Source: Streptomyces sp. I6 (GTDB lineage: Bacteria > Actinomycetota > Actinomycetes > Streptomycetales > Streptomycetaceae). From it: a stretch of DNA of 64,000 nucleotides. The DNA is taken from the NCBI GenBank assembly GCA_003725745.1, contig RHDP01000001.1, positions 5,092,501 through 5,156,500 on the forward strand, written 5' to 3'. A program made the position numbers and the translations under genes. A model generated the notes under the pieces. That model was not told where the DNA came from. It saw only the letters and a program-made list of their open reading frames with translations, and ran no database searches. This document shows, in pieces, positions 1 to 64,000 of the stretch; the stretch's first letter is position 1, and the number at the start of each line of letters is the position of its first letter.

Positions 1-201
1 CGACTTGCCACGAGCACACTGTGCACCGGAGTCGTGGTTTCTGCAACCGGTGAGCGATGAAATTCGTTGTTTAGCGATGGAAAAGTTACCGATTTCGAAG
101 TCGAGCGGTGTCGGGTCTGTCGAAAGCGTCGCTCGTCGGGCTAGCCTGGGCCGCGTAGTGTGGGGGTGTCTCACCCATCGGACATCTGAGGAGGGGTGGC
201 T
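1..201 (+). promoter_or_regulatory. Upstream region of the first aldehyde dehydrogenase
   Basis: No gene is supported here. Bases 50-105 are clearly richer in A and T than the rest of the window and contain two copies of AGCGATGRAA (near 53 and 74), which could be a promoter with a repeated operator half-site. A ribosome binding site, AGGAGGGG at 189-196, precedes the first gene. No convincing -10/-35 pair could be fixed by eye. Confidence 0.35.
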
Positions 202-1641
202 GTGACCACCGAACTGCGTCGTCTGCGCAATTACATCGACGGAGAGTTCCGGGACGCCGCTGACGGGCGGACCATCGAGGTGGTCAACCCGGCCACGGGC
301 GAGGCGTACGCGACCTCCCCGCTGTCCGGCCAGGCGGACGTGGACGCCGCCATGGCCGCCGCCGCCGCGGCGTTCCCCGGCTGGCGCGACACCACGCCGG
401 CCGAGCGCCAGAAGGCCCTGCTGAAGATCGCGGACGCCTTCGAGGAGCGGGCCGAGGAGCTGATCGCGGCCGAGTCGGAGAACACCGGCAAGCCGCTCGG
501 GCTCACCCGCAGCGAAGAGATCCCCCCCATGGTCGACCAGGTCCGCTTCTTCGCGGGCGCGGCCCGGATGCTGGAGGGCCGCTCCGCAGGCGAGTACATG
601 GAGGGGCTGACCTCCATCGTGCGCCGTGAGCCGGTCGGCGTCTGCGCGCAGGTCGCCCCGTGGAACTACCCGATGATGATGGCCGTGTGGAAGTTCGCCC
701 CGGCCCTCGCCGCCGGCAACACCGTGGTGCTCAAGCCGTCCGACACCACCCCGGCCTCCACCGTCCTGATCGCCGAGATCATCGGCTCGATCGTCCCGAA
801 GGGCGTCTTCAACGTCATCTGCGGCGACCGCGACACCGGGCGGATGATGGTCGAGCACCCGGTCCCGGCGATGGCCTCCATCACCGGTTCGGTACGGGCC
901 GGTATGCAGGTCGCCGAGTCGGCGTCGAAGGACCTCAAGCGGGTGCACCTGGAGCTGGGCGGCAAGGCCCCGGTCGTCGTGTTCGAGGACACCGACATCG
1001 CGAAGGCCGTCGAGGACATCTCCGTCGCCGGCTTCTTCAACGCAGGCCAGGACTGCACGGCCGCGACCCGCGTACTGGTGCACGAGTCCATCCACGACGA
1101 GTTCGTGAGCGCGCTGGCCAAGGCCGCGCAGGAGACCAAGACCGGCATGCCCGACGACGAGGACGTGCTGTTCGGCCCGCTCAACAACGAGAACCAGCTG
1201 AACCAGGTCTCCGGCTTCATCGACCGGCTCCCGGCCCACGCGAAGGTCGAGGCCGGCGGCCAGCGGGTCGGCGACAAGGGCTACTTCTACGCCCCGACGG
1301 TCGTCTCCGGCCTCAAGCAGGACGACGAGATCGTCCAAAAGGAGGTCTTCGGGCCGGTCATCACGGTCCAGTCCTTCACCGACGAGGCCCAGGCCGTCGA
1401 GTACGCGAACGGCGTGGAGTACGCCCTCGCTTCGTCGGTCTGGACGAAGGACCACGCCCGCGCGATGCGCATGTCCAAGGTGCTGGACTTCGGCTGCGTG
1501 TGGATCAACACCCACATCCCGCTGGTCGCCGAGATGCCGCACGGCGGCTTCAAGAAGTCCGGATACGGCAAGGACCTGTCGGCGTACGGCTTCGACGACT
1601 ACACGCGCATCAAGCACGTGATGACGTCCCTCGACGCGTAA
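202..1641 (+). CDS. NAD-dependent aldehyde dehydrogenase, probable gamma-aminobutyraldehyde dehydrogenase
   Basis: A cytosolic aldehyde dehydrogenase of about 479 residues, the usual length of the ALDH superfamily. It carries the family hallmarks: PWNYP and GNTVVLKPSD in the cofactor domain, the general-base glutamate in LELGGKAP, the catalytic cysteine in NAGQDCTAATR, and EVFGPV near the end. GQDCTAATR is typical of enzymes acting on 4-aminobutyraldehyde in putrescine breakdown. GTG 202 is preferred because AGGAGGGG lies about six bases upstream; GTG 196 overlaps that site. A PotD-like binding protein follows, and a paralogous pair lies at 6900-9716, so a role in oxidising polyamine-derived aldehydes to GABA is likely. 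Exact substrate is inferred. Confidence 0.9.
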   Translation: MTTELRRLRNYIDGEFRDAADGRTIEVVNPATGEAYATSPLSGQADVDAAMAAAAAAFPGWRDTTPAERQKALLKIADAFEERAEELIAAESENTGKPLGLTRSEEIPPMVDQVRFFAGAARMLEGRSAGEYMEGLTSIVRREPVGVCAQVAPWNYPMMMAVWKFAPALAAGNTVVLKPSDTTPASTVLIAEIIGSIVPKGVFNVICGDRDTGRMMVEHPVPAMASITGSVRAGMQVAESASKDLKRVHLELGGKAPVVVFEDTDIAKAVEDISVAGFFNAGQDCTAATRVLVHESIHDEFVSALAKAAQETKTGMPDDEDVLFGPLNNENQLNQVSGFIDRLPAHAKVEAGGQRVGDKGYFYAPTVVSGLKQDDEIVQKEVFGPVITVQSFTDEAQAVEYANGVEYALASSVWTKDHARAMRMSKVLDFGCVWINTHIPLVAEMPHGGFKKSGYGKDLSAYGFDDYTRIKHVMTSLDA

Positions 1642-1682
1642 CCGGATCCCGCGGGCGGGCCACCCTCCCACGGGCTCCGTAC

Positions 1683-1713
1683 GAGGCCACCAGGGCATCG
1701 CCCCGGTGGCCTC
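1683..1713 (+). terminator. Hairpin terminator after the aldehyde dehydrogenase
   Basis: GAGGCCACC and GGTGGCCTC form a perfect 9-bp stem whose inner part extends with one mismatch around a short loop. It lies about 40 bases past the stop codon. No U-tract follows, as is usual in Streptomyces terminators. Confidence 0.6.
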
Positions 1714-1858
1714 GGGCGTGTCCGGAGCCTCAGCGAGCCCTCGACGGCGGGAGCCCCACCGAGCCCTCGACAGGTTGTCGGCGCGCCGGCCTCCGCCTCG
1801 ACGGACCGTCCATTGCCGCCCGGTCCGCCCGCCCGGCATCCTGCCGACCGTGCCCGCC

Positions 1859-3069
1859 ATGCCGAAGCGACTCCCGATGCCCGGTACGTCCCGCCTCCCG
1901 ACCCGGCGCTCCGTGCTGCGCGCCCTGGGCGCCGCCGCGGCCGGAGCCGCGGGGCTCCCGCTCGCGGGCTGCGGGGTGCCCCGGCCTACGCACGGCCCGC
2001 CGACCGCGCCGGGCGCGACGTCTCCGGCCGCGACCGCACCCTGGACTTCGCCAACTGGCCGCTCTACATCGACACCGACGAGGAGGACGCCTCCCGGCGC
2101 CCCACCCTCGACGCCTTCACCGAGCGCACCGGGATCTCGGTCCGCTACACCGAGGAGATCAACGACAACGACGAGTTCTTCGGCAAGATCAGCCCGGCCC
2201 TGATGAACCGTCAGGCCACCGGGCGGGACCTCGTCGTCGTCAGCGACTGGATGGCCGCCCGCTTCGTACGCCTGGGCTGGGTGCAGGAGATGGACCGCGA
2301 CCGCCAGCCGAACGTCACCGAGCACCTGGACCCCCAGCTGCGCTCGCCCGCCTTCGACGAGGGCAGGCGGCACAGCGTGCCCTGGCAGTCCGGGATCACC
2401 GGAATCGCGTACGACCGCGCCCGCCTGGGGCGCGAGATCCGGAGCACCGCGGACCTGTGGGCCGCCGACCTCAGGGGAAAGGTCACCCTGCTGTCCGGGC
2501 TCGACGAGTCCTTCGGGCTGCTCATGCAGGGCAACGGCGTGGACATCACGCGCTGGACCCCCGGCGACTTCCACACCGTGTGCGACCGGGTGGAGGAGTT
2601 CGTGCGGCGCGGGCACATCCGCCGTTTCACCGGCAACGACTACGTCAAGGACCTCTCTTCCGGAGACGTCCTCGCCTGCCAGGCCTACTCGGGCGACGCC
2701 ATCCAGCTCCAGGCCGACAACCCGGGCATCGAGTTCGTGGTTCCGGAGGAGGGCGCCGAGCTGTGGGCGGAGTCCCTGATGATCCCCAACCTCGCCCGGC
2801 ACAAGAGGAACGCCGAAGCCCTCGTCGACCACTACTACGAGCCCGAGGTCGCGGCCGGACTCGCCGCCTGGGTCAACTACGTCTGCCCGGTGCCCGCGGC
2901 CCGCGACGTCCTCGCCGGCTCCGGCGACGCGGAACTCGCCGCGCTGGCCGAGGATCCGCTGATCTTCCCCGACGCCGCGATGCGCCGGCGGCTGGCGATC
3001 GCCCGCGACATCACATCGGCGGAGCGGCGGGAGTTCGCGAAGCGATGGAACGGCATCGTGGGGCTGTAG
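1859..3069 (+). CDS. Spermidine/putrescine-type ABC transporter substrate-binding lipoprotein (PotD-like), apparent frameshift
   Basis: The N-terminus begins with a twin-arginine-like RR and a lipobox (LAGC), so the product should be an exported lipoprotein. The mature part (DFANWPLYID, DAFTERTGISVRY, RFTGNDYVKDL, WVNYVCPV) is the PotD/PotF solute-binding family, closely related to the copy at 8467. The signal sequence and mature domain are in different frames. One missing base in the GC-rich stretch about 2000-2040 reunites them into about 403 residues. No good ribosome binding site precedes ATG 1859; GTG 1850 is an alternative. No permease follows, so it may feed the potABC transporter at 9764-12659. 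Polyamine binding is inferred from family and context. Confidence 0.8.
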
Positions 3070-3420
3070 CCCGCGCGGTCCGCCGCGGCCCGGGGCGGTC
3101 CCGCTCCGGTCGTCTGGGCAGGGCGCGACCCCGGCCCAGGCGCGCGTCACCCGCGCGACGACGGGCCGGGGCAGTCCGGCGCCACCCGCGGGACGGATCA
3201 CCGCGCGGCCGCACAACTCCCGGTCCGCGCGGGTGGTACGACCCTGCCCTCGGGAACCCGTCCGTGCCCTCGGGGACCTGCCTGACGGCCGGGCAGAGAG
3301 CTGCCCGTGCCGCCCGGTCCGTGGTCCCGGACGCGGGACCACGGGCGGTGCGGTTGCCGATCCCGTGCCGTCCGGTGCCGTCCGGTGCCGTCCCGTGCCG
3401 TCCGGTGCCCTGCGGACCGC
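3070..3420. repeat. Gene-free convergent interval with 10-bp tandem repeats
   Basis: This 351-bp stretch separates the binding-protein gene from a gene on the other strand. Bases 3361-3410 hold five near-identical copies of a 10-bp unit (TCCGGTGCCG type). Other short inverted repeats are present and could serve as terminators for both flanking genes. Nothing coding is convincing. Confidence 0.5.
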
Positions 3421-4137
3421 TCACGGCCGGTGCCCCGGCCCGGCCGCGCCGGCCCGTGCACCGCCCAGGACCCGGGTCAGCGCGTCCACCCGGTTGGTGG
3501 TGATCGAGTCGACCCCGCGGTCCACCAGTCTGCGCATCGCCGCGCGGGTGTCCGCCGTCCACACCGACAGCAGATAGCCCCGCGCGTGAACCGCCTCGGC
3601 CAGCTCCCGGCTGACCAGCCCGAAGCGGTAGTTGAGCCAGCGCGGCCTCAGCGACGCGAGCAGCACGGGACGCGGCGGTGCGAGTGTGGTCCAGGTCAGC
3701 GCGATCTCCGCGTCCGGGTCGGCGTCCCGGACCGCCAGCATGCCGGCGGGACCGCCCGTGTAGTAGACCCGGTCGGCGGCGCCGCCCTCGTGGACCGCGC
3801 CGACGACCGCGCGCACGGACGACTCGTCCGCGCCCGGCAGATCCAGCATGAGGCGGTGGCCGCCGGCCGCGGCCATCGCCGCGGCGAGCGTGGGCACCCC
3901 GCCGCCGGTCAGCTCGGTGAGCCGTGCGTGGGAGAGCCGGGACAGCGGCCGGTCGTGGCCCCACAGGCGCTTGAGGGTGTCGTCGTGGAGCAGCACCGGC
4001 ACCCCGTCACGGGTCAGCCGGACGTCGACCTCCACAGCGTCCGCACCCCGGTCGATCGCCGCCCGCAGCGAGGGCAGGGTGTTCTCGCGTGCGACGTACG
4101 GGTCGCCGCGATGCCCTACGACCGTGACACCGCGCAT
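3421..4137 (-). CDS. Glycerophosphodiester phosphodiesterase (GDPD family)
   Basis: A compact 238-residue TIM-barrel hydrolase that cleaves glycerophosphodiesters into glycerol 3-phosphate and an alcohol. The metal and catalytic motifs are visible in order: GHRGD near residue 9, ENT shortly after, the EVDVR acidic pair near residue 36, and LLHDDTL near residue 48. No signal peptide or membrane segment is seen, so it should be cytosolic. It starts 11 bases after the end of the deaminase gene on the same strand, so the two are probably co-transcribed. There is no obvious metabolic link between them. Confidence 0.85.
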   Translation of the reverse strand: MRGVTVVGHRGDPYVARENTLPSLRAAIDRGADAVEVDVRLTRDGVPVLLHDDTLKRLWGHDRPLSRLSHARLTELTGGGVPTLAAAMAAAGGHRLMLDLPGADESSVRAVVGAVHEGGAADRVYYTGGPAGMLAVRDADPDAEIALTWTTLAPPRPVLLASLRPRWLNYRFGLVSRELAEAVHARGYLLSVWTADTRAAMRRLVDRGVDSITTNRVDALTRVLGGARAGAAGPGHRP

Positions 4138-4147
4138 CGGCCGCGCC

Positions 4148-5172
4148 TCACTTCGCGAGCCACTGCTCGGTGTACGCGTCGATCTCGCCCGCGAGCCGCG
4201 CCTTCCCCGCGGGGTCGAGGAACGACGCCTCCACGGCGTTCCCGGCGAGGGCGGCGACGCCCCGTTCGTCGAGGTCCAGCAGCCGGGCGGCCACCGCGTA
4301 CTCGTTGTTGAGGTCGGTCCCGAACATCGGCGGATCGTCGCTGTTGACGGTGACGAGCACGCCGGCCGCGACCATCTCCCTGATGGGGTGCTCGTCGAGC
4401 GTGGCGACGGCCCGGGTGGCGATGTTGGAGGTCGGGCAGACCTCCAGCGGGATCCGGCGCTCGGCGAGGTGCGCCAGCAGTTCCGGATCCCGCGGGGCGC
4501 TGGTGCCGTGTCCGATGCGCTCGGCCCGCAGGTCGTTCAGCGCGTCCCAGACGGTCTGCGGGCCCGTGGTCTCACCGGCGTGCGGAACGGACCGCAGCCC
4601 CGCGGCTATGGCGCGGTCGAAGTACGGCTTGAACTGCGGCCGGGGCACGCCGATCTCGGGCCCGCCGAGACCGAACGACACCAGACCCTCGGGGCGCAGG
4701 TCGACGGCGAGCCGGGCGGTCTCCTCGGCGGCGTCGAGGCCCGCCTCGCCGGGGATGTCGAAGCACCAGCGCAGCACGACGCCCAGTTCGGCCTCGGCCG
4801 CCTTGCGGGCGTCCTCGATCGCCTCCATGAACCCCTGCTCGGGGATGCCGCGGCGGGTCGAGCTGAACGGGGTCACCGTGAGTTCCGCGTACCGGATGTT
4901 CTGCCGGGCCATGTCCCGGGCGACCTCGAACGTCAGCAGACGGACGTCGTCGGGGTGCGGACCAGGTCCACGACCGACAGGTAGACCTCGATGAAGTGCG
5001 CGAAGTCGGTGAAGGAGAAGTACTCGGCGAGCGCGGCCGGATCGATGGGGACCCGGGAGTCCGGATGCCGGGCCGCCAGCTCGGACACGATACGCGGTGA
5101 CGCCGACCCCACGTGGTGGACGTGCAGCTCGGCCTTGGGGAGGCCCTGGATGAAGGGAAGCAGATCGGTCAC
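4148..5172 (-). CDS. Adenosine deaminase-family amidohydrolase (possibly 6-aminodeoxyfutalosine deaminase), apparent frameshift
   Basis: The product has the purine deaminase metal site and active-site motifs: ELHVHHVGS near the start, GLGGPE, HAGE, ERIGHGT and NSDDP. The reading frame breaks in the G-run at 4952-4955. Restoring one base gives a continuous family member of about 341 residues (joining LSVVDLVR to RQNIRYAELTV). GTG 5172 has GGAGG about eight bases upstream. As I recall, a streptomycete member of this COG1816 group (Sav2595) deaminates 6-aminodeoxyfutalosine in menaquinone synthesis, so that activity is a real alternative to adenosine deamination. The sequence alone does not decide. 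Confidence 0.8.
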
Positions 5173-5278
5173 CGGGTCCTCCGAGTGTGCTGTCCGTACC
5201 GGTCAGGGATCATCGTATGCGGGGCGGGCGCGCGCCGAGCGGGCCCGTAGCATGACAGGACCACGATGGGGGAGGCTC

Positions 5279-6018
5279 ATGTCAGACCAGAGCGACCAGC
5301 GGCCGGACGGGAACGGCCACGAGGATCCGTGGGCTCCGCCTGAGCACCGCACCCCGCAGCACGGGGTGGACTGGAGCAAGCGGGGCGGGCCCGGCAGCGG
5401 CGGTACGCCGCAGAGCGGCCCTCCCGGTGCCCACGACCAGCCGACGGTCACCTCCGTGCCGGGCGGTGATCCTTTCGCGGCTCCCGGTGCCGGGGCGGGC
5501 CCCGGAGGTGACGGGGGCGCCGTCCCCCGCCGCCGCCGATCGCCCCGGGCGGCCCCGGGCAGACGGCGCCGGGCCCGTACGGCCATCCCGCCGGGGTGCC
5601 GGGCGGCACGTTCGGCGGCTCGGCGGGATGGCCGCACGGCGGCCCCACCGGATACCAGGGCCACCCCGGCTACGGCACCGGCGGCTGGGCACCGGCCCCG
5701 GCGAACGGCATGGGGATCACCGCGCTGGTGCTGGGCATCATCGCCGTCGTCGGGTTCTGCCTGTACGGCCTCGGGATCGTCCTCGGCGTCCTGGCGCTGA
5801 TCTTCGGCTTCGTCGGCCGCGCCCGTGCGCGGCGCGGGGAGGCGAACAACGGCGGGATGGCGCTCGCCGGGATCATCCTCGGTGCGGTCGGCATCGTGGT
5901 CAGCGCGGCGTTCCTCGGTTTTGTGATCTGGGCCATCGCCAACGATCCGGAGTTCCGCGACGGGTTCGAAGAGGACCCCTGGGCGACGTCACTCACCGTG
6001 GCCACGGCGGCGCGCTGA
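5279..6018 (+). CDS. DUF4190 membrane protein with proline/glycine-rich N-terminus, apparent frameshift
   Basis: About 246 residues once one C is added to the C-run at 5524-5528. The first roughly 140 residues are polar, rich in Pro, Gly and Gln, and presumably disordered and cytoplasmic. They are followed by two hydrophobic segments (MGITALVLGIIAVVGF... and MALAGIILGAVGIVVS...) with the Gly/Ala pattern of the DUF4190 family, and a short acidic tail. ATG 5279 follows a GGGGGAGG ribosome binding site. It is transcribed divergently from the deaminase. Proteins like this are common in actinobacteria, often several per genome, with no established function. Confidence 0.75.
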
Positions 6019-6143
6019 ACCGGGCGGCCCCCGCGCCGCCCGGTCCCGCCCGCCACCGCACCGCCCGTCCCGCACCGCCCGTCCCGGACACGGCCGAGGC
6101 CGGACACGATCGGGGCGGGACGCGATCGGGCGGGGCACCTCAC

Positions 6144-6725
6144 TCACTCCGTCCGGCCCGCCCTCAGCCGCTCCCGGACCTCCACAGCGCGAAGCCCGGC
6201 AGTTCAGCCCGCGCCGGCGCCCGGGGTCGTGCGCCCGCTCGTCGTCCGCCGCGAGGCCGATGCCCCCTGTGCGGTCCATCGGACTCGCCTCCACCGGCAC
6301 CCGCTCCCCGGTGCCCAGCAGGAACGCGGCCTCCTCGGGGTGCTGTGAGAACGTGTGGGCGTTGCCCCCGACGACGGTGCCGAAGCGCTCCCGCTGCCAC
6401 CTCTCCTCGCTGAAGCCGCGCACCGGCCGGTCCACCTTCTTCGCCCGGGCGGGACCCGCGGCAGCCGCGGCCCTCACCTCGGCCTCCACGTCACCGAAGA
6501 GGCGGGCCTTGCGGGCCGTCATCCAGTGCCCGGCCGTCGCATACTCGATTCCGTCCACGGTGAACGGCGCCGGCCACCACTGGCTCAGGCGGCAGGCGGC
6601 AGGCGGCAGGCACCGACGGCTCCGCCGGGCCGCGGCCGGTGGCCCCAGAAGTGCGGATACCAGACCCGTGCACCCCGACTGATCCGCTCTGTCAGCCTCT
6701 CGACCGATACGTCGGTGATCCCCAT
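6144..6725 (-). pseudogene. NADAR (YbiA-like) N-glycosidase gene, broken
   Basis: Pieces in three frames together give a NADAR-family protein of about 190 residues: LTERISRGARVWYPHFWGH, then LSQWWPAPFTVDG, ATAGHWMTARKARLFGD, GNAHTFSQHPEEAAFLLGTG and LPGFAL. NADAR enzymes hydrolyse N-glycosidic bonds in riboflavin-pathway by-products or ADP-ribose conjugates. The first break lies at a 7-bp tandem repeat (6586-6613) between WGH and SQWW: two extra units would produce exactly this shift and a premature stop. Two later breaks (near 6182-6187 and 6198-6203) fit single missing bases. It is either a genuine pseudogene or a working gene hidden by read errors. The start at ATG 6725 is approximate. Confidence 0.6.
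6586..6613. repeat. 7-bp tandem repeat inside the NADAR gene
   Basis: Three perfect CAGGCGG units (6586-6606) are followed by a fourth partial unit, CAGGCAC. Only one unit is needed to keep the flanking NADAR motifs in register. Variation in copy number would switch the reading frame. Confidence 0.8.
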
Positions 6726-6899
6726 GCACGCGAGTCCGACATCCACCACTGACAATCCGTACGGGATTTCCCTCCTGATGCGACACATGGTCCACCGAAT
6801 CCGTCGCGTAACCAAAAGGCAACTACGGAATCACTTGTTGGGGGACTCTGCCTCTGTCAGGATCGGCATTCACTTCGATCTGGAACTACGGAGAGCGTC
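6726..6899 (+). promoter_or_regulatory. Probable promoter region of the polyamine operon
   Basis: This interval between the divergent NADAR gene and the polyamine operon is less GC-rich than its surroundings. It contains two copies of AACTACGGA (about 6821 and 6883); the second overlaps the ribosome binding region ACGGAGAG just before ATG 6900. No regulator binding site is known to me here. Confidence 0.35.
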
Positions 6900-8414
6900 A
6901 TGGGCAACCGCTTCCAGGTGCGGGACCGTTTCAAGGGCGGCGCACAGTACATCGACGGAAGGCTGCGCCCCGGCACATCGGGACATAGTCACGCAATCGT
7001 AAACCCCGCCACCGGTGAGCAGCTGCTCGCCTACGACCTGGCGGGCACCGAGGACGTCGACGCCGCCGTGGCCGCGGCCCGGGCGGCCTTCCCCGGCTGG
7101 GCGGGTGCGACGCCCGGCGAGCGCTCCGACGCCCTGCACCGGTTCGCGTCCGTGCTCGCCGAGCAGGCCGAGGACCTCGCCGCCGCGGAATCGCTGCAGT
7201 GCGGGAAGCCGATCAAGCTGACCCGGGAGTTCGACGTCCCCGGCACCGTCGACAACACCGCGTTCTTCGCCGGCGCCGCACGCCATCTCCAGGGGCAGTC
7301 CGCGGGCGAGTACAGCGGTGACCACACGTCGTACGTTCGCCGGGAGCCGATCGGCGTCGTCGGGTCCATCGCACCCTGGAACTACCCGCTCCAGATGGCC
7401 GCCTGGAAGGTCCTCCCGGCCATCGCCGCGGGCAACACCATCGTCCTCAAGCCCGCCGAGATCACCCCGCTGACCTCGCTGATGTTCGCCCAGGCCGCCA
7501 CCGAGGCGGGTATCCCCGACGGCGTCCTCAACATCGTCACCGGCACCGGCAGGGAGGCGGGCGAGCACCTGGTCGGCCACCCCGACGTGGCCATGACCTC
7601 GTTCACCGGTTCGACGCCCGTCGGCAAGCGGGTCGCCGAGGTCGCCACGGCCACCGTCAAGCGGCTCCACCTGGAACTCGGCGGCAAGGCCCCGTTCGTC
7701 GTGTTCGACGACGCGGACCTCGACGCCGCCGTCCACGGGGCCGTCGCCGGCGCGCTGATCAACAGCGGCCAGGACTGCACCGCGGCCACCCGCGCCTACG
7801 TCCAGCGCCCGCTGTTCGACGCCTTCGTCGCCGGGGTCGCCGACCTGATGGCGACCGTACGGCTCGGCGACCCCTTCGACCCGGCCACCGACCTCGGCCC
7901 GCTCGTCTCGCACACCCAGCGCGACCGGGTGGCCGGCTTCGTCGACCGGGCCCGCTCGTACGCCACCGTCGTCACCGGCGGCAGGGCACCCGGCGGCGAC
8001 CTGGAGAAGGGCGCCTACTACCTCCCCACGCTGATCGCGGACGCGGCGCAGGACAGCGAGGCCGTGCAGTCCGAGATCTTCGGACCCGTCCTGGTGGTCC
8101 TGCCGTTCGACTCCGACGACGAGGGCATCGCGCTGGCCAACGACACCCCGTACGGCCTGGCCGCCTCCGCCTGGAGCCGCGACGTGTACCGCACGGGCCG
8201 CGCCACCCGCGAGATCAAGGCGGGCTGCATATGGGTCAACGACCACATCCCGATCATCAGCGAGATGCCCCACGGCGGCTACCGGGCCAGCGGGTTCGGA
8301 AAGGACATGTCGGTGTACTCGTTCGAGGAGTACACGCAGGTCAAGCATGTGATGTACGACAACACCGCGGTGGTCCGCAAGGACTGGCACCGCACGATCT
8401 TCGGAGACCGATAA
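6900..8414 (+). CDS. NAD-dependent gamma-aminobutyraldehyde dehydrogenase (ALDH superfamily)
   Basis: A 504-residue aldehyde dehydrogenase, first gene of a seven-gene operon. It shows APWNYP, the LELGGKAP general base, the catalytic cysteine in NSGQDCTAATR, SEIFGPV and a C-terminal MPHGGYRASGFGKD segment. It resembles the enzyme at 202-1641 along its length, with a short N-terminal and C-terminal extension. GGAGAG precedes ATG 6900. A binding protein, an ATPase, two permeases and an oxidase of the polyamine type follow within short gaps. The likely reaction is 4-aminobutyraldehyde to GABA with NAD. Substrate assignment is from motif and context. Confidence 0.9.
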   Translation: MGNRFQVRDRFKGGAQYIDGRLRPGTSGHSHAIVNPATGEQLLAYDLAGTEDVDAAVAAARAAFPGWAGATPGERSDALHRFASVLAEQAEDLAAAESLQCGKPIKLTREFDVPGTVDNTAFFAGAARHLQGQSAGEYSGDHTSYVRREPIGVVGSIAPWNYPLQMAAWKVLPAIAAGNTIVLKPAEITPLTSLMFAQAATEAGIPDGVLNIVTGTGREAGEHLVGHPDVAMTSFTGSTPVGKRVAEVATATVKRLHLELGGKAPFVVFDDADLDAAVHGAVAGALINSGQDCTAATRAYVQRPLFDAFVAGVADLMATVRLGDPFDPATDLGPLVSHTQRDRVAGFVDRARSYATVVTGGRAPGGDLEKGAYYLPTLIADAAQDSEAVQSEIFGPVLVVLPFDSDDEGIALANDTPYGLAASAWSRDVYRTGRATREIKAGCIWVNDHIPIISEMPHGGYRASGFGKDMSVYSFEEYTQVKHVMYDNTAVVRKDWHRTIFGDR

Positions 8415-8466
8415 CAGCCGCGGCCGTACCACCGACGGCGGCCCATCCCGAAAGGCAACACAGCGC

Positions 8467-9716
8467 ATGAAGCAGTTCCAGCCCGAGCGCCTCTCGGAGG
8501 CCCAGCTGGCCGCTATGCGGCGGAGTCTGAGCAGCGGCCGGGGCGCGCTATCCCGCCGCTCCCTGCTGCGAGCGACGGGCATAGGCGCGCTCACCATAGG
8601 TGGCATGGGCGCGCTGAGCGCGTGCGGAATCCCGCCTGCCAAGCGCGAGGGCGAAGGGGCCGCGGCCTCCGACGACCACTCGGCCGAGGAGAAGCGGATC
8701 ACCTTCTCCAACTGGACGCAGTACATCGACATCAGCGAGGACGAGAAGAGCCACCCCACGCTCGACGCGTTCACCAAGCGCACCGGGATCAGCGTCAAGT
8801 ACACCGAGGACATCAACGACAACGTCGAGTTCTTCGGCAAGATCCGGCCGCAGCTCGCCGCCGGCCAGGAGACCGGGCGCGACCTGATCAACGTCACCGA
8901 CTGGCTCGCGGCCCGCATGATCCGCCTCGGCTGGGCGCAGAAGCTCGACCCCGCCAACCTGCCGAACGCCTACGCCCATCTGTCGCCGCAGTTCCGCAGC
9001 CCGGACTGGGACCCCGGACGGGCCTACTCCTACCCCTGGACCGGTATCTCCACCGTCATCGCCTACAACTCCAAGGCGACCGGGGCCGGAGGATCGAGAG
9101 CGTCTCCCAGCTGCTCGAGGACAAGGCGCTGCGCGGCCGCGTCGCCTGCCTCTCCGAGATGCGCGACACCGTCGGGATGACCCTGCTCGACATGGGCAAG
9201 GACCCCGGGAAGGTCACCGGCGACGACTACGACGCGGCGATATCCAAGATCCAGCGGGCCGTCGACACCCGGCAGATCCGCCGCTTCACCGGCAACGACT
9301 ACACCTCGGACCTGGACAAGGGCGACATCGCCGCCTGTCTGGCCTGGGCCGGGGACCTCGTCCAGCTCCGGGTGGACAACCCCGACATCCAGTTCGTCGT
9401 CCCCGACGCCGGCTACATGACCTCCAGCGACAACCTGCTGGTCCCGGCCAAGGCCCGGCACAAGGCCAACGCCGAGAAGCTCATCGACTACTACTACGAG
9501 CTCCCGGTCGCGGCCCAGCTCGCCGCCTACATCAACTACGTCTGCCCGGTCGAGGGCGTCGGCCCCGAACTCGCCAAGATCGACCCGGCACTCGCCAAGA
9601 ACACGCTGATCCTCCCGGACAAGGCCATGGCCGCGAAGTCCCATGCCTTCCGCTCGCTCAGCAGCGAGGAAGAGACGGCGTACGAAGAGAAGTTCGCCAA
9701 GCTCATCGGCGCCTGA
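8467..9716 (+). CDS. potD: Spermidine/putrescine ABC transporter substrate-binding lipoprotein (PotD), apparent frameshift
   Basis: Starts with an RRSLLRATG twin-arginine-like signal and a lipobox (LSAC), so it should be an exported lipoprotein facing the cell wall. The mature domain has the PotD pattern (FSNWTQYID, DAFTKRTGISVKY, RFTGNDYTSDL, YINYVCPVEG). The frame breaks at about 9081-9088 in a run of G; one added base gives about 416 residues. It sits 52 bases after the dehydrogenase and 47 bases before potA. It is similar to the lipoprotein at 1859, so the locus has two binding proteins for one transporter. Confidence 0.88.
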
Positions 9717-9763
9717 CCGTTCCTGCTTCCCTGCTCCCCTCTCGACACCTGGGACCGCGATCC

Positions 9764-10915
9764 ATGACTGACAAGACAGCGGGCGGAGACGTCCGCCTCA
9801 CCGGGATCAGCAAGACCTACGGCTCGTTCACCGCCGTGCACCCGCTGGACCTGACCGTGCCCGAGGGCTCGTTCTTCGCCCTGCTCGGCGCCTCCGGCTG
9901 CGGCAAGACCACCACCCTTCGGATGATCGCCGGACTGGAGGACCCGACCACCGGCTCCGTCTTCCTCGGCGACCGGGACGTCACCGACCTCCCGCCGTAC
10001 AAGCGGCCGGTCAACACCGTCTTCCAGAGCTACGCCCTCTTCCCGCACCTGACCATCCACGAGAACGTGGCCTTCGGGCTCCGCCGCCGCGGCATCAAGT
10101 CCGTGAAGAAGCAGGTCGACGAGATGCTGGAACTCGTCCAGCTCGGCGACAAGGCCAGGCACAAGCCCCACCAGCTCTCCGGTGGCCAGCAGCAGCGCGT
10201 CGCCGTCGCCCGCGCACTCATCAACCACCCCCAGGTGCTGCTGCTGGACGAGCCGCTCGGCGCCCTCGACCTCAAGCTGCGCCGCCAGATGCAGCTGGAG
10301 CTGAAGCGCATCCAGACCGAGGTCGGCATCACCTTCGTCCACGTCACCCACGACCAGGAGGAGGCCATGACCATGGCCGACACGGTCGCGGTGATGAACG
10401 GCGGCAGGGTCGAGCAGCTGGGTGCGCCCTCCGAACTCTACGAGAACCCGCAGACGACGTTCGTCGCCAACTTCCTCGGCACCTCCAACCTCATCGAGGC
10501 CGAGGTCGCGGAGGCCGCGGGCGGCGAGGTCGTGGTGACCGCGGCCGACGCCAAACTGCGGCTTCCCACCGCTCGCTGCGCCACGCTGCCCCGCACCGGC
10601 GGCAAGCTCCTCGTCGGTGTCCGCCCCGAGAAGATCTCCCTGGCGCACGCCGACGACGCCGGTGACATCTCCGAGGGGCGCAACCGGTTCACCGGGAAGA
10701 TCGCCGACTCCAGTTTCATCGGCGTCTCCACCCAGTTCGTCATCGACAGCCCGGTCTGCCCGGAGCTGGAGGTGTACGTGCAGAACGTCGAGCGGGACCC
10801 GCGTCTCGTCCCCGGCGCCGAGGTCGTCCTGCACTGGAACCCCCAGCACACGTTCGGCCTCGACGCCGCCATGGACATCGACGCGGGCGTGGAGACGGTG
10901 GAGGAGACAGCATGA
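9764..10915 (+). CDS. potA: Spermidine/putrescine ABC transporter ATP-binding protein
   Basis: A 383-residue ABC ATPase that powers polyamine uptake at the inner face of the membrane. Walker A is GASGCGKTT near residue 43, the signature is LSGGQQQR, Walker B is [11 protein letters not shown], and the H-loop is [11 protein letters not shown]. The last 130 residues form the TOBE-type regulatory domain usual in PotA and MalK relatives. Its stop codon overlaps the start of potB by four bases, so translation is coupled. Confidence 0.95.
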
Positions 10916-11847
10916 CCGTCACCGAGGCACCACCCGCCTCGCCCGCCCCCGCCGGCACGGGCCCCGTGCCGCGCAAGCAGCCGGTGCGCCGCAAGCTGGT
11001 GCCGTACTGGCTGCTGCTGCCGGGCATCCTGTGGCTGCTGGTCTTCTTCGCCCTGCCGCTCGTCTACCAGGCGTCGACCTCCGTGCAGACCGGCTCGCTG
11101 GAAGAGGGCTTCAAGGTCACCTGGCACTTCCAGACCTACTGGGACGCGCTGAGCGAGTACTACCCGCAGTTCCTGCGGTCGGTGCTGTACGCGGGCACGG
11201 CCACGATCCTGTGCCTGCTGCTCGGCTATCCGCTGGCCTACCTCATCGCGTTCAAGGCGGGGCGCTGGCGGAATCTGCTGCTGGTGCTGGTCATCGCGCC
11301 GTTCTTCACCAGCTTCCTGATCCGGACGCTCGCGTGGAAGACGATCCTGGCGGACGGCGGACCGGTGGTGGACGTCCTCAACACCATCGGCTTCCTCGAC
11401 GTCACCAGCTGGCTCGGGATGACCGAGGGGAACCGGGTGCTGGCCACCCCGCTCGCCGTGGTCACCGGTCTGACGTACAACTTCCTGCCGTTCATGATCC
11501 TCCCGCTCTACACCTCGCTGGAGCGGATCGACCCGCGGCTCCACGAGGCGGCCGGAGACCTCTACGCCAAGCCGTCGACCGTCTTCCGCAAGGTGACGTT
11601 CCCGCTGTCGATGCCGGGTGTCGTCTCCGGGACGCTGCTGACCTTCATCCCGGCCAGCGGCGACTACGTCAACGCCGAACTGCTCGGCTCCACCGACACC
11701 CGGATGGTCGGCAACGTCATCCAGTCGCAGTTCCTGCGGGTGCTCGACTACCCGACCGCGGCCGCGCTGTCGTTCATTCTCATGGCCGTCGTGCTGATCA
11801 TGGTGACGGTCTACATCCGCCGGGCCGGTACGGAGGATCTCGTCTGA
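10912..11847 (+). CDS. potB: Spermidine/putrescine ABC transporter permease PotB
   Basis: A 311-residue integral membrane protein with about six hydrophobic helices, the first in YWLLLPGILWLLVFFALPL. The cytoplasmic coupling loop EAAGDLYAKPSTVFRKVTFP holds the EAA motif that docks on the ATPase. ATG overlaps the potA stop (ATGA), and its own stop shares a base with the potC start. The pair of permeases plus PotA and PotD forms a complete importer. Confidence 0.95.
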   Translation: MTVTEAPPASPAPAGTGPVPRKQPVRRKLVPYWLLLPGILWLLVFFALPLVYQASTSVQTGSLEEGFKVTWHFQTYWDALSEYYPQFLRSVLYAGTATILCLLLGYPLAYLIAFKAGRWRNLLLVLVIAPFFTSFLIRTLAWKTILADGGPVVDVLNTIGFLDVTSWLGMTEGNRVLATPLAVVTGLTYNFLPFMILPLYTSLERIDPRLHEAAGDLYAKPSTVFRKVTFPLSMPGVVSGTLLTFIPASGDYVNAELLGSTDTRMVGNVIQSQFLRVLDYPTAAALSFILMAVVLIMVTVYIRRAGTEDLV

Positions 11848-12659
11848 TGCTGCGACTCTCGACAACGTGGATACGCCGCAACCTGGTGGTGATCGCGGGC
11901 CTGCTCACGCTGGCGTACCTGGTCCTGCCGAACATCATCGTGATGGTGTTCTCCTTCAACAAGCCCGCCGGGCGCTTCAACTACTCCTGGCGGGAGTTCT
12001 CCACCCATGCGTGGCAGGACCCGTGCGGGGTCTCCGGCATGTGCGAATCGCTCAGCCTGTCGCTGTGGATCGCGCTCTGGGCGACGATCGGCGCCACGGT
12101 CCTCGGCTCGATGATCGCCTTCGCGCTCGTCCGCTACCGGTTCCGGGCCCGCGGGGCGATCAACTCCCTGATCTTCCTGCCGATGGCGATGCCCGAGGTC
12201 GTCATGGCGGCCTCGCTGCTGACGCTCTTCCTCAACCTGGGGGCGGAACTCGGCCCGACGACCATCCTGATCGCGCACACCATGTTCTGCCTCAGTTTCG
12301 TCGTGGTGGCGGTCAAGGCACGGGTGATGTCGATGGATCCCCGGCTGGAGGAGGCCGCCAAGGACCTCTACGCGGGACCCGTGCAGACCTTCCTGCGGGT
12401 CACGCTGCCGATCGCGGCACCGGGCATCGCCGCGGGCGCGATGCTCGCCTTCGCGCTCTCGTTCGACGACTTCATCATCACCAACTTCAACTCGGGCAAC
12501 ACGGTCACCTTCCCGATGTTCGTCTGGGGCTCGGCCCAGCGCGGCACGCCCGTCCAGATCAACGTCATCGGTACCGCCATGTTCGCCCTCGCCGTCATCG
12601 TCGTCGTCGCGGGCCAGATCATCAGCGGCCGGCGGCGCAAGACCGCACTGTCCTCGTAG
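11847..12659 (+). CDS. potC: Spermidine/putrescine ABC transporter permease PotC
   Basis: A 270-residue permease with six predicted helices and the EAA loop EEAAKDLYAGPVQTFLRVTLP. SFDDFIITNFNSG near the C-terminus is the characteristic PotC segment. TGATG overlap with potB means the two permeases are made from coupled translation. The FAD oxidase follows after 51 bases with its own ribosome binding site. Confidence 0.95.
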   Translation: MLRLSTTWIRRNLVVIAGLLTLAYLVLPNIIVMVFSFNKPAGRFNYSWREFSTHAWQDPCGVSGMCESLSLSLWIALWATIGATVLGSMIAFALVRYRFRARGAINSLIFLPMAMPEVVMAASLLTLFLNLGAELGPTTILIAHTMFCLSFVVVAVKARVMSMDPRLEEAAKDLYAGPVQTFLRVTLPIAAPGIAAGAMLAFALSFDDFIITNFNSGNTVTFPMFVWGSAQRGTPVQINVIGTAMFALAVIVVVAGQIISGRRRKTALSS

Positions 12660-12710
12660 CGGCACGCGGCACCGAGCAGCACCCAGCAGCACCACGAAGG
12701 AGTGGAAACC

Positions 12711-14123
12711 ATGGCCCCAGCAGCCATGACCTTTGCCTCATCACTCTCCGACGCCCAGCCCGTCCCCTTCTGGCTGGAAGACCCCGGCAAGCCCGCCGCC
12801 CTGCCCGCCCTCACCGGCGACGAGAAGACCGATCTGCTCGTCGTCGGCGGCGGCTACAGCGGACTGTGGACCGCGCTCCTCGCCAAGGAGCGGGACCCGC
12901 GGCGGGACGTCGTCCTGGTCGAGGGCCGAGAGGTGGGCTGGGCAGCCTCCGGCCGCAACGGCGGCTTCTGCGCCGCTTCCCTGACCCACGGCCTCGCCAA
13001 CGGCCTGGCCCGCTGGCCGGAGGACATGGCCAGGCTGGAGGAACTCGGCGCGCGGAACCTCGACGCCATCGAGGCCGCGGTCGCCGGGTACGGCATCGAC
13101 TGCGACTTCGAGCGCACCGGCGAGATCGACGTGGCCACCGAGCCGTACCAGCTCGACGAACTCCGCGCGTTGCACGAGGAGGCCGGCAGGCTCGGCTTCG
13201 GCGGCCTGGAACTGCTGGACCGGGACGCCGTACGCGCCGAGGTCGACTCCCCGACCTTCCTCGGCGGCCTCTGGGACCGTGAGGGGGTGGCGATGCTCCA
13301 CCCGGCCAGGCTGGCCTGGGGCCTCAAGCGGGCCTGCCTCGGCCTCGGCGTACGGATCTACGAGAACACCCGGGCGCTCGACCTGTCCCCGGCAGGCGCC
13401 GGAATGGCCGTGCGCACACCCTACGGCCGGGTCTTCGCCCGGCGGATCGCGCTCGGCACGAACGTCTTCCCGTCGCTCGTCAAACGGATCCGCCCGTACA
13501 CCGTGCCGGTGTACGACTACGCGCTGATGACCGAGCCGCTCTCGCCCGCCCAGCGCGAGGCGATCGGCTGGCACAACCGGCAGGGCCTCGGCGACAGCGC
13601 CAACCAGTTCCACTACTTCCGGATCACCGGCGACGGCCGCATCCTGTGGGGAGGCTACGACGCCGTCTACCCGTACGGCGGGAAGGTCAGCGCCGAGATG
13701 GACCACCGGCCGGAGACCTACCTGAAACTGGCGGGCCAGTTCTTCGCGTGCTTCCCGCAACTGGAGGGCCTGCGCTTCACCCACGCCTGGGGCGGCGCGA
13801 TCGACACCTGCTCGCGCTTCTCGGCGTTCTTCGGCACGGCGCACGGAGGAAAGGTCGCCTACGCCGCCGGGTACACCGGCCTCGGTGTCGGCGCCACCCG
13901 CTTCGGCGCCGATGTGATGCTCGACCTGCTCGCCGGCGAGCGCACCGAGCGCACCGAGCTGGAGATGGTCCGCAAGAAGCCGCTGCCCTTCCCGCCGGAG
14001 CCGGTGGCCTGGGCGGGGATCGGCCTCACCAAGTGGTCGCTGGCCCGGGCGGACGCCCGCGGCGGCCGGCGCAATCTGTGGCTGAGGACGATGGACCGCC
14101 TCGGACTCGGCTTCGACAGCTGA
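12711..14123 (+). CDS. FAD-dependent oxidoreductase, PuuB-like (gamma-glutamylputrescine oxidase family)
   Basis: About 470 residues. A Rossmann dinucleotide fold starts at LLVVGGGYSGLWTALLAKE (near residue 45), followed by the GREVGWAASGRNGGF segment typical of DAO-family amine oxidases. A C-terminal AAGYTGLGVGATRFGAD closes the FAD site. In the Puu pathway such an enzyme oxidises gamma-glutamylputrescine to the aldehyde that an ALDH then takes up. No glutamylputrescine synthetase is present in this window, so direct oxidation of a polyamine is also possible. ATG 12711 is chosen because AAGGAG lies nine bases upstream; GTG 12702 overlaps that site. Confidence 0.85.
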   Translation: MAPAAMTFASSLSDAQPVPFWLEDPGKPAALPALTGDEKTDLLVVGGGYSGLWTALLAKERDPRRDVVLVEGREVGWAASGRNGGFCAASLTHGLANGLARWPEDMARLEELGARNLDAIEAAVAGYGIDCDFERTGEIDVATEPYQLDELRALHEEAGRLGFGGLELLDRDAVRAEVDSPTFLGGLWDREGVAMLHPARLAWGLKRACLGLGVRIYENTRALDLSPAGAGMAVRTPYGRVFARRIALGTNVFPSLVKRIRPYTVPVYDYALMTEPLSPAQREAIGWHNRQGLGDSANQFHYFRITGDGRILWGGYDAVYPYGGKVSAEMDHRPETYLKLAGQFFACFPQLEGLRFTHAWGGAIDTCSRFSAFFGTAHGGKVAYAAGYTGLGVGATRFGADVMLDLLAGERTERTELEMVRKKPLPFPPEPVAWAGIGLTKWSLARADARGGRRNLWLRTMDRLGLGFDS

Positions 14124-14135
14124 CACCTCCGCTCA

Positions 14136-14177
14136 CGGCCGGCGGCCGCGCGCCACCGGGCGCCCGGCCGCCGGCCG
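14136..14177 (+). terminator. Strong hairpin terminator ending the polyamine operon
   Basis: Two 19-base arms (14136-14154 and 14159-14177) pair with a single mismatch around a four-base loop, 13 bases after the oxidase stop. This is one of the most stable hairpins in the window and marks the end of the 6900-14123 operon. Confidence 0.8.
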
Positions 14178-14204
14178 CGCCGTGCCCCCCTCGGCAGTCC
14201 CGGC

Positions 14205-14315
14205 TTCCGGCTTTCGGCCTCCGGTTCCCTGCTGCTTGCCCTCCGTTTCCTGTCCTCCGTTCTCTGTTCTCGGTTCTCCGTTCCCTTGTCTCTGTTCCCT
14301 GGTCTCTCGTCTCCG
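14205..14315. repeat. Degenerate polypyrimidine repeat tract
   Basis: A stretch of over 100 bases is almost entirely C and T on the plus strand, built from variants of CCGTTCTC, CTGTTCC and GGTCTCT. It lies in a 310-bp gene-free interval between the oxidase and the next gene. It has no coding potential on either strand that I would trust. Its function is unknown. Confidence 0.6.
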
Positions 14316-14433
14316 GCGAGACTTTCCCATGGGCTGCCCGAACCGGCGTCATAGCGCACGCCGTTCCCGCTCTCCAGAGGTGAACGCACAGACCGCGCAG
14401 GCGGCGAGGCGCACGGAAACGGAGGCTGGAGAG

Positions 14434-14925
14434 ATGTCGGGAACCGGGGGCCAGGGGGCTGGTGCGGCGGTGCGGTGGCTGGTGTCGGCGGCGCCCGACC
14501 CCGAAGGCCGGCGCAGGCGGTGGGAGAGCGACCCCAGAGGGCTGGTGCTGCTCCCGGCGGGACGGCACTGGGACGTGCTCGTCCTCCCCGGCAGGATCGC
14601 CAGGCCGACGCTGGACGTGCTGACGCGGCTCACGGGCCGGCCGGGGCCGGTCCTGGCCCACTTCGGTGCTGTCCGGCACGGCCCTGCCGCGGCCCCGCGC
14701 ATGGGCTTCTTCGTGCCGCCGGGAGTCTCGGAGTGGTGGGTAGCCACGGGTACGCACGCCGCGGGGCCCGGTGCCTGGGTGGTGCTCCCGTACCCCGGCC
14801 GGACCGCGGGGGGTGTGCGCTGGCTGGTCGTTCCGGACGGATCGGGCACCCTCACCGACCCCGCACTGCTGGAGCTGGCCATGCACGAGGCGGCCGCCCT
14901 GGTCGCAGGCGAGGAGAAGGAGTGA
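14434..14925 (+). CDS. Hypothetical protein resembling the prim-pol-like domain family
   Basis: A 163-residue soluble protein, MSGTGGQGAGAAVRWLVSAA onward. The run RRRWESDPRGLVLLPAGRHWDVLVLPG, followed by GPVLAHFGAV and FFVPPG, resembles streptomycete proteins annotated as bifunctional DNA primase/polymerase-like, in which the core reads VLLPTGRxFDVLDVP. The catalytic acidic residues of a working primase are not obvious, so no enzymatic role is claimed. GGAGGCTGGAGAG upstream of ATG 14434 is an acceptable ribosome binding site; GTG 14380 is an alternative start. Confidence 0.6.
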   Translation: MSGTGGQGAGAAVRWLVSAAPDPEGRRRRWESDPRGLVLLPAGRHWDVLVLPGRIARPTLDVLTRLTGRPGPVLAHFGAVRHGPAAAPRMGFFVPPGVSEWWVATGTHAAGPGAWVVLPYPGRTAGGVRWLVVPDGSGTLTDPALLELAMHEAAALVAGEEKE

Positions 14926-14937
14926 GGGAGAGGTAGA

Positions 14938-15516
14938 TCAACCGCGAGCGGTCCGGCCGCCCGCGGCTCCGGGGGCGGGACACCGGCTCCCGCCCCTGGA
15001 GCCGGCCAGGACCGCACCGGCCAGCAGCACCCCGCAGAGGGACCAGCTCGCGAGGACGTCCAGCGGCCAGTGGTAGCCGCGCAGCACCAGACCGATGCCC
15101 GTCGCCGCCGTGAGCAGCACGGCGACGGGCGTCAGCCGTCTGCCGGCGAGCAGGGCGGCCCCGGCGTACGCCACCATCGCGGTCGCGGCGTGGCCCGAAG
15201 GGAAGTACCCCGTCTCCGGGGTCAGCGGCCCAGGCCGGTCCGTCAGCGCCTTCAGCGGAGCCACCAGCGCCGGTACGAGGACCATGGCGGTGGCGACCGC
15301 CGCCGCCATGGCCCAGCGGTGGCGACGCAGCGCCAGGCCGGCGGCCGCGGCCAGCACCGGCAAGGCGACCTGCGGGTTGCCGAGGTCGGCGAGGAACTCG
15401 GTGAGGTACGCGGGGCCGCCGCCCACGAGCGCCCGGCCGATGTGCTCGTCCAGCGCGCGCAGCGGACCGTGGACCGCGACCTGCCAGGTGATCAGAGCGA
15501 AGAGGACGGCGCACAC
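14938..15516 (-). CDS. PAP2-family phosphatase, membrane-bound (start uncertain)
   Basis: The three phosphatase motifs are present in order: KALTDRPGP, FPSGHAATA and RGYHWPLDV. They are interleaved with hydrophobic helices typical of a membrane lipid phosphatase (undecaprenyl-pyrophosphate or phosphatidate type). The stop is 12 bases from the convergent upstream gene. GTG 15516 is the first credible start inside the frame after a large hairpin (15606-15646), giving about 192 residues. Coding signal seems to begin slightly earlier (SGPAVVAAVCAV), so the true start may be further upstream and hidden by missing bases. Confidence 0.7.
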   Translation of the reverse strand: MCAVLFALITWQVAVHGPLRALDEHIGRALVGGGPAYLTEFLADLGNPQVALPVLAAAAGLALRRHRWAMAAAVATAMVLVPALVAPLKALTDRPGPLTPETGYFPSGHAATAMVAYAGAALLAGRRLTPVAVLLTAATGIGLVLRGYHWPLDVLASWSLCGVLLAGAVLAGSRGGSRCPAPGAAGGRTARG

Positions 15517-15605
15517 CGCCGCGACGACGGCGGGGCCGGACGGCGGTCCGGGGACCCGGGGGCGCTTGGGGACTCCGCGGCGGCGGGGGAGCCCGGGGAG
15601 GGAGG

Positions 15606-15646
15606 ACGGCCGCCCCGGAACAGGGGGGTAGTTCCGGGGCGGCCGT
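15606..15646. terminator. Perfect 16-bp inverted repeat
   Basis: Arms 15606-15621 and 15631-15646 match perfectly around a 9-base loop holding six G on the plus strand. It lies about 320 bases after the gabT stop and just before the PAP2 coding region. It could end gabT transcripts, or act as an attenuator or operator for the PAP2 gene. Confidence 0.55.
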
Positions 15647-15906
15647 GACGATCGGTGCGCCGCGCGCCCCGGGGGGTTTGGGGCGGGCGGCCGTCCGATC
15701 GGAGAGGAGATCCGGAGCACGAGGCCCCGGTGGTGTGCTCGAGGGCACGCCCAGGGCGGGGCTGGGGAGGCCGCGCCCTGGAGTCGCCCGCAGTCTCCTG
15801 CGAGCGGGGTGTTTCTCTCATCTGCGGAAACCGTACGGCAGCAGGAGGGGGGACCGACAGCGGGCATGCCATCCCGCCATTGCCCCCCCACACCTTCTTC
15901 ACAGAG

Positions 15907-15957
15907 AGCGCGCGGTTACGTGGGGTTACACCCCATGCATCCCACGCATCCCGCGCT
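15907..15957 (-). terminator. Hairpin just after gabT
   Basis: An outer AGCGCG/CGCGCT pairing encloses a GGGGT-tac-ACCCC stem seven bases beyond the gabT stop codon. It is a plausible but imperfect terminator. Confidence 0.45.
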
Positions 15958-15963
15958 TTCCGC

Positions 15964-17298
15964 TCAGACGCCCGCGAGCGCCGTCTCGATGACGTCCAGA
16001 CCCTCGTTGAGCAGGTCCTCGCCGATCACCAGCGGAGGCAGGAAGCGGAGCACGTTGCCGTAGGTGCCGCAGGTGAGCACGAGGACGCCCTCGGCGTGGC
16101 AGGCCTTGGCGAGCGCGCCAGCGGCCCCGGCGTCGGGCTCCTTGGTGACGCGGTCCTTGACCAGCTCGATCGCGACCATGGCGCCTCGGCCGCGGATGTC
16201 GCCGATGACGTCGAACTTCTCCGCCATCGCGGAGAGACGCCGCTTCATGACCTCCTCGATGCGCTTGGCCTTGCCGTTGAGGTCCTGCTCGCGCATGGTC
16301 TCGATGGCGCCGAGCGCACCCGCGCAGGCGACCGGGTTGCCGCCGTAGGTGCCGCCGAGGCCGCCCGCGTGCGCGGCGTCCATGATCTCGGCGCGGCCGG
16401 TGACGGCGGACAGCGGCAGGCCGCCGGCGATGCCCTTGGCGGTGGTGATCAGGTCCGGGACGATGCCCTCGTCCTCGCAGGCGAACCACTGGCCGGTGCG
16501 GCAGAAGCCGGACTGGATCTCGTCCGCGACGAAGACGATGCCGTTGTCCTTGGCGAACCGCGCGACCGCCGGGAGGAAGCCCTTCGCCGGCTCGATGAAG
16601 CCGCCCTCGCCGAGGACCGGCTCGATGATGATCGCGGCGACGTTGTCGGGGCCGATCTGCTTGGTGATCTGGTCGACGGCCTGGGCGGCGGCCTCGGGGC
16701 CGCAGTTGTCCGGGCCGGTGGGCCAGCGGTAGCCGTAGGCGACCGGGACGCGGTACACCTCGGGGGCGAACGGGCCGAAGCCGTTCTTGTACGGCATGTT
16801 CTTCGCGGTCAGCGCCATCGTGAGGTTGGTGCGCCCGTGGTAGCCGTGGTCGAAGACGACGACGGCCTGGCGCTTGGTGTACGCACGCGCGATCTTGACG
16901 GCGTTCTCGACGGCCTCGGCGCCGGAGTTGAACAGCGCCGACTTCTTGGCGTGGTCGCCCGGGGTGAGCTCGGCCAGGGCCTCGCAGACCTCGACGTAGC
17001 CCTCGTACGGCGTGACCATGAAACAGGTGTGGGTGAAGTCCGCGAGCTGCGCGGAGGCACGGCGTACGACGGCCTCGGCGGAGGCGCCCACGGTGGTCAC
17101 GGCGATACCGGACCCGAAGTCGATCAGGCGGTTGCCGTCGACGTCCTCGATGATCCCGCCGTCGGCTCGCGCGGTGAACACCGGCAGCACGGAGCCCACG
17201 CCGCCCGCGACCGCGGAGAGGCGGCGGGCCTGCAGCTCCTGCGACTTGGGGCCGGGGATGGCGGTGACGACGCGGCGCTCCTGCGGAATTGCGCTCAT
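15964..17298 (-). CDS. gabT: 4-aminobutyrate aminotransferase
   Basis: A 444-residue class III PLP aminotransferase that converts GABA and 2-oxoglutarate to succinate semialdehyde and glutamate. Key motifs are FNSGAEAVENAVKIAR, FDHGYHGRTNLTMALT, FVADEIQSGFCRTG (the PLP-contacting Asp) and LITTAKGIAGGLPLSAV (the PLP lysine). ATG 17298 is preceded by CAGGAG at about eight bases; upstream alternatives lack one. It is transcribed away from the TraG-like ATPase. With the dehydrogenases at 202, 6900 and 23235 it supplies the middle step of a putrescine-to-succinate route. Confidence 0.95.
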   Translation of the reverse strand: MSAIPQERRVVTAIPGPKSQELQARRLSAVAGGVGSVLPVFTARADGGIIEDVDGNRLIDFGSGIAVTTVGASAEAVVRRASAQLADFTHTCFMVTPYEGYVEVCEALAELTPGDHAKKSALFNSGAEAVENAVKIARAYTKRQAVVVFDHGYHGRTNLTMALTAKNMPYKNGFGPFAPEVYRVPVAYGYRWPTGPDNCGPEAAAQAVDQITKQIGPDNVAAIIIEPVLGEGGFIEPAKGFLPAVARFAKDNGIVFVADEIQSGFCRTGQWFACEDEGIVPDLITTAKGIAGGLPLSAVTGRAEIMDAAHAGGLGGTYGGNPVACAGALGAIETMREQDLNGKAKRIEEVMKRRLSAMAEKFDVIGDIRGRGAMVAIELVKDRVTKEPDAGAAGALAKACHAEGVLVLTCGTYGNVLRFLPPLVIGEDLLNEGLDVIETALAGV

Positions 17299-17683
17299 GA
17301 GGGCTCCTGGGGGTGTTTCCGGACGCACTTCTTCTTTCTTCGCAGGCTAGGTCCGGTTCGGGAGGTCCGGCATGCTCCGTTCGGTAGTGATGGGGGCGTG
17401 TCCTTGTCCGTGGCGGACATAGAGCGCCGAGGGCGCGGGGGACTGCGCGCCTCCCGGGGCCGCCCCGGCAAGCGGCCGCGTCCGGCGTGCCGTGCTGCCG
17501 TCCTCCCGCGGCCGGGTCGCGGCCGCTTCCCGCGAGGATCCGGCAGGGCGGCGGGCGCGGCCGCCGGCCCACTCCAGCCACCCGCCGTACTCGCGGTGCG
17601 GGATCGCTGAACTCCCCGCCGCCGGGCACTAGATTGACGGTGGCACAGACGCGCGGACCTGGCTGGTCAGGGGGCAGGGGTTC
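17299..17683. promoter_or_regulatory. Divergent intergenic region between gabT and the ATPase gene
   Basis: A 385-bp gap between divergent starts should hold both promoters. A CTAGATT/TTGACGG stretch near 17630 is the only promoter-like element I noticed. GGGGCAGGGG at about 17670 is the ribosome binding site of the ATPase gene. No gene is supported here. Confidence 0.35.
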
Positions 17684-19815
17684 ATGGAGATGGAAGGCAC
17701 GTACGACGCACGCGGAGCCCGATCCGGCGGCACCGGCAGCGCGCGGCCCGTCCCGCGTCCCGCGGGCCCACCGCCGATGCCGCCCGCCGTCCCGCCGGTC
17801 CCGGCCCACGCCCCGGCGGCGACCGGCACCTCGGTCGCCGACTGGCTGCGCACCCCGCGGCCCGAGGCCGAACCGGGCGTCTGGCGGCTGGGACACCGGC
17901 CGCGCCCGGCGGAGGAGCCGGAGCCGGTCCCGGCGAGGAGGCTCTTCGCGGGCGCGTTGATCTCGGCGCTCTGCGCGCTGCTGCTCTGGTCGCTGTACGA
18001 CAACTACTACATCCCGTACTGGCTGGATCCGCACTACTGGGCCGGGGCGCTGGTGAAGCTCTCCGACAACGCCGTGGTCAAGGCCGTGATCGGGGGGCCG
18101 TCGATGCGCTGCTCATCGTGGGCATGGTGGTGTTCTTCGGACGGCTCGGCAATTGGCCGGAGATCGGCCGCCGGTACGTCCTGCCCCTGAAGCGCGCCCG
18201 TCGCCTGCGGCACGTTCTGCCCGGCGCCGCCCCCGTCGCGGCGGGAGGACCCGACGACCCGGCCGAGTGGCCCCAGCTGCGCCGGGCAGGGCAGCACGTC
18301 GTGGCCGAGCGGCTGTCGGAGGAGGTGCGTGCCGGGAGGATGAACGATGTCGACTACGCCCGGATCCGTCGCGCCTGGCATTCCGTCCAGGCTGACCCGC
18401 AGCGGCTGAGTGCGTTCGTGGACAACGTCGTACGACAGGGAGCCGGTGCGTTCGTCCACCCGTCCGGAGCGCGCGATCTCCCAGGGCGCGGCGCGCGGAG
18501 CGACCTCGCCACGAACCAGGTCAGGATCGGCACCGCCGCCGACCACCCCCGCAACCCCTACGCCCGCCGCACCACGGGGGTCGCCCTCGAACCCGCGCTG
18601 CTCGGCACCTCGCTGCTCGCCGTCGGGCCGTCCGGGGCGGGTAAGACGGTGCGGCTGGTGCGGCCCGTCGTGGAGTCCATGTGCCTGCAGGCGCTCGCGA
18701 ACCGCGCCGCGGTCGTGGCCGTCACCGCGCACGGTACGGTGCTCGCCCCCGACGACGCCTTCGACCTGGTCATCGCCCCCGGGCGGCCCGATTCCACGCA
18801 CGACCTGGACCTGTACGGCGGCAGCGACGACCCCGACGAGGCCGCGCGCGTCCTCGCCGAGGCACTCGTCGGGGACCTGACGGCCGACGGCCGGCGGGCC
18901 GCCACCGCACTCGCGCAGCTCATCGGGCCGTACCGCGGCGTCCACGGCCACTTCCCGGCCGTACCCGAACTGCGCGACCTCCTCGGTGGCGCGCCCGGCG
19001 CGCTGGACGGGCTGCGTGCCGCCCTGCAGGCCGCGGGCGGGACGTCGCAGCTGCGGGAACTCGACGCGCGGGCCCGGCAGTCCCAGCGCGCCGACGACGT
19101 CGGGGCGCTGCTCGCGGACCGGATCGCCTTCCTCGACCGGCCCGCGTTCGCCGGGTTCTTCCGCACCGCCGAGCCCGGCCGGCAGTTCTCGCTGCGGGCC
19201 GTCGAGCACCCGCTGCGGGTCCGGATCGACCTCCCGGAACGCGGCCACGCCGAGGCGTCACGGATCATCGCCCGGCTGGTCCTGGCCCAGTTCACCGAGG
19301 CCGTGCTCAGCCGCTCGGACCGTTCGCTGTTCGCCTGCCTGGTGCTGGACGACGCCACCCACACGGTCACGCCCGACTCGATCCGGGCCGTGCAGCGGCT
19401 GCGCTCCGCGCACGCGGGGGTGGTGCTGGCGCTGCGCACTCTGGAGGACGTGCCGGAGCCGCTGCGCGGGCCGCTGCTGGGCGCGGTCGGCTGCCGGATG
19501 GCGTTCGCCGGGCTCGGGCCGTGGGACGGCGGCCGGTTCGCCGAGTCCTGGGGCAAGGAGTGGGTGCAGACCAAGGACGTGACCAACCGGCAGATCATCT
19601 CCGACGAGCCGCTGACCAAGGCGCTGCACTTCATGCGCCGGGTCGTGACGGGGCGGGCCGCGACGGCCGAGGCGGTGACGGTCCGTGAGGTCGAGCGGGA
19701 GCGCTGGTCGGCCTCCGAGCTGGCGCACTCCGTGCCGGCCGGGCACGCGGTGCTCTCGCTGGCGTCGGTCCGCGGCGAGCACACCCCTCCGCTCCTGGTG
19801 GACCTGAGGAACTGA
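17684..19815 (+). CDS. Membrane-anchored TraG/VirD4-like ATPase, apparent frameshift
   Basis: About 710 residues after one base is added to the G-run at 18091-18098. The order is: a proline-rich cytoplasmic start of about 85 residues; two hydrophobic segments (LFAGALISALCALLLWSLY and a second ending LLIVGMVVFFGR); a linker; then a P-loop domain with Walker A VGPSGAGKTVRLVRP near residue 314 and Walker B LFACLVLDDATH. This is the layout of conjugative coupling proteins such as VirD4/TraG, but no relaxase, mating-pair or plasmid genes lie nearby. Its substrate is unknown. It could move DNA or protein through the membrane, or have been recruited to another job. Confidence 0.7.
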
Positions 19816-19917
19816 GCAGGGCACCCCTACGCGGTGGCAGAATCGAGGTACGCCGTTCATACGGGACGGCAAAACAGACCGAGAAGCACCCGTCCTCTGC
19901 CGAAAGTCCGCGGTCCC

Positions 19918-21538
19918 ATGCCGGTCACCCTCGCGTCCCTCGTCCAGCACTCCGCGCTCAAGCTGACCGTCCGCGCGGGGGAGGACCGCCTGGACACCCC
20001 GTGCGCTGGGTGCACGCCAGCGAGCTGGCGGACCCCGTGCCCTACATGGAGGGGGCGAACTGCTGCTCGTCACCGCGATGACGCTCGACGCCGCCGACCG
20101 GGAGGCGATGCGGCGCTATGTGCGGCGGCTCTCGGGCGCGGGCGTCGCGGGGCTGGGCTTCGCCGTCGGGGTGAACTACGACGACATCCCCGGCGCTCTT
20201 CTGGAAGCGGCCGAGGCCGAGGACTTCCCCCTGCTCGAGGTGCCCCGGCGCACGCCGTTCCTGGCCATCAGCAAGGCGGTCTCGGCGGCGATCGCTGCCG
20301 ACCAGTACCGGGCCGTCACCGCGGGCTTCGAGGCCCAGCGGGAGCTGACCCGCGCTGCGCTCGCCGAGGGCCCCGCGGCCCTGCTTGCCCGGCTCGCCTC
20401 GCACGTCGACGGCTGGGCCGCGCTCTACGACACCTCCGGCGCCGTCGTCGCCGCCGCCCCCGACTGGGCCGCCCGGCGCGCTGCCCGGCTCACGGGAGAC
20501 GTGGAACGCCTGCGCGAGCGCCCCGCGCCCGCCAGCGCGGTCGTCGGCGGCGCGGAGGACCGCGTCGAACTCCAGTCCCTGGGCACCGGGCGGCGGGTCA
20601 GGGGAGCCCTGGCGGTCGGCACGGGCGCGCCGCTCGGCACCGCCGAGCGCTATGCCGTGCACTCCGCGGTGGCCCTGCTGACCCTGACGACGGAACGGTC
20701 GCGCTCGCTGCAGGCCGCGGAGCAGCGGCTGGGTGCGGCGGTGCTGAGGATGATGCTCTCCGGCCAGCCGGACCCGGCCAGAACGGTCGCCGGGGATCTC
20801 TACGGCGGTCTCCTGGACGCTCCGTTCCGGCTGCTCATCGCCGAACCGGACGGCGAACCGGACCCGGCGGCCGAACACCCCGCGCACACCCTCGCCGAGG
20901 CGCTGGAGTCCGCCGCCTCCCGGGCGGGTGAGTCCGTGCTGACCGTGTGGGAGAGCGACGACCGGCTCGTGGTCCTCGCCGCCGACGGGGGAGCGGTCGC
21001 GCTCGCCTGCGAGCCGTACACCGAACGCGAGACGGAGGAGGCGGGGGTCGTCGTCGGCATGTCGGCGCCGGCGGGGCCGGTCGCGGCGGCCGCCGCGTAC
21101 AAGCAGGCCGAGCAGGCGCTCTCCGTCGCCCGCAGGCGGGGCCGGGCGCTCGTCGAGCACGAGGAGCTCGCGGCGGGCTCCGTGCTGCCGCTGCTCGCCG
21201 ACGACGCGGTGCGCGCCTTCGCCGACGGGATGCTGCGAGCCCTGCGGGAGCACGACGCGACCGGCCGCGGCGACCTCGTGGCCTCCCTTCGAGCCTGGCT
21301 TTCCCGCCACGGCCAGTGGGACGCGGCCGCTGCCGATCTGGGGGTCCACCGCCACACCCTGCGTTACCGCATGCGGCGCGTCGAGGAGATCCTCGGCCGC
21401 TCCCTGGACGACCCGGACGTGCGGATGGAACTCTGGCTGGCTCTCAAGGCGACCGAGGCCCCGCTGCCGGCCCCGAACCCGGCCCCGAACCCGGCCCCGA
21501 TTCCGAACCCGGCCTCGGAACAGGGCCCCGTGCCGTAA
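19918..21538 (+). CDS. PucR-family transcriptional regulator, two apparent frameshifts
   Basis: About 540 residues after adding one base at about 19996-20002 and one in the G-run at 20049-20055. The N-terminal PucR sensor domain runs from MPVTLASLVQHSALKLTV through ELADPVPYMEGGELLLVT. The C-terminus has the family's helix-turn-helix, AAADLGVHRHTLRYRMRRVEEILG. A proline/asparagine repeat tail (PAPNPAPNPAPIPNPA) ends the protein. PucR regulators commonly control purine, amine or proline catabolism. Its position between gabT and an aldehyde dehydrogenase suggests it controls GABA or polyamine use. That role is inferred. Confidence 0.8.
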
Positions 21539-21865
21539 CCCGGGGCAGGGACCGCCCCGGTCCCGGGGCCGCGGACGGGGTCCCTCTCCGCCCGCCCTCG
21601 GTCCTCCGACCGGTGCAGGGCCCGTTTCCGACCCCTGCTCCAGCCGTTCAGCCCTGGTCTCCGGCGGCGAATCGGTGGCGGTGACTCGTCGGGCCGTCGT
21701 CGGGGACCAGCCCTCAGTGCGACCAAGAAGGAAATCCCTCTTCTGCTGCCCGAAATCGGGCAGAAAACATGGCATTTGACGGCTGAACTGCCTAAGGTCC
21801 TGCTCCGTGATCACCGGCGCGGGCGGGGTGGCACCCACCCGGCCTCCACGAGACGAGAAGGACCG
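21539..21865 (+). promoter_or_regulatory. Upstream region of the EamA exporter with a perfect palindrome
   Basis: This 327-bp gap contains a perfect 8-bp inverted repeat CTGCCCGA-AA-TCGGGCAG at 21746-21763, followed 12 bases later by TTGACG (21776), a good -35 match. No matching -10 at 17 bases is clear, though TAAGGT lies close by. The palindrome looks like an operator. The rest shows no feature. Confidence 0.45.
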
Positions 21866-22987
21866 ATGACGGCATCCGGAGCAGGTACCGGCGCACCTGA
21901 GTCCCGTGCACTCCTCCCCCCTGCGTCCGCTCCCGGTGCGTCCGGCGGGATCACGCCCCCCGCCGGAACCGGCGCCCCGACAGGCAACGGCGACGGCACC
22001 GGGACGGCCACCGGCGCGCGGTCCGGCACCGGCGCCGCCCTCGGCTCCGAACCCGCTGCCGCGGCAGCCGTCCGGGCCGGGGACGCCAGCGTGCCCGGCC
22101 GCCGGATATCCGGTCCGGTCTGGGCCGCGCTCGCCGTCGTCTACGTCGTATGGGGTTCCACGTACCTCGGCATCCGCGTGGTCGTGGAGACCATGCCGCC
22201 GTTCCTGTCGGCCGGTGCGCGCTTCGTCGCTGCCGGCCTGGTCCTCGCCGTGATCATCGCCTGGCGCCAGGGGCCGTCCGCGCTCCGCGCCACCCCCGCC
22301 CAGCTGCTCTCGGCCGCCGTGGTCGGGCTGCTGCTGCTCCTGGGCGGCAACGGACTGGTCGTCCTGGCCGAGACGGCCGTCCCGTCGGGACTCGCCGCGC
22401 TCCTGGTCGCCGTCGTCCCGGCCTGGGTCGTCGTACTGCGGCGCGCGTCCGGCGAGCGGCCGGGCCCGGGCGCGTACGGCGGAGTCCTGCTCGGACTCGC
22501 GGGTCTCGCCGTGCTGACCCTGCCGGGCCTGAGCGGCGACGTCCGCCTCTGGGGCGTGCTGACCGTGGTCGCCGCGACCGTCCTGTGGTCGGTGGGCTCG
22601 TTCTCCTCCTCCCGTATCCCCATGCCGGCCAATCCGTTCGCGACGAGCGCCTACGAGATGGTCGCGGGCGGCCTCGGCTGTCTGCTCGTCGGCCTGGCCC
22701 GCGGGGAGCAGCAGGGCTTCGTCCTCGCCGAGGTGTCCGGCCGCTCCTGGACCGCCCTCGCCTATCTCGTCGTGTTCGGCTCGCTGATCGCGTTCACGGC
22801 GTACGCCTGGCTGCTGCACTCCGCCCCGCTCTCGCTCGTGGCCACCTACGCCTACGTCAACCCGGTCGTCGCCGTACTCCTCGGCTCGCTGGTCCTCGGG
22901 GAGCGGCTGACCTGGCCCATCGCCGTCGGTGGCGCGGTCGTCGTGGCCGGCGTCTGCCTGATCGTCAGTACCGAACGCCGCCGCTGA
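21866..22987 (+). CDS. EamA/DMT-family transporter with a disordered N-terminal extension
   Basis: A 373-residue membrane protein with about ten helices arranged as two EamA repeats, the first starting near residue 85 with VWAALAVVYVVWGSTYLGIR. The family mostly exports metabolites and amino acids. The first 80 or so residues are an unusual Gly/Ala/Thr/Pro-rich stretch (GTGAPTGNGDGTGTATGA) not needed for the fold. ATG 21866 follows GAGAAGGA. It is flanked by a likely operator upstream. The substrate is unknown. Confidence 0.85.
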   Translation: MTASGAGTGAPESRALLPPASAPGASGGITPPAGTGAPTGNGDGTGTATGARSGTGAALGSEPAAAAAVRAGDASVPGRRISGPVWAALAVVYVVWGSTYLGIRVVVETMPPFLSAGARFVAAGLVLAVIIAWRQGPSALRATPAQLLSAAVVGLLLLLGGNGLVVLAETAVPSGLAALLVAVVPAWVVVLRRASGERPGPGAYGGVLLGLAGLAVLTLPGLSGDVRLWGVLTVVAATVLWSVGSFSSSRIPMPANPFATSAYEMVAGGLGCLLVGLARGEQQGFVLAEVSGRSWTALAYLVVFGSLIAFTAYAWLLHSAPLSLVATYAYVNPVVAVLLGSLVLGERLTWPIAVGGAVVVAGVCLIVSTERRR

Positions 22988-23035
22988 CAAGAGACGGAGC
23001 CCGCGCACCCGGGAGGGTGGGCGACCGGATACCGG

Positions 23036-23133
23036 GTACCCGCTGAAGCGGCAGGGTGGCCTCGCCCTCGGGCGCCGGCCGAGGCGGCGGGGTGGGCCGT
23101 GTCCCCGCGTACCCGCCAAAGCGGCAGGACGGC
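23036..23133. repeat. Imperfect 25-bp direct repeat
   Basis: Bases 23036-23060 and 23109-23133 match at 21 of 25 positions (GTACCCGC..AAGCGGCAGG core), 73 bases apart. They lie in the 247-bp gap upstream of the aldehyde dehydrogenase at 23235 and could be paired operator sites. Confidence 0.55.
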
Positions 23134-23234
23134 CCGGCCGACCACTCCACGCCGGACAACCCACGATCCGGCCCCGCCGCCCTACCGTGTGAGAAGAGGC
23201 AACCCACTACTTCGGAAGGGCCGGGACCCCCAAT

Positions 23235-24680
23235 ATGACTTCCACCCACGCCTTCTGGCTCGCCGGCCGCCAGGCCACCGGCGAGGCGGCCTTCGACGTG
23301 ACCTCCCCCTGGGACGGCCGTCTCGTCGGCACGGTCGCCGTCCCGACCGACGCCCAGGTCGAGGAGGCCGTTGCCGCAGCCCATGCCGTCGTGGACGAGT
23401 TCGCCGCGACCCCGGCCCACGTGCGCGCCGCCGCCCTCGACCATGTGTCGAAGCGCCTCGCCGAGCGCACCGAGGAGATCGCCCAGCTGATCTCCGCCGA
23501 GAACGGCAAGCCCGTCAAGTGGGCCCGCGGCGAGGTCGGCCGTGCGGTCTCCGTCTTCCGGTTCGCCGCCGAGGAGGCGCGCCGCTTCAACGGCGGCGAC
23601 GCCCAGCGCCTCGACACGGACCTCGGCGGCCAGGGGCGCCTCGCCCTCACCCGCCGCTTCCCGAAGGGCGTCGTCCTCGGCATCGCGCCGTTCAACTTCC
23701 CGCTCAACCTGTGCGCCCACAAGATCGCGCCGGCCATCGCCGTCGGGGCGCCGATCATCCTGAAGCCCGCTCCCGCCACTCCGCTGTCCGGTCTGATCCT
23801 CGGCGAGCTGCTGGCCGAGACCGAACTGCCCGCCGGCTCCTGGTCGGTGCTCCCGGTCCCGAACGACAGGATGCCCGCCCTGGTCCAGGACGAGCGCCTC
23901 CCGGTCATCTCCTTCACGGGCTCCGACAAGGTCGGTTACGCGATCATGGACTCGGTGCCGCGCAAGCACTGCACCCTGGAGCTCGGCGGCAACGGCGCGG
24001 CCGTCGTCCTCGCCGACTTCGCCTCCGAGGAGGACCTGGACTGGGCGGCGACCCGGATCGCCACCTTCTCCAACTACCAGGGCGGCCAGTCCTGCATCTC
24101 CGTGCAGCGGGTGATCGCCGACACCTCGGTGTACGACCGGCTGCTGCCGAAGATCGTCGCGGCGGTCGAGGCGCAGCACACCGGTGACCCGTCCGACCCG
24201 TCCACCGACGTCGGCCCGCTGGTCAGCGAGGACGCGGCCAAGCGTGTCGAGTCCTGGGTCGACGAGGCCGTCGAGGCGGGCGCCCGGCTCCACACCGGCG
24301 GCAAGCGCGACGGCGCCTCCTACGCACCCACCGTGCTCACCGGCGTGCCCGCGCACACGACGCTGGCCTGCGAGGAGATCTTCGGGCCGGTCCTCACCGT
24401 GCAGAGTGTCGACGGCGAGGCCGAGGCCTTCGCGGCGGTGAACGACTCCAAGTACGGCCTGCAGGCGGGCGTGTTCACGCACGACCTGCGGACCGCCTTC
24501 CGCGCCCACCGGGCGCTGGAGGTCGGAGGCGTGGTCGTCGGCGACGTCCCGTCCTACCGCGCCGACCAGATGCCGTACGGCGGCGCCAAGCAGTCCGGGG
24601 TGGGCCGCGAGGGCGTGAGGTTCGCGATGGACGACTACACCTACGAGCGGGTGCTGGTCCTCACCGGACTCGCCCTGTAG
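23235..24680 (+). CDS. Aldehyde dehydrogenase, candidate succinate-semialdehyde dehydrogenase
   Basis: A 481-residue ALDH with FNFPLN, LELGGNGAAVVL (general base Glu), the catalytic cysteine in GGQSCISVQR and CEEIFGPV. It is only distantly related to the enzymes at 202 and 6900 and belongs to the lactaldehyde/glyceraldehyde-type branch. Its placement after gabT and a PucR regulator suggests it oxidises succinate semialdehyde, completing GABA breakdown, but branch membership leaves substrate open. A clear terminator follows at 24717. Confidence 0.85.
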   Translation: MTSTHAFWLAGRQATGEAAFDVTSPWDGRLVGTVAVPTDAQVEEAVAAAHAVVDEFAATPAHVRAAALDHVSKRLAERTEEIAQLISAENGKPVKWARGEVGRAVSVFRFAAEEARRFNGGDAQRLDTDLGGQGRLALTRRFPKGVVLGIAPFNFPLNLCAHKIAPAIAVGAPIILKPAPATPLSGLILGELLAETELPAGSWSVLPVPNDRMPALVQDERLPVISFTGSDKVGYAIMDSVPRKHCTLELGGNGAAVVLADFASEEDLDWAATRIATFSNYQGGQSCISVQRVIADTSVYDRLLPKIVAAVEAQHTGDPSDPSTDVGPLVSEDAAKRVESWVDEAVEAGARLHTGGKRDGASYAPTVLTGVPAHTTLACEEIFGPVLTVQSVDGEAEAFAAVNDSKYGLQAGVFTHDLRTAFRAHRALEVGGVVVGDVPSYRADQMPYGGAKQSGVGREGVRFAMDDYTYERVLVLTGLAL

Positions 24681-24716
24681 TACGTCCCGGACCGGCCCCG
24701 CCGTGTCCGGGAGCAG

Positions 24717-24751
24717 ACGGCCGGAGCCCACTGTGCGGGGGTTCCGGCCGT
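24717..24751 (+). terminator. Hairpin terminator after the aldehyde dehydrogenase
   Basis: Thirteen-base arms (ACGGCCGGAGCCC and GGGTTCCGGCCGT) pair with one G-T wobble, and a pyrimidine-rich run follows. It lies 36 bases after the stop codon. Confidence 0.8.
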
Positions 24752-25262
24752 CCCCCTTCTCCCCCCGTCCCTCTCTTCCCCTCGCATCCGATCTTCCCCG
24801 CCCGTCCGACCGGCGGAGAAGGCCGGATCACGGCTGACCCTCGGACGCGTCACCTGTGCCGGGCCAGCCGGTGCGGCGGGGCGAGGGCTGCCGACTCCTC
24901 CCCGACGGAGTCCGGGTCGGCGGGACGGAGCCGGTGCCGGGGGGCCACGTCGGACCGGCGGCGATGTGAAGCGGGCGTCCGGCTGCGAGTACGGCCGGGC
25001 GGTGCGGTCTCTCATGCTCGGTGCCGTGCCGTGCCGTGCCGTGCCGTGCCGTGCCGTGCCGTGCGGTGCGGTCGCCTCATGCGCGGTGCGGACGTCGCGG
25101 TGCGGGGGCTGCGGCGGTCCTTTCGTGGTAGGGCGGCCGGGATCCACCCGGCTGCCCCGCAGGACTGGTGAGGCGGCCGGTATTCGGGTAGATACGGACG
25201 AGTAGCACCGGTCGGTAGTTCCCGGTCCGGCCGCCCTCCGACAGCGGCGAGGTGAGTCCCTC
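24752..25262. other. Gene-free interval upstream of the acyl-CoA dehydrogenase
   Basis: The 582-bp gap between the two genes contains the terminator above and the pentanucleotide array at 25021-25070. Its last part must hold the promoter of the acyl-CoA dehydrogenase, whose ribosome binding site GAGGTGAG precedes ATG 25263. No gene is supported. Confidence 0.5.
25021..25070. repeat. GTGCC pentanucleotide array
   Basis: Eight perfect GTGCC units (25021-25060) are followed by two GTGCG variants. The core resembles the GTGCCG repeats at 3361-3410. Confidence 0.85.
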
Positions 25263-27245
25263 ATGTCCGCACCATCCACTCCCCAGGACGCCCCGAAGGC
25301 CACCGTGTCCCCAGAGGTCACAGGGGCACCAAAGGTCACCGAGCGTGAGGCACGGCAGGTCGCCGAGGCCGCGCGCGAGCAGGGCTGGCGCAAGCCCAGT
25401 TTCGCCAAGGAGCTGTTCCTCGGCCGTTTCCGGCTCGACCTGATCCATCCCCATCCGCTGCCGGCCTCCGAGGACGTGCAGCGCGGCGAGGAGTTCCTCG
25501 CCAAACTGCGCGACTTCTGCGAGACGAAGATCGACGGGGCGCTCATCGAGCGCGAGGCCCGGATACCGGACGAGGTGATCGAGGGCCTCAAGGAACTCGG
25601 CGCCCTCGGCATGAAGATCGACACCAAGTACGGCGGTCTCGGCCTCACCCAGGTGTACTACAACAAGGCGCTGGCCCTGGTCGGCTCGGTGAGCCCCGCC
25701 ATCGGCGCGCTGCTGTCCGCACATCAGTCGATCGGCGTACCGCAGCCGCTGAAGATCTTCGGCACCCAGGAGCAGAAGGAAACGTTCCTGCCGCGCCTGG
25801 CCCGCACCGACATCTCGGCGTTCCTGCTCACCGAGCCCGACGTGGGCTCCGACCCGGCGCGCCTGGCCACCACGGCCGTGCCCGACGGCGACGACTATGT
25901 GCTCGACGGCGTGAAGCTGTGGACGACCAACGGCGTCGTCGCCGACCTCCTCGTCGTGATGGCCCGCGTCCCCAAGTCCGAGGACCACCGGGGAGGCATC
26001 ACCGCCTTCGTCGTCGAGGCTGGCGCCGAGGGCATCACGGTCGAGAACCGCAACGCCTTCATGGGCCTGCGCGGCATCGAGAACGGCGTGACCCGCTTCC
26101 ACCGGGTCCGGGTGCCCGCGGCGAACCGCATCGGCCCCGAGGGCGCCGGGCTGAAGATCGCCCTGACCACACTGAACACCGGCCGGCTGTCGCTGCCCGC
26201 GATGTGCGTCGGCGCCGGCAAGTGGTGTCTGAAGATCGCCCGCGAGTGGTCCGCCGTCCGCGAGCAGTGGGGCAAGCCGGTCGCCGGCCACGAGGCCGTC
26301 GGCGCGAAGATCTCCTTCATCGCGGCGACCACCTTCGCCATGGAGGCCGTCGTCGACCTCGCGTCCCAGATGGCCGACGAGGACCGCAACGACATCCGCA
26401 TCGAGGCGGCCCTGGCCAAGCTCTACGGCTCCGAGATGTCCTGTCTCATCGCCGACGAACTGGTCCAGATCCGCGGCGGACGAGGCTTCGAGACCGCGGA
26501 GTCCCTGGCCGCCCGCGGCGAACGGGCCGTCCCCGCCGAACAGTTGCTGCGCGACCTGCGCATCAACCGCATCTTCGAAGGCTCCACCGAGATCATGCAC
26601 CTGCTGATCGCGCGCGAGGCGGTGGACGCCCACCTCTCCGTGGCCGGCGACATCATCGACCCCGACAAGTCCTTCGGCGACAAGGCCAGGGCGGGCGCGG
26701 CGGCCACCGCGTTCTACGCCCGCTGGCTGCCCAAACTGGTCGCGGGCCCGGGTCAGCTGCCCCGCTCCTACGCGGAGTTCCACCCGCGCGGGCACACGGA
26801 CCTCTCCACGCACCTGCGGTACGTGGAGCGCACCTCGCGCCGGCTCGCCCGCTCCACCTTCTACGCCATGTCCCGCTGGCAGGGCCGGATGGAGACCAAG
26901 CAGGGCTTCCTCGGCCGCGTCGTCGACATCGGAGCCGAGCTGTTCGCGATGAGCGCCGCCTGTGTGCGGGCCGAACTCCTGCGCAGGACCGGGGAGCACG
27001 GCCGGGAGGCGTACCGGCTTGCGGACGCCTTCTGCCGGCAGTCCCGCATCCGGGTCGAGGAGCTCTTCGGGCGGCTGTGGACCAACACCGACGACCTCGA
27101 CGGGTCGGTGGTGAAGGACGTCCTCGCCGGCTCCTACACCTGGCTCGAGGAGGGCGTCCTCGACCCGAGCGGCGACGGCCCCTGGATCGCGGACGCGTCC
27201 CCCGGCCCGTCGACACGGGAGAACGTCCACCGCCCGTTCCGCTGA
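25263..27245 (+). CDS. Acyl-CoA dehydrogenase, long form
   Basis: A 660-residue flavoenzyme, well above the 380-400 residues of ordinary acyl-CoA dehydrogenases, and similar in layout to very-long-chain types with a C-terminal extension. The FAD/substrate region [18 protein letters not shown] and the C-terminal RGGRGFET and [15 protein letters not shown] are present; the last carries the usual catalytic glutamate. The first 60 residues are a polar extension and the last 200 form the extra helical domain. It probably starts beta-oxidation of long acyl-CoA. It stands alone, with a terminator after it. Confidence 0.9.
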
Positions 27246-27255
27246 CCGGCCCTCC

Positions 27256-27291
27256 GGTGCGGGGCCCCGCCGGGAGGCGGCGCCCCGCACC
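27256..27291 (+). terminator. Hairpin terminator after the acyl-CoA dehydrogenase
   Basis: GGTGCGGGG pairs perfectly with CCCCGCACC, enclosing a second CCGCC/GGCGG stem with a GGGA loop. It starts ten bases after the stop. Confidence 0.8.
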
Positions 27292-27348
27292 CGCGGCCCG
27301 CGGGGACGCGCTGTCGGGACCGGCGGGGACTGCGGCCACAATGGGGGC

Positions 27349-28611
27349 ATGAGCGACAGCCCATCCCCCCTCGCCGATCCGCACATCGCCTTCGATCCGT
27401 CCGAAGGCCGCCGGGACATCGTCGTCCTCGGCTCCACCGGGTCCATCGGCACGCAGGCCATCGACCTGGTCCTGCGCAATCCCGACCGCTTCCGCGTCAC
27501 CGCGCTCGCCGCCTCCGGAGGGCGGGCCGCCCTGCTCGCCGAGCAGGCCCACCGGCTGCGGGTCCGCTCGGTCGCCGTCGCCCGCGAGGACGCCGTCCCC
27601 GCGCTCCGGGAGGCCCTGGACGCACGGTACGGAACGGGCGAGCCGCTCCCCGAGATCCTCGCCGGGCCCGACGCGGCGACCCGCCTCGCCGCCTCCGAGT
27701 GCCACACCGTCCTCAACGGCATCACCGGATCCATCGGCCTCGCTCCCACCCTCGCCGCGCTCGAGGCGGGACGCACCCTCGCGCTCGCCAACAAGGAATC
27801 GCTGATCGTCGGCGGCCCGCTGGTCAGGGCGCTCGCGAAGCCCGGCCAGATCATCCCCGTCGACTCCGAGCACGCGGCGCTGTTCCAGGCCCTGGCCGCC
27901 GGCACCCGCGCCGATGTGCGCAAGCTCGTCGTCACCGCGTCCGGCGGGCCGTTCCGCGGCCGCTCCCGGGCCGAGCTCTCCCGGGTCACCCCCGAGGACG
28001 CCCTGGCCCACCCCACCTGGGCGATGGGGCCGGTGATCACGGTCAACAGCGCCACCCTGGTCAACAAGGGCCTGGAGGTCATCGAGGCGCACCTCCTCTA
28101 CGACATCCCCTTCGACCGCATCGAGGTCGTGGTCCACCCCCAGTCCTACGTTCACTCGATGGTGGAGTTCACCGACGGCTCCACGCTCGCCCAGGCCACT
28201 CCGCCGGACATGCGAGGCCCCATCGCCCTCGGCATCGGCTGGCCCCAGCGGGTGCCGGACGCCTCACCCGCCTTCGACTGGTCGACCGCCTCCACCTGGG
28301 AGTTCTTCCCCCTCGATGACGAGGCCTTCCCGTCCGTGGCCCTGGCCCGGCACGTGGGGGAGCTGGGCGGCACCGCCCCGGCGGTGTTCAACGCCGCGAA
28401 CGAGGAATGCGTCGACGCGTTCCTCGCGGGACGGCTGCCGTTCAACGGAATCATGGATACGGTCACTGCAGTCGTCGGCGAACACGGCACTCCCCGCGGG
28501 GGAACCTCGCTGACGGTCCAGGACGTCCTGGAGGCGGAGACCTGGGCGCGCGCCCGCGCCCGGGAACTGTCCGCACCGGCAGAGAAGGCGACAGCGGAGG
28601 CTCGCGCATGA
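27349..28611 (+). CDS. dxr: 1-deoxy-D-xylulose 5-phosphate reductoisomerase
   Basis: A 420-residue enzyme of the MEP isoprenoid pathway that makes 2-C-methyl-D-erythritol 4-phosphate with NADPH. The nucleotide-binding GSTGSIGTQ lies near residue 27; [16 protein letters not shown] and TASGGPFRG form the metal and substrate site; [12 protein letters not shown] is near the end. The stop overlaps the next gene by ATGA, so it is coupled to the site-2 protease. ispG lies 1.8 kb downstream. Confidence 0.97.
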
Positions 28612-29909
28612 CGATTCTGTTGACGGTCCTCGGCATAGCGCTCTTCGCCGTCGGGCTGCTCTTCTCCATCGCCTGGCACGAGCTCGGGCATCTCTCCACC
28701 GCCAAGCTCTTCGGCATCCGCGTGCCGCAGTACATGGTCGGCTTCGGCCCCACGATCTGGTCGCGCCGCAAGGGCGAGACCGAGTACGGGATCAAGGCGA
28801 TCCCGGCCGGCGGCTACATCCGCATGATCGGGATGTTCCCGCCCGGCCCCGACGGGCGGCTCGAGGCCCGCTCCACCTCCCCCTGGCGGGGCATGATCGA
28901 GGACGCCCGCACGGCGGCCTTCGAGGAGCTCAGGCCGGGCGACGAGACCCGGCTCTTCTACACGCGCAAGCCGTGGAAACGCGTCATCGTGATGTTCGCG
29001 GGCCCCTTCATGAACCTGGTGCTCGCCGTCGCGATCTTCCTCGGCGTCTCGATGTCGTTCGGTTTCGCCACCCAGACCACCCAGGTCGCCGGCGTGCAGC
29101 AGTGCGTCATCCCGCAGAGCGAGGAACGCAGCACCTGCACGTCCACGGACCCCGAATCGCCGGCGGCGGCCGCGGGGCTGCTCAAGGGCGACCGGATCGT
29201 CGCCTTCGACGGGGTGCCGGTCAGCGACTGGGGCGACCTGTCCAACCGCATCCGCGAGACCATCGGCCCCGCCGCCATCACGGTCGACCGCGGCGGTGAG
29301 GAGAAGGTCCTCCAGGCCACCCTGCTGAAGAACATGGTGGCCAAGAAGGACGCGGACGGCCAGGTCGTCCCCGGCGAGTTCGTGCCGGCCGGCTACCTCG
29401 GCTTCGCGGCGCGGACGGAGATCGTCCCCCAGACCTTCGGGCAGTCCATGGACCGCATGGGCGACATGTTCGAGAACGGGGCCCGGGCGATCGTCTCGCT
29501 CCCCGCGAAGGTGCCCGACCTGTGGGCTGCGGCCTTCAACGACGGCGAGCGCAAGGACGACTCCCCGGTCGGCGTGGTCGGGGCGGCCCGGATCAGCGGC
29601 GAGGTGCTCAACCTCGACGCCCCCACCCAGAACATCGTCGCCACGTTCCTGATGCTGCTCGCCGGCTTCAACCTCTCGCTCTTCCTGTTCAACATGCTGC
29701 CGCTGCTGCCGCTGGACGGCGGTCACATCGCGGGAGCGCTCTGGGAGTCCGTGCGGCGCAACCTCGCCCGGCTCTTCCGCCGGCCCGACCCGGGTCCCTT
29801 CGACGTGGCGAAGCTGATGCCGGTGGCCTACGTCGTCGCGGGGATCTTCATCTGCTTCACCCTGCTCGTGCTGGTGGCGGACATCGTGAACCCGGTGAAG
29901 ATCACTTAG
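28608..29909 (+). CDS. Site-2 membrane metalloprotease (RseP/Rip1 family)
   Basis: A 433-residue intramembrane zinc protease with four main hydrophobic segments. The zinc site AWHELGHL is near residue 20, a PDZ domain spans roughly residues 170-270 ([20 protein letters not shown]), and the second catalytic motif PLDGGH is near residue 370. Such proteases cut anti-sigma factors or signal peptides within the membrane. Linkage to dxr and ispG is conserved in streptomycetes as I recall. Translation is coupled to dxr through a 4-base overlap. Confidence 0.93.
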
Positions 29910-30381
29910 GGGCTGCCGGTGGCTCCCCGGCGGTTTCGGGGGCCGGGCCGAGCAGAACGAGGCGTGCCCCGGGTGACACGGCGCGGACCCCGCCGGGCCC
30001 GCGCCGTACCCCGCCGGGCCGTGTCCGGAACCGGCCCGGCCCGCGTGGGACCTCGGCGTTTCGCCGGTCCGAGCCGGGGGCCGGAACCGGTTTGCGGGCG
30101 TCCGGCCGGCTCGTGGTCCGTGTCCGGAACCCGCTCGGAACCGCTGCGCCTCAGCGTGGTCTCGCCGGGAACCGGCCCGGCCCGCGCCGGGCACGCGTCC
30201 GCCCCCGCCCGGCCCCCGCCGGGACCGGGCGAACCGCGGCCGGACACCGTGTGGCGTCCGGCCGCGTCCCTTCGGGTGGTTCACCGCCGCGGTGTGCCGG
30301 GCCGCGGGCCCGTGGCGTAATCTCGAAGGCTGGAGCCCGCCCTGTCAGGGCCTCGATCCACACCTTGGGGTTGCACAGCAG
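29910..30381. repeat. Gene-free GC-rich interval with direct and inverted repeats
   Basis: A 472-bp stretch between the protease and ispG. A 19-bp sequence GGAACCGGCCCGGCCCGCG occurs at 30027-30045 and again at 30168-30186. A perfect 11-bp inverted repeat at 30235-30266 (CGCGGCCGGAC arm) may be a terminator. The last 100 bases should hold the ispG promoter. No gene is supported. Confidence 0.55.
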
Positions 30382-31536
30382 ATGACCGCGATTTCTCTCG
30401 GAATGCCGTCCGTTCCGACCAAGCTCGCCGACCGAAGGGTCAGCCGCAAGATCCAGGTCGGCTCGGTCGCCGTCGGCGGCGACGCGCCCGTCTCGGTGCA
30501 GTCGATGACGACGACGCGGACCTCCGACGTCGGTGCCACGCTGCAGCAGATCGCCGAGCTGACCGCGTCCGGCTGCCAGATCGTCCGCGTCGCGTGCCCC
30601 ACGCAGGACGACGCCGACGCGCTCCCCACCATCGCCCGGAAGTCGCAGATCCCGGTGATCGCGGACATCCACTTCCAGCCCAAGTACGTCTTCGCGGCCA
30701 TCGACGCGGGCTGTGCCGCGGTCCGCGTCAACCCCGGCAACATCAAGCAGTTCGACGACAAGGTCAAGGAGATCGCCAAGGCGGCCGGGGACGCCGGCAC
30801 CCCCATCCGGATCGGTGTGAACGCGGGCTCGCTCGACCGCCGGCTGCTTCAGAAGTACGGCAAGGCCACCCCCGAGGCACTCGTCGAGTCCGCGCTGTGG
30901 GAGGCCTCGCTCTTCGAGGAGCACGGCTTCCGCGACATCAAGATCTCGGTCAAGCACAACGACCCGGTCGTCATGGTCAACGCCTACCGCCAGCTGGCCG
31001 CCCAGTGCGACTACCCGCTCCACCTCGGCGTGACCGAGGCCGGCCCGGCCTTCCAGGGCACCATCAAGTCCGCCGTCGCCTTCGGCGCACTGCTCAGCGA
31101 GGGCATCGGCGACACCATCCGGGTGTCGCTGTCCGCGCCGCCGGTCGAGGAGGTCAAGGTCGGCATCCAGATCCTGGAGTCGCTCAACCTGCGCCAGCGC
31201 CGGCTGGAGATCGTCTCGTGCCCGTCCTGCGGACGCGCCCAGGTCGACGTCTACAAGCTGGCCGACGAGGTCACCGCGGGCCTCGAGGGCATGGAAGTAC
31301 CCCTGCGCGTCGCCGTCATGGGCTGCGTGGTCAACGGCCCCGGCGAGGCCCGCGAGGCCGACCTCGGTGTCGCCTCCGGCAACGGCAAGGGCCAGATCTT
31401 CGTCAAGGGCGAGGTCATCAAGACGGTGCCCGAGTCGAAGATCGTCGAGACCCTGATCGAGGAGGCACTGAAGATCGCCGAGCAGATGGAGAAGGACGGC
31501 GTGGCCTCCGGCGAGCCCGAGGTCTCCGTCAGCTGA
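30382..31536 (+). CDS. ispG: 4-hydroxy-3-methylbut-2-enyl-diphosphate synthase (flavodoxin)
   Basis: A 384-residue iron-sulfur enzyme of the MEP pathway. The N-terminal barrel ([30 protein letters not shown]) is followed by the 4Fe-4S domain with CPSCGR and [11 protein letters not shown], which supply the cluster ligands. ATG 30382 gives the family's usual start, though its ribosome binding site is weak. A hairpin terminator lies 12 bases after the stop. Confidence 0.97.
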
Positions 31537-31547
31537 CAACCCGCCTG

Positions 31548-31578
31548 AGGGCCGGGTCCGCGCGGGCGGCCCGGCCCT
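31548..31578 (+). terminator. Hairpin terminator after ispG
   Basis: AGGGCCGGG and CCCGGCCCT form a perfect 9-bp stem around a 13-base loop, followed by TTTCGGG. Confidence 0.7.
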
Positions 31579-31717
31579 TTCGGGTGAGGGGCCCGGACCA
31601 GGGTATGCAGGTAAAGTGCACAGACCGGCAGGCCGTACACCACCACGGGTACGCGCAGGGCCGGGCCGACCGAGCGGCACCTGTCGTTGCCCGCAAGGAG
31701 TGATGGAGGGCCCTCTC

Positions 31718-32563
31718 GTGTTGACGCAGACGACCAGCCGGGTCCTCGGCCCCGACGACCTCGGGGCCGCCCTCGCGGTCCTGGAGAGCGAGCCCGTCGC
31801 CAACGCGTTCGTCACCGCCCGCGTCCAGGTCGCCGGACTCGACCCCTGGCGCCTCGGCGGCGAGATGTGGGGCTGGTACGAGGGCGGCCGGCTGCGCTCG
31901 CTCTGCTACTCGGGCGCCAACCTGGTCCCCATCTGCGCCACCCCCGAGGCCGTCCGGGCCTTCGCCGACCGCGCCCGCAGGGCCGGCCGCCGCTGCTCGT
32001 CCGTCGTCGGCCCGGCGGAGGCCACCTCCCTGCTGTGGAAGCTGCTGGAGCCGAGCTGGGGCCCGGCCCGCGAAGTCCGCGCCCACCAGCCGCTCATGGC
32101 CACCGAGTCGGTCCCCCCGGACATCGAGCCCGATCCGTATGTGCGGCGCATCCGCAAGGACGAGATGGAGGTGATCATGCCCGCCTGCGTGGCCATGTTC
32201 ACCGAGGAGGTCGGCGTCTCCCCGATGGCCGGCGACGGCGGGCTGCTCTACCAGGCCCGCATCGCCGAACTCGTCGGCACGGGACGCTCCTTCGCGCGCA
32301 TCGACGACGGCAAGGTCGTCTTCAAGGCCGAGATCGGCGCCGCCACCCCGCTGGCCTGCCAGGTGCAGGGCGTCTGGGTCGCCCCCGAGTACCGCGGGCG
32401 GGGGCTGTCCGAGACCGGGATGGCGGCCGTGATCCGCTACGCCCTCGCCGATGTCGCACCGGTCGTCAGCCTGTACGTGAACGACTACAACACCGCGGCC
32501 CGCGCGGCGTACCGCAGGGTGGGGTTCCGTGAGGTCGGTGCGTTCATGAGCGTGCTGTTCTGA
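31718..32563 (+). CDS. GNAT-family N-acetyltransferase with DUF4081-like N-terminal half
   Basis: About 281 residues: an N-terminal domain (RVLGPDDLGAALAVLESEPVANAFVTARV onward) followed by a GNAT fold at residues 145-280. The acetyl-CoA site VQGVWVAPEYRGRGLSETGM and the closing SLYVNDYNTAARAAYRRVGF are clear. GTG 31718 is chosen because GGAGGG lies seven bases upstream; ATG 31703 is possible. The acceptor is unknown. It sits between ispG and a second GNAT gene in a conserved neighbourhood. Confidence 0.85.
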   Translation: MLTQTTSRVLGPDDLGAALAVLESEPVANAFVTARVQVAGLDPWRLGGEMWGWYEGGRLRSLCYSGANLVPICATPEAVRAFADRARRAGRRCSSVVGPAEATSLLWKLLEPSWGPAREVRAHQPLMATESVPPDIEPDPYVRRIRKDEMEVIMPACVAMFTEEVGVSPMAGDGGLLYQARIAELVGTGRSFARIDDGKVVFKAEIGAATPLACQVQGVWVAPEYRGRGLSETGMAAVIRYALADVAPVVSLYVNDYNTAARAAYRRVGFREVGAFMSVLF

Positions 32564-32591
32564 GCGGTCGGCGGAGAAGTAGGGTTCCCGC

Positions 32592-33133
32592 ATGGAACAC
32601 GATGTCGAGGTGGCGCCGGTCAACCTCGCGGCGCGCGTGGACGACGCCCTCTCCGTGCAGGCCCTCGCCTTCGGCCTGACCGAGGAGGAGGTCGGGATCC
32701 GCCGCCACATCGTGCTCCGGCACCTGCTCTGCCCCGGCGCCCACGCCCTCGGCGCGACGACCCCGGGGGCCGTCTGGTGGGCTTCGTGTACGGGATGCCG
32801 AACGACCGCACCCACTGGTGGTCCACGGTCGTGGAGCCGTACCTGCGCAGCAACGGCGTCGACGACTGGCTGGACGACTCCTTCGTGATCACCGAACTCC
32901 ATGTCCATCCCGCCTACCAGGGACGCGGCATCGGCCGGCGGCTGATCACCACCATCACCGACGGCGCCGCGCAGTCCCGCTCCATCCTGTCCGCGATCGA
33001 CACGGAGAGCCCGGCCCGCGGGCTGTACCGCGCCCTGGGCTACCGGGACCTCGCCCGCCGGGTCCTCTTCCCCAGCGCCCCGAAACCCTACGCGGTGATG
33101 GGGGCCCCGCTGCCGCTGCTGCGCGGCGCGTGA
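32592..33133 (+). CDS. GNAT-family N-acetyltransferase, apparent frameshift
   Basis: About 180 residues after one G is added near 32765-32769. The N-terminal part (VNLAARVDDALSVQALAFGLTEEE) and the C-terminal part with ITELHVHPAYQGRGIGRRLI are then in one frame. The latter is the acetyl-CoA binding loop. The C-terminus ends LYRALGYRDLARRVLFP. It lies 28 bases after the previous acetyltransferase and is probably in the same transcript. The acceptor is unknown. Confidence 0.8.
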
Positions 33134-33254
33134 GGGCCCTGCCGTACGCACGGGGGCCGCCCGGGGCGGAGCTGATTTCCGCCCGCCGGTGCCACCCGGC
33201 TAACCTCCTGGGCATCACCCTTTCTTGTACGCACGTGTACGCAGGAGACAATCC

Positions 33255-34949
33255 ATGGCAGCCCAGGTCCAGCGCATGTCCCGTCTGATGGTCAAGACAC
33301 TGCGCGACGACCCGGCGGACGCCGAGACCCTCAGCCACAAGCTGCTGGTGCGCGCCGGCTACGTCCGGCGGAACGCGGCGGGCATCTGGAGCTGGCTGCC
33401 CCTCGGCATGCGGGTCCTGGAGAACGTCGCCCGGGTCGTCCGCGAGGAGATGGACGCCATCGGCGCCCAGGAGGTGCTGCTGCCGGCGCTGCTGCCCAAG
33501 GAGCCGTACGAGGCGACCGGGCGCTGGGACGAGTACGGTGCCGAGCTGTTCCGCCTGAAGGACCGCAAGGGTGCGGACTACCTGCTCGGGCCGACGCACG
33601 AGGAGATCTTCACCCTGCTGGTGAAGGACCAGTGCACCTCGTACAAGGACCTCCCGGTCATCCTCTACCAGATTCAGACGAAGTACCGCGACGAGGCCCG
33701 TCCGCGCTCGGGAATCCTGCGCGGCCGCGAGTTCCAGATGAAGGACTCCTACTCCTTCGACACCACCGACGAGGGGCTGGCGGAGTCGTACCGGCTGCAC
33801 CGCGAGGCCTACATCAAGATCTTCCGGCGCCTCGGTCTGGAGCACCGCATCGTCTCCGCCGTCTCCGGCGCGATGGGCGGCTCGGCCTCCGAGGAGTTCC
33901 TGGCCCCGGCCCCCGCGGGCGAGGACACCTTCGTCCACTGCCCCTCCTGCCACTACGCGGCGAACACCGAGGCCGTCACCTTCGCGGTCGCGCCGGCCAC
34001 CGGGGAGCACGGTCCCGTCGAGGAACTGGACACCCCCGACACCCCGACCATCGAGACGCTCGCCGACCACCTGGGGGTGCCGGCGTCCGCCACGCTCAAG
34101 AACCTGCTCGTGAAGGTCGACGGAGAGATCGTCGCCGTCGGCGTGCCCGGTGACCGCGAGGTCGACCTCGGCAAGCTCACGGACCACCTGGCCCCGGCGG
34201 CCGTCGACCTGGTCACCGCCGAGGACTTCACCGGCCGCCCCGACCTGGTGCGCGGATACGTCGGCCCGCAGGGCCTGGAGAAGGTCCGCTACCTCGCCGA
34301 CCCGCGCGTCGCCCCGGGCACCGCCTGGATCACCGGTGCCAACAAGCAGGACAAGCACGCCCGGAACGTCGTCGCCGGCCGCGACTTCGAGGTCGACGAG
34401 TACCTGGACGTGGTCGTCGTCGAGGACGGGGACCCGTGCCCCGCCTGTGGCGCCGGACTGAAGCTGGACCGCGCGATCGAGATCGGCCACATCTTCCAGC
34501 TGGGCCGCAAGTACACGGACGCCTTCCAGCTCGACGTCCTGGGCCAGAACGGCAAGCCGGTCCGCGTGACCATGGGCTCGTACGGCATCGGCGTCTCCCG
34601 TGCGGTGGCCGCCCTCGCCGAGCAGCACGCCGACGAGCAGGGCCTGTGCTGGCCCGCCGAGATCGCCCCGGCGGACGTGCACGTCGTCGCCGCGGGCAAG
34701 GCGCTGCAGACCGAGCTCGCGCTCGACGTGGCGGAGAAGCTCGGCGCGGCGGGTGCGCGGGTGCTCGTGGACGACCGGGCTGGTGTCTCCCCCGGCGTGA
34801 AGTTCACCGACGCCGAGCTGATCGGTGTACCGAAGATCCTGGTGGCGGGCCGCCGTTCCGGCGAGGGCGTCCTGGAGCTGAAGGACCGCCGCACGGGCGA
34901 GCGCGAGGAGCTGACGGCCGAGGAGGCCATCGCGCGCCTCACCGCCTGA
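33255..34949 (+). CDS. proS: Prolyl-tRNA synthetase
   Basis: A 564-residue class II aminoacyl-tRNA synthetase charging tRNA-Pro. Motif 1 ([26 protein letters not shown]), motif 2 ([20 protein letters not shown]) and motif 3 ([17 protein letters not shown]) are present, with a bacterial-type editing insertion between motifs 2 and 3 (residues about 230-390). ATG 33255 follows AGGAG. A direct repeat TGTACGCA appears twice just upstream. A long hairpin follows the gene. Confidence 0.97.
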
Positions 34950-35066
34950 GCGAGACCGAGGTCCCGGCCCGGCCCGGGTCAGCGGCGGGGGTCCCCTCCC
35001 GGCCCGGGGCAGCGGTGAAGAGGTTCGGGAGGTTCCGTCCGGCACGGGGTGAGACCCCCGTCCCGA

Positions 35067-35118
35067 GACGGGAAGCGGGACGGAACCGGTGCCCACCGGT
35101 CCCGTCCCGCTTCCCGTC
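35067..35118. terminator. Long bidirectional hairpin terminator
   Basis: Seventeen-base arms (35067-35083 and 35102-35118) match perfectly, with an inner ACCGGT/ACCGGT stem and a 4-base loop. It sits between two convergent genes and probably ends transcripts from both sides. Confidence 0.85.
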
Positions 35119-35211
35119 GCCCTCCGGGTCTCCGGGTCTCCGCGGGAGCTTCCGTGCCGCCGGGTGACGGCCGGGGCCCCCGGCGTAGGCCACGGGTGCC
35201 TTGCGGGCCGG

Positions 35212-36084
35212 TCACAGCCAGTCGGCGAACTCCAGCGACAGCTCGCCCTCGGAGTGCCGGCCCGCGGCGATCGCCCGTGTGCCCGACTCCACCGCGCGGA
35301 ACAGCGTCCAGCCGCGCAGCCGGTCGCGGTCGACGTCCAGCGAGTCCGCGAGCCGGTTCACCCGGCGGCGGGCCGCGGAGGCGCCCGAGGCGGCGGCGAC
35401 CAGGTCCTCCACCCGGTCCCGGGCCAGCCTCGCCAGGTCGTACGCCCGCTCGCCCACCAGGGGCTCCGGCCCGACGGCCAGCCATGGAGCGCGGTCGCCG
35501 GCGAGCACCTTGCTCTGGCGGAAGTTCCCGTGCAGCAGCAGCGACTCGGGGGAGTCCGCGAGCAGTTCCCCGCGCGCGGCGAGTGCCTCGTCCAGCAGCG
35601 CCCGAGGCGCCGTTCCCGCGCGGTCCGACAGCGCGGACACCTGACGTGCCGTGCGCTCGGCCACGGTCTCGAAGGCATGGCCGGGGGGCGGCTCCACCCA
35701 CAGCCGCCGGACCGTGCCCGCCGCCTCCAGCAGCGCCTTGGCCTCCGGGAGCGAGCGCAGGGACTGCTCGGGGTGCAGCCGCTCCAGCAGCAGCGCGTCT
35801 CCGGAGCCGCCCAGCAACCGCACCGCCCCGAACCCGTCCCAGTGCACGAGGGCCGCCCGCTCCAGCTCCGGCGCCGCGAGGGGCGGCACCAGCTTGAGCG
35901 CCGCCGGGGTGCCGTCCGGCCGCCTCACGAGGACGACCAGGCTGCTGCGGCCGCCGGGCACCATCACCCGCTCGACCTCCAGGCCGCCGCGGGCGGCCCT
36001 CTGCTCCACGAGTTCCGGAAGCCGCCCGGTCCACTCGTCGTCGCCCAGCGCCCGCACCAGACGCTGGGGCGGTTCGAAACCCAT
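35212..36084 (-). CDS. Aminoglycoside-phosphotransferase-fold protein, predicted pseudokinase
   Basis: A 290-residue protein of the streptomycin 6-kinase-like APH fold. The N-lobe (GRSSLVVLVRRPDGTPAALKL) retains a possible ATP lysine. The catalytic loop, normally LHGDLHxGN, reads LLHGNFRQSK, so the catalytic aspartate is Asn and the metal-binding asparagine is replaced. The following metal motif, normally DPKP, reads GPEP. These changes predict loss of phosphotransfer. ATG 36084 gives a family-length start. It is first or second in a minus-strand group next to the ferritin-like gene. A binding or regulatory role is inferred. Confidence 0.75.
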   Translation of the reverse strand: MGFEPPQRLVRALGDDEWTGRLPELVEQRAARGGLEVERVMVPGGRSSLVVLVRRPDGTPAALKLVPPLAAPELERAALVHWDGFGAVRLLGGSGDALLLERLHPEQSLRSLPEAKALLEAAGTVRRLWVEPPPGHAFETVAERTARQVSALSDRAGTAPRALLDEALAARGELLADSPESLLLHGNFRQSKVLAGDRAPWLAVGPEPLVGERAYDLARLARDRVEDLVAAASGASAARRRVNRLADSLDVDRDRLRGWTLFRAVESGTRAIAAGRHSEGELSLEFADWL

Positions 36085-36101
36085 GCGTGCATCGTTCCCT
36101 T

Positions 36102-36530
36102 TCACTGAGTCGCGGCTCGCTCGACCAGGCCGGGGAAGGCCACGCCGGTGCCGCGCCATCGCGCCGCCCGCACCGCCGCCTCACGCAGCGCGGCCGCGGC
36201 GTCCTGCCGCAGCGGGCCCCGCGCGGCCCGCACCAGATCGGAGTAGACGGCCGCGACCCGGTCCTCCAGTACCGCGGCGAGGCGCGCTGCGGCCGCCGGG
36301 TCGGGTACCGCGAACGGCAGAGTGTAGGCGGCCTGCGCGGCGGCGGGCCTTCCGCCGAGATCCCGGACCGTGCGCTCCAGGGCGTCCCGGCGGGCCCGGT
36401 GCGCCGCGAGGGCCGCCAGGGCATCGGGGCGGCGGGCCTCGCCGGCCCGGCCTCCGACCACGCCGTAGCCGTACACGGCGGCGTGCTCCGCCGCCAGGGC
36501 GGCCTGCGTCGCGACCAGCGCGTCGCTCAT
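36102..36530 (-). CDS. Ferritin-like domain protein (DUF4439)
   Basis: A 142-residue all-helical protein beginning [27 protein letters not shown], the signature of the DUF4439 ferritin-like family. The family fold often carries a di-metal site, but metal ligands cannot be assigned with confidence by eye. No signal peptide is seen. Its start codon shares a base with the stop of the lipoprotein gene upstream (TGATG), so the two are translationally coupled. Function is unknown. Confidence 0.75.
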   Translation of the reverse strand: MSDALVATQAALAAEHAAVYGYGVVGGRAGEARRPDALAALAAHRARRDALERTVRDLGGRPAAAQAAYTLPFAVPDPAAAARLAAVLEDRVAAVYSDLVRAARGPLRQDAAAALREAAVRAARWRGTGVAFPGLVERAATQ

Positions 36531-37147
36531 CAGCGGGACCCTTCCGTCAGCAGATAGGCGTGGACCGCGCCGGCGGCGGCGACCGACGCCAGCAGCCGGG
36601 CGTACTCCGGTGGGGCAGCGCTCAGCGCGGCGGTGTGCCCGTCGGCGGTCCTGCGCTCGGCCGTGGCAAGTTCGCGCACGGCCGCCCCGGCGTCGGCGGG
36701 CACCGGGGGTGCCGCGGGGGCCGTCGGGGACGAGGCCGTGGGGCGCTCCGGCCCGGACGCGGCCGGCGCGAGGGAGGCCTGGACGGGGGAGACCTGCGCG
36801 GGGGAGGCGGGCGACGGCGGCCGGGACGCCGAGGGGGCCGGCCGGGTCCGGGGCGGGAGCCGCGACCCGGTCGGCGCGAGCGCCTCGACATGCCGCACGA
36901 CCTCGGCGCGCAGCGGCGACAGGCGCGCCGCCAGGGCGGGATGCGCCGTCAGCACCGCGTCGTACCGCAGCAGCAGGGCGCCGCTCAGCTCGGCACCGCG
37001 CTCGCGCAGCACGGTCTCCGCCGACTCGCTGCGGAGCGCCGCGCGCCGCGGGCCGGGCTCGTTCGGCGAACACCCGGTCAGCGCCGCGGCGGTGGCCGCC
37101 CCGGCGGCCAGGAGCACACGTCTGGCCGTCGTACCCGTGCGGTCCAC
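36530..37147 (-). CDS. Predicted lipoprotein, proline-rich
   Basis: About 205 residues with a signal sequence [20 protein letters not shown] ending in a lipobox cysteine, so it is anchored to the outer face of the membrane. The rest alternates helical segments with a long Pro/Ser/Ala linker (residues about 110-165). The C-terminus ([29 protein letters not shown]) is helical, reminiscent of its ferritin-like neighbour. GTG 37147 follows GAGGAGAG. Coupled translation suggests that it works with the downstream DUF4439 protein at or near the membrane. Confidence 0.75.
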
Positions 37148-37335
37148 CTGGTCTCTCCTCGGGCCGTGGGGCGCGATCACCCGATCGGGTGGACGGCGCC
37201 TTGATGTGATCACCGCAGGCGAGCGTACCTGCGGGTCATCGGCGGGTGGACGGCAACACCCCCCGCGACCGGTTACCCTTTGTGCTGACACACGACGAAA
37301 CCCACAACAGCACACGCGGCCGAGGAGTCACCCGG
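37148..37335. promoter_or_regulatory. Divergent promoter region upstream of rimP
   Basis: The gap between the divergent lipoprotein and rimP genes holds an inverted repeat CCGCAGG/CCTGCGG near 37213-37234 and a GAGGAG ribosome binding site for rimP. A promoter for the translation operon must lie here, but I could not fix its boxes. Confidence 0.4.
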
Positions 37336-37860
37336 ATGAGCACCACCCAGAGCGAGAGGCTGCGCGGACTGCTCGAACCGCTCGTCAGCGCCGCGGACCT
37401 GGATCTGGAAGAGATCGAACTGTCCCGGGCCGGCCGCCGCCGTGTGCTCCGTGTCGTCGTGGATTCCGAGCAGGGTGTCGATCTCGACGCGTGCGCCGAG
37501 CTCAGCCGCGTCATCTCCGACCGGCTCGACGAGAGCGACGCCATGGGGGAGGGCGAGTACCAGCTCGAGGTCACCTCCCCCGGGGCCGAGCGCCCGCTCA
37601 AGGAGCACCGTCACTATGTGCGCGCCACGGGCCGGCTCGCCCGGTTCCACCTGACCGCCCCGGAGGGCGGCCCCGGCGGGGAACTGGTCGCCCGGATCCT
37701 CGACGTCGACGACGAGGGCCTCGACCTGGAGGTGCCGGGTGTGAAGGGGCGCAAGCCCACCTCCCGCAGACTCGCCTTCGGCGAGATCGCCAGGGCGCGC
37801 GTGGAGCTGGAGTTCAACCGCAAGGACACCGACGGCATTCAGGAAGAAGAGGAGGCGTAG
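37336..37860 (+). CDS. rimP: Ribosome maturation factor RimP
   Basis: A 174-residue protein needed for maturation of the 30S subunit. The N-terminal half ([31 protein letters not shown]) and [16 protein letters not shown]-type core are typical of the family, followed by the SH3-like C-terminal domain. It is the first gene of the rimP-nusA cluster and ends two bases before the nusA start. Confidence 0.95.
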
Positions 37861-37862
37861 CC

Positions 37863-38858
37863 GTGGACATCGACGTGAAGCTCCTGAGGGGCTTGGCGCA
37901 GGAGAAGGAGATTGCCTTCGACCTGCTGGTCGACGCCATCGAGTCGGCCCTCCTCATCGCGTACCACCGCACCGAGGGCAGCCGCCGGCACGCCCGGGTC
38001 GAGCTGAACCGCCAGACCGGGCACGTGACGGTGTGGGCGAAGGAGGACCCGTCGGAACTCGAGGAGGGCCAGGAGCCGCGCGAGTTCGACGACACCCCGC
38101 ACGACTTCGGCCGGATCGCGGCCTCCACCGCCCGCCAGGTGATCCAGCAGCGGCTGCGCGACGCCGAGAACGACGTCACCTTCGGTGAGTACGCCCGCCG
38201 CGAGGGCGACATCGTGGCGGGCCAGGTCCAGCAGGGCAAGGACCCCAAGAACGTGCTGGTCAAGCTGGACGACAAGCTGGAGGCCATCCTGCCGGTGCAG
38301 GAGCAGGTGCCGGGTGAGGAGTACTCCCACGGCCTGCGGCTGCGCACCTACGTCGTACGGGTGGCCAAGGGGGTGCGCGGTCCTTCCGTCACCCTGTCGA
38401 GGACCCACCCCAATCTGGTGAAGAAGCTCTTCGCGCTCGAGGTGCCGGAGATCGCCGACGGTTCGGTCGAGATCGCGGCCATCGCCCGCGAGGCCGGGCA
38501 CCGGACCAAGATCGCCGTGCGGTCCACCCGCAGCGGCCTGAACGCCAAGGGCGCGTGCATCGGCCCGATGGGCGGTCGGGTGCGCAATGTCATGGCCGAG
38601 CTGCACGGCGAGAAGATCGACATCGTGGACTGGTCGGACGACCCGGCGGAGATGGTCGCCAACGCGCTGTCCCCGGCCAGGGTCTCCAAGGTCGAGGTCG
38701 TCGACCTCGGCGCCCGGTCCGCCCGGGTGACGGTCCCCGACTACCAGCTGTCACTGGCCATCGGCAAGGAGGGGCAGAACGCCCGGCTCGCCGCCCGGCT
38801 CACCGGCTGGCGGATCGACATCCGGCCGGACACCGAGCAGCCCGCCGGGCAGAGCTGA
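37863..38858 (+). CDS. nusA: Transcription termination/antitermination factor NusA
   Basis: A 331-residue RNA-binding factor that travels with RNA polymerase. It has the N-terminal polymerase-binding domain, an S1 domain ([30 protein letters not shown]), and two KH domains (the first around [19 protein letters not shown], the second ending [21 protein letters not shown]). It lacks the C-terminal acidic repeats of the E. coli protein, as is usual in actinobacteria. The GTG start lies two bases after rimP. Confidence 0.97.
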
Positions 38859-39030
38859 TCCGGACCCGGGCGTCCGGGGCGGAGCGAGGTGCTCCCTCCC
38901 CGGCCCGGCGTGCCGGGGAACGGATCCGCGCGCAGACTCGGTTCCGTAGCCGGGGGATGGCCGAGAGTTTTGAGCCATCAAATGTTCGATTCTTGCCCCA
39001 AAGGGGTGAGGTCGGTACGGGGAGGTAGAC

Positions 39031-39324
39031 TTGGACGTGTCTGGTCGGACGCATGCCCGCGCATGCCCTGAGCGAACCTGCGTGGGGTGTCGGGAGCGAG
39101 CGGCCAAGCGCGATCTACTGCGCATCGTGGCGGTCGAGGGTGTGTGCGTCCCCGATCATCGCGGTACGCTGCCCGGCCGGGGTGCTTATGTGCACCCCGC
39201 CTCGGTCTGTCTCGACCTGGCGGTTCGCCGTCGGGCGTTCCCGAGGGCCCTCAGGGCCCAGGGGCCGCTCGACACCGCGGACGTACGCCGTGCCGTCGAG
39301 GCGGCGGCTCAGGCCGCACCGTAA
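39031..39324 (+). CDS. ylxR: YlxR-family RNA-binding protein (DUF448)
   Basis: A 97-residue basic protein with the family motifs RTCVGCRERAAKRDLLRIV and LPGRGAYVHP. In other bacteria YlxR lies between nusA and infB and has been linked to RNA binding and gene regulation, as here. TTG 39031 follows GGGGAGG at about seven bases; GTG 39037 is an alternative that shortens it by two residues. An AT-richer stretch just upstream (38960-39000) could hold an internal promoter. Confidence 0.9.
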   Translation: MDVSGRTHARACPERTCVGCRERAAKRDLLRIVAVEGVCVPDHRGTLPGRGAYVHPASVCLDLAVRRRAFPRALRAQGPLDTADVRRAVEAAAQAAP

Positions 39325-39402
39325 GAAGCACGGAAGAAGCAGCACCGCACGGATCCCCGTTCGGTCAGGTACCTCGCGAGTCGGAAGTAGGTCGAGATTG
39401 CG

Positions 39403-39445
39403 ATGAGCACTCGATGAGTACGCGATGAGTACGCCCATGAAGTAG
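39403..39445 (+). other. Chain of three overlapping mini-ORFs in the infB leader
   Basis: Three tiny reading frames follow one another, each start overlapping the previous stop by ATGA: MSTR (39403-39417), MSTR (39414-39428) and MSTPMK (39425-39445). They are built on an 11-bp imperfect tandem repeat (GATGAGTACGC). They end 38 bases before the infB start. They could couple ribosomes into the leader, or be a by-product of repeat expansion. Confidence 0.5.
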
Positions 39446-39449
39446 CGAC

Positions 39450-39470
39450 GGTCCGGCGGTAACCCGGACC
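39450..39470 (+). promoter_or_regulatory. Hairpin before the infB ribosome binding site
   Basis: GGTCCGG and CCGGACC form a perfect 7-bp stem with a 7-base loop, immediately upstream of AAAAGGAG (39472-39479) that serves infB. It could control access to the ribosome binding site. Confidence 0.5.
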
Positions 39471-39483
39471 TAAAAGGAGCGAA

Positions 39484-42400
39484 GTGGCTAAGGTCCGGGT
39501 ATACGAACTCGCCAAGGAGTTCGGTGTGGAGAGCAAGGTCGTCATGGCCAAGCTCCAGGAACTCGGTGAATTCGTCCGTTCGGCGTCCTCGACGATCGAG
39601 GCGCCGGTTGTACGCAAACTGACTGACGCTTTCCAGCAGGGTTCCGGGGCCGCCCCGCGAAGCGCTCTGCCGGGAAGCCCGCGGCGCCGCGCAAGTCCGC
39701 ACCCGCGAAGCCCGCCCCGGCGGTGGAGGGCCGCGCGGGCGGTGCCCCGGCGCCCTCCCCGGCGCAGGCGGCGCGCCCCGCCGCCCCGAAGCCCGGCGCA
39801 CCGGCCCCCAAGCCGGCGGCGGCCGAGGCTCCCAGGAGTGTTCCCGCGGCACCGACCCCCGGCCCGCGGCCGACGCCGGGCCCCAAGCCCGCGGCGGCCC
39901 CGAAGCCGGCTCCGGCCGCTCCGGCCGCCCCGGAGTTCACCGCGCCCCCGGCCGCCCCGGCTGCCGGTCCCCGGCCCGGTGCCACTCCCGGCCCGCGTCC
40001 GGCCGCACGTCCCGGCCAGGGCCAGGGCGGCGGCGGTGCCCGTCCCGGCGCCCCGCGCCCCGGTGGCGAGCGCCAGGCTCCGCGTCCCGGTGCCCGCCCC
40101 GCGGGCCCGCGTCCGGGCAACAACCCCTTCACCTCCGGTGGCTCGACCGGTATGGCGCGCCCGCAGGCGCCCCGTCCGGGCGGTGCCCCGCGTCCCGGCG
40201 GTCCGGGTGCCCCGGTGGCCCCCGTCCGCAGGGCGCCGGCCAGGGCGGTCCCCGTCCGCAGGCTCCCGGTGGCTCCCGTCCCACCCCGGCGGCATGCCGC
40301 GTCCGCAGGCTCCGCGTGGAGCCGGCGGCCCCGGCGGCACCGGCGGTCCCGGCGGTAACCGTCCGAACCCGGGCATGATGCCGCAGCGTCCCGCTGCCGG
40401 CCCGCGTCCCGGTCCGGGCGGCCGCGGCCCCGGTGGCCCCGGCGGCCGTCCCGGTGGCGGCGGCGGCGCCGGCCGTCCCGGCTTCGCCGGCCGTCCCGGT
40501 GGCGGCGGCGGTGGCGGTGGCCGTCCCGGTGGCGGCGGTGGCGGCTTCGGCGGCCCCCGTCCCGGTGGCGGCGGCTTCGGCGGTGGCGGCGGTGGCCGTC
40601 CCGGCTTCGGCGGCCGTCCCGGCGGCCCCGGCGGCCGCGGTGGCACGCAGGGTGCGTTCGGCCGCCCCGGCGGCCCGGCGCGCCGCGGCCGCAAGTCGAA
40701 GCGGCAGAGGCGCCAGGAGTACGAGGCCATGCAGGCCCCGTCGGTCGGCGGTGTGATGCTGCCCCGCGGCAACGGCGAGACCGTCCGTCTGTCGCGCGGT
40801 GCCTCCCTGACCGACTTCGCGGAGAAGATCAACGCCAACCCGGCGTCGCTCGTCGCCGTGATGATGAACCTCGGCGAGATGGTCACCGCCACGCAGTCCG
40901 TCTCCGACGAGACGCTGCAACTCCTGGCCGGCGAGATGAACTACACGGTTCAGATCGTCAGCCCGGAGGAGGAGGACCGCGAGCTGCTGGAGTCGTTCGA
41001 CATCGAGTTCGGCGAGGACGAGGGCGGCGAGGAGTTCCTGGTCGCGCGTCCGCCGGTGGTGACCGTCATGGGTCACGTCGACCACGGCAAGACCCGGCTG
41101 CTGGACGCGATCCGCAAGACGAACGTCGTCGCGGGCGAGGCCGGCGGTATCACCCAGCACATCGGTGCGTACCAGGTCTCGACCGAGGTCAACAACGAAG
41201 AGCGCCGCATCACCTTCATCGACACCCCGGGTCACGAGGCGTTCACCGCCATGCGTGCCCGCGGTGCCAAGTCGACCGACATCGCGATCCTCGTGGTGGC
41301 GGCCAACGACGGTGTGATGCCCCAGACGATCGAGGCGCTGAACCACGCCAAGGCGGCCGACGTGCCGATCGTGGTCGCGGTCAACAAGATCGACGTCGAG
41401 GGCGCCGACCCGACGAAGGTGCGCGGTCAGCTGACCGAGTACGGCCTGGTGGCCGAGGAGTACGGCGGCGACACCATGTTCGTCGACATCTCCGCCAAGC
41501 AGGGCCTGAACATCGAGAACCTGCTGGAGGCCGTGGTCCTGACGGCGGACGCCGCCCTGGACCTGCGGGCCAACCCGGAGCAGGACGCGCAGGGCATCGC
41601 GATCGAGTCCCACCTCGACCGCGGCCGCGGTGCCGTCTCGACCGTCCTGGTCCAGCGGGGCACCCTGCGCATCGGTGACACCATGGTCGTCGGCGACGCG
41701 TACGGCCGTGTCCGCGCGATGCTCGACGACAAGGGCAACAACGTCGACGAGGCGACCCCGTCGACTCCCGTCCTGGTCCTGGGTCTCACCAACGTCCCGG
41801 GCGCCGGCGACAACTTCCTGGTCGTCGACGAGGACCGCACGGCCCGCCAGATCGCCGAGAAGCGTGCCGCCCGTGAGCGCAACGCCGCGTTCGCCAAGCG
41901 CACCCGCCGGGTGTCCCTCGAGGACCTCGACAAGGTGCTCAAGGCGGGCGAGGTCCAGCAGCTCAACCTCATCATCAAGGGCGACGCGTCCGGTTCGGTC
42001 GAGGCCCTCGAGTCCTCGCTGCTCCAGCTGGACGTCGGCGAAGAGGTCGACATCCGCGTGCTGCACCGCGGTGTCGGTGCGGTCACCGAGTCGGACATCG
42101 ACCTGGCGACCGGCTCCGACGCCATCGTGATCGGCTTCAACGTGCGCGCCGCCGGGCGCGCCACGCAGATGGCCGAGCGCGAGGGCGTGGACGTCCGCTA
42201 CTACTCGGTCATCTACCAGGCGATCGAGGAGATCGAGGCGGCCCTCAAGGGCATGCTCAAGCCGGAGTACGAAGAGGTCGAGCTCGGCACGGCGGAGATC
42301 CGCGAGGTCTTCCGCTCGTCCAAGCTGGGCAACATCGCGGGTGTGCTCATCCGCTCCGGCGAGGTACGGCGCAACACCAAGGCGCGCCTCATCCGCGACG

Positions 42401-42570
42401 GCAAGGTCGTCGCGGAGAACCTCACCATCGAGGGTCTGCGCCGCTTCAAGGACGACGTCACCGAGATCCGCGAAGGCTTCGAGGGCGGTATCAACCTCGG
42501 AAACTTCAACGACATCAAGGTCGACGACGTCATCGCGACGTACGAGATGCGCGAGAAGCCCCGCGGCTGA
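39484..42570 (+). CDS. infB: Translation initiation factor IF-2, three apparent frameshifts in the N-terminal linker
   Basis: About 1029 residues once three bases are restored (near 39645-39657, 40209-40217 and 40283-40289). The IF2_N domain ([21 protein letters not shown]) is followed by a Pro/Gly/Ala-rich linker of some 330 residues, a second IF2_N-like helix, then the GTPase domain with [20 protein letters not shown] and SAKQG, and domains II-IV. The three breaks cancel, so the gene reads open from end to end, but residues about 55-270 are wrong as written. The long Gly-rich linker is usual in Streptomyces. GTG 39484 follows AAAAGGAG. Confidence 0.95.
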
Positions 42571-42600
42571 CGCGGTTCGGCTGACCACGCACACCGTGCT

Positions 42601-42641
42601 CGGGGCCGGTCGGCGGGAGGTAATCCCGTCGATCGGCCCCG
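42601..42641 (+). terminator. Hairpin between infB and the DUF503 gene
   Basis: Twelve-base arms CGGGGCCGGTCG and CGATCGGCCCCG pair with one wobble, with an inner GGGA/TCCC stem. It may reduce transcription into the downstream genes or act as a processing site. Confidence 0.6.
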
Positions 42642-42727
42642 GCCGTGCGTGTACGGTTCCTTGATGTACCTGCCAAGAGCGGGCAGGGCGCATACCGAAC
42701 CCGTACCGGCGGGACATCCGGACATAC

Positions 42728-43021
42728 ATGTTTGTGGGGACGCTGTCCTTCGACCTGCTTCTCGGCGACGTCCACTCGCTGAAGGAGAAGCGCTCCGTCG
42801 TCCGCCCGATCGTGGCCGAGCTCCAGCGCAAGTACGCGGTGGCGGTGGCCGAGGTGGGAGGGCAGAACCTGCACCGCAGGGCCGAGATCGGCCTTGCGGC
42901 GGTGTCCGGGGATCCGGGACACCTCACAGAGGTACTGGACCGGTGCGAGCGCCTGGTCGCCGCCCGGCCCGAAGTGGAGCTGCTGTCGGTGCGACGGCGG
43001 CTGCACGGAGACGATGATTGA
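42728..43021 (+). CDS. DUF503 family protein (YlxP)
   Basis: A 97-residue ferredoxin-like fold protein, beginning [28 protein letters not shown], the family's conserved start. YlxP is found next to rbfA in many bacteria and is thought to act in ribosome or translation related functions, but its activity is unproven. It shares the transcript with infB upstream and rbfA 55 bases downstream. Confidence 0.88.
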
Positions 43022-43030
43022 GACTGCACC

Positions 43031-43050
43031 GTCCGGGGGCTGCCCCGGAC
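43031..43050 (+). promoter_or_regulatory. Short perfect hairpin before rbfA
   Basis: GTCCGGGG and CCCCGGAC form an 8-bp stem with a GCTG loop, nine bases after the DUF503 stop and shortly before the rbfA ribosome binding site. Confidence 0.5.
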
Positions 43051-43076
43051 CACCGCACGAAAGAGGAGAAGGACCG

Positions 43077-43553
43077 GTGGCCGACAACGCGCGGGCCCGC
43101 AAGCTGGCCGATCGCATCCAGGTCGTGGTCGCGGAGACCCTGGATCGGCGAATCAAGGATCCGCGGCTGGGCTTCGTCACGATCACGGACGCCCGGGTCA
43201 CCGGCGACCTGCGGGAGGCCACGGTCTTCTACACGGTGTACGGGGACGACGAGGAGCGCGCGGCGTCCGCCGCGGCGCTGGAGTCCGCCAAGGGCGTCCT
43301 GCGGTCCGAGGTGGGCCGTCAGACGGGGGTCCGCTTCACGCCGAGCCTGACGTTCGTCCCGGACGCCCTCCCGGACAACGCCCGGACCATCGACGACCTG
43401 CTCGACAAGGCGCGGGCGAAGGACGCCGAGGTCCGCCAGGCGTCCACGGGCAAGACGTACGCGGGCGGGGCCGACCCCTACCGCAAGCCGGAGGACGAGG
43501 ACGACGACGAGGGCCGCGACGAGGGCAGGGACGAGGACACGGCCTCCGCATGA
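43077..43553 (+). CDS. rbfA: 30S ribosome-binding factor RbfA
   Basis: A 158-residue KH-fold protein that helps 16S rRNA maturation. The core ([38 protein letters not shown]) and [19 protein letters not shown] are typical. The C-terminus is an acidic tail ([19 protein letters not shown]), common in streptomycetes. GTG 43077 follows GAGGAGAAGGA. Its stop overlaps the truB start by four bases. Confidence 0.95.
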
Positions 43554-44479
43554 GCCAGCACAGCAACGCCGCCCCGGCCGCCGGCGGGGGCGGCACCCCG
43601 GACGGCCTGATCATCGTCGACAAGCCGGCCGGCTTCACCTCGCACGACGTCGTCGCCAAGATGCGGGGCATCGCGCGGACCCGCCGCGTCGGTCACGCGG
43701 GCACGCTGGACCCGATGGCGACCGGAGTACTGGTCCTGGGCGTCCAGAAGGCCACCAAGCTGCTCGGCCATCTGGCGCTCACCGAGAAGGAGTACCTCGG
43801 CACGGTCCGGCTCGGCCAGACCACGGTCACCGACGACGCGGAGGGCGAGGTCACCTCGTCCGCCGACGCATCCGGCATCCCCCGGGACGCCGTCGACGCC
43901 GGGGTCGCCGAACTGACCGGCGACATCATGCAGGTGCCGTCGAAGGTCAGCGCCATCAAGATCGACGGCAGGCGGTCCTACGCCCGGGTCCGCGGCGGCG
44001 AGGAGTTCGACATCCCCGCCCGTCCGGTGACCGTGTCGCAGTTCACCGTCCACGACGTCCGCGAGGCCGTCGCCGAGGACGGCACACCCGTGACCGACCT
44101 CGTGGTCTCGGTGGTCTGCTCCTCCGGCACCTACGTCCGCGCCCTCGCCCGCGACCTCGGCGCCGGGCTCGGCGTCGGGGGGCACCTGACCGCACTGCGC
44201 CGCACCCGCGTCGGGCCGTACCGGCTCGAGGCGGCCAGGACCATCGACCAGCTCCAGGAGGAGCTGACGGTCATGCCGATCGGTGAGGCCGCCGTAGCGG
44301 CGTTCGCCCGCTGGGACGTCGACGAAAGGCGCGCCCGGCTGCTGCTCAACGGCGTACGCCTGGACATGCCGGAGTACGGCGGACGGGGGCCGGTGGCCGT
44401 CTTCGGGCCCGAGGAGCGGTTCCTGGCACTCGTCGAGGAGCACCGGGGCAAGGCGAAGAGCCTCGCGGTCTTCGGCTGA
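43550..44479 (+). CDS. truB: tRNA pseudouridine(55) synthase
   Basis: A 309-residue enzyme that makes pseudouridine 55 in tRNA. The active site [17 protein letters not shown] carries the catalytic aspartate near residue 50. [16 protein letters not shown] and [17 protein letters not shown] are the other hallmarks. The C-terminal domain is of the actinobacterial TruB type. It is the last gene of the rimP-truB operon and is followed by a strong terminator. Confidence 0.96.
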
Positions 44480-44533
44480 CGCCCGCGGGCGAAGGCCCCG
44501 CGGGCCTGCCCGCCGGGCCGTGCGGGGAGTTCC

Positions 44534-44570
44534 ATCGTGGAGCGGGCAGGGCCGCTGCCCGCTCCACGAT
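44534..44570 (+). terminator. Perfect 16-bp terminator ending the translation operon
   Basis: Arms 44534-44549 and 44555-44570 match perfectly around a 5-base loop, 54 bases past truB. The next gene therefore probably has its own promoter in 44571-44712. Confidence 0.9.
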
Positions 44571-44712
44571 CCCCCTCGGAGGGTGTCTATCCGTCCCGCA
44601 CCATGGATTCACCCCAACGGGCAGGCGCTCGGAGTGCACCGGGGGTGCACTCGGGGGCGCGTTCGTCCGGCGCTCTTCTCCCCGTGATCAACTCCGGCCT
44701 ACCGTCGGAGCC

Positions 44713-47700
44713 ATGGGACGCGAGGACCTGGCGACGCTGGTGCGCATCTGTGATCCGGCGGGCCGGCCGCGCGGGACCGGCTTCGCCGTCGACGACCGGG
44801 GCACGGTCGTGACCAGCCATGAAGCAGTCGGCGGGCTCGACCGGATCGTGCTGAGCGTGCCCGGCGGCGGAACCTGCGCCGCCGACGGCGTCACCCTCCT
44901 GCCGGAGGCCGATCTCGCGCTCGTCCGCACCAGCGGGCTCGCCCTGACACCCCTGCCGGTCGCCGTCCGGGACCGGCCGGGGGACGGCGCGTACGTACGC
45001 ATCCCGGCCGGTGGCTGGCGCGAGGCCCGCGTCCTCGGCGAGATCCCGGCCACCTACACCGCCGACGGCCGCGCACACCACCTCCACGGCGCCCTCGAGC
45101 TGGCCGTCGGCACCGGGGGAAGCGACGCCCTGGGGCCGGGCGGCACGGCCGGCGGTGGTCCGGTCGTGGACAGCGCAACCGGATCCGTGGTGGCGGTCCT
45201 CACGGGCACCGCGCCGGACACCGCGCACCCCGCGGCGGGCCTCGCCGTACCCCTGCGTACGGCGGCCGCGCGCGACCCCGGCGGGCCGCTCGGGGCACTG
45301 CTGCGGCGCAACGCCCGCACCGTCCCCGGTTTCGGGGCCGATCTCAACCTCGCCGGAGCCCGGTGGCTGGCCGCGGTGTCCCTCGGCCCCGCCGGGCCGG
45401 CCCGCGGCGCCGGCACCCGTACCGAACCCGTCGAACGCCCGCATGTGGTCCGGGAGTTCGCGGAGTTCGAGGCATCCCCCGCACATGTCCTCACCCTCAC
45501 CGGAGCCCTCGGGAGCGGCCGTACCACCGAACTCGCCGCGCTCGCCGCCCGGCGGGCCCAAGGCGCCGAGGCGGGCGTCTCGATCTGGCTGCGCGGCGCC
45601 GACCTCGCGGCGGGCGACCGCGGCCTGGCGGACGCCGTCGCCCGCGTTCTGGCGCGCTCCGGCCGGGTCGTCGCCGGGATCACGGCCCACCGCGGCGGCC
45701 CGTGGACCGTCCCGGCGGCCGGCACGGAGGCCGCTCCGGAGCACGTGGCACGCGTCGCCCGCGAGGCCGGCCGGCCGCTGTTCGTCCTCCTCGACGGCCC
45801 CGAGGAGATGCCCGCCGCCCTGGCCGCACGGCTCCCCGACTGGACGGCGGAGACGGCGCGCTGGCTGCGCGACCACGGCGTACGGCTCGTGGTCGCCTGC
45901 CGGCCCGCGTACGGGGAGCGGGCCGCGGCACTCTACCCCGAGGCCGCCGTGCACCGGCCGGCGCTGCACCTCGGCCCGCTGACCGCGCGGGAGGCCGAGC
46001 AGGCCAGGGCGCGCCTCGGACTCCCGGCCGGTGCGACGGCCGCGGCGGACGCCCGCCATCCGCTGGCCCTCGGACTCCTGGCGGAAGTGCGGGACGCACT
46101 GTCCGGCGAGGTGCCCGGCCGGCCGTCGCGCGAGGAGATCCTCACGGCGTACACGGACCTGATGTGCCTGCGTGCCGCGACGCGGCTCGCCGAGACCGCG
46201 GGGCACGGGCATGACGGGCCCCGGGTGCGCCTGCTGGCGGCCCGGGTGGCCGGACGGGTCCACGAGGCGGCGCGGCGCTGCCTCGGCCCGGGTGAGGCAG
46301 GTCTCGACCGGGAGACCTTCGGGGACGTCTTCCCCTGGCGGACCGGATGGGCGTCCGCGGTGCTCGCCACGGGGCTGCTGGTGCCCGCGGGCGGCGGCTA
46401 CCGCTTCGCCCACGAGGAGGTCGCCGAATGGCTGCAGGCCGCGCACCTCGACGTGGACACGGTCCTGCATCCGCTGCTGCACCGTGAGGACGACTCGGCG
46501 GTGGACGGGGGTACGCCGGCGCTGCCCCGGCACCGGATGGGCACGGTCGTCGGGGCGCTGCTCCTGCTGGACCGCCGCTCCGGGGAGTCCGCGCTGGCAC
46601 CCCGGCTCACCGCGCTGGTCGACGTCCTCGACGGCATGGGTGCGCTCGGCGGTCTCGAAGTGCCCGACGGCCGGCACGGTTTGGGCGGTCCGGCCGGCTT
46701 CGGCGGGCCGGACGGCCGGCATGCTTTCGGAGGCTCGGACGGCCCTCCTGGTTTCGGCGGCTCGGACGACTCGCACGGTTCCGGCGGTCCTGCCGGCATC
46801 GGCGCACCCGGCGCGGGTCAGGCAGCGGGTGCGGACATCCACTGGTGGGCCGCAGGGCTCCTCCGGGAGACGCTGCTGCGCGTGCCGCGTACTCGCAGAT
46901 ACCTCGGTGTGCTCCGCACCCTCGCCGACCGCATCACCCTGCGCGCACTGCGGCCGGGCGGGCCGCGCCGGACGCCCGGTCCCGGCGAGTTCGGCCCCTC
47001 CTTCTGGCAGGCGCTGCACATCGGCGAAGCGGAGCGCATGGACCTGCTGCGCCGCCTCGTCCCGGCGGACGGGCCGCCCGAGCGCACCGGGACCGGCCGA
47101 TGCGGCGCGCGGAGTGCCCCGGTACCTCGGCCGCAGGCCGCTGCCCGGAGGATCCCGGCGCACGCCGGCCGCCCCGCTATCTGGACGCGGTCGCCGAACG
47201 GCTGGCCCGGTCACCACGAGCCGTACAGCCGCTGCTCTGCCGCTGGTTCACCGACGACAGGCCGCTGCCCGCGGCGCCCGGCGCGGCCATCCGGCCCACC
47301 GTCGCCGCCGCGGCCCAGGCCCTCCTGCACACCCACCGGGACGGGCCGTCGACGATCTCTGCGAGGCGCTCGTCAGCACCGCCCACCCCGTGCCCGGGAG
47401 CTGCTGACCGCGCTCACCGAGGACGAGCCGTCCGCCGTCTGCCGGGCCGTCGACCGCTGGGCCCACGACGACACCCGCCCGGCGCGCCGGCTCGCCGCCG
47501 CCGCGTACGCGCCTGCCGTGGCGGCGCATGTCACCACCCGGGCCGATCGCGACCTGCTGAGATACGCGGCGCTGGCGCTCCTCGCCCGGCCCGCCGACAC
47601 CGCCCTGCACGGCGCCGCGCTCGCCGTCCTCGTCCGCGACCCGCGGACCCGTCCGAGCTACCTCGCGCGCGCCGTGGAGGCGTACCGCGACGATGATCCG

Positions 47701-48447
47701 GGAGTGCCCGCCGAGGTCCTCGCCGCCGCGGCACCGACCCACCCGGAGCCGGTGTTCGCGGCGTTCCGCGCCGCGCTGCGCCGCCCGGGCGGCGGGGCGG
47801 GCGACGTGCTGCGGGCGCTCGCGGGACTCGACACACCCGCGCTGGCCCGCCGCGCGGCCGCCCTGGTGGGCGAGTACGTGGGACTGCGGCCCTCGGGCGG
47901 CGCGCACGCGGCGGCCTTCGTCGCGCTCCGGCTGCGGCACGGCGTGCCGGCGCGGGCCGTGCTGCTGCCGCTCGTGGTGGACCTGCTGCGCGGCCGGCCC
48001 GCGACGGTGCGGTGTGCGCTGGCCGCCGTGCTCGGGGCACCGGGGAGCCCGGCTTGCGAGCCGCTGCGCACCGAGCTGCTGGACGTCCTCCTGGAGTACG
48101 AGCGGTACGAGGGCGGCGACCCGGAGGTCCTGGACACGGTGCTCCAGGCCGCCGTGCGCGCCCCGGGGGTGCGGTCCTCTGATCCCCGCGTCCGCGAACT
48201 GGTCCACCGCGTCGGCCTCCTCCTCGTACGCACCCCGCAGGGCGCGAACCGCTTCGACCGCCGCCTGGTCGAGCTGGCCCGCCAGGTGCCCGGATTCGCG
48301 GCCGACGCGGTGTCGTGGCAGGCGGAGGCGCCCCGGGAGTGGGCGGTGGTGATCGGCCCCAGCACACGCCGGACGCTGGAGGCGCTGGGCAGCCAGGTGC
48401 CGATGCCCACGACGCTGCGCGGGCATGGCAGTCTTAGACCTGCGTAA
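44713..48447 (+). CDS. Trypsin-like domain fused to a STAND-type NTPase with helical C-terminus; three apparent frameshifts
   Basis: About 1245 residues after three bases are restored (47095-47165, 47342-47347, 47385-47391). Residues 1-190 look like a trypsin-like peptidase: TSHEAV with His near 36, EADLALVRTS near 67. The serine motif reads GTAGGGP instead of GxSGGP, so the nucleophile may be lost. Residues about 255-400 are an NTPase: P-loop GALGSGRTT (Arg in place of Lys), Walker B LFVLLDGPEE, then RLVVACRPAYG, the sensor strand of NACHT/STAND proteins. A Gly-rich repeat linker (about residues 640-700) leads to a long alpha-helical, HEAT-like region. It stands alone between the truB terminator and ribF. 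The function is unknown; a signalling or defence switch is inferred. Confidence 0.7.
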   Translation: MGREDLATLVRICDPAGRPRGTGFAVDDRGTVVTSHEAVGGLDRIVLSVPGGGTCAADGVTLLPEADLALVRTSGLALTPLPVAVRDRPGDGAYVRIPAGGWREARVLGEIPATYTADGRAHHLHGALELAVGTGGSDALGPGGTAGGGPVVDSATGSVVAVLTGTAPDTAHPAAGLAVPLRTAAARDPGGPLGALLRRNARTVPGFGADLNLAGARWLAAVSLGPAGPARGAGTRTEPVERPHVVREFAEFEASPAHVLTLTGALGSGRTTELAALAARRAQGAEAGVSIWLRGADLAAGDRGLADAVARVLARSGRVVAGITAHRGGPWTVPAAGTEAAPEHVARVAREAGRPLFVLLDGPEEMPAALAARLPDWTAETARWLRDHGVRLVVACRPAYGERAAALYPEAAVHRPALHLGPLTAREAEQARARLGLPAGATAAADARHPLALGLLAEVRDALSGEVPGRPSREEILTAYTDLMCLRAATRLAETAGHGHDGPRVRLLAARVAGRVHEAARRCLGPGEAGLDRETFGDVFPWRTGWASAVLATGLLVPAGGGYRFAHEEVAEWLQAAHLDVDTVLHPLLHREDDSAVDGGTPALPRHRMGTVVGALLLLDRRSGESALAPRLTALVDVLDGMGALGGLEVPDGRHGLGGPAGFGGPDGRHAFGGSDGPPGFGGSDDSHGSGGPAGIGAPGAGQAAGADIHWWAAGLLRETLLRVPRTRRYLGVLRTLADRITLRALRPGGPRRTPGPGEFGPSFWQALHIGEAERMDLLRRLVPADGPPERTGTGRCGARSAPVPRPQAAARRIPAHAGRPAIWTRSPNGWPGHHEPYSRCSAAGSPTTGRCPRRPARPSGPPSPPRPRPSCTPTGTGRRRSLRGARQHRPPRARELLTALTEDEPSAVCRAVDRWAHDDTRPARRLAAAAYAPAVAAHVTTRADRDLLRYAALALLARPADTALHGAALAVLVRDPRTRPSYLARAVEAYRDDDPGVPAEVLAAAAPTHPEPVFAAFRAALRRPGGGAGDVLRALAGLDTPALARRAAALVGEYVGLRPSGGAHAAAFVALRLRHGVPARAVLLPLVVDLLRGRPATVRCALAAVLGAPGSPACEPLRTELLDVLLEYERYEGGDPEVLDTVLQAAVRAPGVRSSDPRVRELVHRVGLLLVRTPQGANRFDRRLVELARQVPGFAADAVSWQAEAPREWAVVIGPSTRRTLEALGSQVPMPTTLRGHGSLRPA

Positions 48448-48505
48448 GGAGTCATCATTGCGCACGCAGGTTCGATGTTTCGGGTTCGGGCGAGGAGCGG
48501 TCACA

Positions 48506-49456
48506 GTGCAGCGCTGGCGTGGCTTGGAGGACATCCCCCAGGACTGGGGGCGCAGCGTCGTCACCATCGGTTCCTACGACGGCGTGCACCGCGGCCACCA
48601 GCTGATCATCGGGCGGGCCGTGGATCGGGCGCGGGAGCTCGGCGTGCCGTCGGTCGTGGTCACGTTCGATCCGCACCCGAGCGAGGTCGTCCGCCCCGGC
48701 AGCCACCCGCCGCTGCTCGCCCCGCACCACCGGCGCGCGGAGCTGATGGCGGAACTCGGCGTGGACGCGGTGCTGATCCTGCCGTTCACCTCCGAGTTCT
48801 CCAAGCTGTCGCCGGCCGACTTCATCGTGAAGGTGCTGGTGGACAAGCTGCACGCCCGTGCGGTGATCGAGGGCCCCAACTTCCGCTTCGGCCACCGGGC
48901 GGCGGGCAATGTCGACTTCCTGACCGAACTCGGCCGCACCTACGACTACGAGGTAGAGGTCGTCGACCTCTTCGTGCGCGGCGCTGCGGGCGGCGGCGAG
49001 CCCTTCTCGTCCACGCTGGCCCGGCGGCTGATCGCGGAGGGCGACGTGGAGGGGGCGGCGGAGATCCTCGGCCGGCCGCACCGGGTCGAGGGCGTGGTCG
49101 TCCGCGGTGCCCAGCGGGGCCGCGAGCTGGGCTACCCGACGGCCAACGTGGAGACCCTGCCGCACACCGCCATCCCCGCGGACGGCGTCTACGCGGGCTG
49201 GCTCACCGCCGGCGGGGAGCGCATGCCCGCCGCGATCTCCGTGGGCACCAACCCGCAGTTCGACGGCACCGAGCGGACGGTCGAGGCGTACGCCATCGAC
49301 CGCGTCGGCCTCGACCTGTACGGGCTGCACGTGGCGGTCGACTTCCTCGCCTATGTGCGCGGCATGGCCCGGTTCGAGTCCGTCGAGGCCCTTCTCGACG
49401 CCATCGCCACCGATGTGAAGCGCGCGCGTGAACTGACGGCGGAGTACGACGCCTAA
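48506..49456 (+). CDS. ribF: Bifunctional riboflavin kinase/FAD synthetase
   Basis: A 316-residue enzyme that makes FMN and FAD. The N-terminal adenylyltransferase has GSYDGVHRGHQLII and NFRFGHRAAGN; the C-terminal kinase has GRELGYPTANV and GVYAGWL. GTG 48506 follows CGAGGAGCG at a spacing of about nine bases; this gives the usual MQRWRGLEDIP start. It lies 58 bases after the fusion protein gene and converges with the peptide transporter genes. Confidence 0.95.
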   Translation: MQRWRGLEDIPQDWGRSVVTIGSYDGVHRGHQLIIGRAVDRARELGVPSVVVTFDPHPSEVVRPGSHPPLLAPHHRRAELMAELGVDAVLILPFTSEFSKLSPADFIVKVLVDKLHARAVIEGPNFRFGHRAAGNVDFLTELGRTYDYEVEVVDLFVRGAAGGGEPFSSTLARRLIAEGDVEGAAEILGRPHRVEGVVVRGAQRGRELGYPTANVETLPHTAIPADGVYAGWLTAGGERMPAAISVGTNPQFDGTERTVEAYAIDRVGLDLYGLHVAVDFLAYVRGMARFESVEALLDAIATDVKRARELTAEYDA

Positions 49457-49715
49457 GGGCTGTCCCGTTGTCCCCGGTGGATCAGCTGTCCCCGGTGGAT
49501 CGGCGCGCGGCGTCGGATCCGGTGCATCGCCAGGCGGAGGGTCGTCCTCGTGCCGGGTGTATGCGGGCGATCCGGCACGCGGTGAGGTGCCGTAGCCGTC
49601 GTCGTGCGCCCGCCGGGGAGTGCGGGACGGGCCTCGGCCTGGGCCGCGGCGGCGCCGTGCCCGGGCCGCCGGGCCGCCCGGGCGCGACCGCGCGCGGGGT
49701 GTCCCCTCGGGTGCC
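49457..49715. repeat. Convergent intergenic region with a 14-bp direct repeat
   Basis: GTCCCCGGTGGATC occurs at 49470-49483 and 49488-49501, just after the ribF stop. No strong single terminator is obvious. Nothing coding is convincing. Confidence 0.5.
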
Positions 49716-50853
49716 TTACGTCCCCGAGGGTCCCGCCGTGGCCTCCGGGTCCTCGCCCCGGCCGCCCCGGCCTCCGTGCCGTTGCCGCCCCCGGCCTCCG
49801 TGCCCTTGCCGCGGCCGTCCGCGGAAGCCGTGCCGGTCCGCGCCGCCCAGTGGCAGGCCACCGCACCCGTAGAGCCCCCGGCGAGGACCGGCGGGTCCTC
49901 CGTACGGCATCGGCCGGCGACACCGTCGGCAGCGCCCGAGGCGAGGACCTGGCAGCGGGGGTGGAACCGGCAGCCGGGCGGTACGCGCGAGGGGTCCGGC
50001 GGCTCGCCCGCCAGGACCACCGGCGGCACCGCCGACTCCGGCAGCACCGACAGCATCGCCTGTGTGTAGGGGTGCTGAGGGCGTGTCAGCACCTCCTCCA
50101 CCGTTCCCGTCTCCACGACGCGGCCCAGGTACATCACGGCCACCCGGTCCGCGATGTTCCACGCCAGGCCCAGGTCGTGGGTCACCACCAGTGCGGAGAG
50201 GCCCAGCTCGTCGCGCAGCCGCAGCAGCAGGGCCAGGATCTCGCCGCGCACCGAGGCGTCCAGGGAGGCCACCGGCTCGTCGGCCACGATGAGTTCGGGC
50301 CGCAGCACCAGCGCCCCGCGATCACCACGCGCTGGCGCTGCCCGCCGGACAGTTCGTGCGGGTAGCGCAGGAAGAACCGCTCTGGCGGCCGCAGACCCGC
50401 GCGCGAGAGCGCCTCCGCGACCGCCTCCTCCTCGCCGCCCCCGTAGCCGTGGATCCGCAGCCCCTCCGACACCGCGTCGTACACGGTGTGCCGGGGGTTG
50501 AGCGAGCCGCCCGGGTCCTGCAGCACCAGCTGCACCCGCCTGCGGTGCCCCTTCAGCGCCCGCGAGCCGTAGCCGAGCGGCACGCCCCCGAACGACACCC
50601 GCCCCTCCTCCGGCCGCACCAGACCGAGCAGCGCCCGGGCCAGGGACGTCTTCCCGCAGCCGGACTCGCCGACCAGCGCGACGATCTCCCCGGCGCCGAT
50701 GTCCAGATCCACGCCGTCCACGGCACGGGCCGGTGCGGCGCCGCGCCGGCCCGGGTAGGACACCCGCACACCGGTGGCCGACAGCAGGGGGACGGCGGCG
50801 GCATCGGGGGAGGCCTCGCTCCGGTCCGTGCCGGTCTCGTCGACGGCGCTCAC
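49716..50853 (-). CDS. Peptide-type ABC transporter ATP-binding protein (OppF/DppF), two apparent frameshifts
   Basis: About 379 residues after restoring one base near 50313-50316 and one near 49756-49770. Walker A is GESGCGKTS, the signature LSGGQRQRV, Walker B IVADEPVASLD and the H-loop VVTHDLGL. The C-terminal oligopeptide-transporter zinc-like motif PPGCRFHPRCQV is present. Without correction the downstream part would read through antisense to ribF. With it the frame stops at TAA 49716. GTG 50853 overlaps the stop of the partner ATPase gene. It is the last gene of the five-gene importer. Confidence 0.85.
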
Positions 50854-51821
50854 GCTTCCTCCCGCACACCCACGTGCACACAGGCCGCGAGCCGGTCCGG
50901 CCCGGCCTCGCGCAGTTCCTGGTCGTCCCGGCCGCACACCTCCAGCGCCACGGGGCAGCGCGGACGGAACGCACAACCGCCCGGCAGTGCCGACGGGTCC
51001 GGAGGATCACCGGGCAGCCCGCGCGGGGACCGCCGCGAGGCAGGGTCCCCGACCCGCAGGAACGCCGCCGACAGCGCCCGGCCGTACGGGTGCTCCGCCG
51101 CGTCGTACACCGCCCGGGCCGGTCCCTCCTCCACCACCCTGCCCGCGTACATCACGGCGAGGCGGTCGCAGGTGTCGGCCAGCACCGCCAGATCGTGGCT
51201 GATCATCAGCAGCGCGATGTCCTGCCCGGACACCAGCCGTTCGATCAGCCGCAGGATCTGCGCCTGGATCATCACGTCCAGCGCCGTCGTCGGCTCGTCG
51301 GCGATCAGCAGCCGCGGTTCGCAGGCCAGTGCCATCGCGATCATCACGCGCTGGCGCTGGCCGCCGGACAGCTCGTGCGGGTACGCCGCCGCGCGCGACG
51401 CCGGCAGCCCCACCTGCTCCAGCAGCTCACCGGCCCGCCGCTGCGCGGCCGCGGGCGTCGCCCGACCGTGCACGAGCACCGGCTCCGCGATCTGGTCGCC
51501 GATGCGGTGCACCGCGTTCAGGGCGTGCATGGCCCCCTGGAAGACGACGGACGCACCCGCCCACCGCACCGCCCGCAGCCGGCCCCACGTCATGGCGAGC
51601 ACGTCCTCGCCGTCCAGCAGGATCTCGCCCGACAGCCGCGCCGACGCGGGCAGCAGCCGCAGCAGGGCCAGGGCCAGCGTCGACTTCCCGCAGCCCGACT
51701 CGCCCGCCACCCCCAGCTTCCGCCCGGCGCCGAGCGTGAGGTCGACCCCGCGCACGGCCGGGACGGCGGACGCCCCTGACCCGTACGTCACCCGCAGTCC
51801 CCTGATCTCCAGCAGAGTCAA
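50850..51821 (-). CDS. Peptide-type ABC transporter ATP-binding protein (OppD/DppD)
   Basis: A 323-residue ATPase. Walker A GESGCGKST near residue 40, LSGGQRQRV, Walker B LLIADEPTTALD and the H-loop LMISHDLAV are all intact, and it ends with the family's LPGGCAFRPRCPVAL motif. The likely start is TTG 51821, which overlaps the upstream permease stop as TTGA. No better start fits the frame. It pairs with the next ATPase to drive a Dpp/Opp-type importer. Confidence 0.9.
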   Translation of the reverse strand: MTLLEIRGLRVTYGSGASAVPAVRGVDLTLGAGRKLGVAGESGCGKSTLALALLRLLPASARLSGEILLDGEDVLAMTWGRLRAVRWAGASVVFQGAMHALNAVHRIGDQIAEPVLVHGRATPAAAQRRAGELLEQVGLPASRAAAYPHELSGGQRQRVMIAMALACEPRLLIADEPTTALDVMIQAQILRLIERLVSGQDIALLMISHDLAVLADTCDRLAVMYAGRVVEEGPARAVYDAAEHPYGRALSAAFLRVGDPASRRSPRGLPGDPPDPSALPGGCAFRPRCPVALEVCGRDDQELREAGPDRLAACVHVGVREEA

Positions 51822-52795
51822 CGGGACACCCCCAGACGGGGGTTGAGGACGGACTCGACGGCCCGCCCGCACAGCGTGAACGCCAGTGCCACCAGTGCGA
51901 CGGCGATCCCGGGCGGCGCGAGGTACCACCAGTGGCCCGAGGACACCGCGCCCGCCTCCCGTGCGTCCTGGAGCATGCCGCCCCAGGACACCACCGACGG
52001 GTCGCCGAGCCCCAGGAAGGCCAGCGTCGCCTCGGTGAGGATGGCGGCGGAGATGCCGAGCGTCGTCTGGGCCAGCACCAGCGGCATCACCTGGGGCAGC
52101 ACATGGCGGGTCATGATGTGCCGGTGACCGCCGCCGAGGGCTCTCGCGCGCTCGATGTACGGCCGCGACTCGACCGCGATCGTCTGCGCGCGCACCAGCC
52201 GCGCAGTCGTCGGCCAGGTCGTGACGCCGATGGCCAGGATCACCGTCCACACGCTGCGCGACAGCACGGTGGCCAGCACGATCGCCAGGACCAGGGTCGG
52301 CATCACGAGGAACCAGTCGGTGATCCTCATGACGGCCGTGGAGAGCCAGCCGCGGTAGTGCCCCGCGACGATGCCCACGAGCGTGCCGATGGCCACCGAC
52401 AGCGCGGCCGCCAGCAGCCCCACGGTGAGCGAGATCCTGGAGCCCCAGACCAGCAGGCCGAGCAGGGAGCGGCCGAACTGGTCCGTGCCCAGGGGGAAGG
52501 CGCCGCTCGGCGGCTCCAGTGCCCTGCCGGGCGCCTGGGTGACGCTCTGGACGTCACCGCCGACCAGCCACGGCGCGGCCAGGGCGATCAGGGCGAGCAG
52601 CGCGAGGCCCGCGAGGCCCACGACCCCGGCGCGATGGGTGCGGTACCGCCGCCAGAAGCGCGCGACGGAGGCACGCCGGCGTGCCCAGCGCAGTGACCTC
52701 GTCGACCTCGTCGACCTCGTTGGCCTCGACAACTTGGTCGACCTGGTAGATCTGGTCAACCTGGACGGCCTCGTTGGCCTCGGTGGCCTCGTCAT
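51818..52795 (-). CDS. Peptide-type ABC transporter permease (DppC-like)
   Basis: A 325-residue permease with six predicted helices from RTHRAGVVGLAGLALLALIAL. The EAA loop RARALGGGHRHIMTRHVLPQVMPLV is present. The first 33 codons are encoded by eleven imperfect 9-bp repeats and give a very basic tail (TRPPRPTRPSRLTRSTRST) not found in typical DppC proteins. ATG 52795 overlaps the stop of the upstream permease by ATGA. Confidence 0.9.
   Translation of the reverse strand: MTRPPRPTRPSRLTRSTRSTKLSRPTRSTRSTRSLRWARRRASVARFWRRYRTHRAGVVGLAGLALLALIALAAPWLVGGDVQSVTQAPGRALEPPSGAFPLGTDQFGRSLLGLLVWGSRISLTVGLLAAALSVAIGTLVGIVAGHYRGWLSTAVMRITDWFLVMPTLVLAIVLATVLSRSVWTVILAIGVTTWPTTARLVRAQTIAVESRPYIERARALGGGHRHIMTRHVLPQVMPLVLAQTTLGISAAILTEATLAFLGLGDPSVVSWGGMLQDAREAGAVSSGHWWYLAPPGIAVALVALAFTLCGRAVESVLNPRLGVSR
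52695..52793. repeat. Eleven-copy 9-bp tandem repeat at the start of the DppC-like gene
   Basis: Eleven degenerate units of GACCTCGTC type fill the first 33 codons exactly up to the start codon. On the minus strand they encode Arg/Ser/Thr/Pro repeats. The plus strand reads as Asp/Leu/Val repeats. Confidence 0.8.
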
Positions 52796-53850
52796 CGGCC
52801 CACCCTCGGGTCGAGCAGCGGATAGAGCAGGTCGGCCAGCAGGTTCATCAGGATCATCGCCCCCGCGAACACCACGAACAGCCCCTGTACCAGCGGCAGA
52901 TCGGGAACGCTGAGGGCCTGGTAGAACAGCCCGCCGAGCCCCGGCCAGGAGAACACCGTCTCGACGAGGATCGACCCGGCCGCCACATGGCCGAGGTTGA
53001 TGAAGACCATCGTCACCGTCGGCAGCAGGGCGTTGGGGACCGCGTGCCGGCGTCGTACGTCGTCGTCCCGCAGCCCCTTCGCCCGGGCCGTCGTCAGATA
53101 GTCGCCGCCCATCTCTTCGAGCAGCGAGGAGCGCATCACCAGCAGCGTCTGCGCGTAGCCGACGGCCACCAGGGTCAGCACCGGCAGCACCATGTGGTGC
53201 GCGACGTCCAGGACGTACGCGACGCCGGACGTGCCGCCCGACTCCATCCCACCGGTCGGGAACATGCCGGGCACCGGCCCGATCCCCACCGAGAAGGTGA
53301 TGATCAGCAGCAGGCCCAGCCAGAACGACGGCACCGACCACAGCGTCAGCGCCACCCCCGTGTTCAGCCGGTCGCCGAGTCCGCCGTGCCGCCATGCCGA
53401 ACGGGTACCGAGCCAGAGCCCGAGCGCCGAGTAGAGCCCCACGGCCACACCGGTGAGGAGCAGGGTCGCCGGGAGCTTCTGGGCGATGAGTTCCCCGACC
53501 GGCGCCCGGAACTGGTACGACATGCCGAGATCGCCGGTCAGCGCTCCGGCGCAGTAGTCGGAGAACTGCCGCCACAGGGGCAGGTCGAGACCGAACTGCC
53601 TCCGCAGCGTCGCCAGTTGCTCCGCGCTGGTCGGCATACCGTGCGTCATCGCCCTGACCGGGTCACCGGGGATGATCCGGAAGAGGAAGAAGCTGGTCAC
53701 GAGGACGGCGAACAGCGACACCAGGGCGCCGCCGAGTCTGCCGGCCACATAGACCGGATAGGCCGGGGAGGCCGGGTACGCCGCCTTCGCGCCGGCCGTC
53801 CGGCCCGGCCGGGCGCCGGGGGAGCCGGGAGACGGGGCAGCGGCCTTCAT
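52792..53850 (-). CDS. Peptide-type ABC transporter permease (DppB-like)
   Basis: A 352-residue permease with the classic DppB start of the fold (GGALVSLFAVLVTSFFLFRIIPGDPVRAM), six helices and the EAA loop TTARAKGLRDDDVRRRHAVPNALLP. ATG 53850 has a weak ribosome binding site. An in-frame-after-one-missing-base alternative at ATG 53939 (MSRTTRPSGSSPDVP) would add about 30 residues and start right after the binding-protein stop. The choice is open. Confidence 0.88.
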   Translation of the reverse strand: MKAAAPSPGSPGARPGRTAGAKAAYPASPAYPVYVAGRLGGALVSLFAVLVTSFFLFRIIPGDPVRAMTHGMPTSAEQLATLRRQFGLDLPLWRQFSDYCAGALTGDLGMSYQFRAPVGELIAQKLPATLLLTGVAVGLYSALGLWLGTRSAWRHGGLGDRLNTGVALTLWSVPSFWLGLLLIITFSVGIGPVPGMFPTGGMESGGTSGVAYVLDVAHHMVLPVLTLVAVGYAQTLLVMRSSLLEEMGGDYLTTARAKGLRDDDVRRRHAVPNALLPTVTMVFINLGHVAAGSILVETVFSWPGLGGLFYQALSVPDLPLVQGLFVVFAGAMILMNLLADLLYPLLDPRVGR

Positions 53851-53942
53851 CTCGATCCCGGAGGCCCCGGGCGGGTCGGTGCCCCCGGGGCGTCCGGCAC
53901 GTCGGGTGAGGAGCCGGAGGGCCTCGTGGTTCTGCTCATCGG

Positions 53943-55945
<2,003 letters not shown>

Positions 55946-56097
55946 AGGACGTTGACCTCGCGTCGTAGCTCGCTTGGAGGAGGCACGTGGATCTTCTGGG
56001 CGCCAACTGGTGATGCGAAGGTCTATCAGCGTGGTCCAGACGAGTCAACGATGCAGTGACGCCGCGTCAAAACGCCTGTGGGCTGCGCGAACACCGA

Positions 56098-56130
56098 AGG
56101 GCTCGCACCGTGGAGCACGGTGCGAGCCCT
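56098..56130. terminator. Perfect 15-bp terminator after the MinD-like gene
   Basis: AGGGCTCGCACCGTG pairs perfectly with CACGGTGCGAGCCCT around a 3-base loop, 24 bases beyond the MinD-like stop codon and upstream of the importer operon on the same strand. Confidence 0.9.
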
Positions 56131-56153
56131 CATTGGTCTGAACCGCTGACGCC

Positions 56154-59100
56154 CTACTGCTGAGAGGCCGGCGGTGCCTCCGGCGGCTGCGGCCGCGGAT
56201 GGCCGTAGCCGTGGCCGCCTGGGGCACACGGCCCTGGGGTCCGCCCTGATCCGGCTGAGCGGGCGCCCCGTCCTGCGCCGGCGGCTGACCCGGTTGCGCC
56301 GGCTGACCCGGGTGTGCGCCCGGCTGCGCGGGTTGTTGCGGGAAGCCGGCGCCACCCGGCTGCGCAGGCGGCGGACCGGCCGGGTGCGGCACCGACGGCG
56401 CCTGGGGCGGGGGCGCTTGCTGCCACTGCTGCTGCACGCCCGGCATCGGTCCGCCGTACGGCTGCGGACCGCCGAAGCCGGCCCGTCCCCCGAACGGGGG
56501 CTGACCACCCGGCTGATGAGGCTGACCGTAGTGCTGCGGGGGCTGGACTCCCTGCTGCGGCGGGCCGCCCGGCTGACCGGGGTGGTACGGAGGGTGGCCG
56601 GGGTGCTGCGGCTGCCCGGGGCCCGGCGCGTACGCCGGCCCGGGCTGCGGCTGCCCCCGTACGGCTGGTGGGGCATCGGCGGCGCCATGTGCGGCGGCTG
56701 GTGACCCTGGCCCGCGGACGTCCACAGGCCCTGCGCCTGCTGGGCCCGGGCGAAGTCCTCGGCGACCATCGCCGACAGGTTGAAGTACGCCTCGCGCGTC
56801 TTCGGGCGCATCATGTCCAGGTCGACCTCCGCGCCCGCGGACAGGTGCTCGTCGAACGGCACGACCACCACACCGCGGCAGCGGGTCTCGAAGTGCTGCA
56901 CGATGTCCTCGACCTTGATCATCTTGCCGGTCTCCCGGACCCCGGAGATCACGGTGATGGACCGCTGCACCAGCTCCGCGTAGCCGTGCGCCGACAGCCA
57001 GTCGAGCGTCGTGCTCGCGCTGCTGGCGCCGTCCACGGACGGCGTGGAGATGATGATCAGCTGATCGGCGAGGTCCAGCACACCGCGCATCGCGCTGTAG
57101 AGCAGACCCGTACCGGAGTCGGTGAGGATGACCGGGTACTGCCTGCCCAGTACGTCGATCGCCCGGCGGTAGTCCTCGTCGCTGAACGCCGTCGACACGG
57201 CGGGGTCCACGTCATTGGCGATGATCTCCAGACCGGAGGGCGCCTGCGAGGTGAACCGGCGGATGTCCATGTACGAGTTGAGGTACGGGATCGCCTGGAC
57301 CAGGTCGCGGATGGTCGCACCGGTCTCCCGCCGCACCCGCCGCCCGAGCGTGCCCGCGTCCGGGTTGGCGTCGATCGCCAGGATCTTGTCCTGGCGCTCG
57401 GTGGCCAGGGTGGCGCCGAGCGCGGTGGTGGTCGTCGTCTTGCCGACGCCGCCCTTGAGGCTGATCACCGCGATCCGGTAGCAGGACAGCACCGGGGTGC
57501 GGATCAGTTCGAGCTTGCGCTGCCGCTCGGCCTCCTCCTTCTTGCCGCCGATCCTGAACCGGCCCGAGCCGGAGGGGTTGCGGCTCGACCTGGCCTTGGG
57601 CTTGGTGTTGCGCAGCAGGCGGTCGGAGGACAGTTCCACCGCCGCCGTGTAGCCGAGCGGCGCGCCCGGTACCGAGCGCTCGCGCTGGTCGTGCGCGACC
57701 GGCTGGGGCCAGCCCGCACCCGTGCGGGGGTCGACCGGGGCGGCCGGGGGCTGCTGAGCCTGCCCATGGGGGTGCGGCTGTCCCTGCGTCCGGGCCTGCT
57801 GGGCCGGCTGCCGAGGAGCGGCCGGGCCGGGGACGTGCGGTGGCTGCCCGCCCGGGGGTGCCTGGGGCGGTATCGGCCCGGGCCGCCGGGTTGCCGGGTC
57901 GCCTGGGGAAGCCGTAGCCGCTCTGCGGAGGCAGGGGCTCGGGGGCCGGCGCGGCCGGTGGCAGCGGAGCACCGGGCTGCCGCTCCCGGGACGGGCCCGG
58001 GCCGTACGCCGGCGGAGGGAACCCGTAACCGGCCGGGGGTGCGGCCGGGTCGGGATTCCGAGCGCCTGGCTGGGGCTGCTGGGGCTGCTGGGGCTGCTGG
58101 GGCTGCTGGGGCTGCCGGGGTGCGGGGGCTCGGGGAACCCGTGACCGCCCTGCGGGCCCGCGGGCTGCTGGTGCTGGACGCCCGGCGGAGGAAAGCCGTG
58201 GCCGGTGGGCTGCTCCGGTACCCCCGAGGGGGACGCCTGCTGCCCGGGAGCCGCGGCCGCGGGACGATCCGCGGGCTGCGCCTGTACGGGCCACTGGGGC
58301 GCGGCCGTCGGCGTGGCGGGCGGGAAGGCAGGCGGCAGCGGGGGCAGAGCGCCGCCGGCGTCCCGAGAGGCTCCGGGCGCCGGAGCCCAGGGGTGTGCGG
58401 CGGCCGGCAGCGGGTGAGTGCCCTGCGGCGCGGCCGCGGGGCTGTCGTCCTGCGGCAGCGCGGCTTCGGGGACGGAGCCTGCGGGTCCGGGTCCTGCGGG
58501 TCCGGACCCGGCCGGAGTCGAACCGGCCGGGTCGGCGAACGGCGCGGTGTCTGCCGGTTCGGCGCCGGGCGCGGTCTCGGACGGTGGGGCGGCGGGCAGG
58601 GTGCCGTCCGCATCGGCGCCGTGCGCGGTGCCGTACGGTTCGTCCGTCTCGCGCTCGCCGTGGGTGGCGTCCGCCGTCTCGCGCTCGCCCTGGGCGGCGC
58701 CCTCGTACTCGCCCGCGACCGCCGGGCCGGCCTGGGCGGTGCCCCCGTCGCCGTGCTGTTGCCCGGCAGTGGGAGCCTCCTGAGCGGCGCCGGACGCGGA
58801 GCCCTCGCCGCTGCCCTCGGCACTGGGCCCGTCCGCGTCCGAAGGCCCTCCGGGCGCCGCGGGTCCGTGCACGGCCGCCGGCTCGTCCACGCGGTCGGCC
58901 CCAGCGGCCGGGGGCGGAGTCCCAGCGGCCGGACCGGTCTCCTCCTGCGAGGCCGAGGCGGCGGCCGCCGCCTCGCGCTCGGCGAACTCACGCCTGAGAG
59001 CGGCCGGGGAAAACCGCATCGTCGCGCCGCTCTCGACGTCGCCGCCGCCGAACGGCTGCGCCGCCGCGCCGTCCGGGGCGTCGGGAGCCGGGCCGTCCGG

Positions 59101-59514
59101 GGCGTCCCCTGCCGGGTGAGCGGGATCGTGAACCGGACCCAGCGCCGCGACCGGTCCGGGCCCGTGGGCCGGCCCCGGCTCGGCGGACGGCGCGTTCGTC
59201 CGGGGATGCGCCGGGGTGGGCGGCACGTTCGCCTCGTGGTGCGCCGGGCCGGGCGCCGACGACGGCCGGCCCGGCTCGAGTCCACCGTCCTGCGCAACAC
59301 CGGGCACGGCGACCGGGGCCCCGGACGGCGGCGGGGGCGTCGCGCCCTGCACGGCGGAGCCCCCCGATGTATCCCCCGACGCGTTCTGCGTGTACCAGGC
59401 GGGCGGGGTGTAGTCGATGGTGAACTCACCCGTCATCTCTGCGGGCTCCGCGTCGGACTGATCGTCGACGGGTGTGCTCCAGCCCCCGCGGATCTCGTCC
59501 CGATCGCCGTTCAC
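56154..59514 (-). CDS. MinD/ParA-like ATPase with long disordered arms, type VII secretion locus; five apparent frameshifts
   Basis: Adding five single bases (near 58123-58128, 57904-57908, 57875-57882, 56654-56658 and 56221-56224) gives one frame of about 1121 residues. The first 620 residues are rich in Pro, Ala, Gly and Gln with QQP repeats. The ATPase domain follows with the deviant Walker [17 protein letters not shown] near residue 693, [13 protein letters not shown], and [22 protein letters not shown] Gly/Gln/Pro-rich tail of about 170 residues ends [13 protein letters not shown] 59514 follows AGGAGG. It resembles EspI-type ATPases of mycobacterial ESX loci in layout. It probably regulates or positions the secretion machinery. 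Confidence 0.82.
58072..58116. repeat. 9-bp tandem repeat encoding QQP
   Basis: Five copies of GGGGCTGCT (the last ending in C) encode Gln-Gln-Pro repeats in the disordered arm of the MinD-like protein. It lies right beside one of the suspected missing bases. Confidence 0.8.
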
Positions 59515-59996
59515 TTTGCCTCCTGTGGTCGAGCACCCTCGTGCCGTGGTGGGTAGGGGCGACCGTCTCCGCCGTCGGCCCGCCCGGCTCTCCCCCGTAC
59601 GGCGCCGCGCACCTGCCCGCAGGTTCCCCGCTGCGCCCCGACCCACCCTAATCGCCGACACCGACGGTACGGCAGGCCGGAGCGCGCCCGGTGCCCGTCC
59701 GCTGCGTCACCCTCCGCCGCGGCGCTGTCCCAAGTGACGGACGGGAGGCCCGGCGTGACGGGCGAAACCGGAGTATCCGTGGGCGACAGGGCTGTCGGGA
59801 CTTCACAGGATCGGCAACTGCCGCGGGCCCCCGGCCACCCGTACCGCCGACGACCGTGAGCCGACGACCGTGAGAGGACCACCGCCGCGCCGGGCGCACT
59901 TCGCCCGCACCGGCCCCGGCCGGCCCCGGACCCCGGCACCGTCCGACACGCCGTCTCCGGCGGCCGGCCCGCGGATCGCCCCGGCCCGGCAGGAGC
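59515..59996. promoter_or_regulatory. Gene-free region upstream of the MinD-like gene
   Basis: A 482-bp gap between the DUF397 gene and the MinD-like gene, both on the minus strand. A perfect 14-bp tandem duplication (GCCGACGACCGTGA) lies at 59846-59873. The MinD-like gene probably has its own promoter here. No gene is supported. Confidence 0.45.
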
Positions 59997-60230
59997 TCAG
60001 CGCAGGTCGAACTCCCCGTCGCGGGCGCCGAGTACAAAGGCCCGCCACTCGGCCTCCGTGTAACGCAGCACGGTCTCCGGGTCCAGCGACGACCTCATCG
60101 CGACGGCGCCGCCGGGCAGATGAGCGATCTCGACCCGCTCCTCGTCCGGGCTGGTGCCGGGCGCACCATGCCACTCGACGCCGGAGATGTCGAGGGCGTA
60201 CAGCTCTTCCTTCTCCTGGGCGCTCCCCAT
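59997..60230 (-). CDS. DUF397 protein
   Basis: A 77-residue acidic protein with the family pattern: GVEWHGAP, then VEIAHLPGGAVAMRSSLDPE, and the closing LRYTEAEWRAFVLGARDGEFDL. DUF397 proteins are abundant in streptomycetes, usually next to a partner XRE-family regulator in systems related to bldB/whiJ, acting as small modulators. No such partner is seen nearby; the neighbours are type VII secretion genes. Its role here is unknown. Confidence 0.8.
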   Translation of the reverse strand: MGSAQEKEELYALDISGVEWHGAPGTSPDEERVEIAHLPGGAVAMRSSLDPETVLRYTEAEWRAFVLGARDGEFDLR

Positions 60231-60246
60231 GCGTCATGCTTCCTTT

Positions 60247-60306
60247 CGGTGGTACCGAGTCGAAGTGACCCGAAGCCGGTGGTGCCGAGTCGAGGTGAAC
60301 CGAGGG
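60247..60306. repeat. Two 30-bp tandem repeats upstream of the DUF397 gene
   Basis: Units 60247-60276 and 60277-60306 agree at 25 of 30 positions (CGGTGGTxCCGAGTCGA core). They lie 17-76 bases before the DUF397 start codon, where promoter and operator sites are expected. Confidence 0.65.
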
Positions 60307-60447
60307 GCCAGGCCGTGGGCCTGTTCCCCGCGAGATCCCCGGAGAGGGCCGCACCTGCGGATGTTGCCCGGGTCACACGGGCATCCTAGCGAGCGCTGTT
60401 CAGGTCCACAGCCGTCTGCGGACCGGCCACACGATCGCCCACGCACG

Positions 60448-60467
60448 GCCGCCCCCCGGGGGGCGGC
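60448..60467 (-). terminator. GC-rich palindrome after the EccE-coupled gene
   Basis: GCCGCCCC and GGGGCGGC flank a CCGG loop in a perfect 20-base palindrome, four bases past the stop of the gene at 60472. Confidence 0.65.
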
Positions 60468-60471
60468 GACG

Positions 60472-61194
60472 TCAGTCGACCCGGCGGGCCACACCCAGCA
60501 GGCCCGTCTCGGCGTCCGTCCCGCTCGTCATCACCCAGTGGCGCTCACGTCCCGAGACCCACAGGGTCACCCCGTCGGCGAGGGTCGGCAGGGCGTCGCT
60601 CTCCGCCCGGCCGAGCCCGAGGATCCGGCCGATCTGCCCGGCCTCCTGCGGCGACACCCGCTGCACTCCGACCAGCGTGGCGTCCCGCAGCAGGCGCGGT
60701 GCCACGGGGCTCAGGTAAGGGAGCAGCGTCAGCACCGACTGCCACGGCGACGACACCACGCGCCCCCGCGGGGGCCGCATGCCGCAGTCCCGGACGACCA
60801 CCACCGGACTGCCCACCGTGGCGCCCATCGGCGGCACGCGCCCCACGTCATGGAGCGTGACGCACTCCAGGCCCGCCCCCGCCGCCTGCGCCAGTGCCGT
60901 CCACGCCTGCGCCCGGCCGGTCTCCACCGCCACCCGGGCACCCGTACCGGCCGCGCGCAGCGCCAGCACCTGCGCCGTCCAGAGGCCGCCGATCAGCAGC
61001 ACCTCGTACGGAGCCGAACGGTGGAAACCCACCATCTGGGGCCGGCCCTCGGCGTCGTCGCCGATCACCACGCCGTCGTCGCCCACCGGCAGGAACAGGG
61101 CACCCAGGTCCTCCGCCGCCATGGTGTGACCCGGGTGCCGGGGGCCGAACAGCCCCCTCAGCACACGAGGGGAACCCGTACCCGTACCCGTCAC
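60472..61194 (-). CDS. Uncharacterised protein of the type VII secretion locus, coupled to eccE
   Basis: A 240-residue soluble protein with no family I recognise. It begins MTGTGTGSPRVLRGLFGPRH after a short GC-rich repeat. It has alternating beta/alpha segments (YEVLLIGGLWTAQVLALRAAGTGARVAVET, GSPVVVVRDCGM, GVTLWVSGRERHWVMTSG) suggesting a Rossmann-like or EccE-like fold. GTG 61194 overlaps the eccE stop as GTGA, with GGGAGG six bases upstream, so it is made together with EccE. It probably assists the secretion complex. That is inferred from context only. Confidence 0.75.
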   Translation of the reverse strand: MTGTGTGSPRVLRGLFGPRHPGHTMAAEDLGALFLPVGDDGVVIGDDAEGRPQMVGFHRSAPYEVLLIGGLWTAQVLALRAAGTGARVAVETGRAQAWTALAQAAGAGLECVTLHDVGRVPPMGATVGSPVVVVRDCGMRPPRGRVVSSPWQSVLTLLPYLSPVAPRLLRDATLVGVQRVSPQEAGQIGRILGLGRAESDALPTLADGVTLWVSGRERHWVMTSGTDAETGLLGVARRVD

Positions 61195-62524
61195 CGCGTA
61201 CCTCCCAGCGGCATCGTCGCCAGCGCCCCGGGCAGCTGCTCGCGGTCCAGCCGCAGCAGACCGACCCTGGCCGACCGTGCGGCGTGCTCCAGTTCCCTTC
61301 GCACCCCGACCAGTTCGGTGTCCGAGCCGCCGGTGATCCGCACGTGCCCGCGCATCACCAGCGCTCCCTGCCGCGCACCGCGCCGCAGGGCGAGGCTGAA
61401 GGTGGTCGCGTAGGCCGGGGCCGAGGTCAGCGTCGACACCAGCGCGGGCAGCGGCTGCGCACCGCGTCCCAACTCGGGCCAGCGGCCCACGGCGTACGTC
61501 GTGTGCCAGCGGTCGTCGCAGCGCCAGACCCGCGAGGTCTCGGCGGTGCGGCGCTGGGCCGCCCCACCGGTCCGGCCCGCGAGGGCCGCGGCCCTCGGGC
61601 TGGCACAGACCGCGGTCGCGATCGCGGAGTTGAACTCCTCCTGGTCGAGGACCACCGACTGGAACCCGGCTCCGGTGAGCCGGCTCGCCACATGGTCGAC
61701 GACCCGCACCAGACAGCGCTGCGCGCCCTCGACGCCGCCGCCCCGGGCCTCGACGGCCTCCCGGCAGAGTTCCGGGTCCAGCCTGACGGCCACCCACGTC
61801 ATCCTCAGCGCGGGGCGCCCGTGCGCTCCTGCAACGGGCCGTAGGAGAGCCGGGCGACCGCCTGCTGCGGCAGATGCGGCGCGGGCGCGGAGCGCACCTG
61901 CTGGACCAACTGCACCGATTCCACGGTGATGTCGTCGACCCGCAGCGCACCGCCCAGCAGCGCCATCGGCAGGGCCCGAGCCCCGAAGGCGGGCCGCAGC
62001 CCGGAGCCACTCGCCTCGACCCGTACGACGGCCGTGAGGAACGAGCCGTCCCCGAGCATCCCGACCGTGCGGCGATCACGGTCCACGTAGGTGAACGGGC
62101 GCACACCGGGCGCGGCTTCCGCGAGAGGCGCCAGAGAGGGATCCACGTCCGGGCCCGCGGGCCCGGCGGCCCGGCGGCGTGCCCGCAGCCCGAAGGCCGT
62201 GGACAGCCAGTCCGGCAGTGCGTGACCACGCCGCCGCAGCACCGCGAGCAGCAGCAGGGCCGCGGCGACGGCACAGAAGGGGACCAGCCACAGACCGCCC
62301 AGCGCGACGCCCACCAGCACCAGCGCGAGCGCCAGCTCCACGAGCACCAACTGCCGCAACGGGAAGGGGCCGATACGGCCGGCACCGGCGAGGGGCCGCG
62401 GAGTGGTCGCGGCCGGAGCGGTCGGGGGAGCGTCGCCGGACAGGGCGTTGCTGCGTTGCCGCCGGGAAGTCTCCGGGGCCCCTCCGGAAGTCCGCCCCCG
62501 TCGCGAGCGAGTCGCCGTACCCAT
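61191..62524 (-). CDS. eccE: Type VII secretion protein EccE, apparent frameshift
   Basis: Two halves join into about 444 residues when one base is added in the G-run at 61811-61814. The N-terminal half has a basic head and two transmembrane helices (LVLVELALALVLVGVALGGLWLVP and the next), then VRPFTYVDRDRRTVGMLGDG. The second half continues from LRMTWVAVRLDPELCREAV to the stop that overlaps the next gene. EccE is a peripheral membrane component of the ESX secretion complex. ATG 62524 follows GAGGGG at about 10 bases. It is divergent from eccB. Confidence 0.82.
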
Positions 62525-62703
62525 CGCCGCGTTGCCCCTCGTGTCCGTATGTGCCGATCTCGCACGGGCGTTGACCGGGCGATCACCCTACCTGAGCGTT
62601 GGGGCACCGGTACCGGCAGGCATAGTAGGGGGCTGTGCGGCGGCGGGCCCCGGCACGGGGGGTGGCAACCCGGCCGCCCGGCGGGGAGAGGGGCAGCGGA
62701 CAG
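62525..62703. promoter_or_regulatory. Divergent promoter region between eccE and eccB
   Basis: These 179 bases must hold promoters for both secretion genes. A GGGGAGAGGGG-like ribosome binding region precedes the eccB start. No clear promoter boxes were found. Confidence 0.4.
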
Positions 62704-64000
62704 ATGGCATCACGTCGGGACGAACTCAACGCATACACCTTCGCGAAGCGGAGACTGGTCGCGCAGTTCGTGCAGCCGAACACGACGGGGTCGGAGGAGG
62801 CTGCGCCCCGCCCGCTGCGCGCGGTGGTTCCCGGAGCCATCGTGGCCGTGGTGATCCTGGCCGTCTTCGGAGCGTGGGGCATGTTCAAGCCGGTGGCCCC
62901 GCAGAACTGGGACACCCCCAACGAGAACGTCATCATCGCCAGCAAGTCGACCACCCGCTACGTCGTGCTGAGGACCAACGGGAAGAAGCAGCTCCACCCG
63001 GTGCTCAACATGTCGTCCGCGAAACTGCTCCTCGACCCCGACAAGGGCAAGGTCGTCAACGTCGACGAGTCCGTGCTCGACAACGGCACGATCCCGCACG
63101 GCGCCACCCTCGGCATCCCCTACGCCCCCGACCGGCTTCCCGACGCCAAGGAGGCCGGATCCGCCAAGCGCTGGGCGGTCTGCGAACGGCCGGGCGAAGG
63201 CGGCCGCGCCATCCAGAAGGCCGCCTTCGTCCTCGCCGAGCGCGAGGAGGGGAAGACCGAGGGCGCCGGCCGGCTGCGCGGCGGAGAACTGCTCTACGTC
63301 GAGGGCCCCGACGCGACCCGCTACGTCGTCGACGCCGCAGGCACGGCCTACCCCGTGGACGAGGACGAACTGCTCCTGCGGGTGCTCGTCGGCCTCGGGC
63401 GGGCGCCCCAGCGCGTCTCCGGCGCCTGGCTGGACACCCTGCACAAGGGCGACAGGATCAGGTTCCCGGCGGTGCCGGGCGCCGGCGTGGACGCCGGGGT
63501 CCCCGGCGGACTCCCGGACGCGGTGAACAAGGTCGGCATGGTCCTGAAGGCCACCGACGGCACCCGGGTCCAGCAGTACGTCGTACTCAGCGGCCGGGTG
63601 GCGCCCGTGACCGACTTCACGGCCAAACTGCTGCTCGGCAGCCGCGACGTGATCGGCCTCGACCAGGACGGCCGCGCCGAGTCCGTCAGCCCCGCCGCCA
63701 TCCGGCCGGGCCGGGCCTTCGGCAAGGACAGGAAGTGGCCCGAGCACGCCCCCGAGCCCGTCAACTCGGCCGGCACGGACGAGGGAAGCCGCAACACCGT
63801 GTGCAACGTCCTCCGCGAGGTGGACGGCGACGGCTCGACCACCCTCAGCACCTGGGCGGGCACCGGGTTCCCCGCCACGCTTCCCACCGGTTCCAGCAGC
63901 GCCTACGTCACCCCCGGCTCCGGTCAGCTCTTCCGCCAGTTCAAGGGCTCCCGTACGGACTCCGGCTTCCTCTTCCTCGTCACGGACACCGGACTGCGCT
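62704..64000 (+). CDS. eccB: Type VII secretion protein EccB (partial, runs off the window)
   Basis: An open frame from ATG 62704 to the window end (432 codons) with no stop. It starts MASRRDELNAYTFAKRRLV, the family's signature, then a single transmembrane helix (VVPGAIVAVVILAVFGAWGMF) near residues 44-64, and a large extracytoplasmic domain with LHPVLNMSSAKLLL and repeated YVV...G segments (RYVVLRTNG, RYVVDAAG, QYVVLSGR). EccB is the membrane-anchored core of ESX machines with a mostly external domain. The missing C-terminus should hold about 60-100 more residues. The divergent eccE confirms the locus. Confidence 0.9.
   Translation, partial: MASRRDELNAYTFAKRRLVAQFVQPNTTGSEEAAPRPLRAVVPGAIVAVVILAVFGAWGMFKPVAPQNWDTPNENVIIASKSTTRYVVLRTNGKKQLHPVLNMSSAKLLLDPDKGKVVNVDESVLDNGTIPHGATLGIPYAPDRLPDAKEAGSAKRWAVCERPGEGGRAIQKAAFVLAEREEGKTEGAGRLRGGELLYVEGPDATRYVVDAAGTAYPVDEDELLLRVLVGLGRAPQRVSGAWLDTLHKGDRIRFPAVPGAGVDAGVPGGLPDAVNKVGMVLKATDGTRVQQYVVLSGRVAPVTDFTAKLLLGSRDVIGLDQDGRAESVSPAAIRPGRAFGKDRKWPEHAPEPVNSAGTDEGSRNTVCNVLREVDGDGSTTLSTWAGTGFPATLPTGSSSAYVTPGSGQLFRQFKGSRTDSGFLFLVTDTGLR

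Follow-up and report, generated by a model that had tools for sequence, protein, structure and literature searches.

The window analysed here, a stretch of 64,000 nucleotides from Streptomyces sp. I6 (contig RHDP01000001.1), contains at positions 44713-48447 of its forward strand an open reading frame of 1,244 codons encoding a trypsin-like domain, a NACHT-like STAND NTPase and a HEAT-like solenoid. As the initial annotation had stated from the sequence alone, the gene lies between truB (43550-44479; Pfam TruB_N, E 5e-44) and ribF (48425-49456; Pfam FAD_syn and Flavokinase), and all three genes are on the forward strand. The FAD_syn match begins at residue 39 of the ribF frame, and ribF probably starts near 48506. 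The gene is present as a single copy in the source genome.

The view that 44713-48447 forms one gene has to be qualified: the open reading frame does exist between truB and ribF, but about 90 of its codons (47110-47385, forward strand) are out of frame. Comparison with two relatives (L001 and L002) shows that the true frame leaves the annotated one at around 47109, continues in two other frames and comes back at around 47386, so that some 90 residues of the 1,244-residue reading are wrong. The frame of infB, in the same window, is likewise broken, and the assembly consists of two contigs with a completeness score of 87.42%. The broken infB and this score favour sequencing error over a dead gene, and the break is likely an assembly error. 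Early frame stops are also found in some relatives (L025, L039 and L042).

The N-terminal domain (residues 21-162; 44773-45198, forward strand) matches Pfam Trypsin_2 with an E value of 7e-7 and 30.5 bits, above the cut-off of 27.6, and in the structure model the trypsin fold opens with a strand that starts at residue 9. The best Foldseek matches of the N-terminal model are Rv3671c (E 5e-10), Deg1 and DegS, which together with Pfam supports a double beta-barrel fold of the HtrA/MarP type. Four loci outside Streptomyces (L016-L019) were dropped, as they match part of the trypsin domain only. In the window protein the catalytic triad reads H-D-G: His36 and Asp67 are kept and Gly147 occupies the Ser position, within the stretch GGTAGGGP, so that the degenerate serine motif proposed initially is indeed borne out by the alignment. 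Residue states in the family were read from 65 rows, which are not all independent because L001 and L022 are identical. A complete His-Asp-Ser triad is present in 5 of these 65 rows and an incomplete one in 58 of the 63 rows that have letters at all three sites, the other two rows lacking them. The Ser column holds a true Ser in 8/65 rows and A, V, I, T, P, G or C in the remaining 57. Gly stands in the Asp column of 39/65 rows, and His36 is retained in 56 of the 63 rows having a letter there. In a tree built without L010 and L011, whose starts had been set too far downstream, and without the partially masked L093, the 46-row clade to which the window protein belongs contains zero complete triads. 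Two of the five full-triad rows (L102 and L008) lie on deep branches, and three are nested among broken-triad rows, so that an active ancestor followed by losses is not the sole reading of the tree. Given these five rows, some members of the family may still cut.

The P-loop, GALGSGRTT (residues 264-272; 45502-45528, forward strand), carries Arg270 at the position of the Walker A Lys, a substitution that had been noticed in the sequence and that is fixed in the family: Arg270 is found in 65/65 rows, as are G264, G267 and G269. The position is Lys in all 15 aligned NACHT proteins from related genomes; these had been selected with a P-loop pattern that allows either K or R. The alignments comprised 31 of 45 rows (A1), 33 rows (A2), 15 rows (A3) and 15 of 18 NACHT segments (A4); the 18 segments came from 20 loci, two of which were without a pattern match. 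Taken together, a triad complete in 5/65 rows and an invariant Arg270 indicate that the protease site has degenerated rather than moved elsewhere, and that the odd P-loop has been kept. The Walker B region, FVLLDGPEE (residues 357-365; 45781-45807, forward strand), aligns with the NACHT DGxDE motif, and its acidic set (D361, E364 and E365) is conserved in 64/64 readable rows. Further downstream, a winged-helix-like region containing YRFAHEEVAEW (residues 530-589; 46300-46479, forward strand), seen in the secondary structure of the model, aligns with the FVHRTF stretch of NACHT proteins.

Profile-profile comparison (hhalign) of 15 family rows with the 15 NACHT proteins gave a probability of 95% and an E value of 4e-8 over 290 columns, spanning the P-loop to the winged helix, whereas an ABC-transporter control (a two-sequence profile) gave 33% over 28 P-loop columns. 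This agrees with the NACHT/STAND homology proposed in the initial annotation. Matches of the window protein to Pfam STAND models are weak and below cut-off (nSTAND5, E 0.098); the NTPase part alone reaches E 0.012 for nSTAND5 and E 0.076 for NACHT, again below the curated cut-off, and a Pfam NACHT search of the source genome at E 1e-10 found nothing. In the profile comparison nSTAND5 scored 60% over 125 columns, not much more than the 33% and 50% obtained as P-loop background. A solved-structure profile search with the NTPase part returned mainly P-loop matches (FlhF and ABC proteins), so the NACHT kinship rests on the profile-profile comparison. Among the 50 best Foldseek matches listed for the N-terminal model there are trypsin folds only, and the NTPase fold is thus without an independent structural match.

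The NTPase part is joined by a Gly-rich tandem-repeat linker (46669-46787, forward strand; found by TRF) to an all-helical, HEAT-like solenoid (46840-48444, forward strand), a putative sensor arm. The fold assigned to this region comes from Foldseek and from a structure model of orthologue L001, the window's own copy being frame-broken. No Pfam name could be given to the solenoid: three families each matched one of 33 members, which we judged to be chance. Mean identity over 33 loci is 0.49 for the solenoid, 0.45 for the trypsin domain and 0.51 for the NTPase; the solenoid is thus conserved to much the same degree as the rest of the protein, and not hypervariable. With Trypsin_2, the NACHT profile match and the alpha-solenoid of the L001 model, the three-part layout described initially holds. 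The L001 protein has no strongly hydrophobic stretch of 19 residues (maximum mean 1.33) and is therefore probably cytosolic.

We found the gene in 83/101 genomes of the genus, 126/150 of the Streptomycetaceae and 161/197 of the order, three samples that overlap; roughly one genome in six lacks it (18/101, 24/150 and 36/197, respectively). In a class-wide sample it occurs in 1 of 103 genera only, the window's own. The order truB-gene-ribF is found in 33/33 loci (13/13 holding both sides, plus 20/20); two loci at contig ends (L003 and L006) were left out of this count and of the identity table. In gene-less genomes truB and ribF stand on one contig in 27/30 cases, 114-817 bp apart. The domains of the gene evolve faster than its neighbours, with mean identities of 0.45-0.58 compared with 0.74 for truB and 0.81 for ribF. 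Domain distances correlate with truB and ribF distances with Spearman coefficients of 0.23-0.63, the value for truB against ribF being 0.64. Such faster evolution with moderate tracking of distances would also fit an immune gene.

Upstream of the gene we found a conserved promoter-like motif, GATCA-N7-CCTACCGTCG (44686-44707, forward strand), that ends 5 nt before the ATG. It occurs with at most two mismatches in 41/45 upstream regions; as a control, each region was shuffled 20 times base by base, and the best shuffle met this threshold in 1/45. A regulon search located a single exact place for it in the source genome, the gene's own site, and it is absent from 20/20 gene-less spacers read. 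Consensus scans for promoters and terminators over 44400-44760 found nothing. The presence of a motif of its own, seen at the sequence level, suggests that the gene may be transcribed separately. After truB lies a 16-bp perfect inverted repeat with a 5-nt loop (44534-44570), a possible terminator without a T tract. Hairpins similar to this repeat were seen by eye in several gene-less spacers.

The protein shares with bacterial NACHT/STAND (NLR-like) proteins a NACHT-like core, a Walker B of the form DG.EE, a winged-helix region and C-terminal repeats, but differs from them in the Walker A Arg of all 65 rows, in its fixed locus and in having no convincing match to a defence model. With PADLOC, the window protein gave 0 matches at E <= 1, and of five relatives, four gave 0 and the other a single row at chance level (E 0.063). 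Its first domain has the fold of HtrA, DegS and MarP (Rv3671c), but there is no evident transmembrane part (in L001), the triad is mostly incomplete and an NTPase is fused to it. No study of this protein was found among the literature matches listed, and a search for SCO5710, which we presume to be the S. coelicolor locus tag of the gene, returned no papers.

Two further described systems come close. According to PMC13236601, LypA, of the CARD-NLR-like system LypABC of Caulobacter, has a trypsin-like domain and, after it, an ATPase domain without conserved Walker residues, together with a CARD-like domain, a Ser essential for function and the partner genes lypB and lypC; LypABC governs a host process, the release of a gene transfer agent. 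The likeness, a trypsin-like domain before an ATPase domain, is taken from this published description. In contrast to LypA as described there, the window protein has about 8 residues before its trypsin domain, a HEAT-like tail and no partner at the site. We found no N-terminal CARD-like domain, since the trypsin fold begins already at residue 9, and no CARD-NLR-type partner genes beside the gene, whose neighbours are truB and ribF. The iSTAND and MoxR-vWA conflict systems, as described in PMC7159879 and PMC8195603, are multi-gene systems in which inactive STAND modules and inactive trypsin domains are found. For one class of conflict system, the trypsin domains that take the effector position are reported to be nearly all inactive (PMC7159879), and inactive STAND domains have been proposed as nucleic-acid binders (PMC8195603). 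The gene studied here, by contrast, has truB and ribF as its neighbours.

Several explanations can be weighed against this evidence. An antiphage function is possible, though we regard it with some doubt: an NLR-like sensor resembling bNACHT or CARD-NLR, inherited with unusual stability, would bind a phage product through its solenoid, and its pseudo-trypsin domain would bind a partner leading to dormancy or death. The layout is that of known bacterial NLR-like defence proteins, the gene is patchily absent and outpaces its neighbours in evolution, and inactive trypsin domains are reported in a conflict-system class (PMC7159879). However, PADLOC gave no convincing match, the partner gene is absent at the site and the solenoid is not hypervariable relative to the rest of the protein; a single housekeeping locus in 33/33 cases is unlike a typical mobile defence gene, yet still compatible with defence. 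Because the gene sits among infB, truB and ribF, a role in translation or ribosome maturation can be proposed; the protein might, for instance, bind ribosome-assembly intermediates and so act as a checkpoint. The conserved position and the nucleic-acid binding suggested for inactive STAND domains (PMC8195603) speak for such a role, which we nevertheless consider unlikely, as the upstream motif suggests separate transcription and truB and ribF lie merely 114-817 bp apart where the gene is missing.

Decay is harder still to reconcile with the data. Incomplete triads, sporadic absence, the broken frame of the window copy and the early stops of some relatives would all suit a relic drifting to loss, but open frames are long in most of the relatives listed, the NTPase motifs are invariant across the family, the upstream motif is conserved and the assembly also contains a broken infB, all of which makes this very improbable. 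The alternative of the initial annotation, that the active serine lies elsewhere, is not supported. The related reading of a protein that is still a protease, with another nucleophile, could draw on the retention of His36 and on the five full triads; with a Ser column that changes freely, an Asp column that is mostly Gly and no invariant or near-invariant Ser or Cys in the trypsin domain of the 31-row alignment, we find it scarcely credible. The other proposal of the initial annotation, that the protease-like domain serves as a scaffold, is supported for most members, as a scaffold or binder, by the 58/63 incomplete triads. Overall, the initial observations are confirmed and their interpretation is partly supported.

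We favour, with moderate confidence, a cytosolic, vertically inherited NLR-like switch of the Streptomycetaceae in which a protease has turned into a binding module. The C-terminal solenoid would hold or read a ligand, and the NACHT-like ATPase, with its invariant P-loop Arg, would bind nucleotide and probably hydrolyse it poorly, resulting in a slow or one-way switch that may change shape or assemble. The N-terminal trypsin domain, probably a protease effector in an active ancestor, would at present act mostly as a protein-binding module that relays the signal. The gene has kept a single chromosomal location through its inheritance, with a putative promoter of its own, and for this reason a host-adapted (domesticated) role is a better fit than a defence gene that was exchanged recently. 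The order of the domains, the residue states, the distribution, the fixed location and the conservation of the upstream motif are direct observations; an active ancestor, the behaviour towards nucleotide, assembly, a binding output, the function of the promoter and a ligand are inferences. More tentatively, it could be an NLR of the family core genome in which the fixed Walker A Arg makes a trap that binds nucleotide but hydrolyses it poorly, coupled to a trypsin domain turned from enzyme into adaptor and to a promoter motif with a single exact place in the genome, and which senses a condition arising in the cell itself, for instance translation stress, development or prophage activity.

About five-sixths of the sampled Streptomycetaceae genomes hold this gene. 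As complete and broken triads coexist within one family of NLR-like proteins, it allows a direct test of how protease effector and pseudo-enzyme relate to each other, and the invariant Walker A Arg raises the question of whether a STAND switch may work without normal hydrolysis.

We placed the reading frame 44713-48447 (+, 1,244 codons) between truB and ribF, in agreement with the initial annotation. Its residues 21-162 match Pfam Trypsin_2 (E 7e-7), and an AlphaFold2 model of residues 1-640 built from 31 rows (pLDDT 85.2, pTM 0.85) retrieves Rv3671c (MarP), Deg1 and DegS in Foldseek. Pfam support for the NTPase from the single sequence is weak; a Pfam NACHT search of the Streptomyces sp. I6 genome at E 1e-10 did not find the gene, and a profile search of solved structures yields matches mainly at the P-loop. 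The proposed NACHT/STAND homology is borne out by profile comparison, in which the NTPase part matches NACHT proteins at 95% probability (E 4e-8, 290 columns), in an alignment that ends at the winged-helix F-H motif. The same comparison gives 60% (E 8.5e-5, 125 columns) with nSTAND5 proteins and 33% over 28 columns with ABC ATPases, the background between NACHT and ABC proteins being 50% over 34 columns. A linker with Gly-rich 27-bp tandem repeats (46669-46787) joins the NTPase to the solenoid. An AlphaFold2 model of the C-terminal 710 residues of L001, a relative's copy (pLDDT 84.6, pTM 0.76), is all helical past the winged-helix part, and its Foldseek matches are the CAND1, importin-beta and PP2A scaffold solenoids (best E 3.7e-5, low TM-scores).

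Serine proteases carry the motif GxSGGP, in whose place the window protein reads GGTAGGGP; its P-loop reads GALGSGRTT, so that the degenerate serine motif and the Arg in place of the P-loop Lys had both been correctly read in the initial annotation. To follow these positions we aligned 65 rows (the window, 44 genus loci, 19 family loci from other genera and one more genus locus), which are not all independent, L001 and L022 being identical. His36, Asp67 and Ser147 occur together in five of the 65 rows (L008, L085, L086, L087 and L102), two rows having no letters at two of the three sites. Column by column, His is found in 56 rows, Asp in 20 (Gly in 39) and Ser in 8. Arg270 of the P-loop is present in 65/65 rows, the Walker B acids are kept in all 64 readable ones, and Arg397, which occupies the NACHT sensor-Arg position, in 56/64. 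The P-loop residue is Lys in 15/15 aligned NACHT proteins of related genomes, picked by a K-or-R P-loop pattern.

In a midpoint-rooted maximum-likelihood tree of 62 rows, complete triads occupy three places. L102 and L008, the latter on a long branch, are single branches just below a 46-row clade in which the window falls and no triad is complete; in the other main clade, L085-L087 group together, nested within rows whose triads are broken. The pattern is consistent with an active ancestor whose descendants lost the triad repeatedly, regain being an alternative.

L001 and L002 leave the frame of the reading at about 47110, match other frames of the window and rejoin it at about 47385, so about 90 residues of the 1,244-residue reading are not the protein. 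Essential infB (39484-42570) is likewise frame-broken against both relatives at about 39630-40543, and the assembly (two contigs) has a completeness score of 87.42%, which makes an assembly error the likely cause; other gene readings in the window need the same frame check. Searches used the reading frame as read, and the C-terminal half was studied through intact relatives.

The gene was found in 83/101 genus genomes (E <= 1e-10), 126/150 family genomes (9/17 genera) and 161/197 order genomes (2/6 genera, E <= 1e-8). The class sample, with the best five candidates per genome scored, yielded 20/246 genomes, all of the window's own genus (1/103 genera, E <= 1e-10); the four samples overlap. Those relatives with both domains that are named belong to Streptomyces, and a search of the gene's own genome at E 1e-3 gives a single match. 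These results indicate a gene of the Streptomycetaceae.

The order truB-gene-ribF holds in 13/13 loci reaching both sides in one set and in 20/20 of a second. In Streptomyces sp. WMMB 322 (L008, 3056-6974), about 3.9 kb of other DNA separates truB from the gene; this locus is also one of the five full-triad rows. Among 30 genomes without the gene, truB was found in 29 and ribF in 28; both share one contig, 114-817 bp apart, in 27, and the remaining three show contig breaks or low completeness. A perfect 16-bp hairpin follows truB (44534-44570), with similar ones seen by eye in several relatives' spacers. At the gene's 3′ end, before ribF, lies ATGGCAGTCTTAGACC (48425-48446), whose core occurs in 13/20 loci without the gene versus 10/34 with it and which may belong to the promoter of ribF.

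Just 5′ of the start codon we found a conserved motif, GATCA-N7-CCTACCGTCG (44686-44707), present with at most two mismatches in 41/45 upstream regions; among 20 single-base shuffles, the best one does as well in 1/45. In the gene's own genome the exact motif occurs at a single place, and 20 gene-less truB-ribF spacers read (146-817 bp between matches) all lack the motif. In 23 of the 41 regions, 4-5 nt separate the end of the motif from the start codon chosen, a distance that would suit a leaderless transcript.

The reading we favour is that the whole protein would be a cytosolic NLR-like switch, with the solenoid as putative sensor, the NACHT-like domain with its P-loop Arg as switch and the trypsin domain as binder. 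In RecA/Rad51 the Walker A Lys-to-Arg change allows binding and blocks hydrolysis, and the P-loop Arg may be likened to it by analogy. Several observations count against this switch: about one genome in six is without the gene, some relatives have early-stopping frames, and the five full-triad members could be active proteases. Across 33 loci the domains also evolve faster than their neighbours (mean identity 0.45-0.58 versus 0.74 and 0.81), and their distances track the neighbours' moderately (Spearman 0.23-0.63; truB versus ribF 0.64). An antiphage role, suggested in the initial annotation, we consider possible but rather doubtful. Caulobacter LypA is described as a CARD-trypsin-ATPase protein whose ATPase is without conserved Walker residues, and its NLR-like system as governing gene transfer agent release (PMC13236601). 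The gene studied here is real and family-wide, and of an NLR-like kind whose P-loop Arg is fixed and whose protease site is complete in few members.
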